In this document: piece after piece, positions 1 through 64,000 of the stretch
Layout of the letters: each line of letters starts with the position of its first letter
Position numbering within the stretch: the stretch's first letter is position 1
The notes under the pieces: model-generated
Seen by the model: the letters and a program-made list of their open reading frames with translations, nothing else
Databases searched by the model: none
What the model was told of the DNA's origin: nothing
Position numbers and translations under genes: made by a program
Assembly (NCBI RefSeq): GCF_024204685.1
Contig: NZ_CP100350.1
Coordinates: 868,001-932,000 of the forward strand
Length of the DNA stretch: 64,000 nt
Direction of reading: 5' to 3'
Origin: Gilvimarinus sp. DA14
Lineage (GTDB): Bacteria; Pseudomonadota; Gammaproteobacteria; Pseudomonadales; Cellvibrionaceae

Positions 1-720
1 GGTATCTACCCCACCGGGCACGGCGCGGCAGGCTTCGGCCAGATGAATGCGCTCACCATAGGCCAGTACGCGCAACTGCTCCAGCGATTCTATTTGCTCC
101 AACGCCGCTGGCGCCCAGTGCACAAACCGGTTAAGCAAAGACACCCGATAGGCGTATAAACCAATATGCCGGCGCGCGGCAAAGTCTGACGGCAGCGGTT
201 GATCGGTCAATACCTGGGCGTCATCGCGCGGCCAGGGAATGGGCGCGCGGGAAAAATACAACGCCATACCCGTTTGATCGGCGACGGCTTTGACAATATT
301 AGGGTCGCGAAAATCGCGATAGCTTGCCAATGGCTCGCACAAGGTAGCGACACTGGCGGATGTATTGGCCGCCAGGTTTTGCGCCACCTGATCAATCACC
401 TGGGCGGGTATCAAGGGCTCGTCGCCCTGAACATTCACCACGATTTCGTCTTCGCCAAGATTTAACTGGGTCGCTACTTCCTGTAGTCGATCGGTGCCTG
501 ACACATGATCATCGCGGGTCATGATCACCTCACCGCCAAAGCTTGTTACCGCTTCCGCAACTCGGGTGTCATCGGTGGCGACAATGACTCGCGATGCCGA
601 ACTTTTGCTCGCGGCACGGTATACATGTTCGATCATGGGCCGGCCGTTTATATCGGCCAGAGGCTTACCCGGTAGGCGGCTGGAGCCGTAGCGGGCGGGA
701 ATAACAACCAAATAACTCAT
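1..720 (-). CDS. kdsB: 3-deoxy-manno-octulosonate cytidylyltransferase (CMP-KDO synthetase), C-terminus cut by window edge
   Basis: KdsB activates KDO with CTP to give CMP-KDO, the sugar donor for the inner core of lipopolysaccharide; it acts in the cytoplasm. I translated this strand directly. The protein opens [20 protein letters not shown], the N-terminal nucleotide-binding signature of the family, and continues with [23 protein letters not shown] and HIGLYAYR, all typical of KdsB. About 240 codons are present; the family is usually near 250, so only about ten residues are missing at the window edge. Its ATG overlaps the lpxK stop codon by four bases (ATGA), so the two are translationally coupled at the end of the comEC-exbB-exbD-lpxK-kdsB series. 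Confidence 0.95.
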
Positions 721-1778
721 GGGTTTGTATCACTCTTACAAGGCGTTGATTCGACGGGCGCAAGACTGTCCAGCGCCCTGTCCAACTGCGGCCAAAAACG
801 CTTATCCAGCACCGCGTCAACTTCTAATGCCAGCCAGTCGGGCTTGGCAAAAGCCTGACACTTTACCGCATCTTTGCTGGTCATCACGATGGGCAGCGGC
901 GCCTTAAAGGTAAAGTTGGCAGGGGTAAATTGATGATGATCGCGATAAATATGGCACTCTGGGCGCAGTCCCAATCGGGTTAAGGTATCGAAAAACCGCT
1001 GCGGGTTGCCAATACCTGCCACCGCATGCACGGCCGAACCCGCAGGTATCGTCTCCAGCGGCAGCGGCTGTAAGTCCGCCACCCGGTACCAATGCAGAGG
1101 CTGCAAGCGCATATTAAAGCTTTGCACTTCGGCGGGCAGAACAGGCGCGGTGTCGCCCTGCAACTGGGTTTGATTGGTTATCACAAAGTCGACCTGACGC
1201 AGGCGCGAAGCGGACTCACGCAGTGGCCCCACCGGCAGGCAAAAACCATTGCCCATCCCGCGGGCGGCATCGAGCACCGCAATTTCAATATCACGGCCCA
1301 GGCGGTAGTGCTGCAGGCCATCATCTGCAAGTATCAGATCACACCCCGAGCGCACCAGCGTTTGCGCCGCGGCGACCCTATTGGCGTCAATGCACACCGC
1401 GCAGTGGGTGGCCCGCCAAATGGATAAAGGCTCATCGCCTGCCTGCTGGGCTGTAGAGGCTGCAGAAATAACATAGGGATACTCGGGCGCTTGCGAGCCG
1501 TAACCGCGGCTTACCACGCCCACGGTGTAACCGCGTTGCTGCAGGTATTTAACCAGCGCGATAATCACCGGAGTCTTGCCCGTGCCGCCCACCGATAAAT
1601 TGCCCACAATAATTACGGGCACGGGCAAACGGGTTTGGCAGAAACGTTCGAGCCACCAGCGCCGGGCTTTGCTGACAAGATAAAACAACCCCGCCAGCGG
1701 CAACAGCCAGTACACCCAGCGTTTGCCTTCGTACCAGGCAGTTAGCCAGCGGGTTTCGCGCTCGGCGTTATCAGACAT
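717..1778 (-). CDS. lpxK: Tetraacyldisaccharide 4'-kinase (lipid A biosynthesis)
   Basis: LpxK phosphorylates the 4' position of the tetraacyl disaccharide to make lipid IVA, at the cytoplasmic face of the inner membrane. The 353-residue length is normal. A hydrophobic N-terminal stretch (roughly residues 18-38, [15 protein letters not shown]) is the membrane anchor. The P-loop [11 protein letters not shown] lies near residues 60-70, and [13 protein letters not shown] plus VGPLRE are family motifs. It lies between exbD (3 bases upstream) and kdsB (4-base overlap). In Pseudomonas, as I recall, a Trm112-like small gene sits between lpxK and kdsB; there is no room for one here. Confidence 0.96.
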
Positions 1779-1781
1779 AGG

Positions 1782-2207
1782 TTATTCGGCCTGGCCCTCG
1801 GGACGGCGGGTGGTAATGCTTAAATTGACAAACCCCAGCTGCCCGGCGGCGTCCATCACTCGCACTACCGCCTCGTGGGGGGCTTTAGCATCGGCCGTAA
1901 TAATCAAAGGCTGATCGGTATTTTCGCCGGCAAGCTCGGTAATGGCTGCTTTTAAGGTAGCCGACTGGTTATTCACCAGCGATTTACCATCGATGGCGTA
2001 ATTGCCTTCGACATTGACGACAATCTCCAAAGGCTCGGGGGTGTCGGTCGACGCCTCACCCACGGCCTCGGGCAAGTCGATTTCCAAATGGGTTTCTTTG
2101 GTAAAGGTGGTGGACACCATAAAAAAGATCAGCAGCAGAAACACCACGTCAATCAAGGGCGTGAGGTTAATGCTGTCTTCTTCGCGCGACTGTCTACGAA
2201 ACTGCAC
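1782..2207 (-). CDS. exbD: ExbD/TolR-family biopolymer transport protein
   Basis: This is the peptidoglycan-side subunit of an ExbB/ExbD-type proton-driven motor in the inner membrane. Of 141 residues, the N-terminus carries a single transmembrane helix (LTPLIDVVFLLLIFFMV) with the essential membrane aspartate at about residue 20; the remainder is a periplasmic TolR-like domain. It is 13 bases downstream of exbB. No tonB gene is adjacent. Its place beside lpxK and kdsB matches a conserved gammaproteobacterial arrangement, which hints at an envelope-related rather than a siderophore role, but the partner of this motor cannot be told from sequence. Confidence 0.92.
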   Translation of the reverse strand: MQFRRQSREEDSINLTPLIDVVFLLLIFFMVSTTFTKETHLEIDLPEAVGEASTDTPEPLEIVVNVEGNYAIDGKSLVNNQSATLKAAITELAGENTDQPLIITADAKAPHEAVVRVMDAAGQLGFVNLSITTRRPEGQAE

Positions 2208-2220
2208 GGTCTGCCCTCAC

Positions 2221-2850
2221 CTAGCGCTTGGCTTTTACATCGACGCGGCGATCGCTGTGCAGGGCGTCCACCAATTTAATGGCTTCCTCCTCCATGGTGA
2301 CCACCAAGTAATCGATGTGACGCTGGAAGTAGCGATGCACGATCATCGCTGGAATGGCCACACACAGACCCGCAGCGGTTGTGATAAGCGCCTGAGAAAT
2401 GCCACCTGCCAATACGCCGGCATTGCCTGAGCCTTTGAGCATAATGGCGTTAAACACTTCGATCATGCCAAACACGGTACCCAGCAAACCGAGCAACGGC
2501 GTCACCGCAGCGATGGTGCCCAACACCCCGACAAAACGCTCTAAATCGTGGATCACTTTATTGGCGGCTTCTTCGATGGAGTCTTTCATAATTTCGCGGC
2601 CGTAGCGCGAATTGGAAAGACCGGCAGAGAGAATCTCACCCAAGGGTGAAGACTGCTTTAACTCTTTTAAGCGCTCGGCGTTAAGCTCGTTGTTTTTTAT
2701 CCAACCCCACACCTGCGCCAGCAAATGGCGCGGAGCAATTTTGTTGGGATTTAAACTCCAATAGCGCTCGGCGCTGATTGCCAGTACGGCGACTGAACAC
2801 AAAATAATCGGCAGCATTAACCAACCGCCAGCGGCAATCACTTCAAACAC
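2221..2850 (-). CDS. exbB: ExbB/TolQ/MotA-family proton channel
   Basis: This is the channel subunit pairing with the ExbD protein downstream to convert proton-motive force into mechanical work. I chose a GTG start that gives VFEVIAAGGWLMLPIILCSV, which matches the usual N-terminus of this subfamily and is preceded by AGAGGATGA as ribosome binding site; the frame stays open 37 codons further upstream but those residues look non-native. The 209-residue product has three transmembrane segments: AGGWLMLPIILCSVAVLAI near the start, VLGTIAAVTPLLGLLGTVFG in the middle and ALITTAAGLCVAIPAMIV toward the end. The last two contain the conserved channel Thr/Gly pattern. Confidence 0.92.
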   Translation of the reverse strand: MFEVIAAGGWLMLPIILCSVAVLAISAERYWSLNPNKIAPRHLLAQVWGWIKNNELNAERLKELKQSSPLGEILSAGLSNSRYGREIMKDSIEEAANKVIHDLERFVGVLGTIAAVTPLLGLLGTVFGMIEVFNAIMLKGSGNAGVLAGGISQALITTAAGLCVAIPAMIVHRYFQRHIDYLVVTMEEEAIKLVDALHSDRRVDVKAKR

Positions 2851-2957
2851 ACACTCATCCTCTTCTGACAGGCTTTTTATGGATCGGGAAACGCGCATAA
2901 GACTACCACAGACCTGCAATTTTGGGTGAGCGCCAGAAATATTAACTGTGACAGAGC

Positions 2958-5246
2958 TCAATCACGCCAGTAGCGTTGACGCTTCTCCCTCCAGGAAATA
3001 ACCCTGCCTGGGCCCACCGCTGGAAACACAAACTCTAAGGCGCCATCTTCTGCGGTATTGAATAAAGTACTACCTAGTTTGCGATAGCGAGCCACTACAT
3101 CCGGGTGCGGATGGCCATGACGGTTTTTAAAACCTGCCGAGAATACCGCGTAGCCCGGCCTTACCGAACTCAACAAAGACCAACTGGACGATGACGCACT
3201 GCCGTGATGTGGCGCCAGCAACACATCAACGGGATCGAGCTGAGAAACCAATAACGCTTCTGTTTGCTTTTCAATATCCCCCGGCAGCAGCAGTGTCTTG
3301 CCCAGGCCGTGAACGGCTAAAACACACGATGCGTTATTGCCCTCAGAACGGCCCCGCCCAGGAGCGGATAAAAACTCAAATCTCACTCCCTGCCACTCCC
3401 AATCAGGCGAGGTGTGACAATTTTGGTATTGGGAAATTTCCAAGGATTCAATGGGCTCGCCGGCATACACCTGGTTAACCGACAGGGATTCCATCAGACC
3501 TTGCACACCGCCGGCGTGATCACTATGCGAGTGAGAGACTACCAACGCATCGACCTGCGTCCGTCCCTGGGACAGCAAATAAGGCGCGATAATGTCCGCC
3601 CCGGCATTAAAGCCTTCGCCAAACCAGGGGCCTGTGTCGTACACCAGAGTTTTACTTTCGGTCATCACCACCGCCGCTAATCCCTGTCCGACATCCAACA
3701 CAATTAAACGCAAAGGCGGCGCGGGTACCGCCGGCAAACTGCAGGCACTGATCACCAACACACAGCCCAGTGGACGCAACCGCAGCGCTGGGGGTAACAG
3801 CAAGAGAATGCAGGCCAGCCCCAGTAGCCAGGGAGCCAAACCGTGCAAATAGATACTCGCCTGCACTGGCAGGCTGAGTGCCTCGGCCGTGTTTAGTAGA
3901 AGATCCAACCACCACCAAAGCAAGTTCAAGCCCTGGTCAGCCAAGTACAAACACAGTGCTGCCACGAAGGGCAGCACAGCAGATGAAAGCGCGGCGGCAA
4001 ACAGCCAGGGCACAACCCATACACTCACTAAGGTAATAGCGATAATGTTGGCCAGTGGCGAGACAATAGACCAGTGATTAAAGAACAGCGCCAAAGGCAG
4101 CAATAGCGCGATAAACGCCACCCATTGAGGTCGCCATAACAAGCGCCAAGAGCTGCTTTTACGCAGTGACACCACACCGCTAAACACCATCACCAGCGCA
4201 CCCACGGCGAGAAAAGACAGCCAGAAGCCCGCATCAAGCACACTGAGCGGCTCCAGGGTTAACACCACCACCGCCGCGAGCAGCAAAATACCCGCACCTC
4301 CGGTCAGGCGGCCAGTGCCTCTGGCAAGGTAAAACAACAGCAGCATAGCCAGAGCGCGCTGGGTAGGCAGCGCAAACCCGGCCAAGGCCGCATAGGCCCA
4401 GGCAGATAGAGCCCCCAGCAGCATCGCCCAGATCACGGCGGGAACGGGCCACAGCAAAATCAGCCCGCGCCCTAGCAACAACCCCAGGGCGTACCCCAAA
4501 CCGGCCGCCAAACCAATGTGCAAGCCGGATATGGCGATTAAATGGCTGGTGCCAGTGGCACGAAACAGCTGCCACTGAGAATCGGTAATGAGGTCTCTTT
4601 CGCCCAACAGCAGTGCCCGTAATATCGCTAAGTTATTCGGCTTGGCCTCTGCCAGCCACTGACGCAATTGCCCGCGCAGGCTTTTCTTATCGGCCCGGGC
4701 CAACAACTCTTGCGGACCATCACTGCGCACATAGCCGGTGGCCCCGACACCTCGGCGCAGCTGCCACAGACGGTAGTCAAACCCTGTCGGGTTGATAAAG
4801 CTGCGCGGCCTTTTGAGCCGTACACGAACCGAGATGGTATCGCCCTCTTTTAGCTGCCTTGCCCAATCCGGCGACCCATACCAGCTGAGCTGTAAGCGCG
4901 ATGGCAATTCCTGCAAGCCAGGCTGTGGCGCCAGTAGAAAACGCAGGCGGCGAGAACTGCTTGAATCAACGTCGGACACCGCCCCGCGCACCTGAATATC
5001 CTTCCCGACAAGCGCGCCTGGCAGCAGTTCGGCCACCAGCATTTCACCATAATAAGTCGCCCAGGCGAGCCCCGAACAAAAAGCGACAGCCCCGAACAAC
5101 AGATGTTTGACACGGCGGGAGCGGTGCACAAATGCCAGTGCCACGGCAAGCAGCTGCGCCGCAAAAATCAGCCACAAAGACAACAGTGAGGGTAAAAAGC
5201 CCGGCAAAGCCAAGCCGGCGAGAACAGCGAAAAGCAAATAAAGCAT
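2958..5246 (-). CDS. comEC: DNA internalization-related competence protein ComEC/Rec2
   Basis: ComEC forms the inner-membrane channel that takes up single-stranded DNA in natural transformation. The 762-residue product has an N-terminal membrane pair and OB-like region (about 1-200), a central block of many transmembrane helices starting near ATGTSHLIAISGLHIGLAAG, and a C-terminal metallo-beta-lactamase-like domain with SHSHSDHAGG, LLPGDIE and APHHGS metal-ligand motifs. I chose the ATG giving MLYLLFAVLAGLALPGFL, which has AGGGA eight bases upstream; the frame extends 48 codons further but that part is not membrane-like. It heads the series with exbB, 107 bases downstream. Presence of comEC suggests, but does not prove, competence. 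Confidence 0.93.
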   Translation of the reverse strand: MLYLLFAVLAGLALPGFLPSLLSLWLIFAAQLLAVALAFVHRSRRVKHLLFGAVAFCSGLAWATYYGEMLVAELLPGALVGKDIQVRGAVSDVDSSSSRRLRFLLAPQPGLQELPSRLQLSWYGSPDWARQLKEGDTISVRVRLKRPRSFINPTGFDYRLWQLRRGVGATGYVRSDGPQELLARADKKSLRGQLRQWLAEAKPNNLAILRALLLGERDLITDSQWQLFRATGTSHLIAISGLHIGLAAGLGYALGLLLGRGLILLWPVPAVIWAMLLGALSAWAYAALAGFALPTQRALAMLLLFYLARGTGRLTGGAGILLLAAVVVLTLEPLSVLDAGFWLSFLAVGALVMVFSGVVSLRKSSSWRLLWRPQWVAFIALLLPLALFFNHWSIVSPLANIIAITLVSVWVVPWLFAAALSSAVLPFVAALCLYLADQGLNLLWWWLDLLLNTAEALSLPVQASIYLHGLAPWLLGLACILLLLPPALRLRPLGCVLVISACSLPAVPAPPLRLIVLDVGQGLAAVVMTESKTLVYDTGPWFGEGFNAGADIIAPYLLSQGRTQVDALVVSHSHSDHAGGVQGLMESLSVNQVYAGEPIESLEISQYQNCHTSPDWEWQGVRFEFLSAPGRGRSEGNNASCVLAVHGLGKTLLLPGDIEKQTEALLVSQLDPVDVLLAPHHGSASSSSWSLLSSVRPGYAVFSAGFKNRHGHPHPDVVARYRKLGSTLFNTAEDGALEFVFPAVGPGRVISWREKRQRYWRD

Positions 5247-5415
5247 TATCGTCCCTGATCTTATTTGCGCCATAGCTAAACGGGGTATCCACGGCGTTTG
5301 CAAAAGTGTAGCAGTTTGCTCACCCTGTCTGCTGTAACCATGAATCTTGACATGGTGCCGGGGCGCATTTGCCGGTAGAATGCGCCACATCTTGCAGTAG
5401 CGATGTAATGTCCGA

Positions 5416-5949
5416 ATGGCTCGTAAAGTAATCCGACGCTTTCTCCCAGACGCCGCTGCCGTGAAAGAAAAACCGGCGTTACAGTTTTTAGGTGATTTAC
5501 TGCACGACCCGAATCTGTTTCACCTGAACCGACACTCGGTGTCGCTGGCCTTCTTTTTCGGCATCTTCTTCGCTTTTCTGCCTCTTCCGGGGCAGATGGT
5601 GTTGGCGACCCTGTGTGCCCTGTGGGTACGCTGCAACCTGCCTATTACCCTCGCACTTGTTTGGATTACCAACCCACTCACCTACGCCCCCATATTTTTT
5701 GCCACCTATCAGCTGGGGCGCTGGATACTGGACGTACCCGGCCTCGCTTCTTCCAGCGAGCATAACTGGGCCTGGGTAATGGAGGAGTTCGGTCAGATCT
5801 GGAAACCGCTCTTGCTGGGCTCGGTGCTGACGGGTGTAGTGGTCGGCGGCTTGGGTTATATCACCATGCAGCTATTTTGGCGCTGGCATGTGGTGCGCGC
5901 CTGGGAAAAACGCAAGAGAGAGCGCGAAGAGCGCAGCGATGGCCAGTAA
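5416..5949 (+). CDS. DUF2062 domain-containing membrane protein
   Basis: A 177-residue protein of the DUF2062 family, whose function is unknown. The family signature HRHSVSLAFFFGIFFAFLP-like region (here from about residue 38, HLNRHSVSLAFFFGIF) and the PLPGQM loop are present, followed by a second hydrophobic stretch (ALVWITNPLTYAPIFFATYQLG) and a third near the C-terminus (LLLGSVLTGVVVGGLGYITM). The tail is very basic (KRKREREER). It is divergent from comEC and convergent with the LolC/E permease, with only six bases separating the two stop codons. The same neighbour is found beside comEC and lol genes in pseudomonads as I recall. Confidence 0.9.
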   Translation: MARKVIRRFLPDAAAVKEKPALQFLGDLLHDPNLFHLNRHSVSLAFFFGIFFAFLPLPGQMVLATLCALWVRCNLPITLALVWITNPLTYAPIFFATYQLGRWILDVPGLASSSEHNWAWVMEEFGQIWKPLLLGSVLTGVVVGGLGYITMQLFWRWHVVRAWEKRKREREERSDGQ

Positions 5950-5955
5950 CCGGCC

Positions 5956-7188
5956 CTACTCAAAACGCAGAGCTTCCGCCGGAGGAATACGTGCGGCGCG
6001 CCAGGCCGGATAAAGGCTGGCACAAAAGCTAAGCCCCAGGGCCACAACGACAATTAAGCCAACGTCGGCCCATAACAGTTGCGAAGGTAAATAGCTCACC
6101 GGGTAGACATCTGAATGCAAAAACTGCACTCCCAAGCCGCGCTCTAGCAACGCCACTGCAGGCGTCACCGTGTAGGACATTAACACCCCAGCAGCAACGC
6201 CAATAGCCGTTCCCACCAGGCCGATAATACCGCCCTGCACCAGAAAAATACCCAGAATATCCCCGGTGCTGGCTCCCTGTGTGCGCAAAATAGCGATATC
6301 GGCTTCTTTATCGACGACCACCATAATCAGGGTGGTAACCAGGTTAAACGCAGCGATGCCAATTAATAGCAGCAGCAGCAACCCCACCAAGCGTTTCGAC
6401 ATATGGATCGCCTGATACAAGTTGCCGTGGGTGCGCGACCAATCTTTGCCGTAGTAACCGGGCGGCAATAATCCCGCCAGCTCGTAAACAGTGCGCGAGG
6501 CGGCAAACAAATCATCCACCTTCAGGCGTATGCCCGACACCCGGCCGGGATAATCCGACAGCTCGGATGCGAGCGTCAGGTTGAGCAGCGCAAAGTTGTT
6601 GTCGATCTCTGTGCCACTATCGAGTAAATCTATTACCTCAAGGGTTTGCACCGCCGGCGATGCCCGCCCATCGCCGTGGGGAATGATCAGGCGCAAATGC
6701 TCGCCAATGTCCACTTTCAGGCTCTGTGCCAGGGCCGCCCCCAGAATAATGGCTTGGGGCTTTTTAGCTAACTGGTCCAGAGCGCCTCGGCGCAGATACT
6801 GGGACGCGCCGGACACTTCCTGCTCCAGTGCCGGCTCAATACCAAATAAAGCCACTGGCGACACTTCGCCACGGTAGGACAAGAGCCCCTGTAAATTGAC
6901 ATAAGGCGCAGCGGACAACACCTGTGGATGTTGGCGCAACTGGCTGATAATTTCGCTGGGGTTGGTAATCCCATCGCGCTTGTAAATGGTGGCCTGTGGC
7001 ATAACCTGCAAAATGCGCTCGCGCAACTCGCGGTCAAAACCGTTCATGATGGACATAACCAGTATCAGCAGCGCCACGGAAATAATGAGCCCCAGCACCG
7101 ACATACGCGAGATAAAACTCACCAGGTGGCTGCCTTTTGCCGCCAGTGCATAACGTTTGCCCACTTGACGGCTGAAACGACTAAACAC
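5956..7188 (-). CDS. lolE: Lipoprotein-releasing ABC transporter permease (LolC/LolE family), distal copy
   Basis: One of two membrane subunits of LolCDE, which extracts outer-membrane lipoproteins from the inner membrane and hands them to LolA. The 410 residues show the LolC/E layout: one N-terminal helix (SRMSVLGLIISVALLILVMSI) followed by MNGFDRELRERIL, a large periplasmic domain, and three C-terminal FtsX-type helices with DKEADIAILRTQGAS between the first two and YPAWRAARIPPAEALRFE at the end. It follows lolD with a one-base overlap. Assignment as lolE rather than lolC rests only on gene order (C-D-E), since the two paralogues are alike. Confidence 0.9.
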   Translation of the reverse strand: MFSRFSRQVGKRYALAAKGSHLVSFISRMSVLGLIISVALLILVMSIMNGFDRELRERILQVMPQATIYKRDGITNPSEIISQLRQHPQVLSAAPYVNLQGLLSYRGEVSPVALFGIEPALEQEVSGASQYLRRGALDQLAKKPQAIILGAALAQSLKVDIGEHLRLIIPHGDGRASPAVQTLEVIDLLDSGTEIDNNFALLNLTLASELSDYPGRVSGIRLKVDDLFAASRTVYELAGLLPPGYYGKDWSRTHGNLYQAIHMSKRLVGLLLLLLIGIAAFNLVTTLIMVVVDKEADIAILRTQGASTGDILGIFLVQGGIIGLVGTAIGVAAGVLMSYTVTPAVALLERGLGVQFLHSDVYPVSYLPSQLLWADVGLIVVVALGLSFCASLYPAWRAARIPPAEALRFE

Positions 7189-7886
7189 TAAACGTCCTCA
7201 TCTGTAAGCTCGGTCAATACGCCATCGCTAAGATGTAAAGTGCGATCCATTTTGCGGGCCAAAGCCAAATCATGAGTAACCACCACAAAGCTGGTACCGA
7301 TACTCTGATTCAGCTCGGCCATCAGAGCCTGGATGTCAGCCGCCGTGTGAGTATCCAGATTACCCGTGGGTTCATCCATCAGCACGCAGGCGGGCTCTGT
7401 CACCAAAGCGCGGGCAATAGCGACTCGTTGACGCTCACCACCGGATAACTCAGAAGGTTTGTGACTTATGCGCGGTGCAAGCCCCACCCGCGCCAGCATT
7501 TGCTCGGCCCGCGTTTTGGCCTGCTCGGGGCTTTGTTTACCGATCAGCAAAGGCATAGCAACATTTTCCAGTGCGCTAAACTCAGCCAGCAAATGGTGAA
7601 ACTGGTATACAAAACCCAGGCTTTTGTTGCGCAACCGGCCGCGCGCATCGGCGCTTAAACTGGACAAAGCCTGGCCTGCAACTTCCACCTTGCCACTGTC
7701 GGGAGTATCCAGCCCACCGAGAATATTCAGCAAGGTCGATTTGCCCGAGCCGGAGGCCCCGATAATCGCCAGACTCTCGCCTTTTGCAACAGCAAGCTCA
7801 ACCCCACGCAGCACTTGTACCGCCTCCGGGCCCTGACGGTAAGCCTTTACTACCTGATGGCACACCAGCACCTGTGAATCACTCAT
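7188..7886 (-). CDS. lolD: Lipoprotein-releasing ABC transporter ATP-binding protein
   Basis: LolD is the ATPase that powers release of lipoproteins by the LolC/LolE permeases. I use the ATG giving [19 protein letters not shown] (232 residues), the family-typical N-terminus; the frame runs 20 codons further upstream into lolC sequence. Visible motifs are Walker [13 protein letters not shown], signature [15 protein letters not shown] and Walker [13 protein letters not shown], followed by the switch histidine in VVVTHD. The start lies within the end of the upstream permease gene (8-base overlap) and the stop overlaps the downstream permease, so all three subunits should be made from one transcript in coupled fashion. 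Confidence 0.96.
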
Positions 7887-9132
7887 AACGCAACGCCTCC
7901 GCTGGTTCCACCTTGCCCGCGCGCCAGGCGGGATAAAGCGTGGCAATAAAACTCAACACCACCGCCAATGTGCAAATCACCGCCACATCCTGCCAGTAAA
8001 GCTCGGAGGGTAATTGGCTAATGAAATACACATTGGGATCAAAAATAACCTGCCCCGAAAGGGACTCGAAAAACGCCACCAGCGAGCTGATATTCAGCGC
8101 AATCAGCACACCGGCGAGCGAGCCTGCGAGCACGCCGATAAGCCCAACTCCGCAGCCCTGCACCATAAATATGCCCATCACCTGCCGCGAGGCAAGCCCC
8201 AGGGTACGCAGTACGGCAATATCCGAACGTTTATCCGCCACCATCAACACCAGCGACGAAACAATATTAAACGCCGCCACCGCGATAATAATGCTCAGTA
8301 GCACACCGATAACCAGCTTTTCCATTTTTACCGCTTGAAACAAGCTGCCCTGGGTCTGGCTCCAGTCGCGAACCTGAAACTCCGGCCCTAATAGCGCTTG
8401 CGCCTCGGCGAGTATCGGTGCCGCTTGATAGATATCTGGCACCTTTACTTGTAACCCGTGGACTTGTAGCCCCAGAGCACCACTTAGGCGCAGCAACCGA
8501 GCGGCATCATCCAGGTGAATAAGCGCTAATTGCTGATCCACTGGCGCGCCCACTTCAAACACACCACTGACGGTAAAGCGCTTCACTCGAGGATAGACAC
8601 CAGCCGGGGTAATGCGGATTTGTGGCAAAGTTAAAGTCACCCGGTCACCGGTCGCCACACCCAGCTGACGGGCGAGTAACGAGCCGAGCACAATATTAAA
8701 CTTTCCGGCCTGCAAACTACTGAGCTCGCCAAGCATCATGCTATTCGCCACCGCCGACACCTTGGGCTGTTCGGCCGGGTCGATGCCGGAAAACTGCACG
8801 CCTTCAATATTGTTGCGGTAGCCCAGCAAGGCGAAGCCACCTATGTAAGGCGCCGCTGCTTGAATGTCGGGCAGAGCCCTCAGGCTGTCTGCTACCGACT
8901 GCCAATTTGGCATGCCACCTTGCTGGTCGATAAAGCCGTGGGGAACCACCTTTAAAATGCGTGCTTTCATCTCCCGGTCGAAGCCGTTCATCACCGACAT
9001 CACCACAATCAACGACATAACCCCAAGGGCCATTCCCAACAGGGAAAAGCCGCTGACGAAAGAGATAAACTGATTGCGACGCTTAGCGCGGATGTAACGC
9101 AGGCCGATCATAAGGGGGATGTTTTTCAGCAT
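7879..9132 (-). CDS. lolC: Lipoprotein-releasing ABC transporter permease (LolC/LolE family), first copy
   Basis: First gene of the lolCDE operon. I place the start at the ATG giving [20 protein letters not shown] (417 residues), the canonical N-terminus of the family; the open frame continues 49 codons upstream into the divergent promoter region. After the first helix ([20 protein letters not shown]) comes [16 protein letters not shown], the hook-region neighbourhood, then the periplasmic domain, and three C-terminal helices around [19 protein letters not shown] and [18 protein letters not shown]. It is divergent from the PilZ gene across roughly 90 bases that must hold both promoters. Confidence 0.92.
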
Positions 9133-9221
9133 TCGCGCATTTAACCCCAACCGTCTTACAACCACAAGCGCGGGCTGTGCTATTGTAGATTGCATCAGCC
9201 ACAATAAAGAACAAACTGCAA

Positions 9222-9776
9222 ATGGATGAGAGACGCGAATACTTCCGCATAGACGTTGAGGCCCGTATCGACCTGGCAATAACGCAGGACTCTGCGCGCC
9301 AGCAGGATCCCGCCAGTTATTTTTCTCAAAGCGGTGTACTGCACACTCTGGCCGAACTTAAAAAGCTGGACGGCGAAGGCCTGCAGGTGCAGCAACAAAT
9401 TAAAGACAACGATCGCGCCCTGGGAGAGTACTTGCATTTACTATCGCGCAAAGTCGATATTCTCGCGCTCTATTGTTTAAGCAGCAGCGCCGAATCATTA
9501 GGTGACACGCAAACAGTCACTATCAGTGAAGGCGGTCTCGATTTTACCTACCCACAGCAAGTGGATGCCGGCAGCCCGGTGGCTTTGATGCTGGTTTTCA
9601 CCCAGCCGCCCATGGCAATTGCCCTGCACGCCCGGGCAGTACGGTGTGAACCAGATCCCACCACAGGTTTTACCATTGCGGCAGAATTCCACTATCAAAA
9701 CAGCGCTCAACGCCAGCAGATAAGCCAGCAGATTATGCGCGCGCAGATGGAATCTATTCGCAGCAGCAAATCTTGA
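9222..9776 (+). CDS. PilZ domain-containing protein
   Basis: A 184-residue probable c-di-GMP receptor. The N-terminus MDERREYFRIDVEARID carries the RxxxR-like arginine motif (RREYFR) that contacts c-di-GMP in PilZ domains, and a second conserved element appears at about residues 104-111 (ISEGGLDF), the equivalent of the usual D/NxSxxG motif with a Ser-Glu-Gly-Gly variant. Between them is a helical insert of about 80 residues (LKKLDGEGLQVQQQI...), so motif spacing is unusual for a compact PilZ domain. A PilZ gene next to lolCDE is also found in P. aeruginosa as I recall. Its output is unknown; c-di-GMP binding is inferred. Confidence 0.82.
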   Translation: MDERREYFRIDVEARIDLAITQDSARQQDPASYFSQSGVLHTLAELKKLDGEGLQVQQQIKDNDRALGEYLHLLSRKVDILALYCLSSSAESLGDTQTVTISEGGLDFTYPQQVDAGSPVALMLVFTQPPMAIALHARAVRCEPDPTTGFTIAAEFHYQNSAQRQQISQQIMRAQMESIRSSKS

Positions 9777-9829
9777 GCGGAACTTGAGCAACAAAAACCA
9801 CCGGACAAACGAAACCCACAGGAAGCACC

Positions 9830-10123
9830 ATGTCAAAAATCGTTGTAGCAATCGCTCTAGTCTTTGCCACCCACCTGAGCATGGCAGACACCCTGCGCGT
9901 GCCTTTGGGCCAACAAGGTGAGGCAAGCCTGCCTACCCCAACAACTGGCCTGACTAAAGCCAAGGTGCGGGCAGAATACGGTGAGCCACAACAAGAGTCG
10001 GGCCCCGTGGGCGACCCCGCTATTTATCGCTGGGACTACAGTGATTTTGTGGTTTATTTTGAAAAGGATCGGGTGATTCACTCGGTGATGAAATTTGAAC
10101 CCAAGGTCGCTGGCGAGAATTAA
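9830..10123 (+). CDS. Small exported protein of unknown function
   Basis: A 97-residue protein with a clear N-terminal signal peptide (MSKIVVAIALVFATHLSMA, predicted cut before DTLRVPLGQ), so it is probably periplasmic. The mature part contains LTKAKVRAEYGEPQQESGPVGDP and ends YFEKDRVIHSVMKF; the 'GEP...G.P.I..W.Y..F.VYFE...V' pattern recalls SmpA/OmlA-like small beta folds in which a strand follows a glycine-proline turn, but I cannot assign a family firmly. The start ATG has GGAAGCACC just upstream. It follows the PilZ gene by 53 bases in the same direction, so the two may be co-transcribed. Confidence 0.75.
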   Translation: MSKIVVAIALVFATHLSMADTLRVPLGQQGEASLPTPTTGLTKAKVRAEYGEPQQESGPVGDPAIYRWDYSDFVVYFEKDRVIHSVMKFEPKVAGEN

Positions 10124-10141
10124 TAACCAACCGCGCTACCC

Positions 10142-10534
10142 TTATTTAGGCCGGCGATGCTGCCGCTGCAAGCGCTCACAGGCATCAGCCAGCTCCCGGT
10201 CACTATCTGGTATAACACCATTTAACCTAGCCTTAGCCAGACACTCTGCGGCCTTCAAGCTGTCGCCGTCTACCCACGCTTGACGCGCTTGGCGCAAATA
10301 CTTATCCCGGCGCTGAGCGAACAATCGGGTGGTTTCTCCACCCGAAAACAAAGTACTGGCTACCGTAAACCCAAACAGCAGCAAAAAACCCACGACAATC
10401 CAGCCTGGGCTGCGATTTAAAATCGCGTAGCCGATAGACATCAACAAAGCCAGAACACCGATCAAGCCTAAGCTGTTGTTGCCTCCCGAGCCTTTACCCC
10501 CAAACTCGCCGCCGTAACGTTTGAAACCCTTCAC
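10142..10534 (-). CDS. Hypothetical inner-membrane protein with two adjacent hydrophobic segments
   Basis: A 130-residue protein I do not recognise. The N-terminal 20 residues are Gly-rich and basic (GGEFGGKGSGGNN), followed by two hydrophobic stretches (SLGLIGVLALLMSIGYAIL and GWIVVGFLLLFGFTVASTL) that would form a hairpin in the membrane, and then a basic, alpha-helical cytoplasmic-looking tail (FAQRRDKYLRQARQAWVDG) with a TPR-like DSLKAAECLAKARLNG element. It starts with GTG and lacks a strong ribosome binding site. It converges with the small exported protein, with 18 bases between stops, and lies downstream of sthA on the same strand beyond a hairpin. Confidence 0.62.
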   Translation of the reverse strand: MKGFKRYGGEFGGKGSGGNNSLGLIGVLALLMSIGYAILNRSPGWIVVGFLLLFGFTVASTLFSGGETTRLFAQRRDKYLRQARQAWVDGDSLKAAECLAKARLNGVIPDSDRELADACERLQRQHRRPK

Positions 10535-10691
10535 TTGCCGTTTCGCTCGCTAAATAGGGTTGCTTACAGGTAGGACATTAAAGCGCGAAAACACAACGAA
10601 CCAGCGAAAGCGGCGCGGTTTTATCAGCTTGCTAAAGAGTTTCTGTTCACAGAAGAAAAAGCACAAAAAAGAGGAACAGTGGGAGGAGCAG

Positions 10692-10721
10692 ACGGCCAGA
10701 AAAATTTTACTTTCTGGCCGT
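10692..10721 (-). terminator. Inverted repeat after sthA, possible terminator without U-tract
   Basis: ACGGCCAGAAA and TTTCTGGCCGT form a perfect 11-base stem around an 8-base loop, 16 bases beyond the sthA stop codon. There is no run of U after the stem on the sthA transcript, so if it ends transcription it does so weakly or with Rho; it may instead protect the 3' end of the mRNA. The rest of the 200-base gap between sthA and the membrane-protein gene shows nothing else I can support. Confidence 0.5.
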
Positions 10722-10737
10722 CGGGCCGCTTGAGCGG

Positions 10738-12138
10738 TTAGCGGCGACTGGTACGATTAGTGCCGTCAATGGCGGCCAATCGATAGGCCTCGGCCATGGT
10801 CGGATAATTAAAGGTGGTATTGAGGAAAAAGTTAATATTATTCCCCTCGCCCGGCTGGCTCATAATCGCCTGACCGATGTGAATAATTTCCGCCGCCTCG
10901 GCGCCAAAACAATGCACACCCAGCAGTTGGCCGGTATCCACATGGAACAGCAACTTCAGCATACCCACATCTTCACCGCTGATTTGACCGCGCGCAGTGT
11001 TTTTAAACAGGCAGCGACCCACTTCGTAGGGAACCTTGGCCTCGGTCAGTTCGCGCTCAGTTTTACCGATGGAGCTGATTTCCGGCAGGGTATAAATACC
11101 GGTGGGCACACCGGCAACCTCTTGATAGGGTTTACCCAAAATAGCCGCCGCCAAAGCGCGGCCCTGATCAAACGAGGCGCTGGCAAGGCTGGGCCAGCCA
11201 ACTACATCGCCCACGGCGTAAACATTTTCTACCGCTGTCTGGTACTGCTCGTTTACGGTTAAATTGCCACGATGATCCGGCTCCAAGCCAATGGCCTGTA
11301 AATTGAGCTTATCGGTATTACCGCTGCGGCCGTTACACCATAAAAGTGCATCGGCGGTAATGCGTTTACCTGACTCCAGGTAAATCGTTACGCCACGCTC
11401 ATTCGCTTCGATTTTCTCGTAAGTTTCGCTGTGGCGCACCCGCACGCCGTTATCGCGCAGGTGATAACTGAGTGCGTCGGAGATTTCATCATCCAGAAAT
11501 GATAACAGTCGATCACGGCTGTTAATCAGATCGACCTTGACCCCAAGACCCGAGAAAATAGACGCATACTCACAGCCGATAACGCCGGCGCCGTAAATAA
11601 TCAAATGACGCGGGGAGTGGGCCATTTCCAAAATAGTGTCCGAGTCATACACCCGGGGATGAGAGAAATCGATGTCCGCAGGGCGATAGGGGCGCGAGCC
11701 TGTAGCGATAATGATTTTGTCCGCGCTGATAATTTCCTCGCGCGAGCCATCCAGCAAATCGATAGCCACGGTGTTCTCGTCAATAAAGCGCGCAAAGCCC
11801 GAGTAAAGCTTGACTCGATTACGCACATAGAAGTCTGTGTGCAGCTCAACCTGTTTGGGAATCACCGCATTGGCAGCCGCCAGCACACGCGGATAAGTCA
11901 AACGCCAGGTTTCGCCTGTTTCGCGAAACAGATTGCCTGTCTTAAATTGGATAATCTGTTTCACAGCATGGCGCAAAGATTTGGAGGGAATGGTCCCCTT
12001 GTGCGCGCAGTTGCCGCCTACCAAAGCGCGACCCTCCACTACGGCCACTTTTTTGCCGGCCTTCGCCGACGCCATGGCGGCACTCTCCCCTGCGGGCCCA
12101 GAACCGATAATCAGTACATCTACATCGTATTTCGCCAC
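10738..12138 (-). CDS. sthA: Soluble pyridine nucleotide (NAD(P)) transhydrogenase
   Basis: SthA is an FAD enzyme of the cytoplasm that moves hydride between NADPH and NAD+, mainly to dispose of excess NADPH. The GTG start giving [20 protein letters not shown] has AGGGGA upstream and yields 466 residues, the usual length; the open frame reaches 38 codons further. After the FAD-binding GSGPAG comes [17 protein letters not shown], which lacks the second cysteine of the CxxxxC redox pair found in lipoamide dehydrogenases and glutathione reductases. This distinguishes SthA from those paralogues. A second Rossmann motif ([12 protein letters not shown]) binds NAD(P), and the C-terminal dimerisation domain is complete. 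Confidence 0.95.
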
Positions 12139-12274
12139 TCGTATTCCCCTATTACATCGATGAGCGGTGCGGGTATTCTTCGCTACCTCTAAGCACCTAT
12201 AAGTGAAGCTATAACTGGTTTCTCCCCGGCATTTTATGCGTGCCTGTTCCAACGGGTTTGCCCTAGAACAGAAA

Positions 12275-12292
12275 AAGGCGCCGCAGCGCCTT
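12275..12292 (-). terminator. Rho-independent terminator of the nqr-apbE-nqrM operon
   Basis: On the minus strand AAGGCGC-TGCG-GCGCCTT forms a 7-base GC-rich stem with a 4-base loop followed at once by a short run of U (TTTTTCTG). It lies 10 bases after the nqrM stop codon, so it ends the operon that begins at nqrA and separates it from sthA, whose start is about 135 bases further on. Confidence 0.8.
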
Positions 12293-12302
12293 GATGGGTA
12301 TG

Positions 12303-12557
12303 CTAATTAACTTTTTTTGCGGCCGCGTCCACCGCTAAGTCTGTGCGGGCTTGGGTAGCTGTGCCATCTTCGCTGTTGAGACTTTCACACTTGGCCTCAT
12401 CACCGCCGCACAATTCGCAGGTATAGTCTTTTTCACCTAGCGCCTGGCCCACACCACCGCACGAGCCCGATAATGGCTTGCGGCCAAAGATAACCCCCAC
12501 AGCCATACCAGTAACCACCAGCAGCATAACGCACAACGCAACAACAAACATCGCCAT
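12303..12557 (-). CDS. nqrM: Na+-NQR maturation protein NqrM
   Basis: NqrM (formerly DUF539) is needed for assembly of Na+-NQR, where it is thought to deliver iron for the cysteine-ligated centre between NqrD and NqrE. The 84-residue protein has one N-terminal transmembrane helix ([23 protein letters not shown]) and the family's cysteine pattern: GSCGG near residue 32 and then [11 protein letters not shown], four cysteines in all that could bind metal. The tail ([10 protein letters not shown]...) is variable. It follows apbE by 15 bases and is the last gene of the nqr operon, which fits its known role. Confidence 0.92.
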
Positions 12558-12572
12558 ATAAACCTCCCGCCC

Positions 12573-13625
12573 TTAAGGCGCGTATTGCGAAAAAGTGACC
12601 GAACGCAAATCGGTAAAACCGTCATTGTCTTTGACGATCATATACACCGCAAGTTGCTCGGCATTAGCCAGCGCCAAGCCTTTTTCCGGCCCCAGTACAT
12701 TTAATGCTGTGGCCCAGGCGTCAGCATGTGCCGCTGTATCGGCAATCACGGTTACAGAAGCCAAATTATGGGTAATGGGACGACCTGTGGCCGGATCGAT
12801 GGTATGAGAGTAACGCACCCCATCCACCTCAAAGTAATTGCGATAATCGCCCGACGTGGCCACTGCCTTGCCATCCAGCTCTAGCGCCAACCGGGCACTG
12901 CCGCCCAGCGCGGTGGGTTGCTCTACTGCGATTCGCCAGGGCGAACCGCGTGGGCTCACCCCAGAGACTTTCACCTCGCCGCCAATTTCCACCATAAAAT
13001 TGGTAAAACCGCGCTCTCGTAGCACCTTGGCAACCCAATCGACACCATAGCCTTTGCCCACCGCAGACAAATCCACAAAGATGGGTGCCGTGCGGCGTGC
13101 GCGGGTTACGTCCAGCTGCAGCTTATCGTGGCCGGTTAGGGCTAAAGCCTCAGCCAATTGGTCATCACTGGGCACCACCTCGGGGCGCATTTCGGGGCCA
13201 AAACCCCATAAATTCACCAGAGGCCCAACGGTAATGTCAAAAGCACCTTCCGAGCGCTGGCTGACATCCTCGCTGATATTAAGCACATGCATTAGCGGCT
13301 CGGACAATTCCACCCACTCATCGACAGGCGCCCGATTGAAGCGCATCAACTCTGAGTCTTCAATGTAGGTGGACATTACCTGATTAATAATTTCCAGCTC
13401 GTCATCGACTGTTTTCTGCAGCTCTTCGCGGTCAAAGCCAAAGCTCTCACCCGCCTCGGCCACCAGGGTAATGTGATAACTGGTGCCCATGGTGGGGCCT
13501 GACAGAGTGACACTTTCGCGCGACGAATCCGCCTGGCCACAGCCGAATAAAATACTACCTATAAACAAAAACGAGGCTAGTAACACCAGCCTCGTTTTTA
13601 TTTTTGCTATTGGGGCAAAGACCAT
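12573..13625 (-). CDS. apbE: FAD:protein FMN transferase (ApbE), lipoprotein
   Basis: ApbE attaches FMN from FAD to threonines of NqrB and NqrC in the periplasm. The 350-residue product begins with a lipoprotein signal (KTRLVLLASFLFIGSILFGC, lipobox Leu-Phe-Gly-Cys), so it is anchored to a membrane. Family motifs are GTSYHI, MSTYIEDSELMRFN, DLSAVGKGYGVD, YSHTIDPATGRP and ADAWATALNVLG. I use the ATG seven bases after the nqrF stop; upstream in-frame ATGs lie inside nqrF. Its substrates carry the expected targets: Asp-Gly-Tyr-Thr-Gly-Ala-Thr in NqrB and Asp-Gly-Leu-Ser-Gly-Ala-Thr in NqrC. Its signal-peptide codons contain a terminator-like hairpin, listed separately. Confidence 0.95.
   Translation of the reverse strand: MVFAPIAKIKTRLVLLASFLFIGSILFGCGQADSSRESVTLSGPTMGTSYHITLVAEAGESFGFDREELQKTVDDELEIINQVMSTYIEDSELMRFNRAPVDEWVELSEPLMHVLNISEDVSQRSEGAFDITVGPLVNLWGFGPEMRPEVVPSDDQLAEALALTGHDKLQLDVTRARRTAPIFVDLSAVGKGYGVDWVAKVLRERGFTNFMVEIGGEVKVSGVSPRGSPWRIAVEQPTALGGSARLALELDGKAVATSGDYRNYFEVDGVRYSHTIDPATGRPITHNLASVTVIADTAAHADAWATALNVLGPEKGLALANAEQLAVYMIVKDNDGFTDLRSVTFSQYAP
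13567..13599 (-). terminator. Terminator-shaped hairpin inside the apbE signal-peptide codons
   Basis: On the minus strand AAAAACGAGGCT and AGCCTCGTTTTT pair perfectly over 12 bases around the 9-base loop GGTGTTACT. The seven inner pairs are mostly GC and the distal strand ends in five U followed by GUUU, the layout of an intrinsic terminator. It starts about 33 bases after the nqrF stop and encodes part of the ApbE signal peptide. It may reduce transcription into apbE and nqrM relative to nqrA-F, with ribosomes translating apbE able to melt it. Function is inferred from shape only. Confidence 0.6.
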
Positions 13626-13632
13626 TACTTGA

Positions 13633-14853
13633 TTAACCACCAAAGTCATCGAGCATGATATTTTCGTCTTCCACACCCAAATCGTGCAGCAGTTTAATAA
13701 CCGCAGCGTTCATCATTGGTGGCCCACACATGTAGAACTCACAGTCTTCCGGCGCTGGGTGATCCTTCAGATACTCTTCATAGAGCACATTGTGGATAAA
13801 CCCGGTTAAGCCTTCCCAGTTATCTTCCGGCTGGGGATCGGACATTGCCACATGCCATTCGAAGTTGTCGTTCTCTTCGGCCAGCTGGTCGTACTCGTCT
13901 TGGTAGAACAGCTCTTTGAGTGAGCGTGCACCATACCAGAAAGAGATTTTGCGTTTACTGTTCAAACGCTTCAGCTGATCGAAAATGTGCGAACGCATAG
14001 GCGCCATACCCGCACCACCACCGACAAAGATCATTTCAGCGTCAGTGTCTTTGGCGAAGAACTCACCGAAGGGCCCGAACACGGTAATCTTATCGCCCGG
14101 CTTCAGGTTAAAGACATAGGTGGACATAATGCCCGGCGGAATGTCCTTTGAACCCGGAGGCGGAGTGGCAATACGAATGTTGAACTTAACCAGACCTTTC
14201 TCTTCTGGATAGTTCGCCATAGAGTAAGCGCGCTGCACGGTTTCGGTGTTTTTGGCTTTAATGTTAAAGAAGCCAAAACGCTCCCAGTCACCGCGGAATT
14301 GCTCTTCGATATCAAAATCAGAGAAGCTGATATCGTAGGGCGGACACTCCAGCTGCACATAACCACCGGCGCGGAAGTCTACGTTCTCGCCTTCCGGCAG
14401 CTTTAGGGTCAGCTCTTTAATAAAGGTGGCCACGTTGGGGTTGGACTCGACGGTACACTCCCACTGCTTAACCCCGAATACGTCTTCAGGCACTTCAACT
14501 TTCATGTCCTGCTTCACCGGCGTTTGGCAAGACAGGCGCCAGCCTTCTTTGGCCTCACGCTTGGTAAAGTGGCTCTCTTCGGTGGGCAGCATAGAGCCGC
14601 CGCCCTCACTCACGACGCAGCGACACTGGGCACAGGTACCACCGCCGCCACAGGCCGAAGGCAAAAACAAACCTGCATTCGACAGGGTGCCCAGCAGCTT
14701 GCCGCCAGCGGGTACTGTCATGGTTTTTTCGCCGTTAATATCGATAGTCACGTCACCCGACGCCACCAGTTTTGCACGCGCACTCAGGATCACAAACACC
14801 AGCGCGAGCACGATGACTGTGAACATGACTACACCAAGAATAATCTCGCTCAT
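13633..14853 (-). CDS. nqrF: Na+-NQR subunit F (NADH dehydrogenase, FAD and 2Fe-2S)
   Basis: NqrF takes electrons from NADH through FAD to a 2Fe-2S cluster and passes them into the membrane part of the pump. Its 406 residues comprise an N-terminal transmembrane anchor ([20 protein letters not shown]), a plant-type ferredoxin domain whose ligands are visible in [14 protein letters not shown] and LSCQTPV, then an FAD-binding barrel with RAYSMANYP and an NADH-binding domain with [13 protein letters not shown], ending in [12 protein letters not shown]. All key residues are present. It is 15 bases after nqrE and 7 bases before apbE. Confidence 0.97.
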
Positions 14854-14868
14854 GTGTATCCTCGCTGA

Positions 14869-15477
14869 TTACAGATCAATACCGCCGAAGGACATAAAGC
14901 CCAGCGACATGAGTCCTACGGTGATGAAAGTAATGCCCAGACCGCGCAGGCCGTCGGGAACATCGGAGTACTTCATCTTCTCGCGAATACCCGCCAAGGC
15001 GGTAATGGCCAGCGCCCAGCCCACACCGGAGCCCGCGCCGAACACCACACTCTCGGCAAAGTTGTAGTCGCGCTCTACCATAAACAGAGAGCCACCCAAG
15101 ATGGCGCAGTTTACGGTAATCAGCGGCAGGAACACGCCCAGCGCGTTGTAGAGCGCGGGAACGTATTTATCCAGAACCATCTCCAGAATCTGCACCAGAG
15201 CGGCAATTACACCAATGTAGGTGATCAGGCCCAAAAAGCTCAGATCCACATTGGGCAAGCCGGCCCAAGCCAGTGCGCCATCGGCCAGTACATAGGTGTA
15301 CAGCAGGTTATTGACCGGCACGGTAATGGTCTGCACCACAACCACGGCAATACCCAAGCCAAAAGCGGCGCCAATCTTTTTAGAGATGGCCAAAAAGGTA
15401 CACATGCCCAGGAAGAAAGCCAGGGCCATGTTGTCGATAAAAATCGACCGAATAAACAGGCTTAAATAAGCTTCCAC
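14869..15477 (-). CDS. nqrE: Na+-NQR subunit E
   Basis: An integral membrane subunit of the sodium pump, paralogous to NqrD, with six predicted helices in 202 residues. The inverted pair NqrD/NqrE holds an iron centre between cysteines at the membrane midpoint; here a cysteine lies in helix 1 ([15 protein letters not shown]) and another in helix 4 ([11 protein letters not shown]), both at the expected places. The family motif FLGMCTFLA is intact. It lies two bases after nqrD. Confidence 0.97.
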
Positions 15478-15479
15478 GG

Positions 15480-16142
15480 TTAGGCCTCCTTCGGCAGTGG
15501 CTTGGTGTTAGGTGCCATTTTGTAGTCGACCTCTTCCACTTGGTCTTTTTTCCAGGCGCGGATGCCCCAGATAAACAGACCGATCAAGAAGAAGGCGCTG
15601 GGTGGCAACAGCAACATACCGTTGGGGACGTACCAGCCGCCCTCGGTAGCCAGCGGCAAGATCTGGTAACCATACAGACTACCGGTGCCAAACAGCTCGC
15701 GGATAAATGCCAGACCCAGCAAAATGGCGCTGTAACCAAAACCGTTACCCACACCGTCTAAAAAGCTCGGCAGGGGTGGGTTTTTCATGGCGAAAGCTTC
15801 GGCGCGGCCCATTACGATACAGTTCGTAATAATCAGGCCCACGAACACTGACAACTGCTTGCTGATTTCGTAGGCGTAAGCCTTGAGCACCTGATCCACC
15901 ACAATCACCAATGAGGCGATAATGGTCATCTGGATAATAATCCGGATATTACCCGGGGCGTGGTTGCGCACCAGCGAGACAAACAGGTTCGAGAAAGCCG
16001 TCACCGTGGTCAGCGCGATACACATAACAACGGTCACTTTCAAACTGCTGGTCACCGCCAAAGCCGAACAGATACCCAGAATTTGCAGCGCAATTGGGTT
16101 GTTCGAGAAAATTGGCGCGAATAAAAGCTCTTTTACTTTCAT
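15480..16142 (-). CDS. nqrD: Na+-NQR subunit D
   Basis: A 220-residue membrane subunit of Na+-NQR, built of six helices and paralogous to NqrE. The conserved cysteines are in [17 protein letters not shown] near the N-terminus and [17 protein letters not shown] in the middle; with the NqrE pair they coordinate the intramembrane iron. The sequence [10 protein letters not shown] is a strong family signature. The gene follows nqrC by 4 bases and precedes nqrE by 2, typical of this tightly packed operon. Confidence 0.97.
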
Positions 16143-16146
16143 GGTC

Positions 16147-16929
16147 TTAGGCCTCCCCCTTCTTGAGGTTGGTCAAAAATGGCATGTAGCCCTCTTCACC
16201 TAACCAGAATTGAACCAGGTTAGCAACGCCACGGCTGGTCAAGGTAGCACCCGACAAACCGTCAACCTTGTGCTCGGCATCTTTGGTATCTGGGCCGACG
16301 GCACCTTTAATCACTGTCAGCTGAGCATTACCCTCTTCGTCGTAAACTTCTTTACCTTCCCACAGCGATTTCCAGTTGGGATTGTCCACTTCGCCGCCCA
16401 AGCCTGGGGTTTCACCATGCTCGTAAAAACCCAAACCTTTCACAGTGTTCAAGTCTTTTTCCAGGGCGACAAAGCCGTAAAGAGTTGACCAAAGGCCGTA
16501 ACCGCGCACCGGCAGGACAATGGTTTCCAGACCATTGTCACCTTCAATCAGGTACACCAAGGCCACGTCTTCGCGACGACCGATTTTGGCAATATCCTGA
16601 TCGGCGCTTAAGTCTTCCGACATGGAAGGATCTTTAGCCGCTTTACGCTGCTCGTAATCGGCAGGATCCACCTCGTCTGTGTAGGTGCCGGAATCCAGAT
16701 CCACAGCGCGGGTAGTAACTCGCTCGCTGAACACTTCTTCAACGCTCTTGCCGTTCAGCTGGTCGGTCAGACCGGCGGCGGCAAGGATATTGCGTTTAAA
16801 GTCCAGCGATTTATTCACTTCCTGCACAGGGCGCAGGTACACGGCGGCGGTAGAAACCACCACCGAGCAGACGATGCACAGCAAAATGGTGACTATGAGC
16901 GTCTTTTTGATGGAATCGTTATTAGCCAC
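16147..16929 (-). CDS. nqrC: Na+-NQR subunit C (covalent FMN)
   Basis: NqrC carries a covalently bound FMN on its periplasmic domain. I start at the GTG giving [15 protein letters not shown], matching the family N-terminus and preceded by GGAGG; the frame is open 15 codons further, inside nqrB. The 260-residue protein has one N-terminal helix ([20 protein letters not shown]), a periplasmic FMN-binding domain and the ApbE target [12 protein letters not shown], whose Thr in Ser-Gly-Ala-Thr is at about residue 229. [15 protein letters not shown] is another conserved element. Its start overlaps the nqrB stop by 8 bases. Confidence 0.97.
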
Positions 16930-18127
16930 GTGCCAACCTCCGCTTGATGTTTGCTCGTACAACCAGGTAATCAATCAGCGGGGCAAACAGGTTGGCAAAC
17001 AAGATTGCCAGCATCATACCTTCTGGGAAGGCGGGGTTTACCACACGGATAATAATCACCATAAAGCCGATCAGGGCACCGAACCAATATTTACCGGTAT
17101 CGGTCATAGACGCGGATACGGGGTCGGTCGCCATAAAGATCATGCCAAAGGCGAAGCCACCGATCACCATGTGCCAATACCAGGGCAAGGCAGTTGCCGG
17201 GTTGCTGGAGGCATCGCCAGTGACATTAAGCAGCAGCGTAGTGGCAATCATACCCAGCATTACGCCGGCTACAATGCGCCAGGAAGCAATGCCCATTACC
17301 AGCAGCACTGCGCCACCGATAAAGATTGCCAGGGTTGACGTCTCGCCGATACTGCCCTGAATGTTACCCAGGAACGCATCCATCCAGGTGAACTGGCTGG
17401 TGATCGCGTCCACACCGCCTTGCGCGGCTACCGACAGCGCCGTTGCGCCGGTGTAGCCATCCACAGCAGTCCACACACCATCGCCCGACATGCTGGCGGG
17501 ATAAGCGAAGAACAAAAACGCACGGCCGGTCAGCGCCGGGTTCAAGAAGTTTTTACCGGTACCACCGAAGACTTCTTTACCCAGTACCACACCAAAGCTG
17601 ATACCGAGAGCGGCGTACAGCAGCGGCAAATCCGGCGGGCAAATCAGCGCAAACAGCACCGAGGTCACAAAGAAACCTTCGTTGACTTCGTGACCGCGCA
17701 CCGAGGCAAACAACACCTCCCAGAAACCGCCGACAATAAACACAACGGCATAAATGGGCAGGAAGTAAGCGGCGCCGTGTACCAGGCAGTCCCAGATGCT
17801 GTTGGGATCAAAGCCGGCAATCGCGCTGATCAGCGCAATGCGCCAGCCTTCACCGGCACCTGAGCCCATCTCGGCCAGAATAGTGTTGGCCTGATGACCG
17901 ACGTTGTACATACCGAAGAACATCGCCGGAAAGGTACAAATCCACACGGTAATCATGATGCGCTTCAGGTCGAGACCGTCGCGCACATGGCTGGTGGTTT
18001 TAGTCACATTGGCGGGACGGAACAAGCCGGTATCGATCGCCTCGTACAGCGAGTACCACTTTTCCAGTTTGCCGCCTTTGTGAAAGTTCGGCTCGATTTT
18101 ATCGAGATAATTACGCAAAAATTTCAT
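16922..18127 (-). CDS. nqrB: Na+-NQR subunit B (covalent FMN, sodium channel subunit)
   Basis: NqrB is the largest membrane subunit of the pump. It binds riboflavin and a covalent FMN and is thought to form the sodium path. The 401-residue length is typical. The flavinylation motif [10 protein letters not shown] is present, with the acceptor Thr at residue 229, flanked by [15 protein letters not shown] and a series of about ten hydrophobic helices. The C-terminus [18 protein letters not shown] and [16 protein letters not shown] are signatures of the RnfD/NqrB family; the long N-terminal segment ahead of the first helix ([14 protein letters not shown]) marks it as NqrB rather than RnfD. Confidence 0.97.
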
Positions 18128-18130
18128 ACC

Positions 18131-19474
18131 TTAACCCTCCAGCTCGATACGGGTGAGGTTGTCGCGCAAAATCGGGCCGTATTCGTACTTACCCGGGCAG
18201 ACAAACGTACACAGAGCCAGATCATCTTCGTCCAACTCAAGGCAGCCAAGCTGCTGAGCGGTTTCAGTGTCGCCCACAATTAACGCGCGCAGCAACTGAG
18301 TGGGAAGGATATCCAGCGGCATGACTTTCTCGTAAGCGCCAACCGGCACCATAGCGCGCTCACTACCAAAGGTGGTGGTGGTGAAGTTAAAGCGCTTGGA
18401 CGGCATCAACTTAGACAGATAGATGTTCATTACCGAGAAGAAGTCGGTACCGGCGCGCAGGTAGTGCAGCATGGGACGATCGTCGCCCTCTTCCAGTACA
18501 CTTACCTGAGTGTGATAGCGACCCAAGAAGGCGTAGGGGCCGTTAGCGGTACGACCGCCGAACACCGAACCGGAAATAACGCGGTTGTGATCGCCCTTCA
18601 GCTTACCGGCGGTCAGCTCATCAAGGCTGGCACCGACACAGGTGCGCACCAGCGCAGGCTCGTTAACCTGAGGCCCGGCAAGAGAAATAACACGCGAGGT
18701 TTCCAAGCGCCCTTCGCTGAACAAAATGCCCACGGCCACAACGTCTTGGTAGTTGATGGTCCAGACAAATTTGGTCGCGTTGACAGGGTCTAGGTGATGA
18801 ATGTGCGTACCGGCGTTACCTGCGGGGTGAACACCACCGAACTCGTGCACTTCAATCTGGCCTTCAGCTTTGGCGGGAATATCCGCACCACCGGCTTTAC
18901 AGACAAATACTTTGCCTTCGGTCAGGCGCGTCAACACTTTCAAGCCTTTGGCAAACGCGTCTTCCTGACCCTTCAAAACCACTTGCGGGTCGGCCGCCAG
19001 TGGATTGGTGTCTATCGCCGTGACGAAGATTGAATGGGGTTTGGCATCCAGTGCCGGAACCTTGCTGTAGGGGCGCGAGCGCAACGCTGTCCACAAACCC
19101 GCTGCATTTAGCTGGTCGCGAACCGCTTGGCCGTCCAGCGAGCCGAGCTCACTGTCGCTGTAACTTTGAAAGCTCTCGCTGTCATCGCCTTCTACATCGA
19201 TAACAACAGACTGCAGCATGCGGCGCTCACCACGGTTAATGGCGGCAACGGTGCCTGCTGCAGGAGCGGTATATCTTACCCCTTCGGTTTTTTTATCGGT
19301 AAACAGAAGCTGTCCGAGCTTGACCTTATCACCCACGGCTACTTCCATGGTCGGCTTCATGCCGTGATAATCTGGGCCAATGACTGCCACAGAGCGAGCC
19401 TTGGGCCCATCTTTGATAGTCTGCTCGGGCGCACCGGATATAGGTAAATCCAATCCCCGACGAATCTTTATCAT
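18131..19474 (-). CDS. nqrA: Na+-NQR subunit A
   Basis: First gene of the nqrABCDEF-apbE-nqrM operon, encoding the cytoplasm-facing subunit linked to ubiquinone reduction. I use the ATG giving [18 protein letters not shown] (447 residues), the standard NqrA N-terminus; the open frame reaches six codons further. Visible motifs include [16 protein letters not shown]-like SLAGPQV, and [12 protein letters not shown], all usual for NqrA. Six tightly spaced genes plus two maturation factors give everything known to be needed for a working Na+ pump except flavin and iron supply. A long upstream gap to mfd may hold its promoter. Confidence 0.96.
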
Positions 19475-19917
19475 ACGTCTCTGCCTAATCACTCGTTGGA
19501 TTAATGACTTTGCACGGCCTGGTTGTAAGGCCGCAGTGTTGCGCTGGTGTCGTTCCAGCTGCTTCTATTGGGTTGAAGCTCAATCAATCGACGGCCGGGC
19601 GGTGGGATAGCGCAAAAACTCTACACAAGAACCCGAACTTTGGGGCATAACACCGAAAAAAACCAAGCTTGGTGGGCATTTTTCAGACGCAAAGTGTCCA
19701 ACCGGCAAAAAAATCGCGGCAATTATAAAGATCGACGCCACTAAAGACCAGTGGCCCGGCACTTTTTTAGTGCCCTGGCACGTCTCACACAGCCCTGCAT
19801 TTTTCCGAAAGCCGTCCGCGCCCTGCAAACTGAGCAGCCAAACTACAGGCGCGGGCCAAACAAAGGTACAATCGCGGCCTTTAGTTTTATGCCTACCCAG
19901 GGACTTACCGCCGAACC
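19475..19917. other. 443-base divergent intergenic region between nqrA and mfd
   Basis: No coding sequence is supported here. On the minus strand a perfect TATAAT (19722-19727) could be the -10 element for nqrA, but the 17-base-spaced -35 (TGGTCT) is poor and the leader would be about 240 bases. On the plus strand TACAAT at 19867-19872 could be a -10 for mfd, about 45 bases before its ATG, again without a good -35. Two dyads stand out: ACCAAGCTTGGT at 19662-19673 flanked by an A-run, and GGCACT-TTTTT-AGTGCC at 19758-19774, widened by outer CCAG/CTGG arms. Either may act in regulation of the sodium pump or as terminators of antisense transcription. Confidence 0.5.
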
Positions 19918-22900
19918 ATGACACTTGCCGACCCTTTCGCCCCCGAGATCACCGCCCGCGCAGGCGAGCGCCGCCAGTGGGGGCAGCTGCCGGGAGGCGC
20001 CGCAGCGCTCACTCTCGCCAATGCCGCCAAGCGCCACAGTGGACTAAGTTTAGTCGTAACCAGCGATACAGCCAGTGCCCAGCGCCTGGAATCTGAATTG
20101 GCTTTTTTTTCCGGCAAAGATTTGCAAATTCTCCATCTGGCCGACTGGGAAACCCTGCCTTACGACAGCATATCGCCCCATCAAGACATTATTTCGCAAA
20201 GATTGCGCACCTTGTATCAATTGCCGAGTGTCACTCAAGGCATTTTAGTGGTGCCCGTCACCAGCCTGCTGCAAAGGCTGATGCCCAAAACCTACCTGAT
20301 GGGCGGCAGCCTTATGTTAAAAGTCGGGGAAGCGCTTAACCCCGACACCCTGCGAGCCAATCTAACCCAGGCCGGCTACCGCACGGTAGATACTGTTTAT
20401 GAGCACGGCGAGTACGCCGTGCGCGGCTCGCTGATCGACATTTTCCCGATGGGCAGCGAACAACCACTGCGTATCGATTTATTCGACGACGAAATCGACA
20501 CTCTGCGTACCTTTGATCCAGACACGCAAATGACCGCAGATAAAATCGAAGCGCTTGAGTTGCTGCCCGCGCGCGAGTTCCCGCTGGATAAAAATGGCAT
20601 TAGCGCGTTCAAGCAGCGCTGGCATCAGCGCTTTGACACAGATCCCAGCGCCTGCAGCGTTTACCGCGACGTGGGGGACGGCATCGCACCTCCTGGTATT
20701 GAGTACTATCTGCCGCTGTTTTTCGATCACTGTGACACGCTGTTTGACTACCTACCCCAAAATACCGTCGCCTACACGCTAGGTGATATCAACCAGGCAT
20801 CCGAACGTTTTCTCAGCGAGCTGAAATCGCGCTACGACTCGCGCGGCGTAGACCCTACCCGCCCGCTGCTAAAACCAGAGGAGATTTACCTGCGCGAAGA
20901 AGAGCTGTTCGCAGGGCTCAAAGGTATCAGTCGCACCGCGCTGGCGAGCCATCCACTGGATGATGCCGCCGGCAATCGAAACTTCAGTTTTACACCACCG
21001 CCGTCACTGCCAGTGCAAGCGCAAAGCGAACACCCGTTAACGGCGCTGGAAGCGTTTCTAATGGAGTTTGACGGCCGGGTACTGTTCTGTGCCGAATCCG
21101 CCGGGCGCCGAGAAACCCTGCTGGAATTGTTATCTCGCATCCGCGTAAAACCCACAGAATTAGATAGCTGGCAAAGTTTTAGCGCGGGCAGCGAAACCCT
21201 GGCTATTACCGTAGGCGGTATTGATCAGGGACTCATTTGCACCTCTCCCAATCTGGCTTTAATTACCGAGAGCCAGTTATTTGGTGAGCGGGTACAGCAA
21301 ACCCGCCGACGCCGCCAGAGCCAGGAAAACGCCGACAACGTCGTCAAAAACCTTACCGAGCTGCAAGTGGGCGCGCCTGTAGTGCATATCGACCACGGCG
21401 TAGGCCGGTATCGCGGCCTTGAAACCATTACCATCGAAAACGAAACCAACGAATTTTTAATGCTGGAGTACGCCGACGAGGCGAAGCTCTACGTGCCCGT
21501 TACCAGCTTGCACTTAATCAGCCGCTACAGCGGGGCCGATGAAAACGTCGCGCCCCTGCACAAGCTGGGCTCGGAGGCCTGGGGCAAAGCCAAGCGCAAA
21601 GCTGCCGAGCAAGTGCGCGATACCGCCGCAGAACTGCTCGACATTTACGCCAAGCGAGCGGCCCGCAAAGGCCTCGCCTTTGACGACCCCAAAGCCGATT
21701 ATTTGGCCTTTTCAGCGGGCTTCCCCTTTGAAGAAACGCCCGATCAGCAGCTTGCCATTGATGCGGTGGTCAAAGACATGCTCTCACCGCAACCAATGGA
21801 CCGACTGGTCTGTGGCGATGTGGGTTTTGGCAAAACCGAAGTCGCCATGCGCGCCGCCTTTGTCGCCGCCCACGGGGGTAAACAAGTCGCCATTCTCGCC
21901 CCCACCACCCTCCTGGCACAGCAGCATTTTGAATCGCTCAAAGATCGATTTGCCAGCTGGCCCTTTACCATCGAGGTAATGTCGCGGTTTCGCACCAGCA
22001 AAGAAGTCGATGCGGTGAAGGAGCGCCTAGCCGAAGGCAAGATTGATATCGTGGTAGGCACGCACAAGCTGATTCAGCCAGATATCAAGTACAAAGACCT
22101 GGGGCTACTAATCATCGATGAAGAGCACCGCTTTGGCGTGCGCCAAAAAGACCAGTTAAAAAAACTGCGCGCCGAGATTGATATTCTGACCCTCACCGCC
22201 ACCCCGATTCCGCGCACATTAAACATGTCTATGGCGGGTATTCGCGATTTATCCATTATCGCCACCCCGCCGGCGCGGCGCTTAAGCGTCAAAACATTCG
22301 TACGCCAGCACGACGATGCGACGATCAAAGAAGCGATTCTGCGGGAGATTTTACGTGGCGGTCAGGTGTACTACCTGCATAACGAAGTAAAAAGCATTGA
22401 GCGCACCGCGCGCGCCTTGCAAGAGCTGGTGCCCGAGGCACGCATCGGCATAGGCCATGGCCAGATGCGCGAGCGCGAGCTGGAAAAAGTCATGTCGGAT
22501 TTTTACCATAAGCGCTTCAACGTCATGGTGTGCAGTACCATTATTGAAACTGGCATCGATATACCCAGCGCTAACACCATTATTATTCACCGCGCCGACA
22601 AGTTTGGCCTGGCGCAGCTGCATCAGTTGCGCGGGCGCGTGGGCCGCTCCCACCACCAGGCCTACGCCTATTTGCTGACCCCCGAACGCCGCGCCATGAC
22701 CAGTGATGCCATTAAGCGCTTGGAAGCCATTGCCAGCGCTGAAGACCTTGGGGCAGGTTTTACCCTGGCCACCCACGATATGGAAATACGCGGTGCCGGG
22801 GAGTTATTAGGCGACGAACAATCCGGACAGATTCAGACCGTGGGCTTTTCCATGTATATGGATATGCTGGATCGAGCCGTTAAAGCCCTGCGCTCTGGCA

Positions 22901-23364
22901 AGCAACCCAATATCGATGCACCTCTAGCCGACAACATTGACGTAAACCTGCGCATACCCGCGCTGATCCCCGACGATTATTTACCCGATGTACACACCCG
23001 CTTGGTGCTGTACAAACGCATAGCCGGTGCCGATAGCCAGGAGGCATTGCGCGAGCTGCAGGTAGAGATGATCGACCGTTTTGGTCTGCTACCGGAGCAG
23101 ACCAAAAACCTGCTGCGAGTCACGGAAATCAAACTCGCCGCCGAAAAGTTGGGCATTGTTAAGCTCGAGGCATCCGCAGGCGGCGGCAAAGTCGAGTTTG
23201 GCCCTGAAGCACCAATAGACCCACTAAAGATTGTGCAAATGGTACAGAGCCAGCCACAGGTATTTTCACTGGCCGGCGCCAGCGGTCTGAGCTTTAGGAT
23301 CCCTATGCCCGACGCCGAAGACCGCTTACAAAGAGTGAACGACCTTTTGGCCAGCCTGCATTAA
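19918..23364 (+). CDS. mfd: Transcription-repair coupling factor Mfd
   Basis: Mfd removes RNA polymerase stalled at DNA lesions and recruits UvrA. The 1148-residue protein has the full family layout: an N-terminal UvrB-homology region (HLADWETLPYDSISPHQDI), the RNA-polymerase interaction domain around VVHIDHGVGRYRGLETI near residue 490, the RecG-like translocase with Walker A GDVGFGKTEVAMRAAF, DEEH box IIDEEHRFGV and TATPIPRTLNMSMAGIRDLS, the motif VI QLRGRVGRS, and the C-terminal TRCF domain. Nothing is missing. It is transcribed divergently from nqrA and followed 40 bases later by csiV. Confidence 0.98.
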   Translation: MTLADPFAPEITARAGERRQWGQLPGGAAALTLANAAKRHSGLSLVVTSDTASAQRLESELAFFSGKDLQILHLADWETLPYDSISPHQDIISQRLRTLYQLPSVTQGILVVPVTSLLQRLMPKTYLMGGSLMLKVGEALNPDTLRANLTQAGYRTVDTVYEHGEYAVRGSLIDIFPMGSEQPLRIDLFDDEIDTLRTFDPDTQMTADKIEALELLPAREFPLDKNGISAFKQRWHQRFDTDPSACSVYRDVGDGIAPPGIEYYLPLFFDHCDTLFDYLPQNTVAYTLGDINQASERFLSELKSRYDSRGVDPTRPLLKPEEIYLREEELFAGLKGISRTALASHPLDDAAGNRNFSFTPPPSLPVQAQSEHPLTALEAFLMEFDGRVLFCAESAGRRETLLELLSRIRVKPTELDSWQSFSAGSETLAITVGGIDQGLICTSPNLALITESQLFGERVQQTRRRRQSQENADNVVKNLTELQVGAPVVHIDHGVGRYRGLETITIENETNEFLMLEYADEAKLYVPVTSLHLISRYSGADENVAPLHKLGSEAWGKAKRKAAEQVRDTAAELLDIYAKRAARKGLAFDDPKADYLAFSAGFPFEETPDQQLAIDAVVKDMLSPQPMDRLVCGDVGFGKTEVAMRAAFVAAHGGKQVAILAPTTLLAQQHFESLKDRFASWPFTIEVMSRFRTSKEVDAVKERLAEGKIDIVVGTHKLIQPDIKYKDLGLLIIDEEHRFGVRQKDQLKKLRAEIDILTLTATPIPRTLNMSMAGIRDLSIIATPPARRLSVKTFVRQHDDATIKEAILREILRGGQVYYLHNEVKSIERTARALQELVPEARIGIGHGQMRERELEKVMSDFYHKRFNVMVCSTIIETGIDIPSANTIIIHRADKFGLAQLHQLRGRVGRSHHQAYAYLLTPERRAMTSDAIKRLEAIASAEDLGAGFTLATHDMEIRGAGELLGDEQSGQIQTVGFSMYMDMLDRAVKALRSGKQPNIDAPLADNIDVNLRIPALIPDDYLPDVHTRLVLYKRIAGADSQEALRELQVEMIDRFGLLPEQTKNLLRVTEIKLAAEKLGIVKLEASAGGGKVEFGPEAPIDPLKIVQMVQSQPQVFSLAGASGLSFRIPMPDAEDRLQRVNDLLASLH

Positions 23365-23404
23365 ATCGGGTTAGACTTGCCCATCGGCAAATAGGAAGAC
23401 ATTT

Positions 23405-24391
23405 ATGATCGAGGTGAAAAAACTGGCCCGCGCCCTTGCCACCGCTATGGCAGCCATAACCATGACGGCGCCACACTGGACTCAAGCGCAAAGCAATCAC
23501 GAGGGCTGGTATCAGGTAGAGATTATTGTTTACTCCCGCCCGCTGGACACCAGTGCAGAAACCTGGCCCGCTGACATCACCCTGGACTACCCGGTTAACT
23601 GGCAAGAACTGCGCGCCCCAGAGGCGGAAATGGCACGGCGCGAAGAGCGAGCCCGCAAACGACAAACCGAAGCACAAAACCCACAGACGAATTATTTCGG
23701 TGACGACAGCGCTACCGGCCAGCAAGCCACTGCAACAGCGATTGACGCACAGCAACCTCTCGCCGTTGAACCTGTCGATTTAGCCCGCGACGCCTTTTTC
23801 GAGCTGCCCGCCGACCAGCGTGGACTGAACGCCGTAGCCAACCGCGTTGCAGCCCAACCCGGCTTTGACATTCTGTTTCACGAAGCCTGGCGCCAGCGGG
23901 TAACCGCCGAAGCTTCGGCGCCCTGGGTACTCATTTCCGGGGGAGAGGCTTTTGGTGAGCACTTTGAGCTGGAAGGCAGCATTAATATCAATGTTTCTCG
24001 CTATCTACACGTTTTTACCGATTTGTGGTTTACCGAGTTTCAAATCAATACCGGGCAAAGTCGCAACCAGTGGCCCAGCCTGCCATTGAGCCCAGTGAAA
24101 CGACTGCAACAATTAGAAGCGCAAAGCGCTGTGGATATTGACTACTCCAACCTGATGGCCGATGCGGTGCAAACCCGCCCTGAAGATACCTTAATGGAGT
24201 TTTTAGAGGCGCCCTATCTGCCCGCGCGAATTGTTAAACTGGAGCAGCAGCGGCGTATGCGCAGTAGCGAATTGCACCACCTGGATCACCCGCGCTTGGG
24301 TATGCTGGTAAAAATCACGCCTTACGAGCGCCCTGCAGAGTCGACAGCAGCGCCTAAGGAAAGCAATGAGCCATCGCCAGCCGGGCCCTAG
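23405..24391 (+). CDS. csiV: CsiV-family exported protein (peptidoglycan-binding)
   Basis: The protein begins with a signal peptide (LARALATAMAAITMTAPHWTQA) and the mature part opens with WYQVEIIVYSRP, the hallmark of the CsiV family. Later elements are GGEAFGEHFELEGSININVSRY and LMEFLEAPYLPA-like text, with LHHLDHPRLGMLVKITPY near the C-terminus, also conserved. CsiV is known in a marine relative as a periplasmic protein that binds peptidoglycan and localises at the cell pole or septum; this is from memory and the function here is inferred. It sits just after mfd, the usual location in pseudomonads and relatives. The stop codon lies inside a hairpin shared with the convergent cold-shock gene. 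Confidence 0.85.
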   Translation: MIEVKKLARALATAMAAITMTAPHWTQAQSNHEGWYQVEIIVYSRPLDTSAETWPADITLDYPVNWQELRAPEAEMARREERARKRQTEAQNPQTNYFGDDSATGQQATATAIDAQQPLAVEPVDLARDAFFELPADQRGLNAVANRVAAQPGFDILFHEAWRQRVTAEASAPWVLISGGEAFGEHFELEGSININVSRYLHVFTDLWFTEFQINTGQSRNQWPSLPLSPVKRLQQLEAQSAVDIDYSNLMADAVQTRPEDTLMEFLEAPYLPARIVKLEQQRRMRSSELHHLDHPRLGMLVKITPYERPAESTAAPKESNEPSPAGP

Positions 24392-24399
24392 AGCCCGGC
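24380..24399. terminator. Inverted repeat across the csiV stop, between convergent csiV and csp
   Basis: GCCGGGC-CCTAGA-GCCCGGC is a perfect 7-base stem around a 6-base loop that contains the csiV TAG. It sits between the ends of two convergent genes, so it may stop transcription from both sides. A T-run occurs only about 15 bases later on the plus strand (ATTTTTAAA) and overlaps the csp end, so it is not a textbook intrinsic terminator. Confidence 0.5.
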
Positions 24400-24418
24400 A
24401 CAGACTAAAGCAGAATTT

Positions 24419-24631
24419 TTAAAGCTGAATCACATCATCGGCCTGCAGACCTTTATCGCCCTGCTGCACCGAAAACTCCACATTCTGACCTTCAGACAGA
24501 GAGCGGTAACCCTCGCCGCGAATATTGCGGTAGTGGACGAACACATCCTCGCTGCCCTCACCACGGGTAATAAACCCGTAGCCGCGCGCGTTATTAAACC
24601 ATTTAACCGTACCGGATAGACGATCAGACAT
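24419..24631 (-). CDS. Cold-shock domain protein (CspA family)
   Basis: A 70-residue single cold-shock domain that binds single-stranded RNA or [18 protein letters not shown] contains RNP1 in the variant RGYGFI (KGFGFI in most relatives), and DVFVHYRNI is RNP2. The aromatic face is preserved. The C-terminal part [23 protein letters not shown] is close to CspD-like proteins. The start has GAGG about nine bases upstream on the minus strand. The 159-base leader, with at least one strong hairpin, is listed separately. Confidence 0.95.
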
Positions 24632-24790
24632 ATTTCAACCTCATTATTTTTATGTACAGCGACTCCTGTCGGAGCGCGGCCCCCACAGCCGCAGTACGAA
24701 TTTGTACTGCATTGAGCGCAAATTGTCCACTTTGTCGACGCCAGCGCCGAATAAATTGCTCAATAATCAGAAAATTCGCACACTTATGCG
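24632..24790 (-). promoter_or_regulatory. Structured leader region of the cold-shock gene
   Basis: This 159-base stretch between hpt and the cold-shock gene holds a perfect dyad GCAGTAC-GAATTT-GTACTGC (24691-24710) and a shorter one CTCC-TGTC-GGAG (24663-24674), the latter 30-40 bases before the start codon. CspA-type genes often have long 5' leaders whose folding changes with temperature, so this may be a thermosensitive leader. I could not identify a convincing -35/-10 pair, so where transcription starts is unknown. Confidence 0.4.
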
Positions 24791-25306
24791 TTAGAGGGCA
24801 AATATACCAGGTGCATTGCGATCCCGCTCAGCGTTGTCCATACCAAAGCCGTACACATAGCGGTCGGGAACCTGTAAGCCCAGGTAATCTGCGGCTACCA
24901 GCGCCGGCTGCGGCAGCTGCTTATGAGCCAAGACGGCGGTGGCGACGCTTGAGGCCTGACACTCAAGGCAGTACTTGACCACCTCGCGCAAGGTTATCCC
25001 CTGATCCAGAATATCATCCACGATCAGCAGATCGCGGCCGGACAAATCCGTTTGGGGTTTAGCCAGCCAGCGAAGTTGATCGGCGGCGCTGTTGTCGCGA
25101 TAACGGCTCGCATGCAGGTAATCTACCTCAACCGGCACCGTTAATTTGGGCAGTAATGCCCCGGCAGTAACCAGTGCGCCCTTTAACAGCACCAGCACAA
25201 GTAAAGGTTGTAATTGATCAGCGTAATCGGCGTTAATCTGGGCGGCCATGGAATCGAGCGCCGCATCGATCTCTGCCAAGTTGTATAAACACTCGGGCTG
25301 ACTCAT
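24791..25306 (-). CDS. hpt: Hypoxanthine-guanine phosphoribosyltransferase
   Basis: This purine-salvage enzyme joins hypoxanthine or guanine to PRPP. The ATG giving MSQPECLYNLAEIDAALDSM overlaps the stop of the upstream channel gene by four bases (ATGA), giving 171 residues; the open frame extends 52 codons further inside that gene. The PRPP loop is LLIVDDILDQGITLREV, with the second acidic residue Asp where many relatives have Glu. LVLVLLKGALVTAGALLPKL is the conserved Lys-Gly segment, and VDYLHASRYRDN fits the flexible loop. The C-terminal DRYVYGFGMDNAERDRNAPG is the typical family ending. Confidence 0.92.
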   Translation of the reverse strand: MSQPECLYNLAEIDAALDSMAAQINADYADQLQPLLVLVLLKGALVTAGALLPKLTVPVEVDYLHASRYRDNSAADQLRWLAKPQTDLSGRDLLIVDDILDQGITLREVVKYCLECQASSVATAVLAHKQLPQPALVAADYLGLQVPDRYVYGFGMDNAERDRNAPGIFAL

Positions 25307-26406
25307 GAACTCTCCGATTGAGCGGCACCAACTTGTGGTAGCTGTTGCGCAGCAGCCAAATGCAAAGTGCGTGTTGGAAAGGCGCATTCTGCACCATGCT
25401 GCTCCACAATCTGAATAATACGCAGCAATACATCCTGCTTTACTTTGTGAAAGTGCACCCAATTAATAGTCTTGGTAAAGGTGTAGACAAAAAAGTTTAA
25501 CGACGAATCGGCAAACTCATTAAAGTTTACAATCAAGGTTTGATCGGTATCGATCTCTTCGTGGCTCTGCAGCATTTCACGCACATCATCCACAATCGCC
25601 GGCAGCTTACCGGCATCCTCATAACGAACTCCGATAGTCTCGTAGATCCGGCGGTTTAGCATGCGCGACGGGTTCTCAACCGAAATATGGGTAAAGGTCT
25701 GGTTTGGCACGTACAGCGGACGCTTGTCGAAGGTACGAATGCGGGTCAAGCGCAGGCCAATTTCTTCTACAGTGCCTTCGATATTCTGATCTGGCGAACG
25801 AACCCAGTCTCCCACTTTGAAGGGTCTGTCGAGATAAATCATTAAGCTGCCAAAAAAATTGGCCAGCAGATCCTTCGCCGCGAAACCTACAGCAATACCA
25901 CCAATACCGCCAAATGCCAGAACCCCGGAGACGCTGTACCCCAAAGATTGCAACAGCACCAGCGCTGCGGTGATTACAATGGAAATACGCAGCAACTTCC
26001 CTACCGCCATCACCGTGGTAGGATCGGCAGGTTTACCGTCGTCGGGGGCGAGGAAGTTCTGCTCGCCATATTTAACTAAACGAACTAAAAACCAGGTAAG
26101 CAGGACAATAATACCGATGCGCAACACCTGGTCGGCGTATTCCAACAGTGAATCCTCGGTCACATCGTGCGCCAGCTCTGCCGCCCACGACAAACCCACC
26201 AGCCATATCAACCAGCGCAGCGGTGCTATGGCAGCCTCTACCAGGGTGTCATCCCAGCGGGTGTGAGTTTTATGGGCGTGCTTAAGCAGGGTATTGAGAA
26301 TACTGCGGACAAAAGTCGCCAAGACCAAGGTCGCTAAAACAACGGCGAAAACCTGCACCAACCACAAACTCTCACTTCTCGACAGACCTGAAATCCAAGC
26401 TTCCAT
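25303..26406 (-). CDS. Small-conductance mechanosensitive channel (MscS family)
   Basis: An inner-membrane tension-gated channel that protects against osmotic downshock. The start I chose (MEAWISGLSRSESLWLVQVF) gives 367 residues; the frame is open for another 88 codons but that upstream part overlaps the lexA promoter region. Several N-terminal helices (WLVQVFAVVLATLVLATFV, LRWLIWLVGLSWAAELA, IIVLLTWFLVRLV) precede the pore-lining MscS helix and beta domain, recognisable from VSGVLAFGGIGGIAVGFAAKD through NFFGSLMIYLDRPFKVGDWV. The C-terminal domain contains EGTVEEIGLRLTRIRTFDKR. Downstream hpt is translationally coupled. Confidence 0.9.
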   Translation of the reverse strand: MEAWISGLSRSESLWLVQVFAVVLATLVLATFVRSILNTLLKHAHKTHTRWDDTLVEAAIAPLRWLIWLVGLSWAAELAHDVTEDSLLEYADQVLRIGIIVLLTWFLVRLVKYGEQNFLAPDDGKPADPTTVMAVGKLLRISIVITAALVLLQSLGYSVSGVLAFGGIGGIAVGFAAKDLLANFFGSLMIYLDRPFKVGDWVRSPDQNIEGTVEEIGLRLTRIRTFDKRPLYVPNQTFTHISVENPSRMLNRRIYETIGVRYEDAGKLPAIVDDVREMLQSHEEIDTDQTLIVNFNEFADSSLNFFVYTFTKTINWVHFHKVKQDVLLRIIQIVEQHGAECAFPTRTLHLAAAQQLPQVGAAQSESS

Positions 26407-26572
26407 AACGACTTGTGTTCCTCTACGACTTAACCCAACCAGGGCTTGTATTGTTTTTGCAGTCGCGGTGACTACGCTCGATTTTGCAGGCAGAAGTATA
26501 CATGCCGTCAGGCGCAGCAGCGAGACTATCGGCAGCCTCGCTGATCTTTGGCCATACCTCGCGAGAAAACTG

Positions 26573-26600
26573 TTGCACGCACCAAACAACTGTATATAAT
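26573..26600 (+). promoter_or_regulatory. Promoter of lexA
   Basis: A -35 element TTGCAC (26573-26578) and a perfect -10 element TATAAT (26595-26600) are separated by 16 bases. The -10 lies inside the first LexA box, so bound LexA would block RNA polymerase, as expected for autoregulation. Transcription should start near 26607, about 45 bases before the lexA ATG. Confidence 0.8.
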
Positions 26601-26605
26601 CACAG
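26590..26605 (+). promoter_or_regulatory. LexA operator (SOS box) 1
   Basis: CTGTATATAATCACAG is a perfect CTGT-N8-ACAG LexA site of the gammaproteobacterial type. It covers the -10 element of the lexA promoter. Confidence 0.93.
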
Positions 26606-26608
26606 ACA

Positions 26609-26624
26609 CTGTATAACCAAACAG
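26609..26624 (+). promoter_or_regulatory. LexA operator (SOS box) 2
   Basis: CTGTATAACCAAACAG is a second perfect CTGT-N8-ACAG site. It begins 19 bases after the first, close to two helical turns, so two LexA dimers could bind the same face and cooperate. Tandem boxes before lexA are known from Escherichia coli. Confidence 0.93.
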
Positions 26625-26653
26625 TACACCCAGACAGGACACAGGGAACCGCT

Positions 26654-27256
26654 ATGCAAAATCTAACCAACCGGCAGCAACAGGTATTAGAACTGATAAA
26701 AAGCTATGCCGACGAGACAGGTTACCCCCCTACCCGAGCCGAGATTGCCCGTATGTTGGGTTATAAATCGGCCAATGCCGCTGAAGAACACATTAAAGCT
26801 CTGGCCCGCAAAGGCGCCATTGAGCTGATTCCCGGCGCCTCCCGCGGTATCCGCCTACCCGAAGCCCAGGCGGGGCTGCCAATTGTGGGGCGCGTCGCTG
26901 CCGGTAACCCGATACTCGCGCAGGAACATATTGAAGATTACTGCAATATTCCGGCTAATTTCTTTCACCCACAGGCGCATTTTTTCCTCAGCGTTAAAGG
27001 CATGAGCATGAAAGATGCCGGCATTTTGGATGGTGACCTGCTGGCCGTACACAGAACCGACCAAGTTCACAACGGCCAGATTGTAGTAGCCCGGATTGAC
27101 GATGAAGTAACCGTAAAGCGGTTTAAGCGTGAAGGTAATCGAGCACAGGTTGAGCTGTTACCGGAAAACCCGGATTTTGACGTGATTCATGTGGATTTGC
27201 GCGATCAAAGCTTTGCCATCGAAGGGCTCAGTGTAGGAGTGATACGCCGTGACTAA
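26654..27256 (+). CDS. lexA: LexA repressor
   Basis: LexA represses SOS genes and cleaves itself when RecA filaments form on damaged DNA. All functional parts are visible in 200 residues: the winged helix with [20 protein letters not shown] (residues about 24-43), the cleavage bond Ala83-Gly84 in VGRVAAGNP, and the Ser118/Lys155 dyad in [10 protein letters not shown] and EVTVKRF. These align one residue short of the E. coli numbering (84/85, 119, 156). Two perfect LexA boxes lie upstream, so the gene is self-regulated, and sulA overlaps its 3' end by 8 bases. Confidence 0.98.
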
Positions 27257-27644
27257 ATTTAATACCGTTCAACCTATCGCCCAACCAGATAGCGGCCTGA
27301 CCGAGCTGGTACTGACACAGGGAGCCGGCCAGTCCTGGCACATGGTGCTGCCCATGATCGCCCACCTCAGCCATCAATGTGACCAGCGCTGGTTGACCTG
27401 GGTGACCCGCGAACCCGTACCCAGCCATCTGCTGGCACAGTTTAACGTCGATACTTCACACCTGCGCCTGGTGCACTGCAAAGACGACGAGCAGCAATTG
27501 TGGGTCAGCTGGGACGCCCTGGCACTGGGCAATAGCCATACAGTGATCGCAAGCCCGGGGAAACTTAACAGACAGGAATTTGCGCAATTGGAAAGAGCCG
27601 CTCAACTCGGCGCATGCCAGGGTTTACTGATTCGCGAGCGCTGA
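27249..27644 (+). CDS. sulA: Cell division inhibitor SulA-like protein
   Basis: SulA blocks FtsZ polymerisation during the SOS response. The gene starts with GTG inside lexA (8-base overlap), so it should be co-regulated with it. The 131-residue product is shorter than E. coli SulA (169), mainly lacking N-terminal residues. [36 protein letters not shown] matches the RecA-like fold start of the family, followed by [24 protein letters not shown] and [15 protein letters not shown] at the end. The assignment rests on this similarity plus the lexA-sulA order found in pseudomonads. No adjacent Lon-recognition signal can be judged. Confidence 0.82.
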
Positions 27645-27733
27645 CCCGAAGCGACCAACTCCCGCAGCTTTGTTCATGCACTAAAGATATAAATAAGAGA
27701 ACAGAGGCCAAGAAACTCTGATGAGCGGCGAAG

Positions 27734-27997
27734 TTAATGGAGTGTGCGCTTATTGTAAACGTCAACTTGGCCCTCTTCGGCCATGGATTCCTCAGGTTCG
27801 GCATCGGCTAAATCACCAGCCGCTTCCATACCCGCCTCAATCATGGCCTTGGCAATATCAAATTTGCCTTCGCGCATAAAAGACAATGACTCGGTAGAGA
27901 ATTTTATACACAGCAGCGGCTCGCCCTCTTCGTCGGCACGCTGTAATACCACGTCGCCATTGGCTAATTCGACAATTTCATACAGGGATGCTGACAT
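27734..27997 (-). CDS. Conserved small acidic protein of unknown function
   Basis: An 87-residue protein starting MSASLYEIVELANGDVVLQR. It has LLCIKFSTESLSFM followed by GKFDIAKAMIEAGMEAAG and a strongly acidic stretch (DAEPEESMAEEGQVD). The pattern is a short beta-rich N-terminal part and a helix with charged tail. I do not recognise a named family, but a gene of this size lies between topA and sulA in pseudomonads as I recall. I chose the internal ATG; the frame is open a further 64 codons without likely signals. It converges with sulA. Confidence 0.72.
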   Translation of the reverse strand: MSASLYEIVELANGDVVLQRADEEGEPLLCIKFSTESLSFMREGKFDIAKAMIEAGMEAAGDLADAEPEESMAEEGQVDVYNKRTLH

Positions 27998-28154
27998 ACG
28001 ATCTCCGCCCGCGCTCACTCCGGGTCTGCAATTCAAACTCAAGCCCACCAGTTTAACAGCATTTTGCGGCACAATAAATGCACAATTTAACGCTGTAGAA
28101 AATATGAGCAGGGGTTTCGCACAGGCGGCCCGATCAAAAAAGCCCGTTGCGGGG

Positions 28155-28643
28155 TTAGCACTCCAGGCTGTTATCGCGCTGGCGCTCAATCAAAGCCTGA
28201 AACTCACTGCAGAGGCAGGCTAGACTGTCTAGGGTTAATTCGCCCAGCTGTGGCGCATCTAGGTTAGCAAGTGGAATCATGCCTGGTTCCTGCTCTTTTT
28301 CAGGCAGCGCCCAGACAGCTTGATAATGCCCTTTCAGCTCGTAGAGCCAACTCCCCTTGCTGGTAACTAAATTACTCAGCTCTTGTAATTCGGCCGACGT
28401 TTTACCCTGTTGGGAGAGCGCCTGAATAGCTGTGGCCTCGTCCTCCAATGCCGCCAGGTTTTTTACCCCGTAGGTGTTGCTCAGCTCGCGAACATAATGG
28501 TGGTAACCGCACATTAAATGAAACAAGCAGGCATCTATTAAGGCTTTGTGATGCACTTGGTTACGACTACTGGGGGCATCTTGCAACAGCGCCCGGCAGC
28601 AAGCCAGGCGCTGATTAACCAGAGATACCAGTGAAACTGCCAT
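28155..28643 (-). CDS. Conserved protein, DUF6586-like
   Basis: A 162-residue, mostly helical protein that begins eight bases after the topA stop codon, so it is almost certainly co-transcribed with topA. It opens VSLVNQRLACCRALL with the core HHKALIDACLFHLMCGYHHYVREL, a His/Cys-rich helix, and ends FQALIERQRDNSLEC. I associate it with DUF6586, found next to topA in Pseudomonas, from memory and with moderate confidence. There is no enzymatic motif, signal peptide or membrane segment. Confidence 0.72.
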   Translation of the reverse strand: MAVSLVSLVNQRLACCRALLQDAPSSRNQVHHKALIDACLFHLMCGYHHYVRELSNTYGVKNLAALEDEATAIQALSQQGKTSAELQELSNLVTSKGSWLYELKGHYQAVWALPEKEQEPGMIPLANLDAPQLGELTLDSLACLCSEFQALIERQRDNSLEC

Positions 28644-28651
28644 AGATTGTC

Positions 28652-31276
28652 CTATTTATTCGGCATCCACTTACCGCCAGTGTAAAAAGCCTTCCAACCG
28701 GTGGCTTTGCCATCCACTTCAGACTGCACATACTGCTCTTTGGTCTTGCGGCTGAAACGGACCACCGTGGGCACACCGTCCGGATCTTCTGTGGGAGCGG
28801 AAAACAAAAAGGTGTATTTGGGATCAATCTCTTTTTTGTGAGGCAATAACTCGCTGACCAAGGGGGCGCGGGTTTCGCGGTTTTTGGGGAAGCCACTGGC
28901 GGCCAAAAACAAGCCCGAAGCACCGTCGCGCAGTACGTAGGTGTCGTCCACCTTCTGGCACTGCAACTCCGGCATAGGCACAGGGTCCATTTTCGGTGGC
29001 GCGGCCTCGCCATTTTTAAGCAGTTTGCGGGTGTTTTTACACTCTTCGTTAGTGCAGCCAAAGTATTTGCCAAAGCGCCCAGTTTTTAGCTGCATCTCAC
29101 TGCCGCATTTGTCGCACTCAAGGGTTGGTCCCTCATAGCCTTTAAGCTTGAAAGTGCCCTGCTCCACTTCGTAGCCGGGGCAATCTGGATTATTCCCGCA
29201 GATATGTAATTTGCGTTTCTCATCCAGTAAATAGCTGTCCATGGCGCTATTACACAACTTGCAACGACGCTTGGAGCGCAATTGCCGGGATTCGGCTTCT
29301 TCGTCCGCCTCCACATCTACCGCTTCGTCGCCCGAGACCAGGTTCATGGTATTTTTGCAGCGCTCTTTCGGCGGTAAGGCATAACCAGAGCAACCTAAAA
29401 ACACTCCCGTAGAGCCGGTGCGAATCTGCATCGGACGCCCGCATTTGTTGCACTCAATGTCTGTATCGGTAGGCGCGTTGGTACGCATGCCGCCGCGCTC
29501 TTTGCTCTGCGCCTGCTGCAACTTTTTAATAAAGTCAGCGTAGAACTCGTCCAGCAAATCGCGCCAGTTTTTGCCGCCTTCGGCCACCACATCCAGAGAT
29601 TGCTCCATGCTGGCGGTAAACCCATAGTCCATTAAATCTTCAAAGCTTTCATTCAAGCGTTCGGTGACAATATCACCCATTTTCTCGGCGTAAAAACGGC
29701 GGTTCTCTACCCGCACATAGCCGCGATCTTGAATCGTAGAGATAATAGACGCGTAAGTTGAAGGTCGGCCTATGCCGCGTTTTTCCAGCTCTTTTACCAG
29801 GCTCGCCTCACTGTAGCGAGCCGGCGGCTTAGTAAAGTGCTGCGATGGGTCGAGCTTTTGCAGTGGCAGCAAATCACCCACCGCAACCTCCGGCAATACC
29901 ACATCTTCATCTTTTTTGCTGATAGAGGGCATCACCTTGGTAAAACCGTCAAAGCGGATAACTCTACCGCGAGTGCGCAACTCATAGTCACCTGCCACAA
30001 CGGTAATATTGGTGCTGGTGTACTGCGCCGGACTCATCTGACAGGCCACAAACTGCGCCCAAATTAGGGCGTATAGCCGCTCGGCATCGCGGTCCATATT
30101 CTGCAGCTGCGTGGGCATTACCGTAACACTGGAGGGGCGTATAGCTTCGTGAGCCTCCTGCGCCCCCTCTTTGCTGGAATACACATTGGGCGATTCGGGC
30201 AGATATTTTTTGCCAAACTCCTCAGCAATATAATCGCGACATGAGGCTACAGCCTCCTGACTCAAGTTGGTGGAGTCAGTACGCATGTAAGTGATGTAGC
30301 CGGCCTCGTACAAGCGCTGCGCCAGCATCATGGTTTTTTTCACCCCGAAGCTCAGGCGAGTACTGGCGGCCTGCTGCAGGGTGGAGGTGATAAACGGTGC
30401 TGACGGTTTAGACTGAGTTGGCTTATCTTCCCGCGCCTTGACCTCATAACTGGCGTCTTTGAGATCGCTCACCGCGGCCATGGCGTCGGTTTCATTGCCG
30501 GGACGGAAGACCTCTCCGCCTTTCTTTTTTACCTCAAAACGAACGTTATCGCCGCTTTTTGCCGCCAAGTCAGCAAAAATGTTCCAGTATTCCTCGGGAA
30601 TAAATGCGCGAATTTCACGTTCGCGCTCCACCACCAACTTGGCAGCCACAGATTGAACGCGCCCGGCAGAAAGACCGCGGGCAATTTTTTCCCACAGCAG
30701 TGGCGACACCATATAGCCCACTACGCGATCGAGGAAGCGACGCGCCTGCTGAGCATTGACTCGATCCTGATCAATAGGCCCTGGAGCTTTAAAGGCATTT
30801 TGAATGGCTGACTTGGTGATTTCGTTAAACACCACCCGGCGAAAACGCTCGTCATCACCGCCAATAGCCTCGCGCAAGTGCCAGGCAATAGCCTCTCCTT
30901 CGCGGTCCAAATCCGTTGCTAAGTACACGGTATCGGCCTTTTCGGCCAACTGTTTCAGTTCGCTAACGACCTTTTCTTTGCCCGGCAGGATCTCGTAATG
31001 CGCATCCCAGCCGTGCTCCGGGTCTATCCCCATACGATTAATCAGCTGCTTGTGCGCTTTTTCGGCCTGGTACTTTGCTTTCTCATCCGGCGACATTTTG
31101 CGGGTTTTGGCCGCCTGCTTGGCTCGCTCTTTAGGATCGGTTTTTTTAGCGCTGCCACTGGTGGGCAAATCGCGAATATGACCTACGCTGGACTTGACGA
31201 TAAAATCCCGGCCGAGATATTTGTTGATGGTTTTCGCTTTGGCTGGCGACTCTACAATTACCAGAGATTTACCCAT
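28652..31276 (-). CDS. topA: DNA topoisomerase I
   Basis: TopA relaxes negative supercoils through a 5'-phosphotyrosine intermediate. The 874-residue enzyme opens with the TOPRIM motif [19 protein letters not shown] and the acidic [14 protein letters not shown]; the active-site tyrosine is Tyr330 in [11 protein letters not shown]. Then [15 protein letters not shown] and the gate domain follow. The C-terminus has zinc-ribbon repeats: [18 protein letters not shown] and [16 protein letters not shown], each with Cys pairs, and the end ([15 protein letters not shown]) is a lysine-rich tail. It faces the gene at 31620 across a divergent region. Confidence 0.97.
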
Positions 31277-31619
31277 ATGCGCTCAATATTCCTTGTCTCA
31301 TTCGGTCAGAAGTTGCGCTTTTGCGTCTAAAGCGTAGGCGGTGCTCAGGCCTTCAACAAGCCAAACGGCCGCCGCGAGGTGGGCATATATAAGTCCTGCG
31401 AGAGCCAGGGTCAAGCGAGCAGCGATGAATTTTTTCTCCCTGCAGGTGAAAAAATGGTATTTTATACGCCATATAAGCGGGACTTTTGCCACCGCCGCAA
31501 CAAAGGGTATTGAAGCCCTATCCCACTGAAATACATATAATTTCTGCAATCAATTGAGCGAGCCAAGCGAGCCCATTGAGATTAAAAATGAAAAAAGCGC
31601 AATTTTTTAGGAATTTTCA
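31277..31619. other. 343-base divergent intergenic region upstream of topA
   Basis: I see no supported gene here; short open frames lack ribosome binding sites and family signals. On the plus strand TTGAAG (31510-31515) and TATAAT (31536-31541) look like promoter elements for the downstream coiled-coil gene but are 20 bases apart; TACATA at 31532-31537 gives a 16-base spacing instead. An A/T-rich stretch (31420-31470) could carry the topA promoter. The plus-strand gene has AGGAATTTTCA before its ATG. Confidence 0.4.
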
Positions 31620-32348
31620 ATGACTGCACTGGCGCTCATTGCACTTATCACCATTGCACTAGTGGCGCTCGCAGCGGTTAACGCAATTAATGTTCGCCAG
31701 CAGCAGCTCAAGCAATTGGCGCGTCGGCGCGAGCAGCTTTATCAAACTCTGGAACAGACCGAAGAAGCCCTGGAAGCCTGTTTGCAAGCCGTGGAAAGCA
31801 CCGCTACATGCAGCGAGATTGCGCGTGAAAAATGCGCGCTTCTGGAAGCGCTGCTAGAGACTGAACAACAAAACCCGGAACCTCTGAAAACGCGCCTGGC
31901 GAAAGCTCAGGCGCAACTGCAGCAGCTGAGCTCTGGACTTTCCGAGCGCGAGCTAAACCGTTTGTGCCACAGCGACTCCGAAATCAAAATGCTTCAGGGC
32001 AAACTCCTGCACGCCTTGCGCCACATACAACGCCGCCACGCAGAGAACCACTTAACACCTGAAAAATACCTGGAACACTGCAATCAGATCGAGTGGGCGA
32101 GGCTGATGATAAGCGTATTATCGCTGGTGGGAGCAGGCTACTTGGCCAGAGATAATGAGCAGCAAATCAGTGCTATCAATTACTTTCGCAAGGCCCAGGA
32201 GCTACTACAGGGCTCGCAGCACCCAGACTCCAGACGCCTACCTCTGATTCGCGAAATAAGCCAGCTGATGCAACAGAATATTCTTTATCTTAGCGACGAA
32301 TTCTTTCCCGAGTACACCAGCGAGCTCACCGAGCAAGTCGCAGAGTAA
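31620..32348 (+). CDS. Membrane-anchored coiled-coil protein of unknown function
   Basis: A 242-residue protein with one N-terminal transmembrane helix (LALIALITIALVALAAVNAI), then long charged helices with heptad-like patterns (RQQQLKQLARRREQLYQTLEQ, residues 25-70, and KTRLAKAQAQLQQLSSGLS, about 98-117), and a TPR-like helical region near the end (AINYFRKAQELLQGSQHPDS). It is therefore an inner-membrane anchored cytoplasmic coiled-coil protein, in appearance like EnvC-unrelated scaffolds or TPR adaptors. I do not recognise a family. Its ATG has AGGA at the right distance. Confidence 0.72.
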   Translation: MTALALIALITIALVALAAVNAINVRQQQLKQLARRREQLYQTLEQTEEALEACLQAVESTATCSEIAREKCALLEALLETEQQNPEPLKTRLAKAQAQLQQLSSGLSERELNRLCHSDSEIKMLQGKLLHALRHIQRRHAENHLTPEKYLEHCNQIEWARLMISVLSLVGAGYLARDNEQQISAINYFRKAQELLQGSQHPDSRRLPLIREISQLMQQNILYLSDEFFPEYTSELTEQVAE

Positions 32349-32365
32349 GCGACCGCCGGAAGCTG

Positions 32366-32860
32366 TTAACCCCGGATTAACTCGGCATTTTCGGCCTTCG
32401 CCAAAGCCGTTAAAAAGCCCCTTAAACTGTCAACATCCGCCTCTGCAAAGCTCTCATGCCAAGCCACGGAGAGCTCCCCCGATGCACTGGTAACGGCTGC
32501 CACCCGCTTAGACAAGGTGGGTAAATAAGCGCATAGAAAGTCCTCCGTCGCGCTGGCAGCGCGCCCCTGGGTAAAGTGCCAGTATTGCGCCAAGTGGGAT
32601 TCGTGGCTAAAAGGCGCGCGCCGCAGCGCCCACGCCTCCCCGTTTTTAACTTTTACCGAGTAGGTCGGCAACAGTGGCGGCTCTTCCAGGTCGGTTGCGA
32701 TTCGCGGCACGCGTCTGACGCTGACGCCGAGCCCTTGCTTGAAGGCATAGGCGCGAATCGCTTCACGTTTTTTTTGCGCTGGCGATGGCCGCATCATCGC
32801 CACAGGCCCGATAACCATTGCTGCGACCAGAAGCATAATAATGATTGTGATTGTATTCAT
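32366..32860 (-). CDS. Membrane-anchored hypothetical protein
   Basis: A 164-residue protein with an N-terminal transmembrane helix (ITIIIMLLVAAMVIGPVAMM) followed by a cytosolic-like domain rich in charged residues (RPSPAQKKREAIRAYAFKQGLGV). The remaining sequence (YSVKVKNGEAWALRRAPF...GELSVAWHESFAEADV) suggests an alpha/beta fold. I do not recognise a family. The chosen start is the second in-frame ATG because it begins right at the hydrophobic segment; an earlier start adds 22 residues. It converges with the coiled-coil gene, only 17 bases apart. Confidence 0.65.
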   Translation of the reverse strand: MNTITIIIMLLVAAMVIGPVAMMRPSPAQKKREAIRAYAFKQGLGVSVRRVPRIATDLEEPPLLPTYSVKVKNGEAWALRRAPFSHESHLAQYWHFTQGRAASATEDFLCAYLPTLSKRVAAVTSASGELSVAWHESFAEADVDSLRGFLTALAKAENAELIRG

Positions 32861-33022
32861 ATTCAGGCTAAATCTTTTTGGTAAATTCTTGTTGCCAAGT
32901 GAAGTGGCGAGGCTGAACTCAAACACGCCGAGCTATTTTAGTCAGTTCGGCGATCAATAAGGCTGGCGATTTGTCCCAGAATCATCCAAAATTTTAATAA
33001 TCCGCAGCGAAAGGAGAATGTT

Positions 33023-33463
33023 ATGACCGCCTACCAACACATTCTGGTGGGGCTGGACTTAACCGAAGAGTGCCCCCAAATTCTGCAAAAAGCCGCGGCT
33101 TTGGCCCAGGTTTGCGGCGCAAAGCTGACGGTGGCCCATGTGATTGAGCCACTTACCTTTGCCTACGGCGGCGATATGCCCATCGATCTTTCTGAAGTGC
33201 AGGACCAATTGCAAATTAAGGCCGAGCAAGAACTTATGCGCCTAATTCGCAATGCCGATTGCACGGTAGAGCAAGAGCACGTTCTGGTGGGCCAAGCCGC
33301 CACAGAGCTGCATCACCTGGCCAAGCAAATCAACGCCGATCTAATCGCGGTGGGCAGCCACGGGCGTAAAGGTTTTGCCTTGCTTCTAGGCTCTACCTCC
33401 AACAGTGTGCTGCACGGCGCTGGCTGCGATGTGCTGGCCATTCGCGTCAGCGGCAACGACTAA
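33023..33463 (+). CDS. Universal stress protein (UspA family)
   Basis: A single USP domain of 146 residues. YQHILVGLDLTEECPQILQKA and KLTVAHVIEPLTFAYGGDM show the beta-alpha N-terminus, and the nucleotide-binding loop is VGSHGRKGFALLLGSTSNSV, containing the G-x2-G-x9-G-S signature of ATP-binding members. It follows AAGGAG ideally spaced before the ATG. The stop codon overlaps that of the convergent uup gene by four bases (CTAA). Confidence 0.93.
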   Translation: MTAYQHILVGLDLTEECPQILQKAAALAQVCGAKLTVAHVIEPLTFAYGGDMPIDLSEVQDQLQIKAEQELMRLIRNADCTVEQEHVLVGQAATELHHLAKQINADLIAVGSHGRKGFALLLGSTSNSVLHGAGCDVLAIRVSGND

Positions 33464-35370
33464 CCGCCCATATCTTCAAGCTCCGCCCAGCGCTCGTAGC
33501 AGTTGTCGAGCGCCTCTTGAGTGGCGGCCATAGACTGCATATGAGCCTCAATGGCCACTGGATCGCCACTGTAAAAAGCATCGCCACTGGCGGTAGCTTG
33601 CAGGGCTTCCAGTTCAGTTTCTAAACGCTCGATTTCATCGGGAAGCGCGTCGAATTCGCGCTGCAGTTTATAGGAAAGCTTCTTTTTCTCTTTGCCTTTG
33701 GCAATAGTGGTTGCCGGTATTTGCACTTCTTGCTGCTCGAACTTTGCGGCGGCTTGTGTTTGCGGTTCACGCCACTTACCGCCCTGACGCAGCCAATCGT
33801 CGTAACCACCGACATACTCACGTACCTGACCACCACCTTCAAAGGCGATAGTGCTGGTAACTAGGTTATTGAGAAAAGCCCGATCATGACTGACCAGCAA
33901 CACAGTGCCGCTAAATTGTGTCAAAACCTCTTCCAACAGTTCCAGGGTTTCTACATCCAGGTCGTTGGTAGGTTCATCCAGCACCAGAATATTGGCAGAC
34001 TTACTGAACAGCTTGGCCAGCAAAACACGGTTCCGCTCTCCCCCAGACAGGGCCTTAACCGGCGTACGAGCCCGTTCGCCAGAGAACAAAAAATCGCTTA
34101 AATAAGAAATAATATGTTTGGATTTACCGGCTAGCTCAATGGTATCGCGCCCCTCAGATACATTATCCACGGCGCTTTTCTCTAAATCCAACTGATCGCG
34201 CAACTGATCAAAATAGGCCACGGTTAAATTTGTACCTAGCTTAATGCGCCCCGCATCCGGCTCCAATTGCCCCAGAATCAGCTTAAGCAAGGTACTCTTA
34301 CCCGCACCATTGGGACCGATAAGACCGATGCGATCGCCGCGTAAAATGCGGCAACTAAAGTCAGAGACGATAGGTTTGTCTTGATAAGAGAAGCTCACCC
34401 CATCTAGCTCAGCCACCAGCTTGCCCGACAGCCCCGCCTCGGCCAGTTCAAAGTTGGCGTTACCCTGCTGCACCCGGCGCGCCTTGTGCTCTTCGCGCAT
34501 CGCTTTGAGCGCCCTTACCCGCCCCTCGTTGCGGGTGCGCCTGGCTTTGATGCCCTGGCGAATCCACACTTCTTCCTGGGCGAGCTTTTTGTCAAACAGC
34601 TCATTATGTCGAGCCTCTTCAGCAAGCACCCGCTCGCGGTACTCGAGAAAGCTGCGGTAATCCCCTTTCCAGGTGCGCAGGTGGCCACGATCCAGCTCGG
34701 CAATATGCGTCGCCACCTTTTGCAGTAATGCCCGGTCGTGGGTAATAAAGACGATGGCTCCGGCGAAATTAATCAGCTCGTTTTCCAGCCACTCGATAGC
34801 GGCAACGTCCAGATGGTTGGTGGGCTCATCCAGCATAAGCACATCCGGCTCAATTACCAGTGCTTGCGCCAATGCTACCCGGCGGCGCCAGCCCCCGGAC
34901 AGAGCCGACATGGGCGTAGCGCCGTTTAAGTCCAGACGCGTTAGCACCGTTTCCACCCGCGTTTGCAGGCTCCAGCCGTCTACCGCCTCCAGCTCACTTT
35001 GTACGCGGGCCAGTTTTTCTACCCAGTCGTCACCGCGCTCCGACTCACTTACTTCGGTGAGGTGGTAATAGCGGCTTAGCAGCTCGCCCGCCTCGGGCAG
35101 CCCCGAGGCCACCACATCAAACACACTTTGGCCATTGGCATCGGGCAAATCTTGCGCCAAACGGGCAATTCGCACGCCGCGGTCAACAATGACCGCCCCG
35201 CCATCCAGGCTCACCTCACCGTCAAGCACCTTTAAAAAGCTCGATTTACCTGCGCCGTTGCGGCCAATAAGACACCAGCGCTCGCCCCGTTCAAGGGCGA
35301 AGTCCACCTTATCCAGAAGTATCTGTAAGCCGTAGTTCAACTCGGCTTTATCTACCGTCAAAAGAGCCAT
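33460..35370 (-). CDS. uup: ABC-F family ATPase Uup
   Basis: Uup is a cytoplasmic ABC-F ATPase with two nucleotide-binding domains and no membrane segment, linked to ribosome function and to suppressing transposon excision. Domain 1 shows GRNGAGKSSFLKVL, LSGGWRRRVALAQAL and VLMLDEPTNHLD; domain 2 shows GPNGAGKSTLLKLI, LSGGERNRVLLAKLF and ILVLDEPTNDLD. Between the domains is the charged linker (RQGIKARRTRNEGRVRALKA), and the last 100 residues are the coiled-coil DNA-binding tail (KLSYKLQREFDALPDEIERL). The 636-residue length is typical. GAGGTGAT precedes the ATG. Confidence 0.95.
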   Translation of the reverse strand: MALLTVDKAELNYGLQILLDKVDFALERGERWCLIGRNGAGKSSFLKVLDGEVSLDGGAVIVDRGVRIARLAQDLPDANGQSVFDVVASGLPEAGELLSRYYHLTEVSESERGDDWVEKLARVQSELEAVDGWSLQTRVETVLTRLDLNGATPMSALSGGWRRRVALAQALVIEPDVLMLDEPTNHLDVAAIEWLENELINFAGAIVFITHDRALLQKVATHIAELDRGHLRTWKGDYRSFLEYRERVLAEEARHNELFDKKLAQEEVWIRQGIKARRTRNEGRVRALKAMREEHKARRVQQGNANFELAEAGLSGKLVAELDGVSFSYQDKPIVSDFSCRILRGDRIGLIGPNGAGKSTLLKLILGQLEPDAGRIKLGTNLTVAYFDQLRDQLDLEKSAVDNVSEGRDTIELAGKSKHIISYLSDFLFSGERARTPVKALSGGERNRVLLAKLFSKSANILVLDEPTNDLDVETLELLEEVLTQFSGTVLLVSHDRAFLNNLVTSTIAFEGGGQVREYVGGYDDWLRQGGKWREPQTQAAAKFEQQEVQIPATTIAKGKEKKKLSYKLQREFDALPDEIERLETELEALQATASGDAFYSGDPVAIEAHMQSMAATQEALDNCYERWAELEDMGG

Positions 35371-35443
35371 ATCACCTCTATGTTTGCACCGGAATCGACC
35401 GACTGGTTATAACCAAAAATCAATCGTTTAGAAGATGTTGCTG

Positions 35444-35461
35444 AAGTGAGCTATATCACTT
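35444..35461. promoter_or_regulatory. CRP/Vfr-like dyad between uup and slt
   Basis: AAGTGA-GCTATA-TCACTT is a perfect dyad with the GTGA-N6-TCAC core of a CRP-family site. It sits 74 bases before the uup start and 180 bases before slt, in a 270-base A/T-rich divergent region (35371-35640) in which I see no gene. I cannot say which gene it would control, and no consensus promoter can be placed with confidence. Confidence 0.45.
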
Positions 35462-35640
35462 AATAAAGTTTGCATTCAGCATAAAAAAAGTGGCAGCATA
35501 TTACCGTTAATTAGCCTTTGCAGACAGCCTGCAGGCGACATTTAAAGTCAGTGCACCGCCTTTAATAACAATAAACTCACAGCACTTAAGGGCCACAACC
35601 GGCTCTTCACAGTCGTTGATGCATCACGCACGAGGTAAAT

Positions 35641-37632
35641 ATGCGGCTATTCAACCCAGGACGCCATAATCGCCTAAGGACATATCGGCTCAGCTCATAT
35701 ATCGGCACCTGTGTGCTCGGTTTTGCCCTGTCTGTCACCCTAGCATCGGCGACAGAGGCACCACCAAGCGCCATTAGTGATAAATCCGAACAGCGTAAAA
35801 CCTATGCTGAGGCGCAGCAGGCACTGGGTCAAAGTCGCTATAGCGAATACCGTAATTTGGTGCAGCAGCTTGAGCACTACCCGCTCAAACCCTATCTGGA
35901 ATACCGGTATATCACCCGGCGTTTATCGCGTGTGAGTAACAACGAAATCGATCAGTTTTTGGCAGAATATCCAGGCTCTTACCTGGCCGACAAGCTGGAG
36001 CGGCTGTGGGTGGAAAAATTGGCAGAAAACCGCCAGTGGGACGATGTGATTCGCTACTACCGCGCCGACAACAGCACCACGTCGCTGCAGTGCTTGGCCC
36101 TTCGTGCGCGCCTTAATACCGGTGATAAAAGCGCTTTGGAAGAAGTCGCCCCGCTTTGGAACGTATCGCGCTCGCAGCCCAACGAGTGCGATCCGGTATT
36201 CGCCGCTTGGATGGACGCCGGCTTACTGGACGACGCAATAGCCTGGCAGAGATTTGAAAAAACCATGCAGGCGCGCCAGCGCTCGCTGGCGCGCTACATC
36301 AGCCGACAGATGACCCCCGCCGTACAAAAACAGGCCGATCTCTACTACGACGTAGACGCGAACCCCCGCCTGTTAAAGGATATGACACGCTTTAGCGAGC
36401 AGAGCGAGCGCATGCAGAGCATTATCCTAAACGGCCTGCAACGTCTGTCCCTGCGCGACGCCAAGCTGGCCATTGAGCTGTGGCACAAATACGACGCGCA
36501 GCAGTTATTTGCCGATCAGGCGCGCATCGACACGCAGCGCTATATTGCCGTGCGTTTACTGCGTCAGGGATACACAGACGATGCCGAAGCGTTACTTGCC
36601 TCTACACCAGCGCTCAGTACTGAAACCGTCACCGAATGGTTGATCCGTGATGCCCTGCGTAAACAGGATTGGCCGCGAGTACAAAAGTGGATTGCGCAAC
36701 TGCCCAGCGACGAGCAAAACAGTGAGCGCTGGCGCTACTGGCAAGCGCGCGCCCTCTTACAAACCAGCGATGATACAGACAAAGCCCAGCAGCTTTACAC
36801 CCAGGTTGCACAAACGCGCTCCTTTTACGGCTTTTTAGCCGCCGACATCCTTAAACAGGACTATGAGCTGGTCGACAAACCCGTGCAAATCGCCCCACCC
36901 GTGACCGAACTGGTCGCGGAAAATCCGGGTGTTGTACGGGCCAAAGAGCTGTTTATTATCGGCGAAAACCTGAACGCGCGGCGCGAGTGGTACCACACTA
37001 CCCGCTCTATGAGCGAACCCGAGGTTATCGCCGCTGGCAAGCTGGCCGAGAGCTGGGGCTGGCATCGCAATGGTATTCAGGCCATGATTCAAGCGAGCTA
37101 CTGGGACGATTTACAAACCCGCTTCCCCATCGCCTATCGTGAGCATGTGGACATCACAGCCAAAGAAACGGCGATTGCGCCACACCTTCTGTACGCTATT
37201 GCCCGCCAGGAGAGCGCATTTACCCCAGATGCCCGCTCTTCCGCTGGTGCTCTGGGCTTAATGCAGCTGCTGCCCTCAACAGCCAAACAAACTGCGCATC
37301 GCTCGGGGATGAGCTTTTCAACCTACGACCTACTAAAGCCGGAAACCAATATCGCCCTGGGAGGGCGCTATTTAGGCCAACTGCTTAACGAGTTTAACGG
37401 CAATCGCATTCTCGCCGCCGCGGCATACAACGCTGGCCCCAACCGGGTGAAAAAATGGTTAAACAAGGATCAGGCAACGCAACTGCCTTTTGATATTTGG
37501 ATTGAGACCATTCCCTACCGCGAAACGCGCGGCTACGTGCAGAATGTCTTGGCCTACTCTGTGATTTACGGCTATCGGCTGGGAGAAAAGCTCCCTTTCA
37601 TTACCCCGGGCGAAGCGGATAAATCTCTGTAA
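35641..37632 (+). CDS. slt: Soluble lytic murein transglycosylase
   Basis: Slt cleaves peptidoglycan glycan strands in the periplasm, forming 1,6-anhydro products. A signal peptide (YIGTCVLGFALSVTLASATEA) is followed by a large alpha-superhelical ring domain (about residues 50-480) and the C-terminal lysozyme-like catalytic domain. There the sequence LLYAIARQESAFTPDARSSAGALGL has the catalytic Glu524, with GLMQLLPSTAK, AYNAGPNRVKKW and ETRGYVQNVLAY further on. At 663 residues it is close to the E. coli enzyme (645). GAGGTAAAT precedes the ATG. Confidence 0.96.
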   Translation: MRLFNPGRHNRLRTYRLSSYIGTCVLGFALSVTLASATEAPPSAISDKSEQRKTYAEAQQALGQSRYSEYRNLVQQLEHYPLKPYLEYRYITRRLSRVSNNEIDQFLAEYPGSYLADKLERLWVEKLAENRQWDDVIRYYRADNSTTSLQCLALRARLNTGDKSALEEVAPLWNVSRSQPNECDPVFAAWMDAGLLDDAIAWQRFEKTMQARQRSLARYISRQMTPAVQKQADLYYDVDANPRLLKDMTRFSEQSERMQSIILNGLQRLSLRDAKLAIELWHKYDAQQLFADQARIDTQRYIAVRLLRQGYTDDAEALLASTPALSTETVTEWLIRDALRKQDWPRVQKWIAQLPSDEQNSERWRYWQARALLQTSDDTDKAQQLYTQVAQTRSFYGFLAADILKQDYELVDKPVQIAPPVTELVAENPGVVRAKELFIIGENLNARREWYHTTRSMSEPEVIAAGKLAESWGWHRNGIQAMIQASYWDDLQTRFPIAYREHVDITAKETAIAPHLLYAIARQESAFTPDARSSAGALGLMQLLPSTAKQTAHRSGMSFSTYDLLKPETNIALGGRYLGQLLNEFNGNRILAAAAYNAGPNRVKKWLNKDQATQLPFDIWIETIPYRETRGYVQNVLAYSVIYGYRLGEKLPFITPGEADKSL

Positions 37633-37642
37633 CCAATTGCCA

Positions 37643-37667
37643 TGCCGGTGGCGTGAAGCCACTGGCA
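37643..37667. terminator. Hairpin between convergent slt and cheV
   Basis: TGCCGGTGGC-GTGAA-GCCACTGGCA forms a 10-base stem (one G-U pair) with a 5-base loop in the 56-base gap between two convergent stop codons. A short AATTT follows on the slt side and GGCAATTGG on the other. It probably ends transcription from slt, with weaker action on cheV. Confidence 0.6.
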
Positions 37668-37688
37668 CAATTTCCCTGCCCTGCAGCG

Positions 37689-38627
37689 TCAGGCGTTAAG
37701 AAACTCACGCAAGCGCTGCAATACTAACTGCGCCAATTCATCCGGGGCAAACTTTGATAAGAAGCCATCGCAACCGACTTTTTTCACCATCGCCTGATTA
37801 AAACTTCCGCTTAGCGACGTATGCATAATCACATGTAAAGACGCCAATTGCGGGTTGGCGCGAACTTCCGCCGTTAGACGATAACCGTCCATTTCCGGCA
37901 TTTCGGCGTCAGTCACCAGTAACAAATATTCATCAGTCACCGTCACGCCTCGCGCTACTACCGACTGCAGACGCTGCAGCGCCTGCAGGCCATCTTGCGC
38001 CGCCTCCACCGCAATACCAAGTTCAGCCAATGTTTCGCGCACCTGACCTAAAGCAGTGGCAGAATCTTCGGCCACCAGCGCCTTTAACCTTAACGCGCGG
38101 GCGCGCTCTATCAACTCGCTGTCCAGCATCTGTGTCGACACGCTGGTGTTCATTGGGGCGATATCGGCGAGAACGCGCTCCACGTCGAGAATTTCCACGA
38201 TATCTTTGTCGACACGGGTAATTGCTGTCAGGTAGTGCTGGCGCCCGGTTCCCTTGGGCGGCGGTAAAATATCTTCCCAATTTAGATTGACGATTGTTTC
38301 AATTGCGCCGATTAAAAACGCCTGCACAGTGCGGTTATACTCAGCCACTATAAGACTGGCATTGTCGAGATCGCGGGTCTTCCCCAGGCCTATGGCGAGT
38401 GCCAAATCAATAACCGGTACCGCCTTGCCACGCAATTGGGCCACTCCGCACACGTGGGGATGGCTATGAGGCACCGGGCGCAGCTTGGGTAACTTAACCA
38501 CCTCCTGAACTTTAAACACATTAATAGCAAAGCGCTGACCTCTCCCCAAACGGAAAATCAATAACTCCAAGCGGTTTTGCCCCACCAGGTTTGTGCGTTG
38601 ATCCACCGAGTTGAGAATACCTGTCAT
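37689..38627 (-). CDS. cheV: Chemotaxis protein CheV (CheW-REC fusion)
   Basis: CheV is a coupling protein that joins chemoreceptors to CheA and carries a receiver domain for adaptation. Residues about 12-160 are a CheW-like domain (NRLELLIFRLGRGQRFAINV, VAQLRGKAVPVIDLALAIG); residues about 180-312 are a receiver domain with phospho-acceptor aspartate in LLVTDAEMPEMDGYRLT and the Lys-containing CDGFLSKFAPDELAQLV. No other chemotaxis gene lies in the window, so it acts on a remote system. Its ATG has AGGGGCGACAG upstream. It is convergent with slt and divergent from the EAL-HDOD gene. Confidence 0.95.
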   Translation of the reverse strand: MTGILNSVDQRTNLVGQNRLELLIFRLGRGQRFAINVFKVQEVVKLPKLRPVPHSHPHVCGVAQLRGKAVPVIDLALAIGLGKTRDLDNASLIVAEYNRTVQAFLIGAIETIVNLNWEDILPPPKGTGRQHYLTAITRVDKDIVEILDVERVLADIAPMNTSVSTQMLDSELIERARALRLKALVAEDSATALGQVRETLAELGIAVEAAQDGLQALQRLQSVVARGVTVTDEYLLLVTDAEMPEMDGYRLTAEVRANPQLASLHVIMHTSLSGSFNQAMVKKVGCDGFLSKFAPDELAQLVLQRLREFLNA

Positions 38628-38784
38628 CTGTCGCCCCTGTTTCCCGTTTTCGTTACCCTAGTAACGCTTAACATTTCCTAGAGTAAACGCCTCTTAGGTA
38701 GAACAAAAGAAAATTTACCCGCCAAGGCTAATTTACCCTACAATCGTGATTAAAGATAAGTACAGAGCCAGGCCCGAGTCACTA

Positions 38785-40029
38785 ATGCCTCACGAACATC
38801 CACTGTTGGCGCGCCAACCCATCTTCAATCGAAATATGGAGGTGGTGGCCTATGAGCTGCTTTACCGCACCGACCAACAAAACCGCGCCGAAGTGCTCGA
38901 CGGCGATATCGCCAGCACCCAAGTACTGCTCAACACCTTTACCGAACTCTCTATTGAAAAAGTGGTGGGTAAACATCGCGCCTTTATCAATTTTACCGGC
39001 GCACTTATGGATGCTCATCTGCCATTCGATGTTTCACAGCTAGTCGTCGAAGTACTAGAAACCGAAGAGCTCGATGCCAGCCTACTGCACCGGCTGAAAA
39101 CACTAAGAGATAAACGCTTTACCATTGCCCTGGATGACTTTGAGCTGAGCTCGGAAAATGAATCTCTCTTACCCTACGCCGACATCGTAAAACTCGACGT
39201 ACTGTGTTTGACGCAAAACGATCTTGATCGACACGTCAAAAAGCTAAAAGCTCTGGGAATACAGGTTCTAGCCGAAAAAATTGAAACCTTTGCCATGCTC
39301 GAATATTGCAAAGCCATTGGCTGCGACATGTTTCAGGGCTACTTTCTGGAAAAACCCCAAATCATCACCGGGCAACGGCTCAGCGAAAGCAAACAGGCCG
39401 TGCTGCAACTGCTGGCAAAACTGAACGATAAAAACGCTAAATTTGAAGATATCGAAGACATCATTTCGCGCGATCCGGTGCTGAGCTTTAAACTGCTAAA
39501 GCTGGTTAACTCAGCAGCTTTCGGATTACCTCGCACCATTGAATCCCTGCGCCAGGCCCTGACACTGCTAGGACTGAAGATCATCAAGAACTGGATCGGC
39601 TTACTGGCGATGGCGAAACTCGGCAACAAGCCGGCCGAACTGTCAGTAAAGGCCCTATCCCGCGCCAAAATGTGTGAGTTAATCGCGGCCACGCGACAAC
39701 CGCTTAGCCAGTGCGATTCGTACTTTACTGCCGGTTTATTATCAATGCTGGACGCCTTTATGGATGCCCCGCTGGAAAAGGTGCTGCGAGATATTCAACT
39801 CAGCCCTTCGCTACGCAGTGCATTGCTTGAGCATAAAGGTGAAGAGGGAAAGCTACTACAAACCGTAATCGCCTATGAACACGGCGAATGGGAGGCCATT
39901 GACTGGGACTACCTGAGTACATACGGTCTGAATCCCAGCTCGTTGTCCGCCTTGTATTTACAAACCCTCAGCTGGGTTGATGAAACTCAGCAAACCTTGC
40001 GAGCTGAAGTTAAAAGCGGCTTGGCCTAG
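38785..40029 (+). CDS. EAL-like and HDOD domain signalling protein
   Basis: The 414-residue protein joins an N-terminal EAL-fold domain to a C-terminal HDOD domain. LLARQPIFNRNMEVVAYELLYR opens the EAL fold, but the catalytic triplet is Glu-Leu-Leu and the lobe text (ALDDFELSSENESLLPYADIVKLD) differs from active phosphodiesterases, so it probably does not cleave c-di-GMP. HDOD follows from about residue 195 (DIEDIISRDPVLSFKLLKLVNSAAF, IESLRQALTLLGLKIIKNW). YuxH-like proteins of this type modulate motility and c-di-GMP signalling in other gammaproteobacteria. The ATG I use gives MPHEHPLLARQP; a GTG 13 codons earlier is possible. Confidence 0.88.
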   Translation: MPHEHPLLARQPIFNRNMEVVAYELLYRTDQQNRAEVLDGDIASTQVLLNTFTELSIEKVVGKHRAFINFTGALMDAHLPFDVSQLVVEVLETEELDASLLHRLKTLRDKRFTIALDDFELSSENESLLPYADIVKLDVLCLTQNDLDRHVKKLKALGIQVLAEKIETFAMLEYCKAIGCDMFQGYFLEKPQIITGQRLSESKQAVLQLLAKLNDKNAKFEDIEDIISRDPVLSFKLLKLVNSAAFGLPRTIESLRQALTLLGLKIIKNWIGLLAMAKLGNKPAELSVKALSRAKMCELIAATRQPLSQCDSYFTAGLLSMLDAFMDAPLEKVLRDIQLSPSLRSALLEHKGEEGKLLQTVIAYEHGEWEAIDWDYLSTYGLNPSSLSALYLQTLSWVDETQQTLRAEVKSGLA

Positions 40030-40042
40030 CGCGACGACAGCA

Positions 40043-40279
40043 TTACCCGGCAGAGCCAAACAGTTTTAGAATATCCGCGGATGAAAACGGCCACTGCAGC
40101 TCTCTGCCGTCGTCAGTTTTGATTACGGGAATTTTTTCGCCGTAACGCTCAATCATTTGATCATCACAAGCAATATCAAATTCGGTCACACGAATATCAA
40201 CAGCCGCAGCATGCAACTCAGCCCGGGCATTATCACAAAGATGGCACCCAACCGTGGTCAACAACAAAACCTTATGCAC
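40043..40279 (-). CDS. Glutaredoxin-like protein (DUF836 type)
   Basis: A 78-residue thioredoxin-fold protein. VLLLTTVGCHLCDNARAEL contains the redox pair Cys-His-Leu-Cys at about residues 12-15, and the later RYGEKIPVIKTDDGRELQWPF gives the cis-proline loop (IPVI) and the final strand. Length and layout match the glutaredoxin-like DUF836 family, whose members are short and lack the usual GSH-binding elements. The GTG start has GAGGTTGTT before it. It is convergent with the EAL-HDOD gene, 13 bases apart, and precedes the DUF5610 gene on the opposite side. Confidence 0.85.
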   Translation of the reverse strand: MHKVLLLTTVGCHLCDNARAELHAAAVDIRVTEFDIACDDQMIERYGEKIPVIKTDDGRELQWPFSSADILKLFGSAG

Positions 40280-40316
40280 AACAACCTCATTAATTATGGC
40301 AAGAGGCTATTGTAAA

Positions 40317-41426
40317 TCATAACTCGGTGTTTACCCCGGACTCACCTGCCTCACCAACAACAGCGGGCTGGGCGAGAAGATCCCGTACAAAATCAGCAAA
40401 GCGCCGTCCCTTTGGATCGGGCTGCTCGTCCTGCGGCAGGTACATGGCGTCGATTATCGATTGCAGAACATCTATTGGCTCGGCAAACACTGAAGCCTTA
40501 TCGAGCGCCTGTTGGGTATCCTTGATAAAGCGACCCACAGGTTCCAGCTGCTCGGCCAATCCGGATGTGGCGCCCTCGCCATAGCTCGCGCCTACACGCT
40601 GATACTCAACTTGGGTCAGCCTGAGGGCAAAGCCGCTGATTTGATTTGAGTCATAACCTAAGTTTTGTGCGTAAGAAAAAGCGCTATCCAGATTGCCGGT
40701 GAAAAATTCCTCGGCCAAGTGATCAACCTTATCGAGAAGATCGGCAAGTGACTGGCGCTCCTGCTCGCTGAGCTCGCCTTCAATCGTCAGGCTGTAGCGG
40801 CTGCTGGAAACTTCAGCGTAGGCAAATTCGGCAGCGTTATCAGCGCTGCGAAAACTGGCGCTGGCGCCAGTCGCCGACTGCGCTGCCACGGTTATGGTAT
40901 CGCCTTCGCGAGTGCGTACGACAAATTGAAAACTCTGCGCCCCGGCATAATCGTATGATGCCGCAAGCGGCGCTGACATCTCCTTCGCCGCCTGACTCAA
41001 CGCCACCTTGGTACTGGCATTTGGCGTGTATTGCTCGGCCAGCTTATCCACACCGGAGGTCACCAGATCGTAGGTTTTACCTATATCGGCTTGCACTCGC
41101 TCATTGAGCATATTAAGTGCCGACAGTCGCTCCTCGGCCTCGGCAAAACCCTTTTTGAAACCTTGCAGACCGGCCTGTAAGCGGCTTTGCAACTCACTTT
41201 CACTGGCGCCATCGGCCACGTCGCGCTGCAACTGGCGCTCGATAAAGCCAAGAATATTACCCGCTGCTTGCTCGGCAGTGAGCGGCTTAAAGCCTTTGGG
41301 CTGCGGTTCGGAAGATTCCACATAAGCCAGCGCGCGCTCACTCAGTAACGTAAAGTGGCGCGGGGTGTTGGCAGATAGCGCATTTTGCGCGGTGGGCAAA
41401 ATATCGGACGTTTGCTTGGTAAACAT
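40317..41426 (-). CDS. DUF5610 domain-containing protein
   Basis: A 369-residue cytoplasmic-looking protein with no signal peptide. The region around residues 45-110 (FKPLTAEQAAGNILGFIERQ, EAEERLSALNMLN) is the DUF5610 signature, a domain known from pseudomonads and Vibrio with no assigned function. The rest is helical with a beta-rich central part (SFQFVVRTREGDTITVAAQS, SRYSLTIEGELSEQE). The start has GGAGG seven bases upstream. It lies between the glutaredoxin-like and FHA genes and its job is unknown; partner relations with the FHA or TPR proteins are inference only. Confidence 0.82.
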   Translation of the reverse strand: MFTKQTSDILPTAQNALSANTPRHFTLLSERALAYVESSEPQPKGFKPLTAEQAAGNILGFIERQLQRDVADGASESELQSRLQAGLQGFKKGFAEAEERLSALNMLNERVQADIGKTYDLVTSGVDKLAEQYTPNASTKVALSQAAKEMSAPLAASYDYAGAQSFQFVVRTREGDTITVAAQSATGASASFRSADNAAEFAYAEVSSSRYSLTIEGELSEQERQSLADLLDKVDHLAEEFFTGNLDSAFSYAQNLGYDSNQISGFALRLTQVEYQRVGASYGEGATSGLAEQLEPVGRFIKDTQQALDKASVFAEPIDVLQSIIDAMYLPQDEQPDPKGRRFADFVRDLLAQPAVVGEAGESGVNTEL

Positions 41427-41483
41427 ACCGGGCCTCCGGAAGTAAATCGTCTCCTGAGGCTTACGGCCGTATATGGGAAAACT

Positions 41484-42347
41484 TTAGCCGCGGGTCAGAA
41501 AAAGCGCCGCCACCACCACCGCGGTCAACACAATCAAGACCGCGAGACCAGCACTGCCGTAGCGAGGCTTTTGCGCCGGGGTATCGACAGCCCCAAGGCT
41601 CGTGGCCGGGCGCGCCTGGGCTTGAGGGGCACTGGGTCGACTAGGTGCAGTACGCGCGGGCTTCGCGCTGCTCGGCCTGCCTACCGCTCTGACGGTGGTT
41701 TTGGCCATGTCGTCCGCCGGGCCAATAACACCAAAGCTCAAGGTATCGAACCGCAGTTCATCGCCACGCTTCACCCGCGCCTCTGTAACAGGCTTGCCAT
41801 TGAGATAAGTGCCATTAGCCGAGCCCAAATCACGCACGTACAGCACGCCTTCAACGACGTTTAACTGTGCATGACGTCGGGATAAGTGGGCCGCCGCCAG
41901 AGAGATGTCACAATCGCTTGAGCGCCCCACTAAATTGTTGGATTTAAGCGGGTAGACCCGATTGCCAAGCGCGGTGTGATTGGCTTTGAGTGCCCAGCCG
42001 GTGGTTTTTGGCGTGCGGGGGTTAGTTTGGGAGCGCTGGGCGGGAGCAGCGGTCGACTCATCTTTGGGGTCGATAATTTCAAGCTCGATTCCCGCCAGAG
42101 AAATGGTATCGCGAGCCGACAGTGCTTGGCCCTCACTTACCGCCTGGCCATTGACCTTTACCTCCGAGCCAGGCACCAGGTTTATCAAGCGCAGATTTTC
42201 ATGCTCCGCTTCAATCACCAAATGCTTATCGGCGATGTTGGGTGCGCTCACCACCAGCTCATTAGCTCTATGCCGCCCGATACTGATGCTAGGCTCAACG
42301 AGCCAAACCGCACTGTACTTTTTATTTTTGAAGCGGATTTTCAGCAT
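41484..42347 (-). CDS. Double-FHA-domain membrane protein
   Basis: A 287-residue protein with two forkhead-associated domains, which bind phosphothreonine. FHA1 (about residues 1-80) has ISIGRHRANELVVSAPNIAD but its SxxH is replaced by ADKH, so it may be degenerate; FHA2 (about 115-195) is complete with VGRSSDCDISL, HLSRRHAQL and GSANGTYLNGKPV. A Pro/Ala/Arg-rich linker follows, then a C-terminal transmembrane helix (GLAVLIVLTAVVVAALFLTRG), so the FHA domains face the cytoplasm. AAGGACG precedes the ATG. No serine/threonine kinase gene is in view. Confidence 0.88.
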   Translation of the reverse strand: MLKIRFKNKKYSAVWLVEPSISIGRHRANELVVSAPNIADKHLVIEAEHENLRLINLVPGSEVKVNGQAVSEGQALSARDTISLAGIELEIIDPKDESTAAPAQRSQTNPRTPKTTGWALKANHTALGNRVYPLKSNNLVGRSSDCDISLAAAHLSRRHAQLNVVEGVLYVRDLGSANGTYLNGKPVTEARVKRGDELRFDTLSFGVIGPADDMAKTTVRAVGRPSSAKPARTAPSRPSAPQAQARPATSLGAVDTPAQKPRYGSAGLAVLIVLTAVVVAALFLTRG

Positions 42348-42479
42348 CAAAGCGTCCTTTTTGCAATCGTTTAACGGCACCTGATAATGCAACACTGGTA
42401 CCGAGTTTTCAAGATAACCCGCGCACCTCGGACGCGCCTGCAGAGGTAAACTTGCAGCGCGACACAGTTTACACCTTCC

Positions 42480-44096
42480 TCAGTTCATGCCGGCCCACTG
42501 CTGACGCAAGCGGTTAAATCGATCGCGCTGGTCGATATCCAGCTCCCCCCCTTGCTGCAGCCTCTCAATCAACACCTGCCCCCGGCGCCGATGAGGTTCT
42601 TTTTCCTCAGCCACCCCCAGGGCCGCCACAATTGTCTGCAGTAAGTTCAAAGCCACACCGCTGTGACGAGGGAACTCGCACATTGCCTGCTCAAAACATA
42701 CTAGTGCCTGGGGATAGTTCTTGGACTCGTAAAGGCCAATACCCTGTTTGTTTAAGCTCGCCAGGCGTTCGCGTTTTTTACGGCTGAGAGGCTCCGCGAG
42801 CAGTACATCAACTTTTTCCAGCACGGCCTGATCCTGACAGTGGTGCTGACGCAGTTGCTCAAGTAATTCATCCCGCAGAGCCAGCTCCTGTAAATAGTCA
42901 GCCGCACTGGCCAAATCGAGCAAAATGGTTACCGGTAAGGAAATCAGCTCATGTTCGGCCTGCATTTGTTGCATCAGCTGCCGCGAATAGACGGCATCGC
43001 CACCGATTGCGTTAAAGGCACACGCCACCGATCGCAACTCGAGCTGTTGTTCTGGCTCTTGAGTAAAACGACTGTCGAACTCTTCCAACACACGCTTTGC
43101 ATCTTTATAAAAGCTCTGCCCTTTTTCCCGGTCGGTGTATCCAAGCTCGGCACACGAGCGCACAAAGGCCAAGTGCACATCCGGATTGTCATAACAAGAG
43201 TGCAACCCGAGCCTCACTGCCTGGCGCAGAGCGTTCGCGGCTAACAATAGCTGGCGATTATCTAGCGCCTGTTGCCCCAGCAACTGTTGTCGCACGACTG
43301 ACAGTGGCGACAATTCGACCGCCTGCTGCAACACTGCTTGGCGAGCTTGAGGGTCGCCGGTAGCGGCCTGCATCTCGGCCAATAAATCGAGTGCCGGCAA
43401 GCAATTCTCATTACTAACCAGCGCCTGCTCCAGCCAATGCTCTGCCCTCTGCCAATCGTTTTGCGCGGCATAAACACGCGCTATTCCCAGCTGGGCCCAA
43501 TCCCACTCGCGCTCAGTCATTACCTGGCGGTAAAAAGCTTCGGCGCTGTCGTAGCGCTTTTCCTCCAGTAACAGCTGGCCCAATAGCTTTTGCACCTGAT
43601 TCTGGTAGCGACCTTGAGCCTGCGACAAAACCTGGCAAATCTCGATCGCTTTGGCCCTGTCACCGGCGTTGAGTGCAGACCAATAAGGCGCCATGGCTCG
43701 ACGCTGCTGTAGCAATCGGGCAAGACGATCTCGCAGGGTTTTGGTGGACACAGGCTTGGTAAGAAAGGCATCGGGCTCAGCATCGGCGGCCGCCAGCACT
43801 AGCGCTTTGCTGAATTCATCGGAAAGTAAAACGAAAATAGCGCCTGGTTTTAACTGCCCCTCTTTTCGCAATTGCTCTAACAACTGCAGGCCGTTTTTGC
43901 CCTGCCCCAGGCTGAAATCACAGAGCACTAAGTCATATTGCAAGTTGCGACACTTGCGCAGCGCATCGAGGCCGTTGACGGCGGTATCCACATGCTCGCA
44001 CCCCAACTGCTGCAATAAACGCATCACCGCCATGCGAAAATTATCAAAGTTATCGACCAGCAACACTCTGGCACTAACGATATCGCTTAATCCCAT
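42480..44096 (-). CDS. Response regulator with C-terminal TPR-like repeats
   Basis: The 538-residue protein has an N-terminal receiver domain (about 5-125; phospho-acceptor Asp in DLVLCDFSLGQGKNG, acidic pair in LLVDNFDNFR) and a long helical region with tetratricopeptide-like repeats (YDSAEAFYRQVMTEREWDWA, WQRAEHWLEQALVSNENC, YPQALVCFEQAMCEFPRHSG). There is no DNA-binding domain, so output is likely through protein contacts. GGAAGG lies seven bases before the ATG I chose. No sensor kinase is adjacent. It sits 58 bases after the EAL-CBS-GGDEF gene and ahead of the FHA gene on the same strand. Confidence 0.85.
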   Translation of the reverse strand: MGLSDIVSARVLLVDNFDNFRMAVMRLLQQLGCEHVDTAVNGLDALRKCRNLQYDLVLCDFSLGQGKNGLQLLEQLRKEGQLKPGAIFVLLSDEFSKALVLAAADAEPDAFLTKPVSTKTLRDRLARLLQQRRAMAPYWSALNAGDRAKAIEICQVLSQAQGRYQNQVQKLLGQLLLEEKRYDSAEAFYRQVMTEREWDWAQLGIARVYAAQNDWQRAEHWLEQALVSNENCLPALDLLAEMQAATGDPQARQAVLQQAVELSPLSVVRQQLLGQQALDNRQLLLAANALRQAVRLGLHSCYDNPDVHLAFVRSCAELGYTDREKGQSFYKDAKRVLEEFDSRFTQEPEQQLELRSVACAFNAIGGDAVYSRQLMQQMQAEHELISLPVTILLDLASAADYLQELALRDELLEQLRQHHCQDQAVLEKVDVLLAEPLSRKKRERLASLNKQGIGLYESKNYPQALVCFEQAMCEFPRHSGVALNLLQTIVAALGVAEEKEPHRRRGQVLIERLQQGGELDIDQRDRFNRLRQQWAGMN

Positions 44097-44154
44097 CACC
44101 CTTCCAGACTGCTTATTCCGCTCCAGCATAGCCGAAAGCGGCGACTAGGGAAAT

Positions 44155-45924
44155 CTAGGCTGGTTGAGGCCGGGTATTAGAGTCGGGAGTACGGCGGCGG
44201 GATAAAAACACCTGCTGACCACCAAGTGCCTTGGCACGATGCTTAGCTTCGGCCAACAACAGCGCCACCTGATGATGGGTAAGACAATGATCTGGGTCCG
44301 GATGGACGCAGCCAATGGCAATACTGAGTGGGCCAAAACGACGCCGTTGACCGTGCCGATCCTCCGTGCAGTAATCCAATTGCGCCGGCGGCATTCGCTC
44401 TACAATGGCCCGGCTGAAACTCTCGATCAGAGATTCGCAGCGCTCACGCCAATCGCGGCTTTTAAACACCACCACAAAGTCGTCGCCCCCTACATGCCCG
44501 ACAAAATCTACCTCTGGCTGGACCGTTTGCCGCAGTAGTTGTCCGAGCAAAATAATAACGTCATCGCCACTGCTGTAACCAAACGCATCATTGAAGGGCT
44601 TAAAGTGATTAATATCGCAGTAAGCCACAATAAAGTCCGCCTTTTGACACAACAGCCGATCAATCCACTCGTACAACGGAACATTGCCCGGCAGCGCGGT
44701 AAGCGGGTTAGAGTGGCGAGCCGCGCGCAGCTTTTCATCGGCAATACTGCGCAAAATACTGCGCACTTTGGCCACACCCACGTAGCGCCCTGCCTCGCTG
44801 ACAATAATATCCACACTCAGGTTTTGTGCTGGGTCTTCTGTCACCAGCCGCCCGGCCGAATTCAGATCGCTGTTGATGTCCATAATCAAGCTACGCGGGC
44901 TGATAAAACCAGCCACAGGTTTGTTGGCATGCAGCTCGTACGAATAGCGCCAGGAAAAAGTATTTAACAGCTCCGAGCGGCTGATCACCCCCATGGGGGT
45001 GTGATCTTCTGCGACTACCGGCAGGCAGGTCAGGCGCACATCCGAGCGAAACATTTTGACCACATCACCAGCGGTCGTATGGGGTGGGATACCTGGCTCG
45101 GCTACGGTTACCTCGCGCAAAGTGTGGTAGAAAGTATCGCGCGACTGAGGCATCGCCGTAGCCCTCACTTCATTTAAATGAGCGGGCAATTCGGTAAGCG
45201 GTTCACGGCTGGGGCGGGCGATGTAGAACCCCTGCATGTATTCAACCCCCATAGATACTAGGGTTTTAAACTCCTCGGCGGTTTCAATACCTTCTGCAAT
45301 CACCTTGTTGCCGATGCGGTTGGCGATATCCATCATAAAGCGCACAAACTCGCGCTTGACCGCGCTGCGCTCTATGCCGCTAACAAAGTGGCGATCGATT
45401 TTTACGTAGTCCGGGTTGAGCTCACTCCAGATACGCAAACCCGCGTAACCGGCCCCTAAATCATCGATAGCTACCGCAAAGCCCTGGCGCTGAAAGTGCT
45501 CACAGGCGCTGCTCAGTAGATCGTACTCTTCCATTGGTTGTTTTTCGGTAAGCTCAAATACGACCCGCTCCGGGTCCAACTTGAGCTTACGCAGTATCGC
45601 CATGGTTACGCCGTCGCGGTATTGGCTGTCGGTAAACGACAGAGGTGTCATATTGAGGAATAATTGCCCGGGCAGGCGCTGGGCCATAAACGCCTGGCAG
45701 GCAACCTCACGGCAGGTGTATTCCAAACGCGCGAGCAGGCCCGAGCTGGCAGCGGCAGAAAAAAGCTGATCGGGGCGCTCGAGCCCAGAGCCCTCTGGCC
45801 CGCGAATCAGAGCCTCAAACCCCGCAATGGTGCCATTAATCACATTGATAATGGGCTGAAAAACAGGATAGAGCTGAGCACGCTCAATCACTTCCTGCAG
45901 TTGCAATTGGAGGTGCTGCGTCAC
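44155..45924 (-). CDS. EAL-CBS-GGDEF c-di-GMP signalling protein
   Basis: The 589-residue protein starts at GTG with AAGGAGG five bases upstream (the open frame runs 26 codons further). Order: EAL domain about residues 1-240 with GFEALIRGPEG, NMTPLSF, ELTEKQP, IDDLGAGYAGLR, DYVKIDRHF, VIAEGIETAEE and GFYIARP all present, so phosphodiesterase activity is likely. A CBS pair follows (CLPVVAEDHTPMGVISRSEL), then a GGDEF domain with ADFIVAYCDINHFKPFNDAFG and the signature as Gly-Gly-Asp-Asp-Phe. The upstream RxxD inhibitory site is PEVD, so feedback control may be lost. P. aeruginosa PA3258 has, as I recall, the same composition. Confidence 0.9.
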   Translation of the reverse strand: MTQHLQLQLQEVIERAQLYPVFQPIINVINGTIAGFEALIRGPEGSGLERPDQLFSAAASSGLLARLEYTCREVACQAFMAQRLPGQLFLNMTPLSFTDSQYRDGVTMAILRKLKLDPERVVFELTEKQPMEEYDLLSSACEHFQRQGFAVAIDDLGAGYAGLRIWSELNPDYVKIDRHFVSGIERSAVKREFVRFMMDIANRIGNKVIAEGIETAEEFKTLVSMGVEYMQGFYIARPSREPLTELPAHLNEVRATAMPQSRDTFYHTLREVTVAEPGIPPHTTAGDVVKMFRSDVRLTCLPVVAEDHTPMGVISRSELLNTFSWRYSYELHANKPVAGFISPRSLIMDINSDLNSAGRLVTEDPAQNLSVDIIVSEAGRYVGVAKVRSILRSIADEKLRAARHSNPLTALPGNVPLYEWIDRLLCQKADFIVAYCDINHFKPFNDAFGYSSGDDVIILLGQLLRQTVQPEVDFVGHVGGDDFVVVFKSRDWRERCESLIESFSRAIVERMPPAQLDYCTEDRHGQRRRFGPLSIAIGCVHPDPDHCLTHHQVALLLAEAKHRAKALGGQQVFLSRRRTPDSNTRPQPA

Positions 45925-46021
45925 AGCGTCCTCCTTATTGATGTGGGAAAAGTAAAACGGCTTCAAGCAGCATGGCGCAATTGTCCACGCGAAATGTGAC
46001 ATTACAATGACAGGACACTTA

Positions 46022-46050
46022 TTGAGCGCAAAGGCAATCGCCGCTAGAAT
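46022..46050 (+). promoter_or_regulatory. Promoter of cmoB
   Basis: TTGAGC (46022-46027) and TAGAAT (46045-46050) are separated by exactly 17 bases, a good sigma-70 pair. Transcription would start near 46057, some 37 bases before the cmoB ATG. It lies in the gap to the divergent EAL-CBS-GGDEF gene. Confidence 0.65.
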
Positions 46051-46093
46051 GCACCGCCCTTAACACCCACTCCGAGCCAGGCGCTGCCAGCTA

Positions 46094-47062
46094 ATGATCG
46101 ACTATCAAGCACTGACGGAATTTCTCACCGGCCATCCACGGCTGCACAGGTGGTGCGAGCAACTGGAAGATGACATTCATCAGGGCCTTAGCCCGCAAAG
46201 GTTTGGCGATTTGCCAGCCTGGCTTGAAGCCCTGCAACGGCTCCCGCACATTGAGCCGCAGACGCTACAGTTAGCAGACGAAGTATCAGTTAGCGGTATC
46301 TGTGACGAGCAAACCCGAGAGCAGGCACGTGCCGCTTTGCAGGCGCTGATACCTTGGCGCAAGGGACCTTACACGCTGCACGATATCCACATTGATACCG
46401 AGTGGCGCTCAGACTGGAAGTGGGAGCGTATCCGCCACAAGATCGCCCCGCTGCACAACCGCTTGGTTTTGGATGTAGGCTGCGGCAATGGCTATCACGG
46501 CTGGCGCATGCTGGGCGATGGCGCAGCTAGGGTTATAGGGATAGATCCCTCGCCTAGATTTGTCGTGCAGTTTGCGGCTATTAAACACTTTTTAGGCCGC
46601 TCGCAGCCTATCGATGTACTACCCATAGGCATCGAAAAGCTACCCAGCGAGCTACGCGCTTTCGACACTACGTTTTCTATGGGTGTGTTCTACCACCGCC
46701 GTTCCCCGATGGATCATCTGCGCGAGCTGAAAGATACCCTGCGAGCCGGTGGACAACTGGTGCTGGAAACGCTGGTCATAGAAGGTGGCGAAGGCGAGGT
46801 GTTAGTGCCTAAGGGCCGCTATGCGATGATGAATAATGTCTGGTTTATCCCAACCCCTGACACGCTGATAAGCTGGATGCGTAAGTGCGGATTTAACAAT
46901 GCCAGACTGGTAGACCTATGCCCCACCACAGTTGAAGAGCAACGAGCGACCGAGTGGATGAAATTTCACTCGCTGGAGAACTTTCTCGACCCACAAGACC
47001 CCGGCAAAACGATCGAGGGTTACCCGGGGCCAATTCGCGCAACGCTGGTCGCCGAAGCTTAA
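46094..47062 (+). CDS. cmoB: tRNA U34 carboxymethyltransferase
   Basis: CmoB transfers a carboxymethyl group from carboxy-SAM to 5-hydroxyuridine at tRNA position 34, widening codon reading. The 322 residues show the N-terminal extension (LHRWCEQLEDDIHQGLSPQ), WRKGPYTLHDIHIDTEWRS-type linker, and the methyltransferase core with LVLDVGCGNGYHGWRMLG and VIGIDPSPRF, then LVLETLVIEGGE and FIPTPDTLISWMRKCGF, all family-typical. CmoB needs carboxy-SAM made by CmoA, whose gene is usually next to cmoB, but none is in this window. Confidence 0.96.
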   Translation: MIDYQALTEFLTGHPRLHRWCEQLEDDIHQGLSPQRFGDLPAWLEALQRLPHIEPQTLQLADEVSVSGICDEQTREQARAALQALIPWRKGPYTLHDIHIDTEWRSDWKWERIRHKIAPLHNRLVLDVGCGNGYHGWRMLGDGAARVIGIDPSPRFVVQFAAIKHFLGRSQPIDVLPIGIEKLPSELRAFDTTFSMGVFYHRRSPMDHLRELKDTLRAGGQLVLETLVIEGGEGEVLVPKGRYAMMNNVWFIPTPDTLISWMRKCGFNNARLVDLCPTTVEEQRATEWMKFHSLENFLDPQDPGKTIEGYPGPIRATLVAEA

Positions 47063-47136
47063 ATAATCGAACGGCAAATGCGAAAAGAACGCACTGAAGT
47101 GTCGCCCCTGCGCGACCGTAAAAAGAATTTGTCCGC

Positions 47137-47670
47137 TTAGTCAGCGCTAAGCAGCGGTGTATCCAAGCCAAACTCGCGATGTATTTGTTCGCACCAAGCA
47201 TCCAGGCGCTCGGCAGTCATATCTTCCTGCTGGTCTTCGTCAATGGCAAGCCCGACAAACTGGCCGTCGCGCTCGGCCTTCGACGCCTCGTACTCATAAC
47301 CCTGCGTGGGCCAAAAGCCGACGCGCACGGGATTTGATGCCTCGATGACATCGTGCAGCATACCCATGGCATCGAGAAAGTAATCACCATAGCCAAACTG
47401 ATCGCCCAGACCAAAAAGGGCAACGGTCTTACCGCTGAAATCGACCTGTTCTAGATCGTCCCAAAACTCTTCCCAGTCGGATTGAATTTGGCCAAAGTCC
47501 CAAGTGGGAATTCCCAGAATGATGTTCTCGTAGTCGGTAAACTCCAGCTGAGTCACATCGGCAATATCGTGTAGATCCACTACATCTTCGCCAAGGCGCG
47601 CCCGAATACGCTGTGCCACCTGCTCTGTATTGCCTTCATCACTGCCGAAAAATAAACCGATCTTGGCCAC
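47137..47670 (-). CDS. fldB: Long-chain flavodoxin
   Basis: A small FMN electron carrier of 177 residues. IGLFFGSDEGNTEQVAQRI has the phosphate-binding loop (GSDEGNTE; Thr/Ser is usual at the first positions), followed by ILGIPTWDFGQIQSDWEEF with the Trp next to FMN and FGLGDQFGYGDYFLDAMGML, the Tyr-containing second FMN loop. The inserted segment between about residues 120 and 145 marks the long-chain class. FldB rather than FldA is a guess based on the C-terminal part. It starts with GTG after AAGGTAAACA and is transcribed opposite to cmoB. Confidence 0.9.
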   Translation of the reverse strand: MAKIGLFFGSDEGNTEQVAQRIRARLGEDVVDLHDIADVTQLEFTDYENIILGIPTWDFGQIQSDWEEFWDDLEQVDFSGKTVALFGLGDQFGYGDYFLDAMGMLHDVIEASNPVRVGFWPTQGYEYEASKAERDGQFVGLAIDEDQQEDMTAERLDAWCEQIHREFGLDTPLLSAD

Positions 47671-47902
47671 TGTTTACCTTACCCTATTCACCAAAGTACA
47701 CGCTCGGGGACGAGAGATCTGAGCCGATTACCCGAGAGCGCGAATTCTCCCAGCAAAAACCCATAGGCGCAAGCGACTGCATGCTATGCTGACAGTAGTT
47801 AAGAAAGGTTAACCGATACCGGATTGCCATGACAGGCGTGCGCCCGTGATGCAAACTTGGCGCACTTTGCCAACTACAAAGCAAACAACAACAGAGGTCG
47901 GG

Positions 47903-48628
47903 ATGGCTGATATTTTACTTATCGACGACGATAGAGAACTGTCGGAACTCTTGCAGGAATACCTGATCAGCGAGGGGTTTTCCGTATCCGTTGCCTTCGA
48001 CGGCTCTGAAGCCCTGGATATGGCGCGTAACAACCAGTACACCGCGATGATTCTCGACGTGATGCTGCCGCGCCACAGTGGTTTTGACGTTCTCAAACAA
48101 TTGCGCCAACAGCCCGAACTCGGCCAGCAGGACACCCCGGTGATTATGCTCACCGCCAAAGGCGATACCATAGACAGGGTTATTGGGCTTGAGATCGGCG
48201 CCGATGACTATTTGCCAAAACCCTGCGATCCGCGCGAACTGGTGGCCCGTTTACGCGCGGTACTGCGGCGCACCAGCGTCAATCAAAAGGCCTCCCCTGA
48301 GGCAGACACCCTGCAAGTGGATAGCCTGCTGTTGCAAATGGGAAGCCGGGCCGCCTACTGGCAGCAAAACCTTCTACCCTTAACCGGCACCGAATTCAGC
48401 GTTCTGGAATTGTTGGTTCGTCAAGCCGGCCAGGTTATCAGCAAGGACGAGCTCACCGAGCAGGCGCTGGGACGTAAGCTGACCCCCTATGACCGCAGCA
48501 TTGATGTCCATGTCAGCAATATTCGTAAAAAACTGTCCGCCGCCGGCGCAAGCAAAGAGCAAATCATTAACGTGCGCGGCGCGGGCTATATGCTGACCCG
48601 TGCCAGCGAGGCTCCCGCCGCCCAATGA
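47903..48628 (+). CDS. cpxR: CpxR-type response regulator (OmpR family)
   Basis: A 241-residue response regulator for envelope stress. ADILLIDDDRELSELLQEYL gives the acidic pocket, AMILDVMLPRHSGFDVLKQL carries the phospho-acceptor Asp, and GADDYLPKPCDPRELVARLRA the switch Lys. The C-terminal winged helix has LTGTEFSVLELLVRQAGQV and SIDVHVSNIRKKL, the DNA-recognition helix of the OmpR class. The chosen start has AGAGG upstream; another possible start is 19 codons earlier. It overlaps cpxA by four bases (ATGA). The Cpx identity rests on this order and on similarity of both proteins; RstA/RstB is an alternative. Confidence 0.88.
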   Translation: MADILLIDDDRELSELLQEYLISEGFSVSVAFDGSEALDMARNNQYTAMILDVMLPRHSGFDVLKQLRQQPELGQQDTPVIMLTAKGDTIDRVIGLEIGADDYLPKPCDPRELVARLRAVLRRTSVNQKASPEADTLQVDSLLLQMGSRAAYWQQNLLPLTGTEFSVLELLVRQAGQVISKDELTEQALGRKLTPYDRSIDVHVSNIRKKLSAAGASKEQIINVRGAGYMLTRASEAPAAQ

Positions 48629-50016
48629 CCCGGCTTTATTTACGGGTCTTTTTGACCTTCTGGTGCATTACCGCCGTCATTATTGTCACCTCAAACGTCA
48701 TTGTTCACTGGCGCGATATTAATCCAGACAATAACCTACAGCGTCTGCGCGACGATCGCGACTACGAGCCGGCGCTGCGCTTTCTTTACCAAATCGTCGG
48801 CTCAGCGATTAACCGCAATTCCGCCCAGGTATTGGCGGATATGCGCAGCATGCCCGAGTGGTCTACACGCCACTTTTATATTGTCGACTCCACCAACCGC
48901 GACCTGCTGGACCGCCCCCTACCAGCAGGAGTTCATCACTTGGTGCCCAAGCTTAACCCCAGCCACCCCTTTGACAAAGTAATTCTCGATGAAGAAAAAA
49001 CCTGGGGTCGACACGTCACCCTGAACGATGGCAAAAGCGTAAAAATTTTTACCATTGCCACCAGCGCCGGCGACAACCGCTCGGGCAACATCGTCTGGCA
49101 ATTATTTATTAATAATATCTGGCCGCTGCTGCTGACCTCTATTTTGGTCAGCGGTACCGCCTGCTTCTTTCTCGCCCGACACCTGGCACGTGGTTTATCC
49201 ACTCTGCAGCGGGCCACGCGCTCAATCGCCAAAGGGGATTTAAGTGTGCGCATCAGTGACCGCTTTGATACCAGGCGCGATGAGATCGCCTCCTTGGCAC
49301 ATGATTTTGATCATATGACCGAGCGCCTGGAAAAGGCCATGGCGGAACAAAAACGACTGATTAAAGATGTCTCTCATGAGCTGCGCACCCCGCTCGCACG
49401 CCTGCAAGTAGCATTGGCCCTCGCCCAACAGCGCAGCCAGGGCACGGTTGATAAAGAATTGGATCGTATCCGCCAGGCAGCCGATTACCTAGGCGACATC
49501 ATCTCCGACATTCTCGCCCTTCCCGTATTGGATGACGGCGGCTGGACCCTAGATGACACCATGGATTTAAGTGCACTACTCGAAGCCTTAAATCAGGGGC
49601 TGGAGAGTGAAGCGGCGCGCAAAAACATCACCTTAAAGCTGGACAACCCGTTAAGCGAGGCACTGTTAGCCACCCACGGTAATATGCTTTACGGCGTATT
49701 CGACAATGTCTTACGCAACGCCCTGCGTTACACCCCCACAGGAGGCACCATAACCACATCGCTGCGACAAGAGGCTGGAAATTACCATATCGACGTCGCA
49801 GACACAGGTCCGGGCGTGCCCGAGGCTCAACTTGCGGATATTTTCGAACCCTTTTACCGCACCGACCAGGCCCGCGACCGCGAGAGTGGAGGTTATGGTC
49901 TGGGCTTGGCTATTGCCCAACGCACAGTCGCCCTGCACGGCGGCAGCATAAAAGCTCGCAACCGCCAGCAGGGAGGGCTTGAAGTCTCGATCACATTACC
50001 GCGTAACGGCGACTGA
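48625..50016 (+). CDS. cpxA: CpxA-type sensor histidine kinase
   Basis: The partner of CpxR: 463 residues with a first transmembrane helix (LRVFLTFWCITAVIIVTSNVIV), a periplasmic domain of about 130 residues (through KSVKIFTIATSAGD), a second helix (LLLTSILVSGTACFFLARHL), a HAMP linker, and the dimerisation helix with KDVSHELRTPLARLQVALAL, where His is phosphorylated. The ATPase has NVLRNALRYTP, VADTGPGVPE and GYGLGLAIA, all N, G1 and G2 boxes. No CpxP-like inhibitor lies next to it. It is co-transcribed with cpxR. Confidence 0.9.
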   Translation: MTRLYLRVFLTFWCITAVIIVTSNVIVHWRDINPDNNLQRLRDDRDYEPALRFLYQIVGSAINRNSAQVLADMRSMPEWSTRHFYIVDSTNRDLLDRPLPAGVHHLVPKLNPSHPFDKVILDEEKTWGRHVTLNDGKSVKIFTIATSAGDNRSGNIVWQLFINNIWPLLLTSILVSGTACFFLARHLARGLSTLQRATRSIAKGDLSVRISDRFDTRRDEIASLAHDFDHMTERLEKAMAEQKRLIKDVSHELRTPLARLQVALALAQQRSQGTVDKELDRIRQAADYLGDIISDILALPVLDDGGWTLDDTMDLSALLEALNQGLESEAARKNITLKLDNPLSEALLATHGNMLYGVFDNVLRNALRYTPTGGTITTSLRQEAGNYHIDVADTGPGVPEAQLADIFEPFYRTDQARDRESGGYGLGLAIAQRTVALHGGSIKARNRQQGGLEVSITLPRNGD

Positions 50017-50246
50017 CAAACTTTTGACTAGCGGCAGTAATTTTCCGCTCGGCCGCTATATTAAGGTCATCACTTTGACTCTTTAGGCTTGAACAGCTTA
50101 CAAGAAAACATCCTAACCCACTGATAATATTAAATATTTACACTCAAAACAGATAGGTGGCACAGAAATCGCTAAGCTCTAAATAAGACCCACTGTTGCA
50201 TCCGTGATAACAGGCCGGTACCGGCAAAACCAAGAGCAGCGATACT

Positions 50247-51191
50247 ATGCAAGACCTTTCACCAACGGCAACTGCCAATACAGCTGAGGCATTACGCAGC
50301 GGCATCTTTACCGATGCCTCTACTACTAGCGCCCTGCTTGAGGCACGCGCTCGCCTTGCTCACGCCCTACAAACCAGTCTCGATGCCGCAGAGCTACTTC
50401 CGCTTTTTTATCGCCACTCACGCGGGCTTATCGACTATTCAGGCCTGACATACAATGACGCCGACGGCAACGTCATGCAACTGGGCCATAAATCAGTACA
50501 CAGCTGCCGCTATAACCTCACACTGCCGGACGCCGATTTAGGCAGCATTTCTTTTTTCCGTAAACAGCGCTTTAGCGAGTCGGAGCAACAGTGCATGGAA
50601 ACTCTGCTGGCATCGCTCGCCTTCCCATTGCGCAACGCGCAGCGCTACCAAAATGCTCTGCGTATGGCGCTGATCGACCCCCTAACACAGGTGGGTAATC
50701 GCGCCGCATTGGACAGAGCCTTGGAGCGTGAACATCAGTTGTTGCAACGCAGCGGCCAACCCTTTGCCCTGCTGATGATTGATATAGATCACTTCAAACA
50801 AATTAACGACCGCTACGGGCACGGTGTGGGGGACAAAATTATCGCCAGTGTCGCCAGTACTATCGATGAGGTGAGCAGAGGCACAGACATGACGTTTCGC
50901 TTCGGCGGGGAGGAGTTTGCGTTGATACTAAGCGCGACTGGCGCTGCCGGGGCTCTGATCACGGCCGAGAGACTGCGCCGCGCAGTAGAGAAAGTTCGCC
51001 TGCTGCATGATGGTCACAGTATATGCGCCACAGCCAGTATCGGCGTAAGCGCCTGCGCGGAGCCCGGCGAGGCCGTGTCACAGCTTATTGAACGCGCCGA
51101 CGCGGCGCTTTATAAAGCCAAACGCGCCGGGCGCAACCGCTCCTGCTGCGAAGCGCCGTATCAGTCGGCATCGCAGGCCGCGAAAAGCTAA
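50247..51191 (+). CDS. Diguanylate cyclase with N-terminal GAF-like region
   Basis: A 314-residue protein that should make c-di-GMP. Residues about 30-135 look like a GAF-type sensor ([40 protein letters not shown]), with a connecting helix before the cyclase. The GGDEF domain (from [19 protein letters not shown]) has [20 protein letters not shown] and the active signature [12 protein letters not shown]. Five residues ahead is RGTD, a complete RxxD inhibitory site, so product feedback is expected. Its stop overlaps the convergent rluB stop by four bases. It follows cpxA after 230 bases. Confidence 0.92.
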
Positions 51192-52099
51192 GACTTAGCG
51201 GGGCCTCGCGGCCGAACATTTCTTTTACCGCGCCCGGCGCGTCCGGCACGTAGTTTTCGCTCATGACGCTCGCGCTGCTTTTTCTCGTCTGGCAATGCAG
51301 GGGCTGTACGCTCAACATCCAGCCCGGCTGTCAAACATAAATCGGCAATTTCTTTGTCGTTCAGTTCAAGCCATTGCCCGACCCGCACGTGAGAGGGAAT
51401 GAAAATATTACCGTAGCGCACACGCTTCAAGCGGCTGACTCGAACCCCCTGCGACTCCCACAGGCGACGCACTTCACGGTTGCGCCCTTCCATCACCACA
51501 CAGTAAAACCAGCGGTTACGGGACTCGCCCGCACCATCCACAATATCGGTAAAACGGGCCAGCCCATCATCGAGCAATACGCCATCCAGCAGGCGCTTTT
51601 TCATATCTTCGTCGACATCGCCCTGAATACGTACTAGGTATTCGCGATCAATCACCGACGAGGGGTGCATCAACTTATTGGCAAGATCGCCGTCGTTGGT
51701 AAAAAGCAACAAGCCGCTGGTGTTAAAGTCCAAGCGCCCTACCGAAATCCACCTCTCGCCAGACAATTTAGGCAAAGCGGCATAGACGGTACGACGACCT
51801 TCCGGGTCTTGGCGGGAGCAAATTTCACCCTCGGGTTTATTGTATAAAATAACGCGACGACGAGACTTTTGCCCCTTCTCTTTGAGCTCTTTACCGCGAA
51901 ATACAATGGTGTCTTCGGGGCTGACACGATCACCCAAGGTGGCGAGCTTACCGTTTACTTGAACCTCTCCGGCGACAATCGCACGCTCCATTTCTCGGCG
52001 CGAGCCGCAGCCCGCCCGAGCGAGCACTTTTTGCAGTTTTTCATCGGTCGCGTCGTCAGGCGCGTCCGCAGTTTCATTAATTCGGGTTTTCTTTACCAT
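51188..52099 (-). CDS. rluB: Ribosomal large-subunit pseudouridine synthase B
   Basis: RluB makes pseudouridine 2605 in 23S rRNA. The start giving [16 protein letters not shown] (303 residues) follows the scpB stop by 17 bases. An S4 RNA-binding domain ([21 protein letters not shown]) precedes the catalytic core, with the nucleophile Asp in [17 protein letters not shown] and [12 protein letters not shown]. The basic tail ([17 protein letters not shown]) is typical. The reading frame is open for 121 codons upstream beneath the end of scpB, where it encodes low-complexity sequence; I do not consider that part translated. Confidence 0.9.
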
Positions 52100-52115
52100 A
52101 ATGTTGGCGGCGTTT

Positions 52116-53018
52116 TCACACGCTGCGCTCTGCCTCTTCGACCGCTGGGGTCTCTGGGTTATCGGATTGTTCGGGTTCGGCGGCGCTCCACTCGGCGTGA
52201 CCGAGTGATTCTTCCTGCGCAACCTCATGCTCTGCCTGTTCGGCCTGCGCATCAGTGCCAGAAGCTTCGGGCTCGGTATGTTCGGAGTCATGCGAATCAG
52301 CGTCCGCGGCACTCTCGCCCTCGATGTCACTTTCAACGTCACTGTCACTGTCACTGTCACTGTCACTGTCACTGTGGTCAGTTTCAGTGACGACACTGGC
52401 TTCGACCGCTTCAGACTGACCGCTATTTTCCGCATCAGCACCCTCTGGGGCCTCTGAGCCATCGCCGAGATCGAGCGCGTTGTTTAACTCGTCAAAATCG
52501 CGAATTTCACTCAGGGTGGGCAGCTCATCCAGACTTTTCAGATTAAAGTAATCCAAAAACTGGCGCGTTGTCGCATAGAGTGAGGGCCGGCCGGGCACGT
52601 CACGCTGCCCCACCACTTTAACCCAGTCGCGCTCGGTAAGCGTTTTGATAATGTGCGAGCTGACGGCCACACCGCGGATCTCTTCAATATCACCGCGAGT
52701 GATCGGCTGGCGATACGCGATCAATGCCAGAGTTTCCAGCAGGGCGCGTGAGTATTTTTGCGGCTTTTCTTCCCACAGGCGATTGACCCAGGGCGCCAAA
52801 TCCTCGCGCACCTGTAAACGCCAACCGCTGGCGACCTCTTTGAGTTCAAAACCACGCTCTTCACAGGCCTCTGCAATGGCCGCGAGCGCCTGATTGAAAT
52901 CCTCTTTAGCGGGCAGTTCATCCTCTTCGAACAAGGTCTCTAATCGCTTTAACGACAGAGGCTCTCCCGCAGCCAGCAAGGCACCTTCGACAATCGCTTG
53001 TAGTTGTTTTATTTGCAT
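52116..53018 (-). CDS. scpB: Segregation and condensation protein B, with long acidic tail
   Basis: ScpB is a winged-helix partner of ScpA and SMC in chromosome compaction. Residues 1-175 are the normal ScpB ([57 protein letters not shown]). Beyond that is an extra tail of about 120 residues, strongly acidic, with six Ser-Asp pairs at residues 216-227 encoded by a six-copy AGTGAC repeat, then more Asp/Glu/Ser-rich sequence. Most bacterial ScpB proteins end near 180-200 residues, so the tail is an elaboration. It begins 12 bases after scpA. Confidence 0.94.
52338..52373 (-). repeat. Six-copy AGTGAC hexamer repeat inside scpB
   Basis: GTCACT occurs six times in perfect tandem on the plus strand (AGTGAC on the coding strand), giving alternating Ser and Asp. 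Neighbouring bases (GTCACT-like fragments at 52326-52331) suggest decayed further copies. Because the unit is six bases, copy number changes leave the reading frame intact but lengthen or shorten the tail by two residues. Confidence 0.95.
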
Positions 53019-53030
53019 AAATAAAATTCG

Positions 53031-53879
53031 TTACTGTGTTTTAGCCTTAACGTGAATCGGGCCAAAAGATTCGCTTTGGACGATCTCCACCAAGGACTCT
53101 TTAATCAACTCCATCACCGCCAAAAAGGTTACCACTACTCCGAGGCGCCCTTCTTCTACGGTAAACAGACTGACAAAAGGCATAAACTTTTTCCCCGCTA
53201 ACCTATCGAGCACCTGAGCCATACGCTCACGGGTCGAAAGACGTTCTTTTTCCACATGATGGCTCTCAAACATATCGGCGCGGCGCAACACCTCAGACAG
53301 AGCTAACAGCAGCTCTTTTAACTCCACCTCGGGCTCTGGCCGGGTAAGGTTGCGATCGGGGGCCTCGGCAGTGGCCTGGAAAACGTCCCGCCCCACCCTG
53401 GGCAACTCGTCGATATCTTCGGCGGCGTGCTTAAAGCGCTCGTATTCCTGCAAACGCCGAATCAGCGAGGCGCGGGGATCCTCGCCTTCTTCTTCCTCTT
53501 CGACGGTGCGCGGCAAGAGCATGCGCGACTTGATTTCCGCCAACATCGCCGCCATCACCAAATACTCGGCGGCTAGTTCAAAGTGCGCGGCATCCATTAG
53601 CTCGACATAGGCCATGTACTGACTGGTAATTTCCGAAACATCGATTTCCAGAATATCCAGATTCTGCCGTCGAATCAGATACAGCAGTAAATCTAACGGC
53701 CCTTCAAACGCCTCTAAAAACACCTCCAGCGCATCCGGCGGAATGTACAAGTCTTTCGGAAGCTCGGTATAGGCCTTGCCCTGCACCATAGCGAAGGGCA
53801 TTTCACCCTGCTCCGGACGCGTCACCTCAGTCGTGGATTCTTCCTGGATCTGCGCCTCGGTTACTGTATCTGTGGACAT
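53031..53879 (-). CDS. scpA: Segregation and condensation protein A
   Basis: ScpA is the kleisin that links SMC heads with ScpB. The 282-residue protein has VFLEAFEGPLDLLLYLIRRQ and NLDILEIDVSEITSQYMAYV, the N-terminal kleisin signature, then AAEYLVMAAMLAEIKSRMLLP, an acidic region (EEEEEGEDPRAS), and the C-terminal winged helix (EEGRLGVVVTFLAVMELIKE). I start at the second Met because GGAA lies six bases before it, while the first Met is too close. It is followed by scpB after 12 bases. Confidence 0.95.
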   Translation of the reverse strand: MSTDTVTEAQIQEESTTEVTRPEQGEMPFAMVQGKAYTELPKDLYIPPDALEVFLEAFEGPLDLLLYLIRRQNLDILEIDVSEITSQYMAYVELMDAAHFELAAEYLVMAAMLAEIKSRMLLPRTVEEEEEGEDPRASLIRRLQEYERFKHAAEDIDELPRVGRDVFQATAEAPDRNLTRPEPEVELKELLLALSEVLRRADMFESHHVEKERLSTRERMAQVLDRLAGKKFMPFVSLFTVEEGRLGVVVTFLAVMELIKESLVEIVQSESFGPIHVKAKTQ

Positions 53880-53965
53880 AATCATTTCCGGTTACCGCCT
53901 GTCTCTGCGGCTGCGCTTAGGCTATTAAAGGGGCTATGGTATCAACAAATCCGCCGCGCACTCGC

Positions 53966-54592
53966 TCAGCCCGCCAACAGAGCGGAAAAGTCCCCTTTCC
54001 CCTGGCGAATAAGCTCTGGCGTGTCCTCAGTTAAACCCACAACAGTGGTGGGCTCCAGGCCGCAGAAACCACCGTCAATCACCAACTCGACCTGATGCTC
54101 CAGGGTGTCGCGGATATCATAGGGGTCGGTGAGCGGAAATTCGTCCCCCGGCAACAATAGCGTGCTGCTCATCAAAGGCTCGTTTAGCTCTTCCAGCAGC
54201 GCCAGGGCGATTTTATTGTCCGGGACACGCAAGCCGATTGTTTTACGCTTGGGGTGGCGCAGACGGCGTGGCACCTCAGAGGTGCCCTCAAGGATAAAGG
54301 TATAGGGACCGGGGGTGTGAGCTTTGAGCAGCCGGAATACCTGATTATCGACCCGGGCGTAGGTGGCAATTTCCGATAGGTCGCGGCACATAAGGGTAAA
54401 GTTGTGATCTTTATCCAGACGGCGCATGAGGCGAATCCGATCCAGGGCCATTTTATCGCCGATATGGCAGCCCAGGGCGTAAGCAGAGTCCGTCGGGTAG
54501 GCGACGATCCCGCCGCGACGAATTATGTCAACGGCCTGAGAGATCAGGCGAGCTTGTGGATTTTCTGGATGAATCTGGAAAAATTGTGCCAC
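53966..54592 (-). CDS. yciO: YciO-type protein of the Sua5/YciO/YrdC family
   Basis: A 208-residue member of the family that includes the tRNA t6A enzyme TsaC. The first half reads GIVAYPTDSAYALGCHIGDK and DKDHNFTLMCRDLSEIATYA; the second half is KTIGLRVPDNKIALALLEEL, then EPLMSSTLLLPGDEFPLTDP, where TsaC would carry Ser-Thr-Ser-Ala-Asn. That and the length make it the YciO subgroup, whose function is not settled. It starts with GTG, AGGA nine bases upstream. Its promoter is listed separately and its neighbours (PHP gene, scpA, scpB, rluB) match a conserved order. Confidence 0.88.
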   Translation of the reverse strand: MAQFFQIHPENPQARLISQAVDIIRRGGIVAYPTDSAYALGCHIGDKMALDRIRLMRRLDKDHNFTLMCRDLSEIATYARVDNQVFRLLKAHTPGPYTFILEGTSEVPRRLRHPKRKTIGLRVPDNKIALALLEELNEPLMSSTLLLPGDEFPLTDPYDIRDTLEHQVELVIDGGFCGLEPTTVVGLTEDTPELIRQGKGDFSALLAG

Positions 54593-54640
54593 TTCAGAAT
54601 CCTTTATACAGGCTATGGGGCCTCGCGGCCCGAAAGGGCC

Positions 54641-54669
54641 ATTATAGGTTTGCGCCGGTCAGGTTACAA
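54641..54669 (-). promoter_or_regulatory. Promoter of yciO
   Basis: On the minus strand TTGTAA (54669-54664) and a perfect TATAAT (54646-54641) are separated by 17 bases. Transcription would start near 54634, about 40 bases before the yciO GTG. A GGCCC-GAAA-GGGCC hairpin (54627-54640) overlaps the start point. Confidence 0.6.
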
Positions 54670-54681
54670 TTATTGCCGTGC

Positions 54682-55521
54682 TTATTGCCAGCGATGCCAC
54701 ACAGCCCTGGCACCCTCGGGCAAGTGAGTCGCGCAGCCAAGCTCCTGCCAGGCGGCACCGGGCCGGTGAAAATCGCTGCCCAAAGATGCCTCTAGACCAA
54801 ACTCAGCAGCGATAGCAGCCAAGTTTTCCGCCACACCACTAGGCTGCATGCCGCTTACCAGCTCCATCGCGCTACCTCCCGCGGCGCTAAAGTCAGCCAC
54901 TAACGCACGTAGCTTAGTGCGCGTGAGCCCGTACTTGGCAGGATGCGCCAGTACCGCAACGCCGCCCGCACCATTGATGGCGTCAACCACCTCCACCATG
55001 GGGGGCCAGAGTAATTTGATATCGCAGCTTTTACCGCTCCCCAGATACTTTTTAAAAGCGCGCGACACGTCGGGTACCCGCCCGTCTTGCACCAGCAACT
55101 CGGCAAAATGCGGTCTACCGGGCTCTGCGCCAGCCAGCTCACGGGCGCGCCTGTATGCATCCTGCACTCCGATCTTGGCAAGCTTTGCGCCTATCTTCTG
55201 ATTGCGGCAACGGCGGCGCTCGCCCTGCTTGCGCACCAATTCGGCCATGGCCGGATGTGTGGACTCAAAACCGAGCCCGACGATATGAACGCCTATTTTA
55301 CCCCAGCGCGAAGACAGCTCTATGCCACTGACAAACGCCATATTCAGCTTGTCGGCCTCGCCCCTGGCCTCCGTTAGGCCAGCGAGCGTATCGTGATCGG
55401 TAAGCGCAATCAGCTCTACCCCTTTTTCACTCGCACGCTGCATCAACTCAGATGGGCTCAAAGCCCCGTCAGAGCAGTGGCTATGCATGTGCAAATCCAC
55501 CCGCAATTGGTTCAAACCCAC
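54682..55521 (-). CDS. PHP-domain phosphoesterase (RNase AM/YciV family)
   Basis: A 279-residue metal-dependent phosphoesterase. RVDLHMHSHCSDGALSPSEL holds the HxH metal ligands, IALTDHDTLAG the next metal-binding Asp-His-Asp, and VLAHPAKYGLTRTKL and LGSDFHRPGAAW later ligands, so the metal site is complete. Relatives (TrpH/RNase AM) mature the 5' ends of ribosomal RNA and degrade short oligonucleotides. The start is GTG; TTG codons downstream could also serve. It is divergent from the VC0807-like gene and adjacent to yciO, as in E. coli. Confidence 0.9.
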   Translation of the reverse strand: MGLNQLRVDLHMHSHCSDGALSPSELMQRASEKGVELIALTDHDTLAGLTEARGEADKLNMAFVSGIELSSRWGKIGVHIVGLGFESTHPAMAELVRKQGERRRCRNQKIGAKLAKIGVQDAYRRARELAGAEPGRPHFAELLVQDGRVPDVSRAFKKYLGSGKSCDIKLLWPPMVEVVDAINGAGGVAVLAHPAKYGLTRTKLRALVADFSAAGGSAMELVSGMQPSGVAENLAAIAAEFGLEASLGSDFHRPGAAWQELGCATHLPEGARAVWHRWQ

Positions 55522-55602
55522 CCCTTTTCTTTCGATTTACCGTATAATTGCGGCGCTCAGCCGCCAGAAAAACTCACGCTACAGACAAGGCAATGTGCCG
55601 CA

Positions 55603-56349
55603 ATGACTGATACAACTTCCCGGACCTCTGAGTCGACCTCCCAGCAAAACAACCCCGCCCAACCCGGAAAAAAGCGCGAGAGCCTGTGGGGCAACCTGTT
55701 GATCAACATCATCATTCCCACCCTGATTCTCAGCAAGCTCAGTGGCGAGGACTACTTAGGCACCCGCTTGGCGCTGGTAGTGGCCCTGGCCTTTCCACTG
55801 ATATACGGCTTGAAGGATCTGCTGGTAAAACGCGAATTTAATGCCTTCTCGGCCCTTGGCGCCGTCAGTATTTTGCTCACCGGCGGCATCAGCCTGCTGG
55901 AGCTGGATCCACAGTATATCGCGATTAAAGAAGCGGCCATACCTGGGCTAATAGGTCTTGCCACTGTGCTTTCGATGAAAACTCGCTTTCCGCTGGTGCG
56001 CACCTTTCTCTACAACGACAAAGTGCTCAAAACCGATTTAATCGCCGAGCGTTTACACAGCGCCGACAATAGCGCCGCGTTTGATCGAGCCCTGCGTAAC
56101 GCCTCTTATTTAGTTGCCGCCTCATTCTTTTTATCGTCATTTCTCAATTATGTGTTGGCCAAATGGCTGCTGGTAAGCCCCCCGGGAACCGAAGCATTTA
56201 ACGCTGAACTCGGTAAAATGACGGCTTTGAGCTTCCCCGTAATCGCCCTGCCCGCCACCGTAGTAATGGCGGGCGCGCTGATGTACCTATTTCGCCGCAT
56301 CCGCCAACTGACAGGGCTCGATTTTGAAGAAGTTATAAACGCCAACTAG
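55603..56349 (+). CDS. VC0807-family membrane protein
   Basis: A 248-residue inner-membrane protein. After a short Ser/Thr-rich N-terminus, NLLINIIIPTLILSKLSGED and RLALVVALAFPLIYGLKDLL form the first helices, and about four more follow (AFSALGAVSILLTGGISLL, NASYLVAASFFLSSFLNYVL, LSFPVIALPATVVMAGALMYLF). The N-terminal motif is familiar from proteins annotated as VC0807 family, related to intracellular septation protein A; this rests on memory. The ATG I use lies close to a TATAAT at 55543-55548. It is followed by yciI after 28 bases. Confidence 0.8.
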   Translation: MTDTTSRTSESTSQQNNPAQPGKKRESLWGNLLINIIIPTLILSKLSGEDYLGTRLALVVALAFPLIYGLKDLLVKREFNAFSALGAVSILLTGGISLLELDPQYIAIKEAAIPGLIGLATVLSMKTRFPLVRTFLYNDKVLKTDLIAERLHSADNSAAFDRALRNASYLVAASFFLSSFLNYVLAKWLLVSPPGTEAFNAELGKMTALSFPVIALPATVVMAGALMYLFRRIRQLTGLDFEEVINAN

Positions 56350-56377
56350 CAACGTATAAAAGAGTTGAGAGACATTT

Positions 56378-56677
56378 ATGCTTTACGCCATTATCAGTGA
56401 AGACGTAGCCAACAGCCTGCCCCTGCGCGCCAAGGCCCGGCCAGCCCATGTCGCCCGTTTACACGAGCTACGTGACAAAGGTCGGCTGATTTTGGCCGGC
56501 CCGCACCCTGCAGTGGATGCAGCGGAACCCGGTGATGCAGGCTTTAGCGGCTCATTGGTGGTAGCCGAGTTCGATTCGCTGGCCGACGCCCAGCGCTGGG
56601 CGGATGAAGATCCATACATAGAAGCCGGTGTTTACCAAAAAGTGACCGTCAAGCCCTTTAAAAAAGTCGCACCCTAG
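56378..56677 (+). CDS. yciI: YciI-family protein
   Basis: A 99-residue member of the YciI fold (ferredoxin-like, dimeric). The start [20 protein letters not shown] and [19 protein letters not shown] are typical, followed by [20 protein letters not shown] and [18 protein letters not shown]. The conserved His/Asp pair of the family is represented by the His in GPHPA and the Asp in ADEDPY. Its biochemical role is not known. GAGAG precedes the ATG. It lies just downstream of the VC0807-like gene. Confidence 0.93.
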
Positions 56678-56809
56678 CTTGTAAGGCGCTGATTCGCTAC
56701 TGGCGGCTCTAGGCGTGACACGGTTGACAGGGATTGGGGCACCCTTTCGTTAAAATAGCGACGGCGCTCGCCGGGCGCCTTACCAACCAATACGTATAAG
56801 GGTAACTTC

Positions 56810-57514
56810 GTGATTAACAGTAAAAGTATTCTAGCCGGTATTCTCAGCGCAATTGTTTGCAGCGGCGCCTTGTTGCTACCGGCCATTGGCCAGGCCCAGA
56901 CTCTCTACGTGGCCGACGAATTGCGTGTACCACTGCGCAGCGGCATGGGCAACCAATACCGCATTATTCATCGCGGTCTACCCAGCGGCACCCGTCTTGA
57001 GCAGCTCAGCAGCAATACCGATGATGACAACAACGAGTGGACTCAGGTACGCACCCCTGAGGGTCAAGAGGGCTGGATTCGCTCGCAGTATCTACTCAAT
57101 GAGCCGACTGCCGCCATTAAACTGGCCCGCCTCGAAGAGAAAATGAGCCAGCTCGACGGCGACCAGAGCGAGCTGCTGCAAACCAATGAGCAATTGAGCC
57201 AGGACAAAGCAAACCTGGAGCAGCAAGTCGACGAGTTACAGGCAAACCTGGAGCAGGTTCAAAGCGACTACGCCAACTTGAAAAAACTGTCGGCTAATGC
57301 GATTACCTTAAACCAGCGCCACAAAGAGCTGAACGAAAGTTACCAATTGCTGCAAACCCGCGCCGAAGTACTGAAAACCGAAAACGAGCGCCTGCAAACT
57401 GGTCAGCGCTATCGCGAGTGGTTGTTTGGCGCGGGTATTTTAATTGTAGGGGTTATCGTCTCTCTGGTATTGCAATCAATGGGCCGACGCAAACGTCGCT
57501 CGGAATGGGGTTAA
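56810..57514 (+). CDS. SH3-domain, coiled-coil membrane protein (TIGR04211/YgiM type)
   Basis: A 234-residue protein with a signal peptide (ILAGILSAIVCSGALLLPAIGQA), a bacterial SH3-like domain (TLYVADELRVPLRSGMGNQYR to GWIRSQYL, about residues 30-95), then a long coiled coil (LEEKMSQLDGDQSELLQTNE... to LLQTRAEVLKTENERL) and a C-terminal transmembrane helix (LFGAGILIVGVIVSLVL) with a basic end. The layout is that of YgiM/TIGR04211 proteins. It starts with GTG after AGGGTAAC and is followed in the same direction by the cyclophilin after three bases. Confidence 0.85.
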   Translation: MINSKSILAGILSAIVCSGALLLPAIGQAQTLYVADELRVPLRSGMGNQYRIIHRGLPSGTRLEQLSSNTDDDNNEWTQVRTPEGQEGWIRSQYLLNEPTAAIKLARLEEKMSQLDGDQSELLQTNEQLSQDKANLEQQVDELQANLEQVQSDYANLKKLSANAITLNQRHKELNESYQLLQTRAEVLKTENERLQTGQRYREWLFGAGILIVGVIVSLVLQSMGRRKRRSEWG

Positions 57515-57517
57515 TAC

Positions 57518-58141
57518 ATGTTAAAACTGCTGCAAGCTTTCGCTACTTGTCTGCTAATTGCCATCGCCAATACGAGCATCGCGGCCGCGGACAACAATAA
57601 CAAGTACGTTACGTTAAAAACAGATTTAGGCACTATGCTGGTAGAACTCTACCCGGAACAAGCGCCCATTACCGTCGCCAACTTTCTCCAATATGTCGAC
57701 AGCGGGTTTTATGACGGCACCATCTTTCACCGAGTGATTCCCGGATTTGTGGTTCAAGGCGGTGGCTTTACGTTTGATTTCAACCGCAAAGAAACTGGCG
57801 AGCCGATTAAAAATGAATCTGACAATGGCTTGAAAAACCATTACCTGACTCTGTCTATGGCGCGCACTAGTGCGGTAGACAGTGCCACCAGCCAATTTTT
57901 TATCAACCTCAATCACAATGAGTCGCTCGACGGCAGTGCCGATAAGCCCGGCTACGCGGTGTTTGGCAAAGTGATCGACGGCGAACAGGTGGTAGAGAAA
58001 ATCGTCGCAGAACCGCGGGGGATTTTTCGCGCTTACCCTGATGCACCCAATGCCGCCGTTCGGATACTGGAAGCCAAGCGCGGCAAGCATATGGAAAAAG
58101 CTGCACACACCTCCAAGCTGAAAGAGATGATTGCCGAGTGA
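57518..58141 (+). CDS. Periplasmic peptidyl-prolyl isomerase (cyclophilin)
   Basis: A 207-residue cyclophilin with signal peptide (LLQAFATCLLIAIANTSIAA), thus probably periplasmic like PpiA. FHRVIPGFVVQGGGFT carries the conserved active-site Arg, followed by LSMARTSAVDSATSQFFINL and GYAVFGKVIDGEQVVEKI; the Gln in VQGGG, the Met/Ala of SMAR, and the Phe in QFFINL are all in place. The usual Trp of cyclosporin binding is absent, as in bacterial forms. The stop overlaps the pdxJ start (GTGA). Confidence 0.93.
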   Translation: MLKLLQAFATCLLIAIANTSIAAADNNNKYVTLKTDLGTMLVELYPEQAPITVANFLQYVDSGFYDGTIFHRVIPGFVVQGGGFTFDFNRKETGEPIKNESDNGLKNHYLTLSMARTSAVDSATSQFFINLNHNESLDGSADKPGYAVFGKVIDGEQVVEKIVAEPRGIFRAYPDAPNAAVRILEAKRGKHMEKAAHTSKLKEMIAE

Positions 58142-58896
58142 GTACCGCCCTTAGTGTCAACTTGAACAAGGTCGCCCTGATCCGCAACTCCCGCGAGGGC
58201 CACTTCCCAGACCTGGTGGAGTTCGGCACCTTGTGCCTGGATGCCGGAGCCCAGGGTTTAACCGTCCACCCCAGACCCGATCAAAGGCACATTCGCCCAG
58301 CGGATGTATTCACTCTGGCAAAACTGGTGAAACAATTTCCAGGCTGCGAGTTTAATATTGAGGGCAACCCCTTCGCTGCACCTTTGGCCGATTACCCTGG
58401 CCTGCTTTCTTTGGTCGAGCAAACACAGCCAGACCAATGCACTCTGGTCCCCGATAGCAACGATCAACTCACTTCCGATCACGGCTTTGACCTCAACCGC
58501 GACAGCGAAAAACTAAAGCCCATACTCGCTAAACTAAAAACCTGGGGCGTTCGCGTTAGCCTCTTTATGGACCCTGATCGCGAGCAGATTGCCCGCGCCC
58601 GGGATCTCGGCGTCGAGCGCATCGAACTCTACACCGGCCCCTACGCCGAGCATTTTGGTACAAACCGCGGCTCTGAGCTGCTCGATGAGTACCGCAGCGC
58701 CGCTCACTATGCACAGGAAATAGGCCTAGCGGTGAACGCCGGACACGACCTGAACCTGGAAAACCTACCCGAGTTTCTCACCATTGAGGGCATCGCCGAA
58801 GTCTCCATCGGTCACGCTCTTACGGTAGATGCACTGCGCATGGGCATGACCCCCGCCGTTGCACGCTACCTCTCTATTTGCCAGCACTCGCGCTGA
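58138..58896 (+). CDS. pdxJ: Pyridoxine 5'-phosphate synthase
   Basis: PdxJ joins 1-deoxyxylulose 5-phosphate and aminoacetone phosphate to give pyridoxine phosphate. The 252-residue TIM barrel begins STALSVNLNKVALIRNSREG; GLTVHPRPDQRHIRPADV is the family signature with phosphate ligands, and SLFMDPDREQI and VNAGHDLNLENLPEF are others, the last with the catalytic His. It starts at GTG inside the cyclophilin stop. In E. coli pdxJ is followed by acpS; here a CBS-domain gene follows instead. Confidence 0.96.
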   Translation: MSTALSVNLNKVALIRNSREGHFPDLVEFGTLCLDAGAQGLTVHPRPDQRHIRPADVFTLAKLVKQFPGCEFNIEGNPFAAPLADYPGLLSLVEQTQPDQCTLVPDSNDQLTSDHGFDLNRDSEKLKPILAKLKTWGVRVSLFMDPDREQIARARDLGVERIELYTGPYAEHFGTNRGSELLDEYRSAAHYAQEIGLAVNAGHDLNLENLPEFLTIEGIAEVSIGHALTVDALRMGMTPAVARYLSICQHSR

Positions 58897-58982
58897 GCCT
58901 GTTCTACACTTGAGGGAAAAGCCTCTGGCCGAGCCCATGCTTGGCCAGAGTTCTCTTAACACAGTCAGTCAGGAGCGTTCCT

Positions 58983-59399
58983 ATGCATTCGATTCTGGTT
59001 CAGGACTATATGCAAAAAGATCCGGTGGCCTTCGCGAGTAACACCAACCTGTTGCAGGTAGTGCACAAATTACTGGCCGCGCGAGTTACCGGTGCACCGG
59101 TAATCGATGAGCAGCGCCGGGTCATCGGCTTTGTTTCCGAGCAGGATTGCATCAAAGAAATTTTACAGGGCGCGTTTTACTGCGAAGAGCCCCCCATTGT
59201 TGCCAGCGTAATGACCAGCCAAGTCATAAGCTTTGCCCCGGGCAATTCCATTGTGGAAATCGCCCAGATCATGATCAGCCACAAGCCGAAAAACTACCCG
59301 GTAGTCAGCGAAGGAAAATTAGTGGGGCTGATTAGTCGGCGCGACGTGCTGGCAGCCTTACTGGACAATGACGAGGACTGTTATCTACGCGCCAAGTAG
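58983..59399 (+). CDS. CBS-domain protein
   Basis: A 138-residue protein made of one CBS pair. The first repeat (residues about 5-65) has MQKDPVAFASNTNLLQVVHK and GAPVIDEQRRVIGFVSEQDC; the second (about 75-130) has MTSQVISFAPGNSIVEIAQI and NYPVVSEGKLVGLISRRDVL. Such pairs usually bind adenine nucleotides, but no ligand can be predicted. AGGAGCGTTCCT lies before the ATG I use, with an alternative 14 codons earlier. It follows pdxJ by 86 bases. Confidence 0.9.
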   Translation: MHSILVQDYMQKDPVAFASNTNLLQVVHKLLAARVTGAPVIDEQRRVIGFVSEQDCIKEILQGAFYCEEPPIVASVMTSQVISFAPGNSIVEIAQIMISHKPKNYPVVSEGKLVGLISRRDVLAALLDNDEDCYLRAK

Positions 59400-59442
59400 A
59401 GTAAGCTCAGGCGCTTTTATAAGGCCACTGACCGACTCAATT

Positions 59443-60219
59443 ATGCAAAGGCGCGACAGCGAAGCCTACCTGGCTAAAAAACAATTCTACGACAGTTTAC
59501 TGACTGTGTACGGGCGCAAACCCGTGCTTGAGGCCCTGCAGATGGCCGATGTAAAAATTCATCGCCTGCATTTGGCCGACAGCAACAAACCGGCAGCCAT
59601 TCTCAGCGAAATTATCGCCATTGCCGAAGGCCAAGGCGCGGAAATTCTCTACCATTCACGCAACGCACTATCGCGCATCTCTAAAAACAGCAAACAGGAT
59701 CAAGGTATTGCGGTAGATTTACTTTGCCCCAAGTTTTCCACCTTGGCGAGCCTCCTGGAACAACAAGAAAAAATCAAAGGCGACCTGCTGGCGCTGGATG
59801 GCATTACCAACCCGCAAAACCTCGGCATGATTATTCGCTCCGCTTGTGCAGGCAATATCGCCGGCATTTTGCTGCCCAGCAAAGGCAACGCACAAATCGA
59901 CCCGCTGGTTATTAAGGCAAGTGCGGGCACATTGTTTCGCGCACCCATCATTCGCCTGGAAAAAACTCTGGAGGCTGCATTGAGCGATCTGACGCAAGCG
60001 GGCTACCAAATCACCGGCTTGTCGTCCCACAGTCGCGACACCCTGAGCCAATGCTCTGCCAGCGGCAACGTTTTTGTGCTCGGCAATGAAACTCACGGGG
60101 TCAGTGCAGCGGTGGATAAACTCTGTCATAAACGGGTTAAAATCCCAATGAATAACGGAGTTGAATCGCTTAACGTGGCGGTTACCGCAGCGCTTATTGC
60201 CTTTCGCCACAGCTTGTAA
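59443..60219 (+). CDS. TrmH/SpoU-family RNA methyltransferase
   Basis: A 258-residue SAM-dependent 2'-O-methyltransferase of the knotted SPOUT type. An N-terminal substrate-binding part (LLTVYGRKPVLEALQMADV) is followed by the catalytic core with LLALDGITNPQNLGMIIRSA (motif 1, with Asn and Arg), VFVLGNETHGVSAAV (motif 2) and IPMNNGVESLNVAVTAALIA (motif 3). Identity as RlmB (23S G2251) is possible but not sure. I use the ATG giving MQRRDSEAYLAK; earlier in-frame starts overlap the CBS gene. Confidence 0.9.
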   Translation: MQRRDSEAYLAKKQFYDSLLTVYGRKPVLEALQMADVKIHRLHLADSNKPAAILSEIIAIAEGQGAEILYHSRNALSRISKNSKQDQGIAVDLLCPKFSTLASLLEQQEKIKGDLLALDGITNPQNLGMIIRSACAGNIAGILLPSKGNAQIDPLVIKASAGTLFRAPIIRLEKTLEAALSDLTQAGYQITGLSSHSRDTLSQCSASGNVFVLGNETHGVSAAVDKLCHKRVKIPMNNGVESLNVAVTAALIAFRHSL

Positions 60220-60243
60220 AATTCAGATCAAACAGACATAAAA

Positions 60244-60263
60244 AAGCCCGCTCACGCGGGCTT
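60244..60263 (-). terminator. Rho-independent terminator of amtB
   Basis: On the minus strand AAGCCCGC-GTGA-GCGGGCTT forms an 8-base stem with a four-base loop, followed by a run of U (TTTTTTATG with the stem's last bases). It lies 20 bases after the amtB stop and 24 bases after the stop of the convergent methyltransferase, so it may stop both, but the U-run serves the amtB direction. Confidence 0.9.
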
Positions 60264-60283
60264 AGTGAAAGAAACACAGGCGC

Positions 60284-61588
60284 TTACAGCTTGTAGCCTT
60301 CTTCCTCGTGCATCGTAATATCCAAACCTATTTGCTCTTCTTCGCGGCTTACACGCAGACCCGAGGTCATCACACCGGTGAGTTTCAGTAGCACATAAGT
60401 AATGACACCTGTGTAAGCGAAGGTAATTATCACACCCAAAAACTGCACCCAGACTTGCTCCCCCATGCCGGACACTGCCTCAGAAAAACCATAACCACTG
60501 AAAACACCCAGGTTAGGCGAGGCAAACACACCGGCCAGCAAAGTACCTAAAATACCGCCCACACCGTGGACCGGAAACACATCCAATGAATCATCGATGT
60601 GCCAGACCCGCTTAACGGCCTGGGTCATAAAAAAGCACACCACACCAGCCAGCAAGCCAATCACCAGCGCGCCGCCAGGACCAACAAAGCCAGAAGCCGG
60701 GGTGATGGTACCAAGGCCCGCCACCATACCCGTGACAATCCCCAGCACGCTGGGCTTGCGGAACTTAATCCATTCGATAGTCATCCACGCCAGCGAGCCG
60801 GCCGCTGCGGATATGTGAGTAACCAACATCGCCATGGCTGCATCCCCGTTAGCCGCCAGCGCGCTGCCCCCGTTAAAACCAAACCAACCTACCCACAACA
60901 TGCCTGCACCGGTAACTGTCATGGTCATATTATGCGGCGGCATTGCCACAGACTGAAACCCGTCGCGCTGCCCCAACACCAAAGCCGCCACCAGTGCGGC
61001 CACCCCAGCAGTAATATGGACCACCGTACCACCGGCAAAGTCCAACAGGCCCCAGCTGCCGAGGAAGCCACCGCCCCACACCCAGTGACACACGGGCACG
61101 TAAACCGCCAGCAACCAGAGTGCCGAGAAGATCAGCATGGAAGAAAACTTCATACGTTCGGCAAAAGCACCGACAATGAGCGCCGGGGTAATAATGGCAA
61201 AGGTCATCTGAAAGAGCGCAAACAGAGGCTCTGGAATATCGCCCGCCAGCGTATCTCTGCCGATACCGGCGAACAAAATATGACTGAAATCACCAATCCA
61301 CTGATTGCCCTCGCCAAAGGTCAGGCTATAACCAACAATTAACCACAGCAGCGAGGCCACACAGGCGATAGCAAAGCACTGCATCAGCACCGAGAGGATA
61401 TTTTTGCTGCGAACCAAGCCCCCGTAAAACAGCGACAGGCCCGGTAGGGTCATAAACAACACCAGTGCCGTGGCGGTTAAAATCCAGGCCGTATTGGCAC
61501 CATCCGCTGCTGCCAGAGCCCCCGGAGCAACAACCGTTAACCCTAGTGCAGCGCCCAGGCGGACCATAGTGGACATTATTTTTTTCAT
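60284..61588 (-). CDS. amtB: Ammonium transporter AmtB
   Basis: AmtB is a trimeric inner-membrane ammonium channel. The 434-residue protein begins with a signal peptide-like segment (AALGLTVVAPGALAAADG) and carries about eleven helices. Key residues are visible: GLSLFYGGLVRSKNILS, ALFQMTFAIITPALIVGAFA (Phe gate), DFAGGTVVHITAGVAALVAA (Asp and first pore His) and FPVHGVGGILGTLL (second pore His). The C-terminal tail (SREEEQIGLDITMHEEEGYKL) is the GlnK-binding type. AGGAGAG precedes the ATG. No glnK lies beside it. Confidence 0.96.
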   Translation of the reverse strand: MKKIMSTMVRLGAALGLTVVAPGALAAADGANTAWILTATALVLFMTLPGLSLFYGGLVRSKNILSVLMQCFAIACVASLLWLIVGYSLTFGEGNQWIGDFSHILFAGIGRDTLAGDIPEPLFALFQMTFAIITPALIVGAFAERMKFSSMLIFSALWLLAVYVPVCHWVWGGGFLGSWGLLDFAGGTVVHITAGVAALVAALVLGQRDGFQSVAMPPHNMTMTVTGAGMLWVGWFGFNGGSALAANGDAAMAMLVTHISAAAGSLAWMTIEWIKFRKPSVLGIVTGMVAGLGTITPASGFVGPGGALVIGLLAGVVCFFMTQAVKRVWHIDDSLDVFPVHGVGGILGTLLAGVFASPNLGVFSGYGFSEAVSGMGEQVWVQFLGVIITFAYTGVITYVLLKLTGVMTSGLRVSREEEQIGLDITMHEEEGYKL

Positions 61589-61890
61589 GAACTCTCCTAA
61601 ATCATTACCAATGACACCGTTTCGATACCTTTATTTAACGCCCGGCGCACCAAATAAAGGCGGAAAACTGGCACCCAATCATGCTTTATTAATCGCGCCT
61701 TATAATTGCGCATGACGGCCTTATCTGCACTTTTTGTGCCCATATTTTTATATCTTTATTATCAACAACTTAAATATATTCTGCACGGAAAACGTACAGC
61801 AACGCGCACCAAAAGAGAACGGCAAGAAAAGCAAAGGTCTATTTTGGTGCGCAACCGGAAAACGACGAACCGATATTGGGCGGGGTGAGA
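61589..61890. other. 302-base region upstream of amtB with three GCGCACCAAA motifs
   Basis: No gene is supported; a 60-codon plus-strand frame (61706-61888, TTG or internal ATG start) has no ribosome binding site. The motif GCGCACCAAA occurs at 61645-61654 and 61804-61813 on the plus strand, and inverted at 61843-61852. These resemble half-sites of the nitrogen regulator NtrC (GCACC). I found no sigma-54 -24/-12 element in front of amtB. Confidence 0.5.
61804..61852. repeat. 11-base inverted repeat upstream of amtB
   Basis: GCGCACCAAAA (61804-61814) and TTTTGGTGCGC (61842-61852) are perfect complements separated by 27 bases. The related GCGCACCAAA at 61645 stands alone. The arms hold the GCACC element of NtrC operators, but no site has both halves at the usual 5-base spacing, so this is a candidate for regulator binding or a cruciform rather than a proven operator. 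Confidence 0.55.
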
Positions 61891-63891
61891 TTAGTGGGGG
61901 GATCTGCGGGAAAGCTTACGCGAAAAGGCCCGAGCAAGGTGCCTGAACTCCGCCGCCGCACTCTGATCATCGGCAAAGCGGATACGCTCGAACAACTGGC
62001 TCAAGTGATCGAAGTCCTCGGCCAAGTCTGGGTGCGCCTGGGCCACTCTGCGGGCAAAACTGTGCGGGCCTTCACCCGCGCCTCTTGGCAAACCTAAGCC
62101 GGCGAGCGTGCGGCACAAACGCTGGTAAATGCGAACTTCGGTGGCGACCGGCGCTCTTCGCTGCCAAAACAATGCGATCGCAAGCAATAAAATAATCACT
62201 GCCACCGCCGCTATAATTGCAAGGGTGCTACGCCAGGCAGCGTTACCGCCAAGTAAAGCACTCAAAAACTGCTGCTGAGCCTGAGCGTCATAGCCCATCA
62301 CCCAGCGGTGCCAACGATAGTTGAAAGCATCCCAATGCAACTGCCAATTGGCCAAGAGCGCAAAACGTCTGCCCAAGGCATTACCGAGTAACTGTGAATC
62401 CGTGTCATCCAGGGAAAACTCAACCCCCCGGTCGATTCGCTCGGGCGCCACAGCGGCGGTGGGGTCCACCCGCATCCAACCGCGCCCCGCAAGCCAAACC
62501 TCGGCCCAGGCGTGAGCGTCTAGTTGGCGTACGGTTAAATAGCCCTCGTGCGGGTTGACCTTGCCGCCCTGGTAACCTGTCACAACTCGCGCCGGCACCC
62601 CCGCCGCGCGCATAAAAAATACAAAGCTGCCGGCAAAATGTTCGCAAAATCCCGTCTGGCTTTGCAGCAAAAACTCGTCTACAGAATCTTCTCCCAGCAG
62701 CGGAGGCTGCAAGGTGTAATGGAAACGGCTTTGCACATAGCGTAAAAAACGGTCGACCAGGTCTTGGGGCGAGGCTGCTTGGGCAGACCACTGGCGGGCC
62801 AACTGCCGCGTTTGCAGATTGCCTGTATCTGGTAACTGCAGGGCGCTGCGCCTCTCCCAATCGCTTAAGCCATCGGCCTGGGCACGAAAATCCAATGCCG
62901 ATACCAAAGAGTACTGTTTGCGCTGGCTGACCGGGCGGCGCTGAAACAGGGTAAACCCTCGACTCAGGTGGATATCGGACGCGGAAGGCTGCGCCAGCGC
63001 CAGGCTATACAACCAGTTATGGCTGCTGGGTTCGAGCATAACCTGGTATTCAACCCGTTCGCCGAGGGGCTCTAGCTCCTGCGCAGCGTCCTGCCAAATA
63101 CTGCCGCGCCCGGCTTTCACGTCCTGTAACCGCCCCTGGCTCCAGCGCCGACCGTCAAAGTGGTCAAGCACCAGGGCACGCCAATAGCGCTGCTGTGGTG
63201 CAGGGATAGCACCGGCAAAACTCGCCCTGAAAGCTACCTCGTCGGACTGCATTAAGTTCGCCATATCGCCGGGCGACATGCTATCGCTCAAACCGGTAAT
63301 ACCCGAGCCATTATTTAAAGGCACTGTCCACAGCGAACCTATACGCGGCACCGCGAGAAACAATACCAGCATAATAGGCACCGCTTGTAGCAGCATCCCG
63401 GTCAGCCGGCGCCAGGGTTTAAAACCGCCCTGCTCGCCCCTGGCGGCCTGGTTTACCAATAAGGTCGCCGTAACAGCGGCAAAACAGCTGAGGCTATAGA
63501 GCATTCCCAACAACTGATTGTAAAAAAGCAGCTGGGTACCGATAACAAAATAAGCGAGGAAACACAAAAGATAAACGTGCGAGCGACTGCGGGCTTCGGT
63601 GAGCTTGAGCACAAACCCCGCAACCAACAAAGAGACCATGGTCTCCATACCAAAGCGACCGTTAAAGCTGGCGAACAGTAAGGCGCTGACGGCAATAGCC
63701 AGAAGCGCGCGGGAAATCTTACCCGGATAAAAACCGCGGCCTTGGTGTAACAACCAGCGCCAAACCATTATCACTAGCGCCAGGGCGCTCAGCCAATAGG
63801 GAATCTGCAGTACGAGCGGGGCCAACACCAGCGCCTGGGTCAACAGTAAGTATTTGAGTGTCTGCCCGGCAATGACGCTACTGTTATCCAC
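61891..63891 (-). CDS. tgpA: TgpA-type membrane protein with transglutaminase-like domain (DUF3488)
   Basis: A 666-residue inner-membrane protein. The first third has several transmembrane helices (LLTQALVLAPLVLQIPYWLS, YLLCFLAYFVIGTQLLFYN, LLQAVPIMLVLFLAVPRIGS), followed by a periplasmic region with the papain-like triad: Cys in TGFCEHFAGSFVFFMRAAGV, His in LDAHAWAEVWLAG and Asp in MRVDPTAAV. A final helix (LAIIAAVAVIILLLAIALF) and a DUF4129-like cytoplasmic tail complete it. The GTG start overlaps the DUF58 stop by eight bases. P. aeruginosa TgpA is essential; role here is inferred. Confidence 0.93.
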   Translation of the reverse strand: MDNSSVIAGQTLKYLLLTQALVLAPLVLQIPYWLSALALVIMVWRWLLHQGRGFYPGKISRALLAIAVSALLFASFNGRFGMETMVSLLVAGFVLKLTEARSRSHVYLLCFLAYFVIGTQLLFYNQLLGMLYSLSCFAAVTATLLVNQAARGEQGGFKPWRRLTGMLLQAVPIMLVLFLAVPRIGSLWTVPLNNGSGITGLSDSMSPGDMANLMQSDEVAFRASFAGAIPAPQQRYWRALVLDHFDGRRWSQGRLQDVKAGRGSIWQDAAQELEPLGERVEYQVMLEPSSHNWLYSLALAQPSASDIHLSRGFTLFQRRPVSQRKQYSLVSALDFRAQADGLSDWERRSALQLPDTGNLQTRQLARQWSAQAASPQDLVDRFLRYVQSRFHYTLQPPLLGEDSVDEFLLQSQTGFCEHFAGSFVFFMRAAGVPARVVTGYQGGKVNPHEGYLTVRQLDAHAWAEVWLAGRGWMRVDPTAAVAPERIDRGVEFSLDDTDSQLLGNALGRRFALLANWQLHWDAFNYRWHRWVMGYDAQAQQQFLSALLGGNAAWRSTLAIIAAVAVIILLLAIALFWQRRAPVATEVRIYQRLCRTLAGLGLPRGAGEGPHSFARRVAQAHPDLAEDFDHLSQLFERIRFADDQSAAAEFRHLARAFSRKLSRRSPH

Positions 63892-64000
63892 CAGCGTGCT
63901 CCCCGCCTTTATACAGGGCTAACTCTTTCAACACTTGGTGCAAATGCCGCTCGCCGCTCGCGAGCTCTATACGTACGCCGGGAAGCAGCAAGCCAAATTC
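63884..64000 (-). CDS. DUF58 domain-containing protein, C-terminal part only
   Basis: Only the last 38 codons lie in the window; I translated them as EFGLLLPGVRIELASGERHL followed by HQVLKELALYKGGEHAGG. The 'GLLLPGxxIxxxxGxxHxxxxLxxLALY' pattern is the usual end of DUF58 proteins, which are encoded with MoxR-type ATPases and transglutaminase proteins. The gene overlaps tgpA by eight bases, so the two are co-translated. A MoxR gene probably lies beyond the window edge. Confidence 0.8.
   Translation of the reverse strand, partial: EFGLLLPGVRIELASGERHLHQVLKELALYKGGEHAGG

Follow-up and report, generated by a model that had tools for sequence, protein, structure and literature searches.

A probable kinase-orphaned REC-TPR protein beside a predicted c-di-GMP phosphodiesterase gene at the junction of two gene units in Gilvimarinus sp. 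DA14

Do the neighbouring signalling genes at one locus of Gilvimarinus sp. DA14 form a single module in which phosphorylation gates c-di-GMP output, as an initial annotation had proposed from their adjacency, or did they come together from different sources? The locus occupies positions 37689–45924 of the window, a 64,000-nucleotide stretch of contig NZ_CP100350.1 (868,001 to 932,000, forward strand). Pfam searches bore out every gene identity in that annotation. A CheV gene (CheW plus REC; 37689–38627, minus strand) is followed on the opposite strand by a gene for an EAL-HDOD protein (38746–40029, plus strand; also seen in the locus maps), and five minus-strand genes then encode, in order of transcription, an EAL-CBS-GGDEF protein (44155–45924), a REC-TPR response regulator (42480–44129), a protein with two FHA domains (41484–42347), a DUF5610 protein (40317–41426), and a 78-residue glutaredoxin-like protein (PF05768; 40043–40279), with intervening gaps of 25, 132, 57, and 37 bp. 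The annotation correctly placed the FHA, REC-TPR, and EAL-CBS-GGDEF genes consecutively on one strand but left the run incomplete, as DUF5610 and the glutaredoxin-like gene continue it; it spoke of seven genes and listed six, and the glutaredoxin-like frame may be the seventh. Locus maps of several relatives show small ORFs similar to this gene after DUF5610 or FHA.

The EAL-CBS-GGDEF protein begins at a GTG codon (45924) preceded by the Shine-Dalgarno sequence AAGGAGG and contains, by Pfam, an EAL domain (residues 8–238), one CBS match (279–321), and a GGDEF domain (408–502), the architecture of RapA and PA3258. In a comparison of motifs across 37 aligned proteins, this protein has the EAL catalytic motifs, from which activity is predicted, and GGDDF instead of GGDEF. 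In the family, this gene adjoins REC-TPR on one strand in 20 of the 33 genomes that have both, spread over four genera, and the neighbourhood is therefore more than chance. Outside the family the two were adjacent in 0 of 13 genomes holding both, as judged by eye from listings.

In a neighbourhood survey of 100 family genomes, REC-TPR and a gene for a sensorless, histidine-kinase-like protein of ~240 residues were same-strand neighbours in 70 of the 73 genomes that have both and in 27 of 27 genera. REC-TPR counts used 87 rows, comprising the best row of each of 76 matched genomes and some further rows, and for the kinase each of 73 genomes contributed a single strong row; rows with E above 1e-15 were treated as weak and left out, as was the other strong row of genome G161. 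The pair also occurs outside the family but within the order, at 25 of 27 best-match loci (53 genomes matched), and a literature search by phrase found no publication on it in the collection searched. In the nine kinase-bearing loci measured with a simple ORF caller, the two frames overlap or lie at most 22 bp apart, and in several relatives the kinase-like gene sits exactly between REC-TPR and FHA. A cruder gene caller recognised the kinase at 33 of 40 loci, and at least one of its misses (L243, G202) has the kinase according to the kinase survey. Pfam detected HATPase_c and not HisKA in the two kinase-like proteins scanned; the histidine box in these proteins is our own reading, and their kinase activity is putative.

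Only three of the 76 REC-TPR genomes have no such kinase gene: this genome (G000), G175, and G220, which form one Gilvimarinus clade with support of 100. The 132-bp junction between REC-TPR and FHA (42348–42479, minus strand) is, from the maps and the survey, the site of the kinase-like gene in joined relatives, and tblastn with kinase proteins yielded nothing better than E 0.78 there, so a remnant at this site was rejected. A relocated copy in this genome was also rejected, within the sensitivity of the search, after all nine candidates had been scored, the best match being a generic kinase-like frame (E 6e-11). These comparisons indicate that the absence of the kinase here is a lineage-specific loss.

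By Pfam, the REC-TPR protein has an N-terminal receiver and TPR repeats and no HTH, and its C-terminal part is helical in a structure model of modest confidence (mean pLDDT 68.4). The receiver site reads D26 N27 D71 S103 K125; the second acidic position (DD2) is thus N27, and the protein, like pseudo-receivers, is missing a conserved phosphotransfer residue, with D26, D71, S103, and K125 kept. The acid pair is DN in both G000 and G175, in which the acceptor, S103, and K125 are intact, and DR in G220, to which a D-to-E change of the acceptor also belongs. DDD(S/T)K is kept in 53 of 54 kinase-adjacent REC-TPR proteins, counted after one duplicate row was dropped and apart from three order loci (L022, L023, and L026) with no kinase in the fetched flank. 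Kinase-bearing G166 likewise has a DN pair, and DN alone is therefore no proof of lost phosphorylation. The Fisher p of 1.4e-4 overstates independence, as the three kinase-less genomes share one loss and represent few events rather than independent replicates.

The ratio of receiver distance to core distance was 1.8–2.8 in kinase-less pairs versus 0.5–0.8 in four kinase-bearing pairs. In the same clade the DUF5610 rate was also raised (3.5–3.6 times core versus 1.4–2.0) and the FHA and EAL-HDOD rates were mildly raised, with a rise of about threefold only in the receiver. REC-TPR frames of 539–549 residues nevertheless stay open in all three kinase-less genomes despite core divergence of 0.16–0.34 substitutions per site, and differences between the G000 and G175 genes fall at codon positions 1, 2, and 3 in the numbers 144, 87, and 289, a bias used in place of dN/dS, which is rough here because synonymous sites are near saturation. 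These patterns indicate that the orphan REC-TPR remains under purifying selection despite faster receiver evolution.

The FHA gene, whose longest ORF begins at 42395, encodes a protein with a hydrophobic C-terminal segment starting at residue 266. In 50 of 50 aligned rows, which include one species (G175) twice, the phosphothreonine-site residues of the second FHA domain (GR, SRxH, NGT) are invariant; the first domain is degenerate. Among the matches listed, 61 of 93 genomes (22 genera) have FHA next to a PP2C phosphatase gene on the opposite strand and only 23 (five genera) have it beside REC-TPR/kinase on one strand, with no genome in both sets, and DUF5610 adjoins FHA in 56 of 68 genomes. 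Counts for these three genes used mainly the best row per genome and left out the PP2C rows of G157, G174, G180, and G198, which have no FHA match. PP2C stands beside a Ser/Thr kinase match in at least 36 of the 61 FHA–PP2C genomes, a lower bound because 63 genomes contributed a single kinase row each, and 25 of the 61 have no kinase match next to PP2C among the rows used. In all 23 joined genomes PP2C and a Ser/Thr kinase match lie together elsewhere; in this genome 504 kb separate FHA from PP2C and its adjoining kinase match. Both of the Ser/Thr kinase proteins scanned have an FGE-sulfatase domain. Of 16 loci from the class, the window's own excluded, none had FHA within 1.5 kb of DUF5610. 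DUF5610 itself had no match to PDB sequences at E≤1, gave a structure model with mean pLDDT of 38.7 from a two-sequence alignment, and was named in no paper found by a literature search. A conserved FHA-binding threonine at its N-terminus was considered and rejected, as none is conserved over 38 proteins. Overall, the neighbourhoods argue that FHA-DUF5610 is an older second unit and not the original partner of REC-TPR.

A motif scan and upstream comparison identified a promoter-like motif upstream of FHA, TTGAAA-N17-CATTAT (42384–42412, minus strand). This motif was first noticed in these same data and then counted: 22 of the 48 FHA loci have it (10 of 14 joined and 12 of 34 non-joined), against 2 of 707 other genes. 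The clade around this genome keeps it. It is missing in G160, G199, G165, and G185, and because FHA follows the kinase gene by 0–50 bp in the first three, co-transcription of FHA with the kinase is likely there.

The explanation that we favour, with a probability of roughly 0.6, is that two older units were joined, that the kinase was then lost, and that REC-TPR now serves as a phosphorylation-independent adaptor, with the FHA unit working with other partners. One ancestral unit would have comprised REC-TPR and the small kinase-like protein, divergent from cmoAB in most family loci mapped, with the EAL-CBS-GGDEF phosphodiesterase gene upstream in one group of genera. The other would have comprised FHA-DUF5610, often with the glutaredoxin-like gene, adjoined in most genera by PP2C on the other strand and, in part of the genomes, by a Ser/Thr kinase gene beyond it. 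The two units would have met in five genera, in which the PP2C and Ser/Thr kinase pair is found elsewhere, and the histidine-kinase-like gene would have disappeared later, in the clade holding this genome. REC-TPR, retained with a changed acid pair, a faster receiver, and persisting purifying selection, would then act through its TPR repeats, most likely on the EAL-CBS-GGDEF protein encoded 25 bp upstream, and FHA-DUF5610 would be transcribed from its own promoter and read phosphothreonine made by a distant Ser/Thr kinase. Against a partnership of REC-TPR with the EAL-CBS-GGDEF protein, the latter persists in G057, which has no REC-TPR. A narrower version, in which loss of the kinase made a widely conserved phospho-switch act constitutively as an adaptor for the phosphodiesterase next to it and orthologues within the genus show successive stages of that change, is a tentative proposal, somewhat doubtful as it stands. 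If true, the stages would run from an intact pocket with kinase, through an altered acid pair without kinase, to a phospho-mimic acceptor without kinase.

An orphan adaptor of this kind beside a c-di-GMP phosphodiesterase, its function being inferred, is likelier than a three-part module gated by phosphorylation. Such a module, with REC-TPR and FHA gating the EAL-CBS-GGDEF protein from one operon and kinases acting in trans, appears quite unlikely, even though the one-strand run of five genes with gaps of 25–132 bp, the 23 joined genomes in five genera (among the matches listed), the intact FHA2 site in all 50 rows, and the Ser/Thr kinase-like matches in this genome speak for it. The initial annotation's observation that these genes lack a kinase of their own holds here but reflects lineage-specific loss, as relatives carry the kinase-like gene; with that gene gone, no relocated copy found, and a DN acid pair, phosphorylation gating in this organism is disfavoured. 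Membership of FHA fares no better, given its PP2C neighbour in 61 of 93 genomes (among the matches listed) and its own promoter-like motif. The gene-neighbourhood comparison suggested in that annotation did bear out EAL-CBS-GGDEF with REC-TPR in the family, but the absence of this pairing in the 13 out-of-family genomes weakens the module, and the counts reject the three genes as an ancestral unit. Scattered orthologues, named there as evidence against a module, are found for FHA relative to the rest in most genera and not for REC-TPR with its kinase.

The intact D71 could still receive phosphate from a different kinase or from a small phosphodonor. That the orphan REC-TPR still works as a phospho-switch through another histidine kinase, such as the AbfS-like HisKA/HATPase kinase 4.5 kb away (48625–50013), is rather unlikely. 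It gains from the intact D71, S103, and K125 of G000 and G175, from the DN pair of a kinase-bearing relative, and from a review in whose accessible text most orphan response regulators are typical rather than atypical (PMC12632262); it is opposed by the altered acid pair in three of three kinase-less genomes, by the G220 acceptor change, and by the OmpR-type regulator that the candidate kinase has directly upstream. Decay toward loss with no function left is very unlikely: with every candidate scored, neither G057 nor G214 has a REC-TPR match at E≤1e-20, and REC-TPR evolves fast in the kinase-less clade, but the open frames and the bias of differences to codon position 3 speak against it.

How pseudo-receivers are activated and inactivated is described as a mystery in the accessible text of a 2025 review (PMC12632262). 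Orthologues with and without the kinase gene, occupying a single locus within one genus, make this question open to a swap experiment in laboratory hosts and offer a natural series for studying a switch that has lost its trigger. In addition, the survey draws attention to a kinase-like/REC-TPR pair across the order, and the locus illustrates how genes that plausibly look like one signalling operon can be the junction of two older units.

Ser/Thr kinase, PP2C, and FHA proteins form known modules, of which the type VI secretion set PpkA-PppA-Fha is an example. The FHA unit resembles these in its intact FHA site and in its neighbours: among the matches listed, PP2C adjoins FHA in 61 of 93 genomes, and in at least 36 of these a Ser/Thr kinase match stands next to PP2C. 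It differs in the FGE-sulfatase domain of the kinase (two scanned) and in the DUF5610 gene that often follows FHA; in this genome the kinase and phosphatase genes are not beside FHA but about 0.5 Mb away. The EAL-CBS-GGDEF protein, likened by architecture alone, shares its domain order with RapA of P. fluorescens Pf0-1 and PA3258 of P. aeruginosa, as described in the accessible parts of the sources (PMC12900916, PMC3032545), and keeps the EAL motifs, and phosphodiesterase activity is expected; unlike them, it adjoins REC-TPR. According to the accessible portion of PMC4352251, VieB of the Vibrio cholerae VieSAB system, compared here by architecture, likewise has an N-terminal receiver followed by TPR repeats and no DNA-binding domain, and it is encoded together with a histidine kinase and with a phosphodiesterase of the EAL type; it inhibits VieS, and D62E, which mimics phosphorylation, weakens this inhibition, a change comparable to the natural D-to-E acceptor of the G220 protein. 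The partner in relatives, at ~240 residues with no sensor domain detected, differs from multi-domain VieS and is absent here, and the EAL protein lacks the receiver of VieA, so this locus encodes neither a multi-domain kinase nor a receiver-bearing EAL protein. Finally, pseudo-receivers have a non-acidic DD2 in about 80% of cases, and nearly every atypical regulator that has been characterised is an orphan, in the accessible text of PMC12632262; the kinase-less REC-TPR proteins share the non-acidic DD2, and are distinguished by having kinase-bearing and kinase-less orthologues in one genus at one locus, the kinase-less ones showing two grades of site change.

All genes listed in the initial annotation were found with their stated domains, and its count of seven genes in 37689–45924 holds only when a 78-aa glutaredoxin-like ORF (40043–40279) is included. 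Five genes form a minus-strand run encoding EAL-CBS-GGDEF, REC-TPR (42480–44129), FHA, DUF5610 (40317–41426), and glutaredoxin-like proteins, with gaps of 25, 132, 57, and 37 bp, and the window spans positions 868001–932000 of the source genome, a single contig of 3.96 Mb. The EAL-HDOD protein (38746–40029), taken as probably c-di-GMP-inactive in the initial annotation, has by eye many EAL catalytic residues (E, N, E, DD, K, E, Q) but a degenerate loop following DD. An OmpR-type regulator and a histidine kinase whose sensor domain is AbfS (PF18225) are encoded at 47846–50016. The only close named relative found in one scan was Gilvimarinus chinensis (68% identity in REC-TPR).

We queried 100 family genomes with every protein and obtained matches to EAL-CBS-GGDEF in 34 (E ≤ 1e-60), REC-TPR in 76 (E ≤ 1e-25), FHA in 93 (E ≤ 1e-12), and DUF5610 in 71 (E ≤ 1e-6). 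Mapping 60 fetched stretches and locus L038 revealed genes missing from the window locus: some relatives carry a ~240-aa gene between REC-TPR and FHA, and others have a ~250–300-aa gene divergent from FHA, partly with an ~800-aa gene past it. Pfam scans of two proteins of each kind identified these products as HATPase_c (with no HisKA match in the two scanned), PP2C, and Pkinase plus FGE-sulfatase, respectively. We read a conserved SSVHDMKN sequence in the ~240-aa protein as a putative histidine box, and call its gene kinase-like.

The kinase-like gene, queried in the same 100 genomes, adjoins REC-TPR on the same strand in 70/73 genomes holding both and in 27/27 genera; in the three exceptions (G206, G118, and G189), the two genes are on separate contigs. 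Across nine kinase-bearing loci, their frames overlap by ≤32 bp or sit ≤22 bp apart. At the order level, 53/145 genomes match REC-TPR, and the kinase-like gene is its neighbor in 25 of 27 non-family loci taken as the best matches among the 53. None of the 100 family genomes had a strong kinase-like match without REC-TPR, and three had REC-TPR without a strong kinase-like match: the source genome (G000), G175, and G220 (best matches weak, E = 6e-11, 4e-10, and 1e-14). A tree of seven concatenated neighboring proteins places these three in one clade (support 100), with kinase-bearing G205 adjacent to it (support 99); a single loss of the kinase-like gene in this clade is the simplest reading. 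A search of eight genomes of the genus found REC-TPR in six and none in G057 and G214, which group together in the tree, apart from the kinase-less clade. In one locus retaining the kinase-like gene (L161, genome G225), an additional ~80-aa ORF separates EAL-CBS-GGDEF from REC-TPR.

FHA belongs to a second unit. Among the matches listed, it adjoins DUF5610 on the same strand in 56/68 genomes holding both (18 genera), is adjacent to PP2C on the opposite strand in 61/93 genomes (22 genera), and adjoins REC-TPR or the kinase-like gene in 23 genomes (5 genera); no genome belongs to both the 61 and the 23. In the 15 of these 23 joined genomes with both genes on one contig, FHA and PP2C are 48–506 kb apart (504 kb in the source genome). 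PP2C adjoins a Ser/Thr kinase match in all 23 joined genomes, among the matches listed, and in at least 36 of the 61 FHA–PP2C genomes (at least 10 genera). The source genome has such a pair, PP2C plus Ser/Thr kinase-like, at 401951–405352 of contig 1, matching genes that flank FHA in many relatives. A promoter-like motif, picked post hoc once sequences had been inspected, precedes FHA at 22/48 loci (10/14 joined, 12/34 others) and in the window, and other genes in 2/707 cases. Across 50 aligned rows, FHA2 site residues are invariant and FHA1 is degenerate. Outside the Pfam domain, DUF5610 proteins have a C-terminal region that is conserved among them, and DUF5610 is fast-evolving in the source genome's clade.

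The receiver site (acid pair, acceptor, S/T, K) aligns as D D D S/T K in 53/54 kinase-adjacent REC-TPR proteins, the sole exception being G166 (D N D S K). Among the kinase-less receivers, those of G000 and G175 read D N D S K and that of G220 reads D R E S K. Of three order loci with no kinase in the fetched flank, one reads E D D T K and two read D E D T K. Receiver distance divided by core distance was 1.8–2.8 within the kinase-less clade, 2.3–2.8 in pairs across the two groups, and 0.5–0.8 in four kinase-bearing pairs, with no core value for a fifth (G160–G199). The corresponding kinase-less and kinase-bearing ratios were 3.6–4.1 versus 1.8–2.5 for TPR, 3.5–3.6 versus 1.4–2.0 for DUF5610, 1.4–1.8 versus 1.1–1.3 for FHA, 1.3–1.6 versus 0.8–1.0 for EAL-HDOD, and 0.6–1.1 versus 0.7–0.8 for EAL-CBS-GGDEF. 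Because the rise extends beyond the receiver, the rates play a supporting role and the site changes carry more weight.

The initial annotation proposed, as a working hypothesis, a module in which phosphorylation state (REC, FHA) gates c-di-GMP output. From the observed gene content, pairings, loss, site changes, and codon-position bias, we favor, at a probability of roughly 0.6, a reading in which two older units were joined, the kinase-like gene was lost, and REC-TPR became a phosphorylation-independent adaptor. That the loss turned a phospho-switch into a constitutive phosphodiesterase adaptor, with orthologs showing successive stages, is a more tentative proposal. It is unlikely that the orphan REC-TPR is still a phospho-switch, phosphorylated by a different histidine kinase, and quite improbable that it is a decaying gene whose function is gone: the G000 and G175 genes differ chiefly at the third position of codons (144/87/289 at positions 1/2/3), so the gene is maintained by selection. 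Taken together, the rate rise common to other locus genes, the missing HisKA match, and the purifying selection slightly lower the probabilities of the favored, the more tentative, and the decay readings and slightly raise that of phosphorylation by a different kinase. Under the favored joining-and-loss reading, REC-TPR would function without phosphorylation, its partner would be the adjoining EAL-CBS-GGDEF phosphodiesterase, and FHA would bind phosphothreonine produced by a distant Ser/Thr kinase.

EAL-CBS-GGDEF adjoins REC-TPR in 20/33 genomes holding both, in four genera only, and, read by eye from listings, in 0/13 such genomes outside the family. Upstream of and divergent from REC-TPR is cmoB at 17/20 further family loci, with cmoA between them in 16, and at 0/20 non-family loci; an NCBIfam scan of two cmoA products identified both as CmoA. 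Many relatives have cmoA immediately ahead of cmoB, and this position lacks it here (45924–46094) and in G175 (L038). The window EAL-CBS-GGDEF protein carries FEAL, FLN, ELTE, DDLG, VKID, AEGIE, and QG motifs, and 36/37 aligned proteins have GGDDF (GGDRF in 1/37). We infer that it is a phosphodiesterase. It has the same architecture as PA3258, for which a 2026 paper describes phosphodiesterase behavior, with apparent cyclase activity once phosphodiesterase is abolished, and names RapA as a homolog (PMC12900916). For a REC-TPR protein, the nearest biochemical precedent is VieB (PMC4352251).
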